Both the position numbers and the translations under genes were made by a program. A stretch of DNA of 33,513 nucleotides, from the NCBI GenBank assembly GCA_009780985.1, contig WQYZ01000026.1, forward strand, positions 1-33,513. Direction: 5' to 3'. The notes under the pieces were generated by a model. It was not told the origin of the DNA and searched no databases. It saw only the letters and a program-made list of their open reading frames with translations. This document shows positions 1-33,513 of this stretch, in pieces (the stretch's first letter is position 1; each line of letters begins with the position of its first letter). The stretch is from Oscillospiraceae bacterium (GTDB lineage Bacteria; Bacillota; Clostridia; Oscillospirales; WRJC01).

Positions 1-1
1 A

Positions 2-1270
2 GAAAAGATTGATTTTGATTTTTTTAAAACTTCAATAAAAGCGGATATGATTAATGACGATGGGATTTTAAATGCGCTGAATTTCTGGAAAAATCAAGAA
101 ATATTAGATTATGAATATGAGGCTTCAGCCGGACAGAATAGTAAAGGCGTAAATATGGACAATATTATAAGTATTCTGAGTAATATAAAAAAAGATATAA
201 ATATTATGAATACTCCCGGCGAAGACGACGATTCGGACGATTCATACGAATTTGATGAAATTTACAGATTTAACAGAACAAACAAAAACATAAAAATAAA
301 CAAAACAGGGAAATGCGAAAATTGCGAAAAATTAAAAAATGCAAAAAAGACGGATAAATCAGATAAAATTGATGACTCTGACAATTTAAACAAATTTGAA
401 ACAGCGAGTATATATAAAAATGCAAAAGAAGAAACAGAAACATTTGAGATATCAATTTTGACCGATGATTATGACAATTCTGAAAATTATGAATTTGAAA
501 TTGAAGACAGCATAAAAGATATAAACAATACAGAACCCGAAACTTCTGAAAAAAGTGCAAAACCGGAGAAAAAATCAAATACAGCAGTAAGACCGCAGCC
601 GGTTGCTTCCGGTTCGGTATCGATAGATAAACTGAGCGACGCGCTTGAAACCAGCGAGGATTTTCAGCGTTTATATCAAACCGCTCAGATAAAAATGCGC
701 TCTATGTTTAATACGGCGGAGATTGAAATATTATATAACTTATATGAAATAAATAAAATCGAGGTCGATTTGATATTAAAACTTGCGGAAATATGCGTTG
801 AAGAAGGTAAGAATAACATCAGGTATTTAGAAAAATTCGCATTGGGGTTAGCGGCTAACGGAATTCTGAATTTCAGGGACTATGAAGCGAGTTTTGAAGA
901 ATCAAGAAAAGTGCAGCAATTTGAAGATAAAATAAGGACACTGTTCAATATAGGAGACCAAAAACTTACGGCAAAAGAGCGAAATCATATAAAAACATGG
1001 GTTCTTGAATTTGATTTTCCCGACGACGTATTATTGGAGGGATATAAAAAATGTATAGAGTCCGGAAAATTTGAAAAAGCTTCAATAAATTATATAAACG
1101 GTATATATATTAAATGGCATGAAAAAGGCTTCAAAACGCTTGACGATATAAATAATGAATACGGCAGTCCAAACGGCGGTTTCAGCACAGACGGTAAAAA
1201 GACGTCAAGTTTTAACCTGGAGCAGTTTTTCGAAAAGGCAGCTAAAAAATCAATGAAGACAATGAAATAG
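2..1270 (+). CDS. DnaD-domain replication initiation protein, 5' end cut by window edge
   Basis: Primosomal protein of the DnaD/DnaB family, which helps load the replicative helicase in Firmicutes. The frame is open to the first base: sense codons run from position 2 into the first ATG (47), and they read like the end of an N-terminal winged-helix domain, so the true start is probably outside the window. Numbered from that ATG, residues about 45-195 are an acidic, Asn/Lys/Glu-rich low-complexity linker. Residues about 222-370 form the helical DnaD C-terminal domain, ending in the characteristic YINGIYIKWHEKGFKTLDDI block. The next gene encodes a DnaI/DnaC-like loader, the usual partner in Clostridia. 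The linker is longer than in Bacillus DnaD. Family assignment is firm; the 5' boundary is not known. Confidence 0.85.
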   Translation, partial: EKIDFDFFKTSIKADMINDDGILNALNFWKNQEILDYEYEASAGQNSKGVNMDNIISILSNIKKDINIMNTPGEDDDSDDSYEFDEIYRFNRTNKNIKINKTGKCENCEKLKNAKKTDKSDKIDDSDNLNKFETASIYKNAKEETETFEISILTDDYDNSENYEFEIEDSIKDINNTEPETSEKSAKPEKKSNTAVRPQPVASGSVSIDKLSDALETSEDFQRLYQTAQIKMRSMFNTAEIEILYNLYEINKIEVDLILKLAEICVEEGKNNIRYLEKFALGLAANGILNFRDYEASFEESRKVQQFEDKIRTLFNIGDQKLTAKERNHIKTWVLEFDFPDDVLLEGYKKCIESGKFEKASINYINGIYIKWHEKGFKTLDDINNEYGSPNGGFSTDGKKTSSFNLEQFFEKAAKKSMKTMK

Positions 1271-1334
1271 CAGAAACGCGAATGATAGCCAAACACAGAA
1301 ACGTGCAAATATAAAATATTTTTCGAGGAATATT

Positions 1335-2390
1335 ATGGCTTATAACAGTAAAGTTATAAATAAAGTTATAAACGATTTTGAGAACAAATCGAAAATAGCG
1401 GTTGCGGTAGCTGAAAAAAAGCGGAGCGAGATATACGGGAAGTTGCCCGAACTTTTAAATATCGACAGAAAATTGACCGGGACGTATATAGAACTTATCG
1501 ACGTTATTTCAAATCAAAGCGACAATATTGATATAAAAATAGCAAATATTAAAAATAAAAATAAAAATCTGCAAAAGCAGAGAAAATTATTACTGAAAGA
1601 AAACGGCTATCCTGAAAATTATACGGACCCCATTTACGAATGTGGGATATGCGAAGATACGGGATACAGGAAAATGGACGCTTTTGGCAGAGAGGAAGTT
1701 ATGTGCGACTGTATGAAACAGTCTTTGGCGGCGGAAAGCCTGAGGATTTCAGGGCTTGGGAAAATAGTCAGGACACAGAATTTTGAAAATTTCAGATTAG
1801 ACTATTATGAAAAGAAAGCCCAAAATTCAGCGAAATCTTCAAATTCCTCGCCGACAGAAAAAGAGAAAGTAGTCCCGTACGAACGAATGGAAGAAGTATT
1901 GAAAATCAGTAAAGATTTTGCGGAAAATTTCGGCGAATCGGAAAATACTGAGGAATCAGAAAAAAATCTCATGTTTATAGGTCCGACAGGGTTGGGGAAA
2001 ACGCATTTATCGTCGGCTATAGCGGCTGAAATTATAAAAAAAGGTTTTGACGTTTTATACGATACGGCGCAAAGTATATTATATTCTTTTGAAAAGCAGA
2101 GATTCGCAAAAGCCGGGACATTTGACTCTGATATTCTGGACAGATACATGACTTGCGATTTGCTTATCATAGACGATTTGGGAACGGAATATTCGGGAAA
2201 TATGTCTGTAACGTCGCTTTATAATATAATAAACACAAGATTAATCGAAAATAAAAGCATGATTATAAGCACTAATTTAAGTTTGAAAGAAATGAAAACA
2301 AAATACGACGACAGCATTGTATCAAGAATATTCGGGAATTTTTCTGTTTTAGAGTTTATCGGCGACGATATAAGATTTAAAAAATTATAA
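1335..2390 (+). CDS. dnaI: DnaI/DnaC-like helicase loader ATPase
   Basis: AAA+ ATPase expected to load the replicative helicase onto DNA with the DnaD-like protein encoded just upstream. The 351-residue product has a coiled, charged N-terminal region (1-95). A cysteine cluster follows (C103, C106, C124, C126), of the type that binds zinc in clostridial DnaC/DnaI proteins. The Walker A motif GPTGLGKTH is at 216-224 and the Walker B motif LLIIDD at 276-281, followed by the LGTEY segment typical of DnaC/IstB ATPases. A Ser/Glu-rich insert lies at about 160-210. The gene follows the dnaD-like gene by 64 bases and is probably cotranscribed. It is not IstB of an insertion sequence, because no istA or terminal repeats are present. 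The symbol follows Bacillus usage; many clostridial annotations call it dnaC. Confidence 0.88.
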   Translation: MAYNSKVINKVINDFENKSKIAVAVAEKKRSEIYGKLPELLNIDRKLTGTYIELIDVISNQSDNIDIKIANIKNKNKNLQKQRKLLLKENGYPENYTDPIYECGICEDTGYRKMDAFGREEVMCDCMKQSLAAESLRISGLGKIVRTQNFENFRLDYYEKKAQNSAKSSNSSPTEKEKVVPYERMEEVLKISKDFAENFGESENTEESEKNLMFIGPTGLGKTHLSSAIAAEIIKKGFDVLYDTAQSILYSFEKQRFAKAGTFDSDILDRYMTCDLLIIDDLGTEYSGNMSVTSLYNIINTRLIENKSMIISTNLSLKEMKTKYDDSIVSRIFGNFSVLEFIGDDIRFKKL

Positions 2391-2435
2391 AAATTTATTT
2401 TATTTATATAATAAAAATCGGAGGAAAGATTAATC

Positions 2436-3479
2436 ATGAAAATGACATTTCGCTGGTACGGAAAAGACGACCCTGTTTCGTTGAAAAACATATCGCAGAT
2501 ACCGTTAATGGACGGCATTGTGTCGGCTTGTTATGACGTCCCCGTAGGAAAAGAGTGGAAAGAAGAATCTATAAACGAGATAAAAGCACAGTCAAGTGCG
2601 CATAATTTGTCTTTTGAAGTTGTGGAAAGCGTTCCCGTTCACGAGGATATAAAACTCGGCAAAAAGGCGCGGGACGAATATATTCAGGTTTACAGAAACA
2701 ATATAAAAAAATTAGCGTCTGCCGGAGTTAAAGTAATATGTTATAATTTTATGCCCGTGTTCGACTGGCTGAGGTCCAACTTATCTTATGAAAACAGCGA
2801 CGGTTCGACTTCCCTGATATACAGGGAAGATGAAATATTGAATATGGACCCGAAAAAAGGCGATTTATCTCTGCCCGGTTGGGATTCGAGCTATACAAAA
2901 GACGGTTTGATTTCACTTTTGGACGAATATAAAAATATAGACGACGAGAAATTATTTGAGAATATAACTTACTTTATCAGAGGCATAATGGACGTATGCG
3001 AACAGTATTCGGTTAGAATGGCGATACATCCGGACGACCCGCCGTGGTCTGTGTTTAACCTGCCGAGAATAATCAGGGACGAAAAAAATCTCGAAAGGTT
3101 TTTGAGAATCCATGACAGCGAAGCAAACGGATTGACTTTATGCACCGGTTCTTTGGGTTCCGACGGAAAAAACAATGTCGTCGATATGATAAGAAAATTC
3201 GGCAAAAACAAAAAGATAGGGTTTATCCACGCGAGAAATGTAAAAGTTATCGGCGAACACCAATTCAATGAAACGGCTCACCCGTCGAAATACGGTTCTT
3301 TGGATATGTACGAGATAGTCAAGGCAATGTACGACGTCGGATTTGACGGCTATGTGCGTCCCGATCACGGGCGCATGATATGGGGCGAAACAGGACGTCC
3401 GGGTTACGGGCTGTATGATAGAGCACTCGGCGCGGTTTATCTCGGCGGATTATGGGAAGCGGTATGCAAAAATGGCTGA
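2436..3479 (+). CDS. uxuA: Mannonate dehydratase
   Basis: Converts D-mannonate to 2-keto-3-deoxygluconate in glucuronate catabolism (EC 4.2.1.8). The 347-residue product matches the family in length and has its signature segments throughout: the opening TFRWYG, VCYNFMPVFDW-like text near 101-111, AIHPDDPP at 196-203 (H198), LCTGSLGS (C236), FIHARN (H265) and RPDHG (D310, H311). These include the residues that bind the catalytic metal in UxuA. A strong ribosome binding site, GGAGGAAAG, lies about 10 bases before the ATG, and an AT-rich TATAAT-like box sits just upstream of it. No uxuB, uxaC, kdgK or kdgA is in view, so the pathway partners must be elsewhere. The 3' end overlaps the Nudix gene by 8 bases. 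Confidence 0.95.
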   Translation: MKMTFRWYGKDDPVSLKNISQIPLMDGIVSACYDVPVGKEWKEESINEIKAQSSAHNLSFEVVESVPVHEDIKLGKKARDEYIQVYRNNIKKLASAGVKVICYNFMPVFDWLRSNLSYENSDGSTSLIYREDEILNMDPKKGDLSLPGWDSSYTKDGLISLLDEYKNIDDEKLFENITYFIRGIMDVCEQYSVRMAIHPDDPPWSVFNLPRIIRDEKNLERFLRIHDSEANGLTLCTGSLGSDGKNNVVDMIRKFGKNKKIGFIHARNVKVIGEHQFNETAHPSKYGSLDMYEIVKAMYDVGFDGYVRPDHGRMIWGETGRPGYGLYDRALGAVYLGGLWEAVCKNG

Positions 3480-3963
3480 AACAGTTGAAATGCTGGATAT
3501 ATACGATAAAAACGGCAATAAAACCGGAATTACACGTAAAAGAAGCGAACCGATGAAAAACGGCGAATATCACCGTATTGTACATGTGTGGATAAAAAAC
3601 AGTGAAAATAAATTTATAATCACAAAACGCAGTCCCGAAAAGAGAAATTGCCCGAATATGTGGGAATGTACTGCCGGTTTTATTTTTGCAGGGGAAGAGA
3701 GTTCTGTTGCCGCGTTGCGAGAAGTTAAAGAGGAAACTGGATTTATCCTTAATCTTGCAAATGGCGAATTGATATATTCTTTTATTAACGAAGACTACAT
3801 CCACGATATTTGGTTATTTAACGAAAATGTAGATATAAAAACCGCAGTTCTTGAAAAAGGCGGGACATGCGATATTAAATGGGCGGTAAAAGACGAAATT
3901 TTAAGAATAATTGAAAAAGGCGAATTTGTGCCTTATATGGAATATGTCCGCGATATATTTTAA
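3472..3963 (+). CDS. Nudix hydrolase
   Basis: Nudix-superfamily hydrolase of 163 residues, predicted to cleave a nucleoside diphosphate-linked or other diphosphate substrate using Mg2+. The Nudix box is intact: G69, five residues, E75, seven residues, then REVKEETGF (83-91). The N-terminal stretch (DIYDKNGNKTGI...HRIVHVWI) resembles the IPP isomerase/YfcD-like branch, but that does not fix the substrate. The start chosen is the ATG inside the last codons of uxuA, preceded by GGGAAG. An in-frame ATG 18 bases later is an alternative. An upstream in-frame extension within uxuA lacks family similarity and was excluded. The overlap with uxuA implies cotranslation, although no functional link between the two is known. 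Confidence 0.85.
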   Translation: MAETVEMLDIYDKNGNKTGITRKRSEPMKNGEYHRIVHVWIKNSENKFIITKRSPEKRNCPNMWECTAGFIFAGEESSVAALREVKEETGFILNLANGELIYSFINEDYIHDIWLFNENVDIKTAVLEKGGTCDIKWAVKDEILRIIEKGEFVPYMEYVRDIF

Positions 3964-3990
3964 AATAAATAAAAATAAAACGGATAAGAA

Positions 3991-4865
3991 ATGAATATTG
4001 AAAATAATTTAAGTAAAATAAACGCAAACAAAAAATACAAAGACAGTGTTTTTACGCGGCTTTTCGGCGAAAAGGATAAACTGGCAGAGTTGTACAATGC
4101 GATAAACGGTACAAAATATACGCCTGACGACATAACTATAACTACGTTGGAAAACGTAATATTTATAGGTCGCGTGAACGATATATCGTTCACAATAGGC
4201 GATAGACTAATCGTTCTGATTGAACATCAATCTACTGTGAATCCGAATATGCCGTTGAGATGTCTGCTGTATATAGCGCGGCATTACTAAATGCTGGCAG
4301 ACAACGGGCGATGTACAGTACGCATTTAGTAAAAATACTACCACCGGAGTTTATAATGTTATACAATGGTAAAGACGAATACCCCGAAAAATCTACGCTT
4401 TATTTATCTGATGCTTTCGGGGACAGTAACATGGACAATCGCGAATTGAAAGTGAAAGTGTATAATGTGAACAAAGGACACAACCTAAAAATAATGTGTC
4501 AGAGTGAAACTTTGAAAGAATATTCTGTTTTTGTAGGACGTGTTTACGAAAATAAAGACAATGGATTTGAATTGGCAGAGGCGCTGGAGAAAGCGGTTAA
4601 AGATTGCATAAAAGATGACATATTAAAAAATTTTTTAGAAAAATATGGGAGTGATGTGATAAATATGTTAAGTCTTGAATTTAATTTAGATGACGCCAAA
4701 AGGGTTTGGAAAAAAGATGGTATAATAGAAGGTGAACAAAAAAAAGCTGAAGAAATAGCAGAAAGCTTATTAAATATTCTTGACATAGAAACGATAGCAG
4801 AAAAAACAAAACTTTCGGTTGAAGAAATACGCGAATTAAAAATTAAACATGAAAATAAGGTATAA
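3991..4865 (+). pseudogene. Rpn-family (YhgA-like/PD-(D/E)XK) nuclease-transposase, frameshifted
   Basis: Two overlapping frames form one protein of the recombination-promoting nuclease/putative transposase family. The first, 3991-4290, carries the N-terminal nuclease core: DSVFTRLFGEKDKLAELYNAI, then DRLIVLIEHQST, whose acidic and E-H-Q residues match the PD-(D/E)XK centre. It stops at TAA right after LYIARHY. The second continues from about 4284 in another frame with LLNAGRQRAMYST...PPEFIMLYNGKDEYP and ends with a C-terminal EGEQKKAEEIAESLL...LSVEEIRELK helix pair, which is also typical of the family. The break falls where the family continues without interruption, so a small indel is the simplest explanation. 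No slippery heptamer for programmed frameshifting is visible. Before the break it would have been about 290 residues. Confidence 0.8.
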
Positions 4866-4882
4866 ATATATCAGGAGAGTCT

Positions 4883-5560
4883 ATGGTTGAATCTAAAGGC
4901 TGGGATTGGGAGAGTATAAAAGATAACCCTGAATATGCGGCACATTTAAGACCGACGGAATTTGGATATTACTATTCCAATATATGGAAAGATGCGGGTC
5001 GCGAAACTGTTTTGGACTTGGGCACAGGTCTTGGTCGTCATGCTATTTGTTTTGCTAAAGCTGGGTTAAAAGTGAGTGCAATAGATATGTCTGAATACGG
5101 AATAAAACATTTACAGTCGTGGGCGGAAAACGAAAAATTAGAAATCGACGCGAAAGTCGGCGATATGATGTCGCTGCCATATGCCGACAAATCGTTTGAC
5201 TGTTTATTTGCCTGCCATGTCATATCTCACTCAGATTCAACCGGCATCAAAAAAATTATAAAAGAAATCGAGAGGGTGTTAAAACCAAACGGTGAAGTGT
5301 TTTTATCGTTCAGTTCAAAAGAAACCACTGATTTTATAGAAGCTGTGCGTCCGAAAGTTGATGATAACACAATGTTTTGGGAAGACAGCGACGGACCCGA
5401 TATTGACGGTTCTCCGCTATTTTACGCAGATTTATCTGATATTATCGAATTGATGTCAAATTTTGACAATTTGTTTGTCAGGCATACGGAGTATTGCAGT
5501 TTAGATGTAAATAATAAACGAAAAACCAAATATTATTATGTAAGTGCTACACTAAAATAA
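4883..5560 (+). CDS. Class I SAM-dependent methyltransferase
   Basis: Predicted cytoplasmic methyltransferase of 225 residues with a Rossmann-type fold. Motif I is VLDLGTGLGRH at 43-53, and an acidic residue that would hold the ribose of S-adenosylmethionine follows at D68 in VSAIDMSE. A Methyltransf_11-like core continues with SLPYADKSFDCLFACHVISH and a late EIERVLKPNGEVFLSF strand. The substrate cannot be told from the sequence. AGGAGAG lies 7-9 bases before the ATG. The gene sits 17 bases after the Rpn-like pseudogene and 27 bases before the HD-domain gene, so all three may share a transcript. No pathway partner is evident. Confidence 0.85.
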   Translation: MVESKGWDWESIKDNPEYAAHLRPTEFGYYYSNIWKDAGRETVLDLGTGLGRHAICFAKAGLKVSAIDMSEYGIKHLQSWAENEKLEIDAKVGDMMSLPYADKSFDCLFACHVISHSDSTGIKKIIKEIERVLKPNGEVFLSFSSKETTDFIEAVRPKVDDNTMFWEDSDGPDIDGSPLFYADLSDIIELMSNFDNLFVRHTEYCSLDVNNKRKTKYYYVSATLK

Positions 5561-5587
5561 TAAGCATTACAGGGAGGATAGAACAAA

Positions 5588-6253
5588 ATGGATTGGTTAG
5601 AAATATTGAAAAGCGAAATGCTGGAAATCACGAAGACCGCCGCATATGAGTATTTCCCTGCAATCGGCGCATATACGGAACCGTATTATAATCATAAATT
5701 TGAGCATGTAAAACAGGTTGAAACAGAGGCGTTGAAACTTTTTGAAGTATACGGCGGCGATAAAGATATTGTCCTTGCTTCCGTATGGATTCACGACCGG
5801 TATAAGCCTCAGTTTGACGGACCCGACCATGGAAATAAAGCCGCCGACTGGGTTCTTGAAAATCTTGAAAGCAAAGGATTCCCGAAAGAAAAAGTAAAAG
5901 CGGTAGAGTATGCCGTGAGAAATCATACCGGGTTTGATAAAAGACCGCTTGAAACGTTGGAAGCGCAAATATTATGGGACGCGGATAAATTGGCGCATCA
6001 CGGACCTAAATATATCTTTCAGACTTTCATGTTGTTTACGTCTGAAATATTGTGTAAAAATTACCTGGACTTGAAAATAAAGTTTGAGCCTACAATCGTT
6101 TTGGAAAATATTATGCCTGCTTTGTTGAACTTAAAACACGAGATAGATTATGACGGACCTAACTATTTTCATCTTGACGAATCATGGAAAATCGTTATAG
6201 AAAAAGATGAAGCTGTTAATGCGTTTTTAGAGGCGTTGGAAAAAAAGTTATAA
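5588..6253 (+). CDS. HD-domain phosphohydrolase-like protein
   Basis: Metal-dependent phosphohydrolase of the HD superfamily, 221 residues, substrate unknown. The metal ligands can be followed along the sequence: H40 in KFEHVKQV, the H69-D70 doublet in WIHDRY, H81 in GPDHGNKA, H113 in RNHTGF and D131/D133 in LWDADKL. The WDADKLA ending of the core resembles the small stand-alone HD proteins that act on nucleotides or other phosphate esters. A GGGAGGA ribosome binding site lies just before the ATG. It is separated by 27 bases from the upstream methyltransferase gene and is probably cotranscribed with it. Confidence 0.8.
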   Translation: MDWLEILKSEMLEITKTAAYEYFPAIGAYTEPYYNHKFEHVKQVETEALKLFEVYGGDKDIVLASVWIHDRYKPQFDGPDHGNKAADWVLENLESKGFPKEKVKAVEYAVRNHTGFDKRPLETLEAQILWDADKLAHHGPKYIFQTFMLFTSEILCKNYLDLKIKFEPTIVLENIMPALLNLKHEIDYDGPNYFHLDESWKIVIEKDEAVNAFLEALEKKL

Positions 6254-6299
6254 TTGTAAAATAAATATATAAATTAATTAAAAGAGAGTATATTATAAA

Positions 6300-8864
6300 A
6301 TGAGTGATAGAATCGATTTGAAAGAAAAGTATATAGGATTAAAAAGGAAGTTATTTGATATACGGTACAGCTATTTAAATCCCCCGCAAAGGGAAGCTGT
6401 ATATACAAACGAGGGTCCGTTGCTTATTTTAGCGGGTGCGGGAAGCGGTAAAACTACGGTTCTTGTAAACCGTATTGCCTTTTTAATCAAATACGGTAGC
6501 GGATATTTTAACGATGTTGACAATATCGGCGAAATAAGCGAGGCGGAAATTGAAACTCTTGAATCAATCGTAAAATATGCGGGAGAATCAAACGAGATTT
6601 CGCCGGAAGAACTCGACGAGATTCTGTCGCAGTTTGCAGTGAATCCGTGTCCGGCATATTCTATTTTATCTATAACGTTCACAAACAAAGCCGCAAACGA
6701 AATGAAAACCAGATTGAAAAATATCCTCGGCAAAGAAGCCGCAGATATATGGACGGGGACATTCCACTCTGTATGCGTGCGGATTCTAAGAAAATATATA
6801 GACAGAATGGGATATAATTCCAGTTTTACGATTTATGATATGGACGACGTCAAAAGACAGATAACGGCAATAATGCAGGATTTAAATATCAGTATAGAAA
6901 ATCTGCCTGTCCGCGCCGTCACAAGAGTTATCAGCGAATTTAAAGACAATCTAAAATACCCCGAAGATGTAAGTTTGGCAGGCGACAATATCAGGGAACA
7001 GGATATAAAAAAGATTTACGAAGAATATCAGAAACGTCTGAAACATTCAAACGCCGTGGATTTTGACGACATAATCGTGCTGACTGTAAAACTTTTGATT
7101 AGCGACGCCGAAGTCAGGGAATATTATAATAACAAGTTTAAATATATTCTCGTGGACGAATATCAGGACACAAATTATGCGCAGTATATGCTTATCACTT
7201 TACTGTCGCAGAAGTACAACAATGTCATGGTAGTCGGCGACGACGACCAGAGCATATATAAATTCAGGGGTGCGACCATAGAAAATATACTGAGTTTTAC
7301 GTCGAGATTTAAAGACGCAAAAATGATAAAACTTGAGCAGAATTACAGGTCGACCAAAAATATATTGGACGCGGCAAACGGAATAATAAAAAACAACGCC
7401 GGAAGAATGGGGAAATCCCTTTGGACTGATAAAGATGACGGCAATAAAATAATTATAAAAGAAAACAACGACCAGAATGACGAAGCGAGTTTTATAATAG
7501 ACGAGATAGTTGATTTGGTAGAAAATAACGGCAGAAACTATAAAGATTTTGCGGTTTTATACAGGGTGAACGCGCAGTCGGCGAATATCGAAACAGCGTT
7601 TGCAAAGTCTATGATTCCGTACAGGGTTCTCGGAGGCATTAGGTTTTACGAACGGAAAGAAATAAAAGATATGATAGCGTATTTCTGCGTGGTAAATAAT
7701 CCGGCTGATTCAATCAGATTAAAACGCATAATAAACGAGCCGAAGCGCGGAATAGGGGAAACGACGATTACGGCAATCGAGCAGATAGCGTTCAACGAAA
7801 ACAAAAGCATGTTTGAAGTTATAGAAAATGCCGATAAATATACCGTTTTAAGCCGTAATATAAATAAATTAAAGACATTTGCCGAGCTTATAGACAGTTT
7901 TATAGAAATCGAAAAAACCGCGACTCTGCCGGAATTTTTCGAGAAAGTATTCGATAACAGCGGGTACAGGAATATGCTGGAAGAATCTGTGAAACATAAA
8001 AACAACAAGTTTGACAGGTACAATAAATACGACAGCGGAGTGGACGAATCGGAACGCCTTGACAATATACGAGAGCTTATATCGCAGGCAATAACTTATA
8101 CTGAGGCAAAACGTCAGGAACTGGCGGAATTCGGGGAATTGGAAGAATTGGAGGCAAATGGATACAGAGCCGCGAATCTGACGGGGTTTCTCGAGGAAGT
8201 CGCGCTGATATCCGATATAGACAATTACGACGAAAACGCCGACGCAGTCACTTTAATGACTATACACAGCGCGAAAGGACTTGAGTTTCCGGCGGTTTTT
8301 ATTCCCGGGATGGAAGAGAGCATATTCCCGTCCATGCAGTCTATAAACGAGCCGTCGCAGCTTGAGGAAGAACGCCGGCTTGCGTATGTCGCCGTAACAA
8401 GGGCAAAAGAAAGATTATATATAACATACGCAAAAGAGAGGCTGCTTTACGGGCGCGCGGGGTTTAATAAAATATCGCGGTTTGCCGATGAAATACCGAA
8501 AGTAAATATAGAATTTATAAAAATCCCGGAAAATGCGAGACGCACCCACACAAATCTTATAGGTTTCGGTTCCCAGAAAAAATATCCGCCGAAAGTTTCT
8601 CCGACAAGCGAGTTTGCAACGGCATATACTACGGCGTCAAGCGCGAAAAAAGACACGGTTAAGCAGGATGATAAAGATTCGGGATATGTTCAGGCATTTA
8701 AAAAAGGCGATGTGATAGAACACCCGAATTTCGGCGACGGGCTTATAATAAATCTGACGGATTTGGGAGGGGACACTTTGTACGAAGTTTCGTTCGACAC
8801 AGTAGGTACTAAGAAAATAATGGGTACATACGCGAAATTTAAACTGAAAAGTCAAGATATGTAA
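6300..8864 (+). CDS. pcrA: ATP-dependent DNA helicase PcrA/UvrD
   Basis: Superfamily 1A 3'-5' helicase for DNA repair and rolling-circle replication. The 854-residue product has the full motif set: Q-motif region LNPPQREAV, Walker A AGAGSGKTT (45-53), Ia ITFTNKAANEM (125-135), motif II DEYQDT near 285, III GDDDQSIYKFRG near 313, V TIHSAKGLEF near 653 and VI AYVAVTRAKERL near 697. Residues 800-850 form the C-terminal PcrA Tudor-like domain that contacts RNA polymerase (GDVIEHPNFGDGLI). It is longer than Bacillus PcrA, mainly because of an acidic insert of about 50 residues (64-118) between motifs I and Ia. It is not RecB or AddA, since there is no nuclease domain. No ligA or other DNA repair partner is adjacent. 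Confidence 0.95.
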   Translation: MSDRIDLKEKYIGLKRKLFDIRYSYLNPPQREAVYTNEGPLLILAGAGSGKTTVLVNRIAFLIKYGSGYFNDVDNIGEISEAEIETLESIVKYAGESNEISPEELDEILSQFAVNPCPAYSILSITFTNKAANEMKTRLKNILGKEAADIWTGTFHSVCVRILRKYIDRMGYNSSFTIYDMDDVKRQITAIMQDLNISIENLPVRAVTRVISEFKDNLKYPEDVSLAGDNIREQDIKKIYEEYQKRLKHSNAVDFDDIIVLTVKLLISDAEVREYYNNKFKYILVDEYQDTNYAQYMLITLLSQKYNNVMVVGDDDQSIYKFRGATIENILSFTSRFKDAKMIKLEQNYRSTKNILDAANGIIKNNAGRMGKSLWTDKDDGNKIIIKENNDQNDEASFIIDEIVDLVENNGRNYKDFAVLYRVNAQSANIETAFAKSMIPYRVLGGIRFYERKEIKDMIAYFCVVNNPADSIRLKRIINEPKRGIGETTITAIEQIAFNENKSMFEVIENADKYTVLSRNINKLKTFAELIDSFIEIEKTATLPEFFEKVFDNSGYRNMLEESVKHKNNKFDRYNKYDSGVDESERLDNIRELISQAITYTEAKRQELAEFGELEELEANGYRAANLTGFLEEVALISDIDNYDENADAVTLMTIHSAKGLEFPAVFIPGMEESIFPSMQSINEPSQLEEERRLAYVAVTRAKERLYITYAKERLLYGRAGFNKISRFADEIPKVNIEFIKIPENARRTHTNLIGFGSQKKYPPKVSPTSEFATAYTTASSAKKDTVKQDDKDSGYVQAFKKGDVIEHPNFGDGLIINLTDLGGDTLYEVSFDTVGTKKIMGTYAKFKLKSQDM

Positions 8865-8913
8865 TTATAGAGGAGAAAAATTTATGATATTCAAGGTGGT
8901 CGTTATAGTGCGA

Positions 8914-8955
8914 GGGCGGACGACCCAACAAACATAGTTTGTATTATGTCCGCCC
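8914..8955. repeat. GC-rich palindromic element between pcrA and valS
   Basis: A perfect 8-base inverted repeat, GGGCGGAC (8914-8921) and GTCCGCCC (8948-8955), encloses a second perfect dyad, ACAAAC-ATA-GTTTGT (8928-8942). It lies in a 183-base gap that is otherwise AT-rich. There is no uridine tract after it, so it is a poor Rho-independent terminator. It looks more like a dispersed extragenic palindrome. A further GC-rich stretch follows at about 8979-9000 and does not fold clearly with it. Confidence 0.6.
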
Positions 8956-9047
8956 GTATTGTAAATATAAAATATAGGGGTGGAACGGGGTCATCCTCCC
9001 AGATTAACTTATAATTTAAACAAAACTATAACGGAGGAAAAATAGAA

Positions 9048-11702
9048 ATGCGAGAACTTGAAAAACATTATAATCACACGGAAGTTGAAGATAAAATATA
9101 TACGGAATGGCTTGAAAAAAACTATTTTCACGCCGAAATCGACAAGAATAAAAAACCGTTTGCCATAGTTATACCTCCCCCCAACGTCACAGGGCAATTA
9201 CACATGGGACACGCGTTGAATCATGCTATTCAAGATGCAATTATACGGGTAAAAAGAATGCAGGGATATTCGACTTTATGGCTTCCAGGCGTTGACCATG
9301 CGGGTATTGCCACACAGGCGAGGGTTGAAAAAAACTTGAAAAAAGAACGAGGATTATCCCGCCATGATATAGGTCGGGAAGAATTTTTAAAACTGGTTTG
9401 GGACTGGAAAAACAAATACGGCAGTATTATAACGAATCAGCTGAAAAAACTCGGCTCGTCCTGCGACTGGTCTCGCGAGAGATTTACTATGGACGAAAAT
9501 CTGTCCAGAGCCGTAAAAAAAGCTTTTATAAATTATTATAAAAAAGGATTGGTTTACAGGGGACTTAGAATAATAAACTGGTGTCCTTTGTGCGAAACGG
9601 CTATTTCTGACGCGGAAGTGGATTATCAGGAGCAAAACGGTAATCTGTGGCATATAAAATATTATTTTAAGGATTCTGATGAGTTTATTACAATCGCGAC
9701 GACAAGACCTGAAACTATGCTCGGAGATACGGCGGTTGCAGTTAATCCAAACGATGAGAGATATAAAAAATATATTGGCAGGACGCTTATTCTGCCTCTG
9801 TTAAACCGTGAGATTAAAGTGATTGCCGATGATTATGTCGAAATGGATTTCGGTTCGGGGTGCGTAAAAGTCACCCCATATCATGACCCCAACGATTTTG
9901 ATATTGGCGAGCGTCATAATCTGACGAAAATAAATATATTTGACAAAACTGCAAAAATAAACGAACACGGCGGAAAATATCAGGGACTCGACAGGTTTGA
10001 AGCACGTAAAAAAATAGTCGAGGATTTAAAAGAACTGGGACTGCTTGAAAAAACAGAAAATTATATCCACAATGTCGGGCATTGCGATCGTTGCAAAACA
10101 GTTATCGAACCATGGGCGTCGCTGCAATGGTTCGTAAAAATGAAGCCGCTTGCAGAACCAGCAATAAAAGCCGTTGTCGGCGGCGATATAAAATTCGTGA
10201 CTGAAAGATTTGAAAACTCTTATCTTAATTGGATGGAAAATATAAGGGATTGGTGTATTTCGCGTCAGCAGTGGTGGGGACATAGAATTCCGATATTTTA
10301 TTGTCAGGACTGCGGAGAAATGACGGTTTTAGAAAATGAGGACACTGAAACTGTTGAAGTATGCCCGAAATGCGGGTCGAAAAATCTAAAACAGGACGAA
10401 GACGTTCTCGACACATGGTTTTCTTCGGCTTTATGGCCTTTCTCAACTCTTGGCTGGCCTGATAAAACAGAAGATCTGGCATATTTTTATCCAACAAATA
10501 TTTTGGTTACGGCATATGACATAATCCCGTTGTGGGTTGCGAGAATGATATTCTCAGGGCTTGAATTTATGGATGAAAAACCGTTCGAGCACATATATAT
10601 AAACGGTATAGTTCGCGACGAGCTGGGGCGAAAAATATCAAAGTCTCTCGATAACGGCGCAGATACCCTTAAAGTGATAAAAAAATACGGCGCGGACGTT
10701 TTAAGGTTTGGATTGCTTAACGGCATAGCGCCCGGAAGTGATACGCGTTATTCTGATGAAAAAATGGACGCCGCCCGAAACTTCACAAATAAAATCTGGA
10801 ACGCTGCGAGATTTATTCTGATGAATATAGACATTGAAACGGCGGATATCGAGGGATTGGAGCTTGAACTTGAGGATAAGTGGATTATATCGCTTCTGAA
10901 TAAATTAATCGCCGAAGCTACGAACAATATAGAAAATTTTGACGTTTCTCTTGCGCAATCAAAGATTTACGAATTTATATGGGATATATTCTGCGACTGG
11001 TATATAGAGCTTGTCAAGACAAGATTAAACGATAAAACTTTAGCATCAAATAAAACCGCGCAGAATGTTATTGTTTATGTTTTCGTGAATTTATTGAAAC
11101 TTCTTCACCCATATATGCCATTTATCACGGAAGAAATATGGAAGAATATGCCGAAAATAAAAGCTGATTTGGACGTTGAATCTATAATGATTTCAAAATT
11201 CCCAAAATATGACGAAAGATATATTTTCGATAGAGACGAAGAGAATTTGACAAAAATAATTACAGCGATACGCGCCATCAGAAATAAACGCGCAGAGCTT
11301 AACGTTCCGCCGTCGAAAAAGATAAACCTGCATATTTCTGGCAAAGATAAAGACGTATTTTGCGAAAAGTCGAATGATTTCTTCAGAAGGCTTGCGGGAG
11401 CGGCAGATATAGAATATACAGATATATTTGACAGTGAAAACGCTGTTCAGATAATAACTGCGGACGCTATAATCTATATTCCGCAAAGCGATTTAATTGA
11501 TAAAGAAAAAGAAATAAAACGTCTTGAAAAAGAGCTTGCAAATGTAGAAAACGAGATAGCGAGAGTTCAAAGTCAGCTTAACAACGAAGGATTTATTAAT
11601 AAAGCTCCTACAGATGTCATAGCAGAAAAGCGAGAAGCGGAGAAAAAATATCTCGCACTCAGAGAAACCGTCGTAGAATCATTGGCAAAACTGAAAGGAT
11701 AG
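9048..11702 (+). CDS. valS: Valyl-tRNA synthetase
   Basis: Class Ia aminoacyl-tRNA synthetase that charges tRNA-Val (EC 6.1.1.9). The 884-residue product has the HIGH-type signature PPPNVTGQLHMGH at 43-55, and the KMSKS loop appears as KISKS at 529-533. A zinc-ribbon-like CQDC...CPKC pair lies near 420-450. The editing domain (TTRPETMLGDTAVAV), the anticodon-binding helical domain and a C-terminal coiled coil beginning near KEIKRLEKELANVENEIARV are all present, so the protein is full length. GGAGG precedes the ATG by about 11 bases. No convincing T-box leader was found upstream, although many Firmicute valS genes have one. folC follows after 67 bases, a common Firmicute pairing. Confidence 0.97.
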   Translation: MRELEKHYNHTEVEDKIYTEWLEKNYFHAEIDKNKKPFAIVIPPPNVTGQLHMGHALNHAIQDAIIRVKRMQGYSTLWLPGVDHAGIATQARVEKNLKKERGLSRHDIGREEFLKLVWDWKNKYGSIITNQLKKLGSSCDWSRERFTMDENLSRAVKKAFINYYKKGLVYRGLRIINWCPLCETAISDAEVDYQEQNGNLWHIKYYFKDSDEFITIATTRPETMLGDTAVAVNPNDERYKKYIGRTLILPLLNREIKVIADDYVEMDFGSGCVKVTPYHDPNDFDIGERHNLTKINIFDKTAKINEHGGKYQGLDRFEARKKIVEDLKELGLLEKTENYIHNVGHCDRCKTVIEPWASLQWFVKMKPLAEPAIKAVVGGDIKFVTERFENSYLNWMENIRDWCISRQQWWGHRIPIFYCQDCGEMTVLENEDTETVEVCPKCGSKNLKQDEDVLDTWFSSALWPFSTLGWPDKTEDLAYFYPTNILVTAYDIIPLWVARMIFSGLEFMDEKPFEHIYINGIVRDELGRKISKSLDNGADTLKVIKKYGADVLRFGLLNGIAPGSDTRYSDEKMDAARNFTNKIWNAARFILMNIDIETADIEGLELELEDKWIISLLNKLIAEATNNIENFDVSLAQSKIYEFIWDIFCDWYIELVKTRLNDKTLASNKTAQNVIVYVFVNLLKLLHPYMPFITEEIWKNMPKIKADLDVESIMISKFPKYDERYIFDRDEENLTKIITAIRAIRNKRAELNVPPSKKINLHISGKDKDVFCEKSNDFFRRLAGAADIEYTDIFDSENAVQIITADAIIYIPQSDLIDKEKEIKRLEKELANVENEIARVQSQLNNEGFINKAPTDVIAEKREAEKKYLALRETVVESLAKLKG

Positions 11703-11718
11703 AATAGGAGAAATTCTA

Positions 11719-11743
11719 TAAGGGCGGCAATCTGCCGCCCTTA
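11719..11743. repeat. Perfect 25-base GC-rich palindrome between valS and folC
   Basis: Eleven-base arms (11719-11729 and 11733-11743) pair perfectly around an ATC loop, with GGGCGGCA and TGCCGCCC as the GC core. The hairpin starts 17 bases after the valS stop and is followed only by TTACAATATT, so it could act as a weak terminator or processing signal. Its GGGCGG core resembles the palindrome on the other side of valS, which suggests a dispersed extragenic repeat family. Confidence 0.65.
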
Positions 11744-11769
11744 CAATATTCACAAAGGTTTAAAAATTT

Positions 11770-13116
11770 ATGGATATAACAAATTTATATAATAAAACGT
11801 TAAATTATATTCACTCTCTCGGCATGTATTCAAACCCGCCGCATATTGATTTAAGCAAAATGAAATATCTCTGCAATATTTTCGGCAATCCGCAGGACAG
11901 TTATATGACGGTTCATATTGCCGGAACAAACGGCAAAGGTTCGACTGCGGCAATGCTGGCGAATATACTGCGGGAGCTTGGGTATAAAACCGGAAGATAT
12001 ATTTCGCCGTACATAGAAGAATTTACGGAACGCATATCAATAAACGGCGGCGATATTTCAAGAGACGAGCTTGTATTTTACGCTGAAAAAATACAAAATG
12101 CTCTCGCGGAAAATAATGCCCCGGATAAATTTATGCCGAATGAATTCGAGTTTGTGACACTTCTGGCTTTTATTTATTACAGAGCGCATGAATGTGATAT
12201 TGCCGTGATAGAAACTGGTTTGGGCGGCAGGCTCGACCCGACTAATGTGATAAAGTCGCCGCTCGCTTCTGTCATAACGTCAATAAGTCTTGACCATATG
12301 CAGGTATTAGGAGATACCGTCGAAAAAATCGCCGTTGAAAAGTGCGGGATTATAAAACAAAACCGTCCTGTGGTGTTATATCCTCTGAACGGCGAAAGCG
12401 TTATAAAAATAGTTGAAAATACCGCAAAAGAAAGAAACTGCGAATTTATAATTCCAGATGTAAATTCTTTAAAAATAGTTGCAGAAAGTCTTGACTGCAC
12501 GCAGTTTGAATATAAAAATAAGCCGTATAAAATAAAACTCGCGGGACGCCATCAGATTTATAACGCGGTTACAGTTATAGAAACGATTATGCGTTTGTTT
12601 AGAGATAAAACAAATATATATGACGCGATATATAACGGTATCGAAAAGACGTTTTTTCCTGCGCGATTCGAAATACTTTCAAAAAAGCCGCTGTTAATTT
12701 TTGACGGAGCGCATAATATATCGGGCGTAAACGCGCTTTGCGACACTATAAAAAATCTTTTAATCGATAAATACTATAAAAAGATAATTTTAATTTGCGG
12801 CATGTTAAAAGACAAAAAGCCGGAAGAAGCGATAAAAAATATTTGCTCGGAAAGTTTTGTTGAAAAGTTTATAGCAGTTCCCGTAAATTCTATGCGCTCT
12901 GAAAATCCTGAGAATTTGTGCGAATATGCCTCGAAATACTGCAAAAATGCAGAATACAGCTATGATTTATCAGAAGCGTTGGAATCTGCGCTCGATGAAG
13001 CGTTGTGGAATAAATATGTTGCAGTCGTATGTTTTGGTTCTCTCTATCTTGCGGGAGACGTGAAAAAAGCATGGGACGAATATAACAAATATAATAAAAA
13101 CAGCGACAAAATCTGA
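11770..13116 (+). CDS. folC: Folylpolyglutamate synthase/dihydrofolate synthase
   Basis: Mur-ligase-family enzyme that adds glutamate to folates, and in many bacteria also makes dihydrofolate from dihydropteroate (EC 6.3.2.17 and 6.3.2.12). The 448-residue product has the P-loop HIAGTNGKGSTAA at 49-61, the folate/ATP-site segment ETGLGGRLDPTN at 148-159, and later FDGAHNISG, which marks the C-terminal ligase domain. The length is normal. The ribosome binding site is only AAAGG, about 12 bases before the ATG. The gene lies 67 bases downstream of valS, separated by a hairpin, so it may be read through from valS or expressed separately. Confidence 0.93.
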   Translation: MDITNLYNKTLNYIHSLGMYSNPPHIDLSKMKYLCNIFGNPQDSYMTVHIAGTNGKGSTAAMLANILRELGYKTGRYISPYIEEFTERISINGGDISRDELVFYAEKIQNALAENNAPDKFMPNEFEFVTLLAFIYYRAHECDIAVIETGLGGRLDPTNVIKSPLASVITSISLDHMQVLGDTVEKIAVEKCGIIKQNRPVVLYPLNGESVIKIVENTAKERNCEFIIPDVNSLKIVAESLDCTQFEYKNKPYKIKLAGRHQIYNAVTVIETIMRLFRDKTNIYDAIYNGIEKTFFPARFEILSKKPLLIFDGAHNISGVNALCDTIKNLLIDKYYKKIILICGMLKDKKPEEAIKNICSESFVEKFIAVPVNSMRSENPENLCEYASKYCKNAEYSYDLSEALESALDEALWNKYVAVVCFGSLYLAGDVKKAWDEYNKYNKNSDKI

Positions 13117-13151
13117 TAAAATATTTATTTAAAATATAGTATTCTTGTAAT

Positions 13152-13180
13152 AGATTTATATAGATTTATTTTGAGAATAT
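13152..13180 (+). promoter_or_regulatory. Possible sigma-H-like promoter of the spoIIA operon
   Basis: The gap before spoIIAA is AT-rich and holds a near-perfect 10-base tandem repeat (TAGATTTATA, TAGATTTATT) followed by GAGAATAT. In Bacillus spoIIA is driven by sigma-H, whose -10 contains GAAT and whose -35 resembles AGGAWWW. GAAT is present 31 bases before the ATG, but the -35 match (AGATTTA) is imperfect. This is a weak call based on context. Confidence 0.22.
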
Positions 13181-13208
13181 TATTTTTTATAGGGGCGATT
13201 AAATAAAC

Positions 13209-13538
13209 ATGGAAATAATCTCAAGCATGAAAGACGGAATATTGTATGTAAAATTATTAGGGGATATAGACCATCATACGGCGAGAAGTGTCAGGGAATC
13301 CGTTGATGAACTTATATTGACAAAAAATCCCGTAGAGTTGGACCTTGATTTGTCCGCGATTGATTTTATGGATTCATCGGGGCTCGGTCTTGTCCTAGGC
13401 AGATATAAAAAACAGAACGATATCGGCGGCAGGATGAAAATATTGAACCCGTCAAGAAGAATAATGCAGATACTCCAGCTTGCGGGAGTGGAAAAAATAA
13501 TCAAAATAGAAAGAAGGATGAAAGCCAATGAAGGCTAA
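13209..13538 (+). CDS. spoIIAA: Anti-sigma F factor antagonist SpoIIAA
   Basis: STAS-domain protein of 109 residues that releases sigma-F from SpoIIAB in the forespore. The phosphorylation site is intact in FMDSSGLG, with serines at 56 and 57; the second corresponds to the serine phosphorylated by SpoIIAB in Bacillus. The C-terminal helix (NPSRRIMQILQLAGVEKIIKI) also fits. It is the first gene of a spoIIAA-spoIIAB-sigF operon. Its 3' end overlaps spoIIAB by 11 bases, which suggests tight stoichiometric coupling. The gene order rules out a generic RsbV-type antagonist. Confidence 0.95.
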   Translation: MEIISSMKDGILYVKLLGDIDHHTARSVRESVDELILTKNPVELDLDLSAIDFMDSSGLGLVLGRYKKQNDIGGRMKILNPSRRIMQILQLAGVEKIIKIERRMKANEG

Positions 13539-13995
13539 AGCGGTAAATAAGAAAAAGAAAAAACGCGCGCTTGTAAATCAGATAAAAGCGTCCTTTCCGG
13601 CAAAATCAATAAACGAAAGTTTAAGCAGAATGATTGTCTCTTCAATAGTATGCCAGCTTGACCCTACAATAGACGAACTCGCCGATATTAAAACATCTGT
13701 ATCCGAAGCTGTGACAAACAGTATTGTGCACGGATACAGTAATAACGGCATAGGAGAAATAAATTTATATGTCTGCTATTACGACGACAATACGGTCAGG
13801 ATAATAATAAAAGACAAGGGCAGGGGAATAGAGGATATAAAAAAAGCCATGACGCCGTTGTACACTACGGACGAGAGCGGCGAACGCACCGGGATGGGAT
13901 TTTCTATAATGCAGAATTTTATGGATAAAATAAAAGTAATATCAAAACCCGGCAAAGGAACAACAGTAATATTCGATAAAAAAATAAAAAAATAA
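13528..13995 (+). CDS. spoIIAB: Anti-sigma F factor/serine kinase SpoIIAB
   Basis: GHKL-family kinase that binds and holds sigma-F inactive, and phosphorylates SpoIIAA. The ATP-binding motifs are all visible: N-box EAVTNSIVHGY (N64), G1 box DKGRGIEDI near 96-104, and G2 box TGMGFSIM near 121-128. The QLDPTIDELADIKTSVSEAVTN segment closely follows the Bacillus protein. At 155 residues it is slightly longer than usual, owing to a Lys-rich N-terminal extension (about residues 1-13). The start is supported by AAGGATG upstream. It overlaps spoIIAA, and sigF follows after 29 bases. Confidence 0.95.
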   Translation: MKAKAVNKKKKKRALVNQIKASFPAKSINESLSRMIVSSIVCQLDPTIDELADIKTSVSEAVTNSIVHGYSNNGIGEINLYVCYYDDNTVRIIIKDKGRGIEDIKKAMTPLYTTDESGERTGMGFSIMQNFMDKIKVISKPGKGTTVIFDKKIKK

Positions 13996-14024
13996 AAACA
14001 AAAATAAAGAGTGGTTGCCGTTTA

Positions 14025-14771
14025 ATGTCTGAGAACAAATACATAAATAATATAGAATTGATTGAACTGTCGAAAAACGGGGATAAAACGGCGTTGGAAA
14101 AACTTGTCGAGAACAACATCGGGCTTGTCAGAAGTATTGCGTCAAGATTCCGCGACAGGGGTGTCGAATATGAAGATTTGATTCAGATAGGTTCTATCGG
14201 GATTATAAAAGCCATAAAGAGTTTTGACAAATCTTTTAACACGGCGTTTTCCACTTATGCAGTCCCGATGATTATCGGCGAGATAAAACGGTTTTTACGC
14301 GACGACTCTATGATAAAAGTCAGCAGGGACACAAAAAAGCGCGGGATAAATATAATGCGTATAAAAGAGGAATTCAAGCAGAAATACAACAGAGAACCTC
14401 AGACAAGCGAGCTCGCAGTTATTACAGGCATGAGCAACGAGGATATTATATACGCGTTAGATGCAATATCGCCGATATATTCACTGCAAGACAGCAGCAT
14501 TATAAACAGAAACGGCGGCGACAGCGGCGATAACGACAACACGCTCGAGAATTTTATAAGCAGCGACAAAGATGAAATAGAAATCGCGATAAATAAAATC
14601 GCATTGAAAGAAGCATTAAATTCACTTCCGGAAACTCAGAGGGAACTTATTATTTTAAGATATTTTAAGAATCTGTCGCAGCAGCAGGCGGCAAAAATCT
14701 TAGGGATAACGCAGGTGAAAGTATCCCGCGAGGAAAAAAAGATTTTTCAGAAATTAAAAGAATTATTGTGA
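14025..14771 (+). CDS. sigF: RNA polymerase sigma-F factor (SpoIIAC)
   Basis: Forespore-specific sigma factor that starts compartment-specific transcription during sporulation. The 248-residue product has region 2 (NIGLVRSIASRFRDRGVEYE, then DLIQIGSIGIIKAIKSFD), region 3 and region 4 with the helix-turn-helix SQQQAAKILGITQVKVSREE. The position after spoIIAA and spoIIAB identifies it as sigF rather than sigG or sigB. The ribosome binding site is weak (AAAGAGTGG). An Asn/Gly/Asp-rich loop near 165-180 lies between regions 3 and 4. Together the three genes make the organism a likely endospore former. Confidence 0.96.
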   Translation: MSENKYINNIELIELSKNGDKTALEKLVENNIGLVRSIASRFRDRGVEYEDLIQIGSIGIIKAIKSFDKSFNTAFSTYAVPMIIGEIKRFLRDDSMIKVSRDTKKRGINIMRIKEEFKQKYNREPQTSELAVITGMSNEDIIYALDAISPIYSLQDSSIINRNGGDSGDNDNTLENFISSDKDEIEIAINKIALKEALNSLPETQRELIILRYFKNLSQQQAAKILGITQVKVSREEKKIFQKLKELL

Positions 14772-14776
14772 TTACC

Positions 14777-14805
14777 TTGACAATCAGTATATTTTGAGAT
14801 AAAAT
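14777..14805 (+). promoter_or_regulatory. Sigma-A-type promoter for the lipoprotein gene
   Basis: A perfect -35 TTGACA (14777-14782), a 17-base spacer and a -10 TAAAAT (14800-14805) start just after the sigF stop codon. This gives the downstream lipoprotein gene its own vegetative promoter, with an untranslated leader of about 50 bases. Confidence 0.75.
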
Positions 14806-14864
14806 ATATATAAGTAAAAACCAGAAGAATTTATATATTTTATTTTGGAAGGAAGATGTTTGTA

Positions 14865-15527
14865 ATGATATTGAATATTATTAAAAAAGCCGCTGTAATT
14901 CTTTTGATTATTTCTATGACTTGCAATTTTCTTGTTTTGCAATCGTGCAACAGCAATAACAGTTCAAATGACGCAACGACTGCGCAGGACACTACTAACG
15001 CGACTACAATAGAAGATATTACGACGACCGAAGCGACAACTCCCGCACCCACTGAACCTCCGACAACAAAGCCCTCGATAAAGACTGAGGAGATTTCAAA
15101 ATGGACTTTTACAGCGGACAGCCCGGTATTTAAAATCGGAAATCAGTCTGCAAATCTGACGGTAACAGATGGAATTCTTAAAGTTACATCTACGGGCGGC
15201 GACCCATTTTTATTTACGGTAGACGGGAATCTCGGTATAAACGCGTCAGATGTAAATTATATAAAATTTAAAATTAAAAATGATGCCGAAGGATATGACA
15301 ATCAATTATTTTTTATCACAAACGATGATACTACATGGAGTGAAGACAAGTCAATCAGAAACGAATATATGTACGACGAAGGACAGGATTGGGAAATTCT
15401 CGAATTTGACACGTCTGACTGCGACCTTTGGGACGGTATAATAAAACAATTAAGATTCGACTATCTGACTGAAGAAGGCGACGTAGAAATAGAATATGTT
15501 TCGCTGGAGAAGATAGCCCAGCAATAA
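14865..15527 (+). CDS. Lipoprotein with Thr-rich linker and carbohydrate-binding-like domain
   Basis: Predicted surface lipoprotein of unknown role. A lysine-tipped hydrophobic signal leads to the lipobox LVLQSC, with the modified cysteine at residue 28. A Thr/Pro/Glu-rich linker (about 35-75) follows, then one compact domain that begins WTFTADSPVFKIG and contains DGILKVTSTGGDPFLF and YIKFKIKND. That pattern resembles the beta-sandwich modules attached to clostridial glycoside hydrolases, but no specific CBM family is claimed. The second ATG was chosen because GGAAG lies 9 bases before it. The first ATG (14856) is only 3 bases from the ribosome binding site. It has its own promoter upstream and terminator downstream. 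Confidence 0.7.
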   Translation: MILNIIKKAAVILLIISMTCNFLVLQSCNSNNSSNDATTAQDTTNATTIEDITTTEATTPAPTEPPTTKPSIKTEEISKWTFTADSPVFKIGNQSANLTVTDGILKVTSTGGDPFLFTVDGNLGINASDVNYIKFKIKNDAEGYDNQLFFITNDDTTWSEDKSIRNEYMYDEGQDWEILEFDTSDCDLWDGIIKQLRFDYLTEEGDVEIEYVSLEKIAQQ

Positions 15528-15544
15528 TATAAATAATTATAATA

Positions 15545-15582
15545 GGCGATAGGTTATAAAATCTTTCGCTTATTTTTATTTA
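15545..15582 (+). terminator. Rho-independent terminator after the lipoprotein gene
   Basis: GCGATAG (15546-15552) pairs with CTTTCGC (15563-15569), with one T-T mismatch, and is followed by TTATTTTTATTT. It lies 18 bases past the stop codon. Confidence 0.6.
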
Positions 15583-15627
15583 ATACATAAAATTTCTCTT
15601 TTCGCTCATAAAAAATAGAAAAATTTA

Positions 15628-15636
15628 TGATACAAT
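15628..15636 (+). promoter_or_regulatory. Extended -10 promoter for tex
   Basis: TGATACAAT is an extended -10 element (TGN plus TACAAT), 36 bases upstream of the chosen tex start. No good -35 is visible 17 bases upstream, which is usual for extended -10 promoters. Confidence 0.5.
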
Positions 15637-15671
15637 ATGATTTACAGAAAATAAAAAAGTTGAGGTTTTTT

Positions 15672-17825
15672 ATGGATATAATAAATAGACTTGCGAATGA
15701 ATTTAAAATAAATGAAAAAAGGCTGATTGACACAATCGCCCTTTTCGACAACGGCGGCACTATCCCGTTTATTGCGCGGTACAGAAAAGAAGTCACCGGC
15801 TCTCTCGACGACCAGGTTTTGAGAGAATTATTCGAGCGGCTCACTTATCTCAGAAATTTAGAAACGCGAAAAAACGAAGTGCGTTCGTCAATAGAAGAAC
15901 AGGGCAAACTCACTGATGAAATAATTGCGGCAATCGAAGCGGCTGAAACTCTCGTCGAAGTGGAGGATATATACAGACCTTTCAGACCGAAAAGAAAAAC
16001 GAGAGCATCTGTCGCAAAAGAAAAAGGATTAGAGCCGCTGTCAGATATTATTTATAAACAGGACTTATCGGACGCTGATATTAACGAAATCGCCGCGCAG
16101 TATATAAACGAGGAAAAAGGCGTAAATACAATAGAAGAAGCGATAAACGGCGCGCTGGATATTATCGCCGAAAACGTTTCGGACAACGCAGAGTTCAGAA
16201 AACAGATACGCGCGCTGACTTTCGAATACGCCATGATAACATGCAAAAAAATAAACGACAGTGACGAGGGCAGAATATACTCTATGTATTTTGATTTTTC
16301 AGAGCCGGTGAATAAAGTTCCCCCGCACCGCATACTTGCGATAAACAGAGCGGAAAAAGAAGGTTTTATAAAAGTTTCGGTTGATATTGACAAAAGCATG
16401 ATTTTAAATTATTTGTTCAACGAAACAATCGAAACTTCGGCGAAAACACATCTCGTCGAGAAATCGGTCGTAGACGCGTATGATCGGCTTATTTCCCCGT
16501 CGATAGAACGCGAAATACGCGGCGATATTTTCGATGCGTCAAGCGAATCGAGTATAAAAGTTTTTGCAGTAAATTTGAAAAATTTATTGCTGACCCCGCC
16601 TCTTAAAGGCAAAACTGTTTTGGGATTTGACCCCGGTTACAGAACCGGCTGTAAACTCTCTGTTGTAGATAAAACGGGCAAAGTTATAGATACAGGTGTT
16701 ATATATCCTACAAAACCGCAGGAAAAAACAGTTGAATCCGAAAAAGTTGTTTCTGAAATAATAAAAAAACATAGAATTGACGTTATCGCTATAGGAAACG
16801 GCACAGCGTCGAAAGAAAGTGAAATTTTTATTGCGAATTTGTTAAAGAAATTAAATTGCGGGACGAAATATATAATGGTATCAGAATCGGGAGCGTCGGT
16901 TTATTCGGCGTCAAAATTAGGAGCTGAAGAATTTCCCGAATTTGACGTTACATTAAGAAGCGCGGTTTCTATTGCGCGCAGGCTTCAGGACCCGCTCGCG
17001 GAACTCGTTAAAATCGACCCGAAATCAATCGGGGTAGGGCAGTACCAGCACGACATGAAGCAGGCGAGGCTCGACGAAGCACTCACAGGAGTAGTGGAAG
17101 ACTGCGTCAACTCTGTCGGAGTCGATGTAAACACAGCTTCGTACAGTTTATTGTCGTATGTTTCGGGGATAAACTCCGCGTCGGCGAAAAATATAGTAAA
17201 ATACAGGGAAGAAAAAGGCGAGTTTAAAACTCGCGATGAAATAAAAAAAGCTCCGCGAATCGGAGCGAAAGCGTTTGAACAGTGCGCGGGATTCCTGCGG
17301 ATTCCTCACGGCGGTGAAATACTCGACAATACGGGAATACACCCGGAATCTTACGAAACGGCGAGAGAGCTTTTAAAGATGTATGATTATTCGCTTGGGG
17401 ATGTCAATAAAAGCAACATAAAGGGGCTTTCGGACAAAGTGAAAAACGACGGGATAATCGACGTCGCCGAAATGCTGAATGTGGGGGTGCCTACGCTTCA
17501 GGACATAATAAAGGAACTGGAAAAACCCGGTCGGGACATACGCGACGATTTCCCGGAGCCTGTTCTGCGGGACGATATAATGGATATGGGAGATTTGAAG
17601 ATTGGAATGGTTTTGACCGGAATTGTCAGAAATGTCATAGATTTCGGCGCATTTATCGACATAGGCGTGCATCAGGACGGGCTTGTGCATGTGTCAGAAA
17701 TTTCAAACAGGTATATAAAGCACCCAAGCGAGGCTTTAGCCGTCGGCGATGTAGTGAAAGTTATGATAAAATCAGTTGACCCGGCTTCAAAAAAGATTGG
17801 ATTAACAATAAAAGGGATAAAATAA
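15672..17825 (+). CDS. tex: Tex-family RNA-binding transcription accessory protein
   Basis: Bacterial Tex protein, an RNA-binding factor related to Spt6. From the chosen start it is 717 residues. An N-terminal helical region (FDNGGTIPFIARYRKEVTGS) leads into a YqgF/RNase H-like domain near 316 (VLGFDPGYRTGCKLSVVD). Helix-hairpin-helix repeats follow near 475-560 (VDVNTASYSLLSYVSGI), and a C-terminal S1 domain spans about 640-712 (GMVLTGIVRNVIDFGAFIDIG). The ATG at 15672 was preferred over one 45 bases upstream because TTGAGG lies 8 bases before it and Tex proteins begin near this MDIINRLANEF segment. It has its own promoter. The FliK-like gene follows after 27 bases and may be cotranscribed. 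Confidence 0.93.
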   Translation: MDIINRLANEFKINEKRLIDTIALFDNGGTIPFIARYRKEVTGSLDDQVLRELFERLTYLRNLETRKNEVRSSIEEQGKLTDEIIAAIEAAETLVEVEDIYRPFRPKRKTRASVAKEKGLEPLSDIIYKQDLSDADINEIAAQYINEEKGVNTIEEAINGALDIIAENVSDNAEFRKQIRALTFEYAMITCKKINDSDEGRIYSMYFDFSEPVNKVPPHRILAINRAEKEGFIKVSVDIDKSMILNYLFNETIETSAKTHLVEKSVVDAYDRLISPSIEREIRGDIFDASSESSIKVFAVNLKNLLLTPPLKGKTVLGFDPGYRTGCKLSVVDKTGKVIDTGVIYPTKPQEKTVESEKVVSEIIKKHRIDVIAIGNGTASKESEIFIANLLKKLNCGTKYIMVSESGASVYSASKLGAEEFPEFDVTLRSAVSIARRLQDPLAELVKIDPKSIGVGQYQHDMKQARLDEALTGVVEDCVNSVGVDVNTASYSLLSYVSGINSASAKNIVKYREEKGEFKTRDEIKKAPRIGAKAFEQCAGFLRIPHGGEILDNTGIHPESYETARELLKMYDYSLGDVNKSNIKGLSDKVKNDGIIDVAEMLNVGVPTLQDIIKELEKPGRDIRDDFPEPVLRDDIMDMGDLKIGMVLTGIVRNVIDFGAFIDIGVHQDGLVHVSEISNRYIKHPSEALAVGDVVKVMIKSVDPASKKIGLTIKGIK

Positions 17826-17852
17826 TTGATGAAAGCAAGGTGAAAATACAGG

Positions 17853-19520
17853 ATGGCGGAAGTAAGCACATACAGCGTAAACAATGTAAATAATACAAAT
17901 CCGGTTATTCATATAGGGAGCGTAACTCAAAAACAAGGCAACAGGAACAACAACCGTTCTGCGGCTTATTTTGACGAATCGCAGAATCCGAATGAAAATA
18001 AAACGCAGAATACCGAAAATGCCGGAAATATCGACAATATAAATCCCGTTTCGAATACTTTAAACAGCGGCGCGATAATAAAAAACGGGTTAAAAACAAT
18101 TCCGGCGGATATATTGCGTACGGCTTTAAGAGACGCAGACATAGAAGTTACGCCGTACACAATGGAAATCGTCAAGTCGCTTATAAATGGCAGCCTGCCG
18201 CTGACTGAAAAAAATATAACGAGTTTGCTGCTTAATTCTCAAATGTTCAAGGATACTCCTTTGAATATGCTCGCCCTTATGATGAGGCTTGAGATTCCTG
18301 TTACTCAGGAGAATGTCGCTCAGTTCGAAAATTTACTTGGACCGGAGGAGAAACTGTCTGATAAAATAGAAGTTCTCATAAACAAAATGACGGGCGAAAT
18401 ATTTGCAGACAATAAAAATACTGACGAACTTTTGTCGTCGTTATCAAAAATTATTAACGTTATTTCAGACAATTCTGATAAATCTGATAGCGTAGGCAAT
18501 ATTAACAATAAATCTGCGCAACCTAATCTTAGTCAGAATGGTATTACTAACGGCAAACCGTTGTTTAACAGATATGAAATGAGTAATCTTCTAAATATGC
18601 TGAAAGATTTAAAAGCGTCTGAGAGCGTATTAAACCGGATTGCACATATAAACAGCGATAATATTAAAGGTGAGGGAAGTTTGGGAAATGCCGAAAATTC
18701 GGCTGACTCACTGAGCAAAGCTCAGGATATATTCGGTATTATAAATAATTTTGTTCAGGCTGCAAACGCCAGAATACAGAATGTAAATTCGTCAAGATTG
18801 TCAGCCGGGATTATTACTCCGAAAGAGTACGAACAGTATTCACATCAGATTTTTGAAAAAGTTAAAAATTTATTTGAAAGCACAGAGTTCCAAAAACTGC
18901 TGAAATCCGCAATAGAAGATAAATTGTTTATAAGCCCGAAAAATTTGAGCGGCGGACAGATAGAGAAATTCTACAACAGTTTAAATGAAAATCTGAATAA
19001 ACTGATAGACTTAACTGCCGGCAATAAATCCGGAACTTCGGCGTTTCAGTATAAATTCCAGTCGGACGCAAAAAGTATAAAAGACTGCTTGTCGCTCATG
19101 AACGAGCTGAATAAAACAATGCCGTTTTTGCAGATTCCTATAAAATTTTCCGATAAAATTGTAAACAGCGATTTATATATTTTTAAAAATAAAAAGAGAA
19201 AAGAAAGAAGTTCGGGAAACGGCGCAAAAAATTTGAACGCCCTTATTAAATTGGAGCTTGAAAATTTGGGCAAAGTCGATATATATGTCAATATAGCGGG
19301 GAAAAATGTGCGTTCCAAATTTTTTGCAGACAAAGAAGAATCTGTAAATGAAATAAATAAAAATCTGCCTGCATTGGATAATATTATAACGAAAATGGGA
19401 TTTAACTTTACAAGCAGCGCGTCTTCATCAGAAAAAGGCTTTGATTTTATCGACGATTTTATAAACAGAGAAACTCCGCATGTGGAAGTTAAAAAGTATC
19501 TGTTCAGGAAAAAAATATAG
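17853..19520 (+). CDS. FliK/YlqG-like protein, orphan from flagellar operon
   Basis: Large hydrophilic protein of 555 residues. The N-terminal 75 residues are Asn-rich and disordered. The middle (about 80-170) is helical, with two segments resembling DILRTALRDADIEVTPYTMEIVKSLI. The last part, about 425-540, contains LIKLELENLGKVDIYVNIAGKNVRSKFFAD, which has the shape of the FliK C-terminal domain (a leucine-rich strand, LG-V-V, then a helix pair). The next gene encodes a small FlhB C-terminal-like protein. In Bacillus, ylqG-ylqH is the same kind of pair outside the flagellar cluster, which supports the call. No other flagellar gene is in view. The FliK relation is an inference from pattern and context; the function of such pairs is unknown. 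Confidence 0.5.
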   Translation: MAEVSTYSVNNVNNTNPVIHIGSVTQKQGNRNNNRSAAYFDESQNPNENKTQNTENAGNIDNINPVSNTLNSGAIIKNGLKTIPADILRTALRDADIEVTPYTMEIVKSLINGSLPLTEKNITSLLLNSQMFKDTPLNMLALMMRLEIPVTQENVAQFENLLGPEEKLSDKIEVLINKMTGEIFADNKNTDELLSSLSKIINVISDNSDKSDSVGNINNKSAQPNLSQNGITNGKPLFNRYEMSNLLNMLKDLKASESVLNRIAHINSDNIKGEGSLGNAENSADSLSKAQDIFGIINNFVQAANARIQNVNSSRLSAGIITPKEYEQYSHQIFEKVKNLFESTEFQKLLKSAIEDKLFISPKNLSGGQIEKFYNSLNENLNKLIDLTAGNKSGTSAFQYKFQSDAKSIKDCLSLMNELNKTMPFLQIPIKFSDKIVNSDLYIFKNKKRKERSSGNGAKNLNALIKLELENLGKVDIYVNIAGKNVRSKFFADKEESVNEINKNLPALDNIITKMGFNFTSSASSSEKGFDFIDDFINRETPHVEVKKYLFRKKI

Positions 19521-19554
19521 GATATATAAGATATTAGGGGTATAATTTGTATTT

Positions 19555-19890
19555 ATGGATAATAAAAATAATATAGACAGTACGGATATTATAGAGAATA
19601 AAGACGGCGTATACAGTTATAATGCATTCAAAGGCGGGCAGGTGGTCGCATTAAAATATCAAAAAGGATATCACGCGCCTAAAGTCATAGCTAAGGGAAG
19701 CGGTTATACCGCTGAAAGAATACTCGATATAGCCAAAGAAAATGATATATTGATTCACACCGATAAAAATCTTGCCGAAAATCTCAATAAACTTGATTTA
19801 GGCAGTGATATTCCGCCGGAACTGTTTGAAATCGTCGCGCAGATTTATACGTTTATCGATAGAATAGACAGTATAATTGAAGGAAGCTGA
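19555..19890 (+). CDS. FlhB C-terminal-like (YlqH/EscU family) small protein
   Basis: Soluble 111-residue protein matching the cytoplasmic domain of the type III export switch FlhB/YscU, without the membrane part. The match runs from VVALKYQKGYHAPKVIAKGSG through AERILDIAKENDILIHTDKNLAENL to IPPELFEIVAQIYTFIDRI. The autocleavage NPTH motif, which in FlhB lies just before the AVALKY strand, is absent, as in Bacillus YlqH. An N-terminal 25-residue hydrophilic lead precedes the domain. It follows the FliK-like gene by 34 bases. It may be a decoy or partner of the export apparatus, or have been recruited to another role; the sequence does not decide this. Confidence 0.8.
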   Translation: MDNKNNIDSTDIIENKDGVYSYNAFKGGQVVALKYQKGYHAPKVIAKGSGYTAERILDIAKENDILIHTDKNLAENLNKLDLGSDIPPELFEIVAQIYTFIDRIDSIIEGS

Positions 19891-20055
19891 AATTATTTTC
19901 AGATAATTTTTAACTGTCAGTTTGTTATAAATTGTTATAAATGTGTTCAAAGTCTTATCATTATCTTATCAGTAAATTAATATTATTTATGCAAAATACA
20001 TAAATAATGCCTTAAAAGTTTGGAACATTAGCCACTATTAATTTTCATAAATATC

Positions 20056-20064
20056 TGGTATTAT
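20056..20064 (+). promoter_or_regulatory. Possible extended -10 promoter of the sugar ABC ATPase gene
   Basis: TGGTATTAT fits an extended -10 (TGN plus TATTAT) about 99 bases before the ATPase start. It lies in a 272-base AT-rich gap that also holds two copies of TTGTTATAAA about 130 bases further upstream. The -35 is weak. Confidence 0.35.
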
Positions 20065-20115
20065 TATAAAGGTAAGAAAAATAAAAATTCTGCATTTATT
20101 ATTTTTATTTAATTT

Positions 20116-20133
20116 TAACGAACTTGTTCGTTA
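20116..20133 (+). promoter_or_regulatory. Perfect dyad upstream of the sugar ABC ATPase gene
   Basis: TAACGAAC-TT-GTTCGTTA is an 8-base perfect inverted repeat with a 2-base centre. It ends 12 bases before the AGGAGG ribosome binding site at 20146-20151. It could be an operator for a transcription factor or form a hairpin in the leader. No regulator gene is adjacent. Confidence 0.5.
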
Positions 20134-20162
20134 TATATATTTTTTAGGAGGATTGAACAAAA

Positions 20163-21275
20163 ATGGCAAGTGTATCTTTGAAACACATTTATAAAAAATA
20201 TCCCGGGGGAGTAAACGCCGTATTGGATTTCTGTCTTGAAATAAAAGACAAAGAATTTTTGATTCTCGTCGGACCCTCCGGCTGCGGGAAGTCGACGACG
20301 CTCAGAATGATTGCGGGACTTGAGGAAATTACGGAAGGCGAATTATTTATCGGCGATAAACTTGTAAACGACGTCGCGCCTAAAGACAGAGATATAGCAA
20401 TGGTGTTCCAGAACTACGCTCTCTATCCGCATATGACCGTTTATGAAAATATGGCGTTCGGATTAAAACTCAGGAAAGTAACAAAAGAAGAAATAAAAAG
20501 AAGAGTTGAAGAAGCCGGAAGAATACTCGATATATCGCACTTACTGGACAGGCGTCCGAAAGCCCTTTCCGGAGGTCAGAAACAGCGTGTCGCTTTGGGG
20601 CGCGCCATTGTCCGCGAGCCGAAAGTGTTCCTTTTAGACGAGCCTCTCTCAAACTTGGACGCAAAACTGCGTGCGTCAATGAGAACCGAGCTTACAAAAC
20701 TGCATCAAAAAGTCGGCACGACATTTATATACGTCACGCATGACCAGGTAGAGGCTATGACGATGGCTTCGCGTATTGTTGTTATGAAAGAAGGGCTTAT
20801 CCAACAGGTCGATTCGCCGCAAAACCTCTACGACTATCCAGTTAATCTTTTCGTCGCCGGATTTATCGGCACTCCTATGATGAACTTTATAAACGGCATA
20901 ATTGAGAAAAAAGGCAACGACTTGTATTTTACGTTCGGCAAAAATTCCCTCAAGCTTCCTCCGGAAAAATATGCTGAAAATGATTTGAAAGAATATGCCG
21001 GAAAAGAAGTCGTCGCAGGTCTGCGTCCAGAAACAATCCACGACGAACCTATGTACTTAAGTTCTCTTTCGGAATGGGTAATCGACGTAAAAGTGGAAGT
21101 TACAGAGCTTATGGGCAACGAAATATTCTTATATTTGCTCACTGGCGAACAGGCTCTCACCGCAAGAGTTTCGCCGAGATCGAGCGCGAAAACCGACGAT
21201 ACCATAAAAGTTGCGCTTGATATATCGAGAATACACATATTTGACAAAGATACGGAAAAAAGCATTGTTCACTAA
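20163..21275 (+). CDS. msmX: MsmX/UgpC-type ABC transporter ATP-binding protein
   Basis: ATPase subunit of carbohydrate ABC importers of the MalK/UgpC class, 370 residues. Walker A GPSGCGKST is at 37-45. The Q-loop segment MVFQNYALYPHMTVYENMAF, the signature LSGGQKQR, Walker B VFLLDEPLSNLD and the switch histidine in YVTHDQVEAMT all follow. The C-terminal regulatory TOBE-like domain is present from about 235. There is no permease or solute-binding protein next to it. In Firmicutes such stand-alone MsmX ATPases serve several sugar importers, so this one is probably shared. AGGAGG lies 11 bases before the ATG, and a dyad upstream may regulate it. A long hairpin follows the gene. The symbol marks the orphan MsmX type; UgpC or MalK would be equally fair names. 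Confidence 0.92.
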   Translation: MASVSLKHIYKKYPGGVNAVLDFCLEIKDKEFLILVGPSGCGKSTTLRMIAGLEEITEGELFIGDKLVNDVAPKDRDIAMVFQNYALYPHMTVYENMAFGLKLRKVTKEEIKRRVEEAGRILDISHLLDRRPKALSGGQKQRVALGRAIVREPKVFLLDEPLSNLDAKLRASMRTELTKLHQKVGTTFIYVTHDQVEAMTMASRIVVMKEGLIQQVDSPQNLYDYPVNLFVAGFIGTPMMNFINGIIEKKGNDLYFTFGKNSLKLPPEKYAENDLKEYAGKEVVAGLRPETIHDEPMYLSSLSEWVIDVKVEVTELMGNEIFLYLLTGEQALTARVSPRSSAKTDDTIKVALDISRIHIFDKDTEKSIVH

Positions 21276-21303
21276 AATAAAAAATATATTTTTATAGATT
21301 AAA

Positions 21304-21366
21304 AGCCGAACTTGTTGAAAAATCGATAAATCTTTGATTTATTAGATTTTTCTATCAAGTCCGGCT
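21304..21366. terminator. 63-base near-perfect hairpin, probable terminator
   Basis: AGCCGaACTTG (21304-21314) pairs with CAAGTcCGGCT (21356-21366) with one mismatch. Inside it GAAAAATC (21317-21324) pairs with GATTTTTC (21345-21352), and GATAAATC pairs with GATTTATT around TTT. A T-run (GTTTTT) lies a few bases beyond on the plus strand and a matching run lies on the minus side. It is a likely terminator for the ABC ATPase gene, but its length also fits a small palindromic insertion. Confidence 0.6.
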
Positions 21367-21406
21367 GAAAAAGTTTTTATAATTAAGAAAAAAAGGAGTG
21401 TCTATC

Positions 21407-21570
21407 ATGCCTCTCGAAGCAAAAGAGTCAACGCTTTAAATGACGCGGACGGCAATGTAAAATTTACGGTTTATCCTGATCTCGACCATGATTCATGGAC
21501 TCCTACATATGAAAATCCTGTGCTGTATAAATGGTTTTTATCGAAAAGAAATGAAAATTTTAAAATTTAA
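21407..21570 (+). pseudogene. Remnant of an alpha/beta-hydrolase (esterase/peptidase) gene
   Basis: The stretch from 21424 to the TAA at 21568-21570 encodes the last 48 residues of a secreted-esterase/prolyl-oligopeptidase-like alpha/beta hydrolase. It reads RVNALNDADGNVKFTVYPD, then LDHDSWTPTYENPVLYKWFLSKR, with the catalytic-type histidine in LDHDSW. Upstream an intact AAAAAGGAGTG ribosome binding site and an ATG (21407) remain, but that ATG reads only ten codons in another frame before TAA. The body of the gene with the serine nucleophile is gone. The simplest account is an internal deletion that kept the start and the tail. Confidence 0.7.
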
Positions 21571-21607
21571 TAAAGTTTCAGCGTAAAAACCAAAGATTTT
21601 AATATCA

Positions 21608-21633
21608 GGGAAGCGTTCTGCAGAAACGCTCCC
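21608..21633 (+). terminator. Terminator-like hairpin after the hydrolase remnant
   Basis: GGG and AGCGTT (21608-21617, with one bulged A) pair with AACGCT and CCC (21625-21633) around a CTGCAGA loop. TGTCTTTT follows after two further C residues. It lies directly before the ribosome binding site of the next gene, so it could equally be a leader hairpin. Confidence 0.4.
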
Positions 21634-21656
21634 CCTGTCTTTTCGGAGGGCAGAAA

Positions 21657-22181
21657 ATGTCGTTTACATTGGGTAAAAGAATAATGATTATCGGGTCCGG
21701 CGGAAGCGGCAAAAGCACACTTGCGCGCCGGCTCGGAGAAATTCTCGCGCTGCCTGTTATACATCTTGATAAAGAATTTTGGCAGCCCGGCTGGATAGCA
21801 ACTCCAAAAGAAGAATGGTATGAAAAACAAAAGAATTTGATTTCAAAACCCGAGTGGATTGCAGACGGAAATTTTGGGGGCAGTTTGGAAATAAGGCTTG
21901 AAAAAGCGGATACTGTTATATTTCTTGACTTTAACCGGTTTGTTTGTATGCGCAGCGTTATTAAGCGGTGGCTGACAAACATTGGAAAAACGAGACCGGA
22001 TATGACAGATGGCTGCCCTGAAAAAATAGATTTTGAATTTCTCAAATGGGTATGGCAATTTCCGCTGAAGTCGCGTCCCGATATAGTGGAAAAGGTTGCA
22101 AAATATGAAAATCCTGAATTGATAGTTATTAAAAACAGAAAAAAATTAAAGCAATTTATTAAAGAAATAATCCCGGCATAA
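21657..22181 (+). CDS. FlaR-like P-loop kinase (topology modulation protein family)
   Basis: Small P-loop NTPase of 174 residues in the adenylate-kinase-like group often labelled DNA topology modulation protein FlaR. The Walker A motif IGSGGSGKST is at 12-21 and is followed by the family segments LARRLGEILALPVIHLDKEFWQPGW and WIADGNFGGSLEIRL. A short Walker B-like strand (TVIFLDFNRF) and a C-terminal RKKLKQFIKEI helix complete the domain. The family name comes from an old genetic observation; the biochemical substrate is unknown and a small-molecule kinase role is plausible. GGAGGGCAG precedes the ATG. The gene has no clear link to the hydrolase remnant upstream or the oxidoreductase downstream. 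Confidence 0.75.
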   Translation: MSFTLGKRIMIIGSGGSGKSTLARRLGEILALPVIHLDKEFWQPGWIATPKEEWYEKQKNLISKPEWIADGNFGGSLEIRLEKADTVIFLDFNRFVCMRSVIKRWLTNIGKTRPDMTDGCPEKIDFEFLKWVWQFPLKSRPDIVEKVAKYENPELIVIKNRKKLKQFIKEIIPA

Positions 22182-22233
22182 TAAGCATTAGTGCGGATAA
22201 ACGGGAAAAATCAAATAATAAGGAAGCATAAAT

Positions 22234-23688
22234 TTGGAGAAGATTAGTTATGATGTAGCTGTTATCGGAGCAGGCGCGGTAGGGTGCGCAGCGGCATATA
22301 CTTTGGCGGAATATGAAATGTCCGTATGCGTAATCGAAAAGGAAGCGGACGTTGCTTCCGGCGCCAGCGGACGCAACAGCGCAGTTTCCCACGCCGGATT
22401 CAACAGCAAACGCGACTCGCGGGCGGCGCATTACTGCGTCCGCGGCAACAGAGGGCTTGAAGCCGTGTGCCGCAGATTTAACGTGCCGTTCAAAAAAACC
22501 GGCAAACTAATCGTGGCAATGGACGAATCTGATATTGACGGTCTGTATAAGTTAGTTGCGGACGGCGAATACAACGGGGTTGATGGATTATCAATCATAA
22601 CAGCCGGAGAAGCCGCGGAATATGCTCCGGGAATACCGTGTGTTGGAGCAATGATGTCGTCAAATACCGCTATATTCGACCCTTTTCGATACGCGATTGC
22701 GTTGGCGGAAAATGCGGCTGTAAACGGCGTTACGTTTTTCTTTGAAAGCCCCGTGAGTAGTATAACAAACATAAACGGCGGGTTTGCTATCAAAGCCGGC
22801 GGACATGATATACGCACCCGTTATATCGTAAACGCCGCCGGTCTGTTCAGCGGAGAAATTCTGCGTATGGCAGGGGGCACATATTACCCGATATACCCGT
22901 GCCGCGGCGAATATTATGTGTTAGATAAAAAAAGCAAAGCAAAATTGGCAATACCTGTGTATCCCGTTCCCAAACCCGGCATAGGCGGGCTTGGCGTGCA
23001 TCTTACCCCCACGACGGGCGGAAACATCATCATCGGTCCCAGCGCAGAGTATATCGACGACCCGGAAGATTACGCCTGTACGCGCGAAGTGATGGATAAT
23101 CTGATAAGCGAGGCAAAAATACTGTTTCCCGCGATCAACCAAAAAGATATTATACGCAGTTACAGCGGAATCCGGGCGAAATTGGTTTCTTCGGGAGGAT
23201 TCGGCGACTTTATCATCGGCGAGGACGCAAAAGTACCCGGAATGTTCAATCTAATCGGAACCGAGTCGCCGGGGCTTACTTCTTCTCTTCCATTGGCGGA
23301 GGATATCGTCGGAATGATTGTGCAAAAATGCGGCGTCCGGCATAAGAGCGAAAGTAGAATCAAAACGCGCATGTTAGAAACGCCTTTTAATCGGTTGACG
23401 GACGGCGAAAAACACGAAAAAATAAAAACAGACCCGTTATACGGCGAAATAGTCTGCCGGTGCGAAAATATAACGAAAGCGGAAATCATTCATGCTATAG
23501 AAAATCCGTTGGGCGTTCGGACGCTCGCGGGGATAAAATATAGAACCCGCGCCACAATGGGACGATGTCAGGGCGGGTTTTGCCTGACGCGTATTGCCGC
23601 AATCCTGACGCGCGAATATGGAATGAAACCTGAGGAGATTACATATCGCGGGAAAGGCAGCGAATTGTTAGCCGGCAAAACAAAATAA
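22234..23688 (+). CDS. FAD-dependent oxidoreductase with C-terminal [2Fe-2S] BFD-like domain (glycerol-3-phosphate dehydrogenase-like)
   Basis: Flavoenzyme of the DAO/GlpA family, 484 residues. The FAD-binding GAGAVG is at 12-17 in VAVIGAGAVGCAAAYTLAEY, followed by VIEKE and the SGRNSAVSHAG segment typical of glycerol-3-phosphate and 2-hydroxyglutarate dehydrogenases. The tail carries four cysteines in the BFD-like pattern C-x-C-x34-C-x4-C (C408, C410, C445, C450), which binds a [2Fe-2S] cluster. The start is TTG, placed by AAGGAAGC 7 bases upstream. GlpA-type enzymes usually sit with GlpB-like and GlpK genes, which are absent here. Instead a Gfo/Idh/MocA enzyme and a class II aldolase follow, so another polyol or hydroxy acid phosphate is possible. 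Base composition is richer in G+C than in genes to the left. Confidence 0.8.
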   Translation: MEKISYDVAVIGAGAVGCAAAYTLAEYEMSVCVIEKEADVASGASGRNSAVSHAGFNSKRDSRAAHYCVRGNRGLEAVCRRFNVPFKKTGKLIVAMDESDIDGLYKLVADGEYNGVDGLSIITAGEAAEYAPGIPCVGAMMSSNTAIFDPFRYAIALAENAAVNGVTFFFESPVSSITNINGGFAIKAGGHDIRTRYIVNAAGLFSGEILRMAGGTYYPIYPCRGEYYVLDKKSKAKLAIPVYPVPKPGIGGLGVHLTPTTGGNIIIGPSAEYIDDPEDYACTREVMDNLISEAKILFPAINQKDIIRSYSGIRAKLVSSGGFGDFIIGEDAKVPGMFNLIGTESPGLTSSLPLAEDIVGMIVQKCGVRHKSESRIKTRMLETPFNRLTDGEKHEKIKTDPLYGEIVCRCENITKAEIIHAIENPLGVRTLAGIKYRTRATMGRCQGGFCLTRIAAILTREYGMKPEEITYRGKGSELLAGKTK

Positions 23689-23713
23689 ATTTTAAAATAG
23701 AGGGGTTGTAATT

Positions 23714-24838
23714 ATGTTAAAAATAGGAATAGCAGGCGGTCGCGGGTTGTCCACTTTAATGGGGTTTAATGCGTTTCCGGATGTCGAAGTTACGGCGATA
23801 TGCGACCTTAACGAACAGTTGCTGAAAATCGTATCGGAGACTCACCATATACCGCACACATACCGAATATTTGAAGATATGCTGGAGAGCGATATTGACG
23901 CCGTCGTTATCGCAACACCTATGCAATGCCACGTGCCGCAGGCGATCGCCGCATTAGAGGCGGGCAAACATATCCTATCCGAAGTGACGGCAGGCGTAAC
24001 GATGGACGAATTATGGTGGCTTATCGAATGCGTGGAAAAATACAATAAAATTTATATGCTGGCGGAAAATTACTGCTATATGCCGCAGAACCAGCAAGTC
24101 CGCAATATGGTCAGGCAGGGCGTGTTCGGCGACGTCTATTACGGCGAAGGCGAATATCTGCATGAAATTTCCGGAATCGCCGCGTACGGCAACGGTAAAA
24201 CCTCATGGCGGACATATTGGCAGTTAGGCAAACGCGGCGCGTTTTATCCTACGCACAGCATCGGACCGGTCATGCAATGGTTCGCCGATGAACGGATTAT
24301 AAGCGTTTCGTCGTTTGGCACGGGACATCACGCAAATCCGAAATTCCGTCAGGACGATACAAGTATCACGTTATGTCAGCTTACCAACAATAAACTTGCA
24401 CAGATACGCATAGATTGCCTGTCGCCGCGTCCGCACAACATGGCGTACTATCAGCTGCAGGGCACAAAAGGCGCGTACGAGGCTCCCCGCGGATTCGGAG
24501 ACGACCATAAAATATGGCTGTCGCATATGGATGAAAATACGGATCATGCGAAATGGCGCGGACTTTCGGAATTCAACGATTATCTGCCTGACAGGTATAA
24601 AAAAGCGTCGGAGGAACAAAACAAGGCAGGTCACGGCGGCGGGGACTTTTTCTTAGTCGAAGATTTCATAAATGCGATAAAGACTAATATGCCGCCGGAT
24701 ATTGATATATATAAAGCATGCGAATGGACGGCTGTCGCGCTGTTGTCGGAGTTGTCCGTCACGAATAACGGTCGCGCGATAGATATGCCGAATTTCCGTA
24801 AAAATATGCCGCGCAGAGAGAAGTTCATAAAATTATAA
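23714..24838 (+). CDS. Gfo/Idh/MocA-family oxidoreductase
   Basis: NAD(P)-dependent sugar oxidoreductase fold, 374 residues. The N-terminal Rossmann motif reads IGIAGGRG (about 4-11), followed by VTAICDLNE and DAVVIATPMQCHVPQAIAALEAGKHIL. The usual EKP motif is replaced by SEVT. The later text (LAENYCYMPQN, GEGEYLHE, and GAFYPTHSIGPVMQW) resembles the branch that includes GH109-type glycosidases, which use bound NAD+ to cleave glycosides. A glycosidase or epimerase role therefore cannot be excluded. It lies 25 bases after the FAD enzyme and 97 bases before the aldolase, and is probably part of the same catabolic group. The substrate is unknown. Confidence 0.85.
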   Translation: MLKIGIAGGRGLSTLMGFNAFPDVEVTAICDLNEQLLKIVSETHHIPHTYRIFEDMLESDIDAVVIATPMQCHVPQAIAALEAGKHILSEVTAGVTMDELWWLIECVEKYNKIYMLAENYCYMPQNQQVRNMVRQGVFGDVYYGEGEYLHEISGIAAYGNGKTSWRTYWQLGKRGAFYPTHSIGPVMQWFADERIISVSSFGTGHHANPKFRQDDTSITLCQLTNNKLAQIRIDCLSPRPHNMAYYQLQGTKGAYEAPRGFGDDHKIWLSHMDENTDHAKWRGLSEFNDYLPDRYKKASEEQNKAGHGGGDFFLVEDFINAIKTNMPPDIDIYKACEWTAVALLSELSVTNNGRAIDMPNFRKNMPRREKFIKL

Positions 24839-24935
24839 AATAGTCTGTGTCATAGAACAGAATTATAAATCAAAATTTTTTCAGAAAGGAATCGTGTGAT
24901 TTAGCTATGACTATATCATACACATAATATATAAT

Positions 24936-25781
24936 ATGTCAATAGTAAAAATGAAGGAGCTGTTGCTTCCTGCACTGAACGGTAAATACGCGGTGGGCGC
25001 GTTCGAGTTCTGGTCGCTGGACTCCGCACAAGCGGTCATAGAGGCTGCGGAGGAAGCTAACTGCTCCGTTATTTTGCAGGCTGGACCGTTGGAATGCGAA
25101 TACGCCGGAATAGCAAATCTGGCGAAAATCGCCCGCATGGTTGCCGAAAAGGCAAGCGTTCCGGCTGCGTTGCACCTTGACCACGGCGACACGCTGGAAC
25201 TGGTCCGGGCTGCGCTTGACAACGGTTTCACCTCTGTGATGATCGACGCGTCGTCCAAACCGTTCGAGATAAATGTGGAAATGACGCGTAAAACGGTCGA
25301 GATGGCAAAAAAGACCGGCGCGACGGTGGAAGGCGAGCTGGGGCGCATACCCGGCGGCGAGGCAAATATACCAACTGGCGTGGAGGAATATTATACGGTT
25401 CCGGAAGAAGCTGTCGAATACGTGAAGCAGACCGGCGTGGACGCTCTGGCTGTGGCAATCGGCTCAGCGCACGGCTTCTACACGAAAGAGCCGCGGCTTG
25501 ACATACGCCGTCTGCGCGAAATATACAGCCTGCTGAAAATGCCCATCGTCCTGCACGGCGGTACAGGCATCGATGCGGAGCAGATTAAAAAGTCCATACG
25601 GAACGGCATAGCGAAAGTCAACATCTGCACAGAATTTGTTGCGGCTTTCGGCAGACAGTACACGGCGACTCAGAACCAGCCGGGGTTCAACTACAGCGTG
25701 CCGTCGCTGTTTGCGCCGTCGAAGCAGGCGGGCAGGGCGGCGGCGTTAGAAAAAATCAAATTATTCAGGTGTGATGTGTAA
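24936..25781 (+). CDS. Class II fructose-bisphosphate/tagatose-type aldolase
   Basis: Zinc-dependent class II aldolase (FbaA/GatY/KbaY family), 281 residues, normal for the family. Zinc and catalytic residues are in place: LDHGD (D82, H83), the GELG loop near 133-136, SAHGFY (H179), VLHGGTG (H207) and KVNICTEF (N229). The start MSIVKMKELL matches family starts, yet the only good ribosome binding site, AGAAAGGAA, lies more than 40 bases upstream. The gene is markedly richer in G+C than its neighbours, using many CTG, GGC and GCC codons, which suggests recent transfer. Whether the substrate is fructose-, tagatose- or another sugar-1,6-bisphosphate or a modified sugar phosphate cannot be told. 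Context suggests that it completes the oxidoreductase group upstream. Confidence 0.88.
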   Translation: MSIVKMKELLLPALNGKYAVGAFEFWSLDSAQAVIEAAEEANCSVILQAGPLECEYAGIANLAKIARMVAEKASVPAALHLDHGDTLELVRAALDNGFTSVMIDASSKPFEINVEMTRKTVEMAKKTGATVEGELGRIPGGEANIPTGVEEYYTVPEEAVEYVKQTGVDALAVAIGSAHGFYTKEPRLDIRRLREIYSLLKMPIVLHGGTGIDAEQIKKSIRNGIAKVNICTEFVAAFGRQYTATQNQPGFNYSVPSLFAPSKQAGRAAALEKIKLFRCDV

Positions 25782-25802
25782 TCTCTTTGTGACGGTCTAA
25801 AA

Positions 25803-25830
25803 TTAATTAAAACCGGCAGAACTGTGCCGC
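25803..25830 (-). terminator. Terminator for the minus-strand patB gene
   Basis: CGGCA (25814-25818) and TGCCG (25825-25829) form a short stem. Read on the minus strand it is followed by GTTTTAATTAATTTT. It lies between two convergent genes, and the T-rich side serves patB. Confidence 0.6.
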
Positions 25831-25837
25831 TATAATT

Positions 25838-27052
25838 CTAACCTTTCATAATATTAGGATTTTTGTTTGTGTTTATACTGTTTAGAGCTTTTTTTAACCG
25901 GTTGAACGCCTCTATAAGCACAACTAACGGGCAGGCGATATTTATCCGTATAAAACCTTTGCCCTCGCTTCCGAACATAGCGCCCTCGTCAACCCATACT
26001 CCGGCTTTATCGACGATTACCCGTTCGAGTTCAGGATCCGACAAATCGTATGCGTTCAAGTCCAGCCATATCAAGTATGTTTCCTCAAGTTCAGACATCC
26101 GTAATTTGGGAAGATTGACGCTTATAAAATCTTTTACATATTTATAGTTTTTTTCTATGTATTTTATTAGTTCGTCAACCCACTCGCCGCCGTTTTCATA
26201 TGCCGCCTGACATGAAACAAGCCCCATAGCGTTGAGTTGGCTATAACCTGTTTTAACTGTTTCCTTTTTGAATTTTTTTCTGAGATTACTGTCCGCAATA
26301 AATATATTGGCGATTTGAAGTCCGGCAAGGTTGAATGTTTTACTCGGCGATGTACATATAATGGAATTTTGTAAGAACTGCTCACTTATCGCTCCGAATA
26401 CAGTATGTTTATATCCGTTGTATACGAAATCGCAATGTATTTCGTCGGACACCACAATTACGCTATGTTTCAAACATATATCGCCCATTTTTGTAAGTTC
26501 TTCTTTTGACCATACTCTGCCGACCGGATTATGCGGACTGCATAAAATAAACAGTCTTACGTTGTTTTTAGTTATTTTATTTTCAAAATCACCAAAATCA
26601 ATAGCATATCTGCCATCAATATACATCAGCGGATTTGTAACAGTCTGCCGCCCGTTTGCCTCAATAGATTCCTTAAACGGGTAATATACGGGAGTCTGTA
26701 TCAGAACTCCGTCGCCGGTTTCCGTAAACGCTTTAATTGTGTTGCATATGGCATAGACTACTCCCGGAACTTTTACCAGCCATTCCGGTTTTATTTCGAA
26801 GTCAAACTTTTCGGCAAACCATTTTCGCACGGTTTTAAAATAATCCCCGTCTTTTTTTGTTTCTGAATATCCGAATACAGAATGTTTAGCAGATTTTATA
26901 AGCGTTTCTGTAACGCACGGCGCCGTTCTAAAATCCATATCGGCTACCCATAGGGGAATTAATCCTTCCGGTTTGCCGCGTTCGGCGGCAAAATCATATT
27001 TCAGTGAATTTGTGTTTTTTCGTTCTATAATTTCATCAAAATTATATTTCAT
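25838..27052 (-). CDS. patB: MalY/PatB-family PLP-dependent aminotransferase (cystathionine beta-lyase)
   Basis: Fold type I PLP enzyme of 404 residues. In this family PatB and MalY cleave cystathionine or cysteine (C-S beta-lyase), and E. coli MalY also represses the maltose regulator. Visible landmarks are the opening IPLWVADMDF, SPHNPVGRVW (N175), VSDEIHCDF (D203) and the PLP lysine K238 in SPSKTFNLAGLQ. The C-terminal IRINIACP contains the carboxylate-binding arginine. The start was placed at the ATG that overlaps the stop of the upstream sigma-RCC1 gene as ATGA. An in-frame extension of 28 residues into that gene lacks similarity and is rejected. The overlap implies translational coupling. 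A terminator follows the gene. Confidence 0.9.
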   Translation of the reverse strand: MKYNFDEIIERKNTNSLKYDFAAERGKPEGLIPLWVADMDFRTAPCVTETLIKSAKHSVFGYSETKKDGDYFKTVRKWFAEKFDFEIKPEWLVKVPGVVYAICNTIKAFTETGDGVLIQTPVYYPFKESIEANGRQTVTNPLMYIDGRYAIDFGDFENKITKNNVRLFILCSPHNPVGRVWSKEELTKMGDICLKHSVIVVSDEIHCDFVYNGYKHTVFGAISEQFLQNSIICTSPSKTFNLAGLQIANIFIADSNLRKKFKKETVKTGYSQLNAMGLVSCQAAYENGGEWVDELIKYIEKNYKYVKDFISVNLPKLRMSELEETYLIWLDLNAYDLSDPELERVIVDKAGVWVDEGAMFGSEGKGFIRINIACPLVVLIEAFNRLKKALNSINTNKNPNIMKG

Positions 27053-28707
27053 AATGACATAATCCTCTGCGGAACACATTGTTTGTTCTCGGAAAAATCG
27101 CCAAGTTGTCCCTCGTCGTTGCTGCCCCACGCCCATATGCCGCCGTCGCCTGTAACCGCCATAGCGTGCGAACCACCGGCAGTTATTTCAACGACAGTTT
27201 GGGGCAAACAAACTTTTACAGGTTCATTTTTTACATGATCTTCGAGCGTAAATTCAGAATTCGCATCGTATGATCCGCAGCCGAGTTCACCATTTTCATT
27301 TAATCCCCACGCCCAAACAGTGCCGTCTTTTTTCAACGCCAATGTAAAACTGCCGCCTGCCGAAATAACGCTGACTTCCGACAGGTTTCGGACTTTCACG
27401 GGAACGTCCAAGATTTCGTTGCATATATTTACAGACCCGAGCTGTTTTTGCGTATTATATCCGCACGCCCACACAGTTCCGTCCTCGCATAACATGACGT
27501 CGTGCATACCGCCCGCAGAAATAGCGGTGATTTTTCCGGTAATTTTTATTTGAACAGGTGTATCGGCTTCATAGACAATCGGGAAGCTGAACCTTGAATC
27601 GCCGTAGCCGCCCCATCTCCACACTGTCCCGTCCTCCGCCAACGCCAGTGAACGAAAATACCCCGCAGAAATTTGTGTAATCTTTTTCAAGCCCGGTATT
27701 TCGGACGGAAATTCGCTGTCCTCTATTTTACGGTTTTCGGCATTTCTCCGGCTGCTTCCCAACTGCCCATACCAGTTCTTTCCCCACGACCATACTGACC
27801 CGTCTTTTTTCAACGCTAATGCGTGAGCCACCCCCGCAGAAATCGAAACGACATCGCTGAGACTTTTTACCTGTTCCGGTATTGTAACATATTTTTCGCG
27901 TGAGCCGGTTCCAAGCTGAGAAAAACAATTATCGCCCCAACCCCAAACCGTGCCGTCGACAAGCAGTGCGAACGAATAATTATGTCCTGATGCCGCCGCT
28001 AACGACTTGACATTTTTCAAACCTGCAACAGCCGCGAATCTCGTTTTATCGCCCCAAGTCATCACTGTTCCGTCTTCTTTCATAAATAAAGCATGTTTAT
28101 AGCCTGATACTATCATATTTTTCACCCTTTCTGTAAATTCTTTACTCGATTTTTGTGTTTTGAATGTGTCACTCATATTATCGACCAGCTCCTTTTGTAG
28201 TTTTTTTCTTGCGGAGAACAAACGATTTTTAACTGTGCTTATAGGCAAATCCAAAAAGTCGCTGATTTCAGCCGTGGAGTATTCACTGATGTAGAACAAA
28301 ACCGTTATCGTCCGTTCTTTTTCAGGCAATGCCGCGACCGAATTGAAAAGCTGCCTTTTTAGTTCATTGCGTTCAGCAATTTCCGACGGGCTGTAATCTT
28401 GACTTTGTATTTCAAGGACATCGTCCAATGGAAGGACCGGCAATCTGCTTTTGCGGTAAAAATGCTCGCACTGCGAAAATACAATCTTCCGAAACCATGA
28501 GGGAAACGCTTCAGGGGACTGTAATGTTTTCAATTTAAAATATGCCTGAACGAACGCTTCCTGCGCCGCATCCTCCGCATAGTGATAATCTTTTAACACG
28601 GAATAAGCGTAGCCTATCGCCATATTCCTGAATTTATCAACCAAAATTTCAAACGCATTAATATTGCCGCTCTGCGCTTCGATTACCAGTTCATTGTTGC
28701 TTTTCAT
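27049..28707 (-). CDS. ECF-type sigma factor fused to a seven-repeat RCC1 propeller
   Basis: 552-residue fusion. Residues about 10-88 are sigma-70 region 2 (GNINAFEILVDKFRNMAIG, HYAEDAAQEAFVQAY). Residues about 127-175 are region 4 with a helix-turn-helix (YSTAEISDFLDLPISTVKNR). After a charged linker (176-195), seven RCC1-type repeats follow, each centred on DGTVWxWG with most ending in a QLG-like turn, near 201-219, 238-258, 290-308, 346-364, 395-414, 447-466 and 507-526. Seven is the number needed to close an RCC1 propeller. No membrane segment or signal is present, so the propeller should be cytoplasmic. The second ATG was chosen because AAAGG lies 7 bases before it. No anti-sigma gene is adjacent. 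Domain calls are firm; the propeller's role as sensor or regulator is inference. Confidence 0.9.
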   Translation of the reverse strand: MKSNNELVIEAQSGNINAFEILVDKFRNMAIGYAYSVLKDYHYAEDAAQEAFVQAYFKLKTLQSPEAFPSWFRKIVFSQCEHFYRKSRLPVLPLDDVLEIQSQDYSPSEIAERNELKRQLFNSVAALPEKERTITVLFYISEYSTAEISDFLDLPISTVKNRLFSARKKLQKELVDNMSDTFKTQKSSKEFTERVKNMIVSGYKHALFMKEDGTVMTWGDKTRFAAVAGLKNVKSLAAASGHNYSFALLVDGTVWGWGDNCFSQLGTGSREKYVTIPEQVKSLSDVVSISAGVAHALALKKDGSVWSWGKNWYGQLGSSRRNAENRKIEDSEFPSEIPGLKKITQISAGYFRSLALAEDGTVWRWGGYGDSRFSFPIVYEADTPVQIKITGKITAISAGGMHDVMLCEDGTVWACGYNTQKQLGSVNICNEILDVPVKVRNLSEVSVISAGGSFTLALKKDGTVWAWGLNENGELGCGSYDANSEFTLEDHVKNEPVKVCLPQTVVEITAGGSHAMAVTGDGGIWAWGSNDEGQLGDFSENKQCVPQRIMSL

Positions 28708-28742
28708 TTTTATGCCTTTCATATATTCATCATATGTCTCTA

Positions 28743-28771
28743 ATTATAAAGAACCTGTCTATACAAAAAAG
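28743..28771 (-). promoter_or_regulatory. Putative promoter of the sigma-RCC1 gene
   Basis: On the minus strand a TATAAT (plus-strand 28743-28748) lies 36 bases before the start codon, with a weak T-rich -35 (CTTTTT, 17 bases upstream). Half-sites GAACCT (28751-28756) and AGGTTT (28770-28775) form an imperfect dyad around this region. No typical ECF (GGAAC...GTC) promoter was recognised, so autoregulation is not evident. Confidence 0.35.
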
Positions 28772-28922
28772 GTTTAATGAATTATAAAAAATTTTTATAG
28801 ATTATTCCGGCATTGTATTTAAACTATAATATTATATCATACTGTTAAATTTTTCGCAATACCATATCAAAAATAAATGCGCCCCGATTTTTATGTGTTC
28901 AGTTTATTTCTTCATATATTTA

Positions 28923-28931
28923 TGGTACAAT
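28923..28931 (+). promoter_or_regulatory. Extended -10 promoter for the DUF1295-mscS operon
   Basis: TGGTACAAT (TGN plus TACAAT) lies 40 bases upstream of the DUF1295 start and is followed by AGAGGG as ribosome binding site. It points away from the divergent sigma-RCC1 gene. Confidence 0.5.
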
Positions 28932-28970
28932 TAATCAAAATTTTTATTTATAAAAAATTACAGAGGGAAA

Positions 28971-29849
28971 ATGAAACAAAGCAGAATAGCAGGATTCGCC
29001 GTCATCACAGTCATATATGCCATTGCAGTATGGATTGGCGTAACTATATTCCGGGTGCTGCCTGAAGCACATATCATCTGGCGGATTTTAGCCGGAGATA
29101 TTTGTGCAACGATTTTTGTTTACCTGACTGAAGCGGCATTACAAAATGCGTCGGTGTATGACCCATACTGGAGCGTCGCGCCTGTAGTCATTTATACGGG
29201 GATTACATTATATTTCGGCGCGATGGATATGGGTATATTCCTGATTCTTCTTGCTGTGTGGTATTGGGGCGTTCGCCTGACCTGCAACTGGGCGTACACA
29301 TTCAAAAATCTCAGCACGCAGGACTGGCGGTATGACGGATTCAAGCGTAAATATCCGCGGGCGTTTCAGATTATCAGCTTTTTCGGTATCAACATATTCC
29401 CGACGCTCGTCGTATATCTCTGCCTGCTGCCGGGGGTTGTATTCATAGAGGAAAGCGCGCTTAACGCTCTTACTGTCTTGGGATTTATGGTTTGTATCGC
29501 TGCAACGACCCTTCAGCTTATCGCAGACGTTCAGATGCACCGGTTCAGGCGCAGGAACGCCGGACAGAATCTGATTATACGCGACGGCTTATGGAAACAC
29601 TCACGACACCCGAACTACCTCGGTGAAATCCTGATGTGGTGGGGGGTATATATTATGCTGCTCTCCTCGTCTCCGGGACTGTGGTTCTTATGCGTCGGAC
29701 CTTTGGTAAATACGCTTATGTTCTTGATTGTGAGTATTCCCATGGCAGACAAACGCAACCGGGGGAAACGGCTGGGGTTTGACGAATATGTTCGTGAAAC
29801 AAACAGTCTGTTGCCTTTCAGAGTTAAAAAAGGAGACAATCAATGCTGA
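28971..29849 (+). CDS. DUF1295 membrane protein (steroid 5-alpha-reductase/ICMT-like)
   Basis: Integral membrane protein of 292 residues with about six or seven hydrophobic segments, starting at residues 6-26. The C-terminal GLWKHSRHPNYLGEILMWWG is the hallmark of DUF1295 and related steroid 5-alpha-reductase and isoprenylcysteine methyltransferase-like enzymes, where the RHPNY-GE residues bind the cofactor. WRYDGFKRKYPRAFQ is a second family marker. The substrate is unknown; a lipid or isoprenoid is the usual guess. Its last codons overlap the mscS-like gene, so the two are translated together. The divergent position relative to the sigma-RCC1 gene makes it a possible target. Confidence 0.85.
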   Translation: MKQSRIAGFAVITVIYAIAVWIGVTIFRVLPEAHIIWRILAGDICATIFVYLTEAALQNASVYDPYWSVAPVVIYTGITLYFGAMDMGIFLILLAVWYWGVRLTCNWAYTFKNLSTQDWRYDGFKRKYPRAFQIISFFGINIFPTLVVYLCLLPGVVFIEESALNALTVLGFMVCIAATTLQLIADVQMHRFRRRNAGQNLIIRDGLWKHSRHPNYLGEILMWWGVYIMLLSSSPGLWFLCVGPLVNTLMFLIVSIPMADKRNRGKRLGFDEYVRETNSLLPFRVKKGDNQC

Positions 29850-30700
29850 ATAATTTTTATTTATTTGGGCAAAATATTGATTTCGGCGCGGTAATGGGAT
29901 ATGTGATAAGACCGGTTGCAGTCATCGCCGCGGCAATCATTGTACGTATGATTGTAACGCATATCTTTCGCCTGCGGGCACGCAAGCCGAATACTCACAT
30001 CATGACGGACCGGTTTCTGCGCCGTTGCTGCAATGTGGTGATTTATGTACTCGCCGTCGCGGCCGTCGCCTATAATATCCCCGGATTCCGCACATTGGCG
30101 ACTTCGCTGTTAGCCGGTTCCGGTATCGTTGCAGTCGGTATCAGCTTGGCTGCTCAGGCATCGTTTTCCAACGTAATCAGCGGGGTGTTTTTGTTAATAT
30201 CGCACCCATTTTCTGTGGGAGACCGGGTGCATATCCTTAATCCTGACATAACAGGGTTCATCGAAGACATCACTATGCGCCACACATTAATACGAACAAT
30301 GACCAACGCGCGTGTTATCGTGCCTAACGGCGTTATGAACACGACGATTTTCGAAAATATTTCGGCGGTCGACGCACGCACGGTGCAGTTTATTGATTTG
30401 TTTTTGGATTTCAATCAGGATTTGAATATTGCACGGCATATTGTCAACGATGTCGTCTCAGCGCATCCCCTTCTTGTAGATATGCGCAAACCGGAAGATG
30501 TGAAGAAAGGAGTTCCGTTGGTAGCGGCGCAGGTAGTGGAGATGGGGCTTTTCGGTATCAGAATACAGGCTTCCGCCGCCGGCAAATCGGCGGGAGACGC
30601 TTTTACTCTCCGCTGCGAATGCCTTGCGGAGATCAAGCGCCGGTTCGACGAAGCCGGCATACGTTTAGCATATCAACCCAAACACACAGAAACAAATTGA
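29843..30700 (+). CDS. MscS-family small-conductance mechanosensitive channel
   Basis: Membrane channel of 285 residues that would release solutes under hypo-osmotic stress. Three hydrophobic segments occupy the N-terminal 115 residues. The pore-lining helix is TLATSLLAGSGIVAVGISLAAQ followed by ASFSNVISGVFLLISHPFSVGDRV, the signature entry to the MscS beta domain. MTNARVIVPNGVM and the C-terminal alpha/beta domain follow. The size matches MscS. AAAGGAGAC precedes the ATG, which overlaps the DUF1295 stop (ATGCTGA). It is not a MscL, and no kinase or ligand domain is attached. Confidence 0.9.
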   Translation: MLNNFYLFGQNIDFGAVMGYVIRPVAVIAAAIIVRMIVTHIFRLRARKPNTHIMTDRFLRRCCNVVIYVLAVAAVAYNIPGFRTLATSLLAGSGIVAVGISLAAQASFSNVISGVFLLISHPFSVGDRVHILNPDITGFIEDITMRHTLIRTMTNARVIVPNGVMNTTIFENISAVDARTVQFIDLFLDFNQDLNIARHIVNDVVSAHPLLVDMRKPEDVKKGVPLVAAQVVEMGLFGIRIQASAAGKSAGDAFTLRCECLAEIKRRFDEAGIRLAYQPKHTETN

Positions 30701-30713
30701 AAGTTATACAAAG

Positions 30714-30778
30714 AAACACCTTTTCCTGATATAATAGAGTTGTTCAAGCTACTACTATATAGAAAGGAAAAGGTGTTT
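30714..30778. repeat. Terminal inverted repeat at the left end of an IS200-like remnant
   Basis: AAACACCTTTTCC (30714-30726) and GGAAAAGGTGTTT (30766-30778) are a perfect 13-base inverted pair just before the tnpA start. IS200 elements carry a hairpin of this kind at the left end, where it limits tnpA expression. A TATAAT (30730-30735) lies inside it. Confidence 0.6.
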
Positions 30779-30781
30779 TCA

Positions 30782-31127
30782 ATGGCAAACCAAACAAACA
30801 GTCTGGCGCACACGAAATGGATGTGCAAATGCCATATCGTGTTTTACTCCTAAGTATAGACGAAAAATCGTATATATTCAATACAAAGAGAGTCTGAGAG
30901 ACATACCCAAACAGTTGTGCAGTTACAAGAGAGTGGAAATAATCGAGGGCAATCTAAGGGCTGACCATGTACATATGCTGGTGAGCATACCTCCGAAGTT
31001 AAGTGTATCAAGTTCAGATGATGTTCGACAAACATGCAAATCTGAAGTACAAGTTCGGAAACCGGAATTTCTGGGCGGAGGGTTACTACGTAAGTACGGT
31101 AGGACTGAATGAAGCGACCATAAAATG
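30782..31127 (+). pseudogene. Decayed IS200/IS605-family transposase (Y1 HUH)
   Basis: Remains of a TnpA-type Y1 transposase. Codons from the ATG at 30782 give MANQTNSLAHTKWMCKCHIVF, then a frame break at a TTTT run (30842-30845), where one extra T shifts TPKYRRKIVYI into the next frame. That frame carries the HUH motif in LRADHVHMLVSIPPKLSV. After about 31010 the frame changes again and roughly ten family residues are missing. The last recognisable part is MFDKHANLKYKFGNRNFWAEGYYVSTVGLNEATIK. The catalytic tyrosine helix and the right end are gone. No TnpB is present. Confidence 0.8.
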
Positions 31128-31189
31128 GATTAAGTTATATAGTTATGTTATTAATTATTCGGCACATCGGCACTTGTTTAATATACAAA

Positions 31190-32080
31190 TTAATATTCTT
31201 GAAATTTCGTGTAATTCGTACCGTCGCCAATAAATTGCAAAACCTTCCTGCTTGATTTGGAAGTTGAATCAAATGTCGGATCGATTCGTTCGAATTTTCT
31301 GCCGTCGAATTTCATTTCGTTTATTTTGAACCATCCGCCTTCGTCTTTCAGGTAGAATTCATTCCATGCGTGGTATTCGTTGTCCGGCTTCACATAACCC
31401 GTGACGAGTTTCGCCGGCACATCAACGGAGCGTAGCATCGCTGCAAATACCGCCGCGTAATCGAAGCATATGCCCTTTCCAATATCCACTATAGCGTCCA
31501 CCGACGGCAGATAGCTGCTCTGCACTGTGTCCGCTTTATGCATGTCGTATTCTAAACCGTGTATCACAAATTTGTATATTTCCTCAACTTTTTCAAGCTC
31601 GTTTAAACAATCTTTAGTCAGGTCTGCCGCTATTTTTGTTATCTTTGATTCATCGCTGTAATTTACGTACTGATTGGGATTGAGAAACGGCGCGTTTACG
31701 TCGGAAAGTTTAACGCTGTATCTGCCTGTCATTCCCAGTGAGTACCTCGATCCCGTCGCCTGAAACCATATTTTCACTATGTATTCGCCGTCGCCCATCT
31801 GCAGCGGGTATATTTCGGCTGTCGTGTTATTTTGCAGATTATATGCATATGTCTGACTGTTTTCTTCATTTTTTGAGATAGTTACTTTGACCCTCTTGTC
31901 TGATTCTGAAACCATATTTATCCTAACTGTTCCGGTGGTGTTGGAATCTGTAAAATCTATTTTCGCCTTCCCATTTGTGAACACAGTTTCTGATGCTTCT
32001 GCTGAAACTGTCAGCGCGGGGAAAAGTTTGAAAAGTAAAATTATTAGAAATATTGAAGTTATAATGTGCATTAATTTCAT
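31190..32080 (-). CDS. Secreted transglutaminase-like protein
   Basis: Exported protein of 296 residues with a signal peptide (hydrophobic 5-24, likely cut after VSA at 25-27). Residues about 30-130 form a beta-rich domain of unknown type. The C-terminal transglutaminase/protease-like core has the full triad: C205 in GKGICFDYAAVFAAMLRS, H237 in EYHAWNEFY and D267 in RIDPTFDS. Such proteins act as extracellular cysteine proteases or crosslinkers; the sequence does not decide between them. AGGAGG precedes the ATG, and a strong promoter lies about 80 bases upstream. The 3' end lies about 60 bases from the IS200 remnant. Confidence 0.85.
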   Translation of the reverse strand: MKLMHIITSIFLIILLFKLFPALTVSAEASETVFTNGKAKIDFTDSNTTGTVRINMVSESDKRVKVTISKNEENSQTYAYNLQNNTTAEIYPLQMGDGEYIVKIWFQATGSRYSLGMTGRYSVKLSDVNAPFLNPNQYVNYSDESKITKIAADLTKDCLNELEKVEEIYKFVIHGLEYDMHKADTVQSSYLPSVDAIVDIGKGICFDYAAVFAAMLRSVDVPAKLVTGYVKPDNEYHAWNEFYLKDEGGWFKINEMKFDGRKFERIDPTFDSTSKSSRKVLQFIGDGTNYTKFQEY

Positions 32081-32156
32081 GGTGAAACCTCCTCTTGCGT
32101 TTTATATAATTTACACCACATTATTTTCATTTATTTTAGGTTCACTGTATGCTTTT

Positions 32157-32187
32157 ATTATAACCTATAAAGAACCTTTAATGTCAA
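32157..32187 (-). promoter_or_regulatory. Promoter of the transglutaminase gene
   Basis: On the minus strand TTGACA (plus 32182-32187) and TATAAT (plus 32157-32162) are both perfect, with a 19-base spacer that is longer than optimal. AGGTTC (32138-32143) and GAACCT (32172-32177) flank the -10 as an inverted pair and may be an operator that would compensate for or use the long spacer. Confidence 0.65.
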
Positions 32188-32597
32188 CAGATTTCGACAT
32201 TTTTCCATAAAAATTTGTAATTTACATTATGATAATGTGGAAAAGTCTGGTTTTACCAAGTATTTTTTAATAAAAAAATCTCTGAAAATTTACTTTTTCA
32301 GTATAATTTCAGGGCGAAATTTCTATTTTTGGGAATAATTTTGAGGGTAAATATATTTTTTATTTCAAGGTACTTCAATGCTTAAAATATTTCAGGAAAT
32401 ATCCATTTTAAGTACTAATAACATTGCTTCAGCATATGAATGAAAAGAATAAATAGTATAATTATTCATAAAAAGAATGTATAATAAAAACAGTCCAGAG
32501 TTGAGAAACAACGCGGAATATTTATTGTAGTATTTCATTACTTTTTCAAGAAAAGTTTCAAAATACAGATAACCATTTTATGAAAGGCGCATTAAAC
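32188..32597. other. AT-rich intergenic region between divergent genes
   Basis: No gene was recognised in this stretch of about 410 bases. It contains a 15-base palindrome (listed separately) and a foldable segment (32370-32416), where GTACTT pairs with AAGTAC and CTTAAAA with TTTTAAG in competing arrangements. A possible -10 TATAAT (32480-32485) for the lipoprotein downstream has no good -35. Confidence 0.5.
32224..32238. promoter_or_regulatory. Perfect palindrome, possible operator
   Basis: ACATTAT-G-ATAATGT is a perfect 7-base dyad, 37 bases upstream of the -35 box of the transglutaminase promoter. It is a candidate binding site for a regulator of either divergent gene. Confidence 0.35.
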
Positions 32598-33513
32598 ATG
32601 ATAAAAAGAATAATTTTCTTTATTTCAATTTCGATAATTTTAATTTGTTTTAGTTCATGCAAAAGCGAAGAGAATGTAAAAATTGATAATACTGCAGAAA
32701 TTACATCAATCGCAACAACGATACAGACGGAAACAACGCCGTCGGAAACGGAGAAAAGCACGATGGAAGAAACACCGAAAATAATCGAACATAACCCTGT
32801 ATTTCCATCAAAAGAACAGGCAGCTCCCGCATATGCGCTCCCCGCTCTCACGGGCGAATACTTCACGCAAATGCCTATAATCAGCGCGGCTCTGCGCGAG
32901 AAAGGCTATTTCGGAGGCGAGGGCGGCCAATGGGAAGTATCGATAGCCTGCGACCCTGTAGAGGGCAGCCTAATATTCTGCGGAACTGATGTGGGCGGAA
33001 TTTACCGCAGCGTTGACGGCGGCGAAATGTGGGAGCCGGCAAATTCGGGAATGCACTCCAGAGGATGCTGCACTTTCGCTATCGACCCCAACAATATAAA
33101 CAACGTACTTGCCGTTGGCGCGAATTCCGGCTACAGCGACTCAAACGGAATATACTTATCGACTGACAGAGGCGAAACATGGACGCAGGCGTATCCAGCA
33201 GCCATATGCGGCTACCGCGATTTCAGGGAGCAAATTGCGTTCGACCCGTCCAGCTATGACGCAGAAAAAGGGGGAAGCATGATTGCATATTGGAGTCCCG
33301 GCGTAGATAAAGATAACTATCAGGCATGGGGTAACAGGGATATACTCCCTTATTTATATAAATCGGTTGATGGCGGTAAATCGTGGAAAATCGTGAATAA
33401 AACAGTCGGCTGGGATTCGATTGTAAAAGTACACCCGACAAAAGGGTATGTATATATAGCCAATGACAGCGGTTTTTATGTGAGTTATAACGAGGGTGCG
33501 GACTTTGAGAAAG
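32598..33513 (+). CDS. Lipoprotein with Asp-box/BNR repeats (sialidase or GH74-like propeller), 3' end cut by window
   Basis: Open frame that runs to the window edge without a stop (305 codons visible). The signal ends in the lipobox FSSC with the modified cysteine at 21. A Thr/Glu-rich linker (about 35-60) follows, then a region with repeated Asp-boxes: GGIYRSVDGGEMWEPANSG, GIYLSTDRGETWTQ, YKSVDGGKSWKIV and the start of a fourth. The TDVGGIYRSVDGG pattern and spacing recall GH74 xyloglucanases and other BNR-propeller hydrolases. Catalytic residues cannot be confirmed because the protein is cut. The start was chosen because AAAGG lies about 10 bases before it; an in-frame ATG 18 bases upstream is less likely. 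Confidence 0.8.
   Translation, partial: MIKRIIFFISISIILICFSSCKSEENVKIDNTAEITSIATTIQTETTPSETEKSTMEETPKIIEHNPVFPSKEQAAPAYALPALTGEYFTQMPIISAALREKGYFGGEGGQWEVSIACDPVEGSLIFCGTDVGGIYRSVDGGEMWEPANSGMHSRGCCTFAIDPNNINNVLAVGANSGYSDSNGIYLSTDRGETWTQAYPAAICGYRDFREQIAFDPSSYDAEKGGSMIAYWSPGVDKDNYQAWGNRDILPYLYKSVDGGKSWKIVNKTVGWDSIVKVHPTKGYVYIANDSGFYVSYNEGADFEK

Follow-up and report, generated by a model that had tools for sequence, protein, structure and literature searches.

The question raised by this locus is how an ECF sigma factor is controlled when an RCC1 propeller forms its C-terminal half. The gene lies on a contig of an Oscillospiraceae bacterium (WQYZ01000026.1, positions 1 to 33,513), and this whole stretch of 33,513 nucleotides is referred to here as the window. 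The features of the locus are given in Table 1.

The sigma-RCC1 gene and its product

The open reading frame at 27049-28722 (minus strand) encodes 557 residues from its first in-frame ATG (28722) and has no internal stops. GAAAGG is found just 5' of the second ATG (28705-28707), where it overlaps the first, and the second ATG is therefore the likelier start. The Pfam matches to Sigma70_r2, Sigma70_r4_2, RCC1 (repeats, 4e-60) and WD40_RLD (the full RCC1-like domain, 2e-81) all exceed the cut-off, as does NCBIfam TIGR02937 (sigma70-ECF superfamily). By Pfam and NCBIfam the protein thus has sigma2 and sigma4 without sigma1 or sigma3, the domain content of an ECF sigma factor; no named ECF subgroup was present among the NCBIfam matches listed. 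Seven copies of the motif DG-x-[VI]-x-x-[WC]-G follow, at residues 217, 256, 307, 364, 414, 466 and 526. The initial annotation had described just this order, ie ECF regions 2 and 4 followed by seven RCC1 repeats with no membrane segment, and it is borne out by the Pfam domains, the motifs and the hydropathy profile. The maximum over 19 residues is 1.15, which indicates that there is no transmembrane segment, and a cytosolic protein is the best explanation.

Table 1. Positions of features in the window. Duplex energies are in kcal/mol.
Feature	Coordinates	Strand	Remarks
MalY/PatB-like PLP enzyme gene	25838..27052	-	Pfam Aminotran_1_2 4e-41; start ATG at 27052
Sigma-RCC1 fusion gene	27049..28707	-	552 aa from preferred ATG; open frame
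Seven-bladed RCC1 propeller (predicted)	27052..28116	-	Residues 203-557; Pfam, AlphaFold2, Foldseek
Candidate internal start codon M203	28114..28116	-	Follows GAAAGGGTG; at propeller boundary
Linker	28117..28185	-	Residues 180-202; predicted helix ahead of propeller
Second Shine-Dalgarno-like sequence, GAAAGGGTG	28123..28131	-	Duplex energy -8.5
Candidate internal start codon M183	28174..28176	-	Follows AAAAGGAG
Shine-Dalgarno-like sequence, AAAAGGAG	28189..28196	-	Inside ORF; duplex energy -9.9
Sigma region 4	28198..28344	-	Residues 127-175; Pfam PF08281 Sigma70_r4_2, 1.9e-11
Sigma region 2	28444..28644	-	Residues 27-93 (557 numbering); Pfam PF04542 Sigma70_r2, 5.2e-9
GGTTCTTTATAnnTAGAGAC block	28736..28755	-	Common to upstream region of APH-tailed paralogue

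The seven repeats had been judged sufficient to close a propeller, and a structure prediction agrees. The AlphaFold2 model, whose input alignment comprised just three RCC1 relatives and no sigma relative, has 28 strands, four to each of seven blades, which extend from residue 204 to the C-terminal end (198-552 in the 552-residue numbering), with pLDDT mostly 80-95. Foldseek matched the model to UVR8 (E 3e-36, target TM-score 0.81-0.83) and further to the propellers of RPGR, HERC2 and RCC1. Motifs, model and structural matches all point to a seven-repeat propeller, and in the prediction it is closed. The sigma half has a pLDDT below 60 nearly throughout, and the model gives no view of how the propeller packs on it; a helix in the linker (186-195, 552 numbering) falls in a region of low confidence. 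The RCC1-type fold is common to BLIP-II, UVR8 and the window protein (Foldseek), but only the window propeller is fused to a sigma factor. The equivalents of the UVR8 tryptophan motifs in the window protein are Y, H, V, Y, G, G and G, and a UVR8-type UV-B photoreceptor was rejected because none of the seven GWRHT-equivalent positions is Trp. Ran exchange was also rejected, since bacteria are not known to have Ran.

A paralogue with an unrelated tail

The same genome encodes a paralogue on another contig (C131, L047:820-2472). Over its first 203 residues it matches the window protein at 82% identity, and the DNA identity of 83% over 582 bases ends at the joint between sigma and tail. Beyond the joint the paralogue has a phosphotransferase of the APH type (Pfam 1.5e-11), whose sequence contains an HxDxxxxN motif. 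The dN/dS ratio of the two sigma parts is about 0.10-0.17, ie purifying selection, and their region 4.2 recognition segments are identical. Selection therefore maintains both sigmas, and we infer that the RCC1- and APH-tailed forms read similar promoters.

The block GGTTCTTTATAnnTAGAGAC, upstream of both genes, has no other exact match in the genome and may be a duplication relic or a promoter. It was rejected as a regulon motif because it is exact only at the two paralogues, the next match being inside a glycogen-synthase-like coding sequence. An Rfam search of the window gave no match.

The fusion has been found in one genome only, and that assembly consists of 387 contigs with 6% contamination. 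At 4.9 Mb it is larger than two genomes of the same genus (2.0-2.6 Mb), and a composite bin is possible. The gene might be a fusion that is recent and without function, or else an artefact of wrong binning or assembly of the contig, but we consider this reading very improbable: the seven repeats are complete in an open frame, the sigma part is under purifying selection, the paralogue on its own contig has the sigma part and the upstream block in common with the window gene, and the G+C content is similar.

The sigma clade and the search for further fusions

The search for the same architecture across Clostridia suggested in the initial annotation was carried out on samples, and the window gene was the sole case. 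No second single-ORF sigma-RCC1 fusion was found in samples totalling about 1,500 genomes (59 relatives, 394 from the order, 391 from the class, 398 from the phylum and, by sigma profile, 300 from another class of the phylum) or among plasmids, phages, genome contigs and viral contigs; each taxon was searched as a sample, and one order-level profile in practice modelled the RCC1 part alone. Five stand-alone RCC1 loci had no sigma gene beside them as a split pair. Elsewhere in the order, the RCC1 proteins that were examined appear to be secreted or membrane-anchored, unlike the window protein. The initial annotation named no established ECF group with RCC1, and none was found in the literature searched, although such a group may be described outside it. 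There was equally no sign in the genomes sampled of a group defined by RCC1; the sigma-RCC1 protein is one fusion in one genome, within a clade whose tails are exchangeable.

That clade was identified from the sigma domain. In the phylum-wide sample the nearest other relatives belong to a single family (f129, genomes of 5-7.6 Mb) and carry a DUF1835 tail where the window protein has RCC1. Sampling of the class to which that family belongs gave 22 DUF1835-tailed genes, at 1e-66, followed by a wide gap to the next matches at 1e-39. A tree of 112 sigma domains, obtained by a quick search without bootstrap, places the RCC1-, APH- and DUF1835-tailed sigmas in one clade (SH-aLRT 99), and the tail is therefore exchangeable. 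The earlier proposal that the propeller is a built-in regulator fits these data, and the paralogue with its APH tail and the relatives with DUF1835 make it stronger. Among more distant relatives of the sigma, the tails are of TPR/DUF3108-like, glyoxalase, pentapeptide or membrane-spanning type.

Several other extended ECFs were observed. In the window's genome, an ECF-type sigma on contig C150 (L222:497-1762, minus strand) carries an FtsZ C-terminal domain (Pfam FtsZ_C 1.3e-16), with a strong Shine-Dalgarno sequence and an ATG near the joint. Seven more (L215-L221; contigs C71, C76, C94, C142, C37, C110 and C21) have tails of about 350-400 residues which match no recognised family, and all seven have an in-frame Met two residues past the sigma domain. 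Two genomes elsewhere in the phylum have a sigma joined to a glyoxalase/VOC domain (L214:303-1259, plus strand) and to pentapeptide repeats (L213:969-1955, minus strand).

Gene neighbourhood

The stop codon of the sigma-RCC1 gene overlaps the start of the MalY/PatB-like gene as ATGA, so that the two are likely to form a two-gene operon and are probably translated together. Divergent genes for a DUF1295 protein and an MscS-type channel lie upstream, and no anti-sigma-like gene adjoins the sigma-RCC1 gene in the window, as had been noted initially. The MalY/PatB-like protein is a possible partner of the propeller. Towards the end of the window (32580-33512, plus strand) a gene for a secreted repeat protein begins and is cut by the contig end; judged by eye, its repeats are sortilin/BNR-like.

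The propeller could instead serve as a scaffold or targeting module by which the sigma reaches a partner such as the MalY/PatB-like enzyme, without itself controlling sigma activity. RCC1 propellers are mostly protein-binding platforms; BLIP-II, a bacterial propeller of the RCC1 fold, binds an enzyme, and E. coli MalY binds and inhibits the activator MalT. The ATGA overlap also fits such a role. However, the gene downstream of the APH-tailed paralogue is a convergent ORF and not MalY-like, and the DUF1835-tailed relatives have no MalY-like neighbour either. On balance we regard a scaffold without regulation as improbable.

Start signals at the joint

A missed stop at the domain junction, ie two genes read as one, had been raised in the initial annotation. 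The ORF is uninterrupted, and that possibility falls in its strict form; a softer form survives, in that the Shine-Dalgarno-like sequences and in-frame ATGs at the joint mean that the propeller may also be made alone. AAAAGGAG and GAAAGGGTG precede M183 and M203, respectively, the latter being residue 1 of the propeller. By comparison, the 181 internal ATGs of the window have a median duplex energy of -2.6 and only 8% of them reach -6. The APH-tailed paralogue has AAGGAG and an ATG at the same boundary (duplex energy -8.2) and lacks an ATG equivalent to M183. In the DUF1835-tailed genes the first residue of the domain is encoded by ATG, TTG or GTG in 22 out of 22, preceded by GAAGGAGG or GAAGGGGG, and the Glu before this position is always GAA, whereas elsewhere GAA and GAG are about equally used.

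The joint was scored by its rank against other 30-codon stretches within each same gene. The rank gave p 0.002 for the window gene, p 0.003 for the APH-tailed paralogue, p<0.05 for the VOC-tailed gene and for all 22 DUF1835-tailed genes, and p<0.1 for 20 of 26 TPR/DUF3108-like ones, values which overstate independence because the genes compared are related. A control group with membrane-spanning tails had the signal in 1 of 13 (median p 0.63). Such signals are also present in most extended ECFs that were examined from the genome of the window. The Lys-Glu codons at the joint are AAG-first in 25 of 27 extended ECFs, compared to 1 of 11 plain ECFs (Fisher p 1e-6, with the same reservation as to relatedness). 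All 12 plain relatives examined have a separate regulator gene of transmembrane or zinc-finger type, usually anti-sigma-like, which starts -19 to +91 nt from the sigma stop. Together with the joint signals this suggests that the tail fills the slot of the coupled regulator and that initiation there is used, or once was. On this sequence and codon evidence the propeller may be made separately from an internal start, besides the fusion, though the Shine-Dalgarno sequence could be a relic.

If the propeller acted only in cis there would be no free form, and the Shine-Dalgarno sequence and ATG would be a relic of the fusion or a pause site that lets the sigma fold ahead of the tail. The frame is open through the joint in all the extended ECFs compared, and regulation in cis is the documented mode for ECF41, ECF42 and ECF238 (PMC8999054). 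We nevertheless think this unlikely, since the DUF1835 position toggles between ATG, TTG and GTG and yet is invariably a start codon, the Glu before it is fixed as GAA, and AAG-first Lys-Glu codons are enriched in the extended ECFs. The retention of a start codon argues against a relic or a pause site, neither of which needs one.

Comparison with known systems

The replacement of anti-sigma factors by extensions is established for ECF41, ECF42 and ECF238 and has been proposed for the WD40 extension of ECF57 (PMC8999054). Compared by tail type, ECF57 is similar in having a C-terminal extension of the beta-propeller type with proposed control by protein interaction, and it has a conserved cysteine pair (PMC8999054); its extension is WD40-like, whereas that of the window protein is RCC1 by Pfam. 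The soluble extensions of ECF42 (TPR) and ECF41 (SnoaL) likewise stand in for an anti-sigma factor, but they are other domains and each is conserved within its group, whereas in the window clade the tail is swapped inside one clade. Fusion to a former regulator, often a membrane-anchored anti-sigma, is a feature in common with ECF243, ECF48, ECF52 and ECF53. Those are activated by proteolysis of the membrane-anchored tail, while the window protein, from its hydropathy, has no transmembrane helix in the tail. Production of a full protein and a C-terminal product from one ORF by an internal start is described for Cas11b of Cascade (PMC11899642) and for two-polypeptide endolysins (PMC9430671); the window case concerns a sigma factor and a candidate start. 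No report of an internal-start product of a sigma factor was found in the literature searched, nor of tail exchange within a clade or of joint start signals in ECFs. The extended ECF is therefore a known kind, and the RCC1 extension, the within-clade tail exchange and the joint start signals are new elements relative to that literature.

A proposed sigma/regulator switch

The explanation we favour, and consider reasonably probable, is a one-protein sigma/regulator switch derived from a fused downstream regulator gene, which probably still makes the free propeller. That gene would have been joined in frame to the sigma gene, and the C-terminal propeller would set sigma activity from the place where plain relatives encode a separate, translationally coupled regulator. 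Since the joint has retained what marks a gene start, the tail has been exchangeable (RCC1, APH kinase or DUF1835), and translation from the internal start probably continues to yield it in free form. In the most likely mode of operation, binding of a protein or ligand by the propeller decides whether sigma2 and sigma4 engage RNA polymerase; propeller made in free form would vie for that partner or affect the sigma in trans. With the same -35 recognition segment in the RCC1- and APH-tailed paralogues, two inputs would drive overlapping promoters. Regulation of the sigma by its tail, internal initiation, a partner and a regulon are all things that we infer.

More tentatively, and with somewhat less confidence than an even balance would warrant, the soluble C-terminally extended ECFs of the phylum may be a general two-product device, consisting of the fusion and a free regulator, for which an internal ribosome-binding site would be conserved at the joint. 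The joint would then be a cassette slot which captures unrelated sensor domains (RCC1, APH, DUF1835, VOC, pentapeptide, TPR/DUF3108-like).

The control of ECF sigmas that lack an anti-sigma partner is a question in many groups. The two paralogues, with near-identical sigmas and unrelated tails in one genome, are a natural domain-swap experiment on the role of the tail, which their regulons would show. The start signals at the joint point to a testable route by which a sigma/regulator gene pair may become a one-component regulator while keeping its free regulator.
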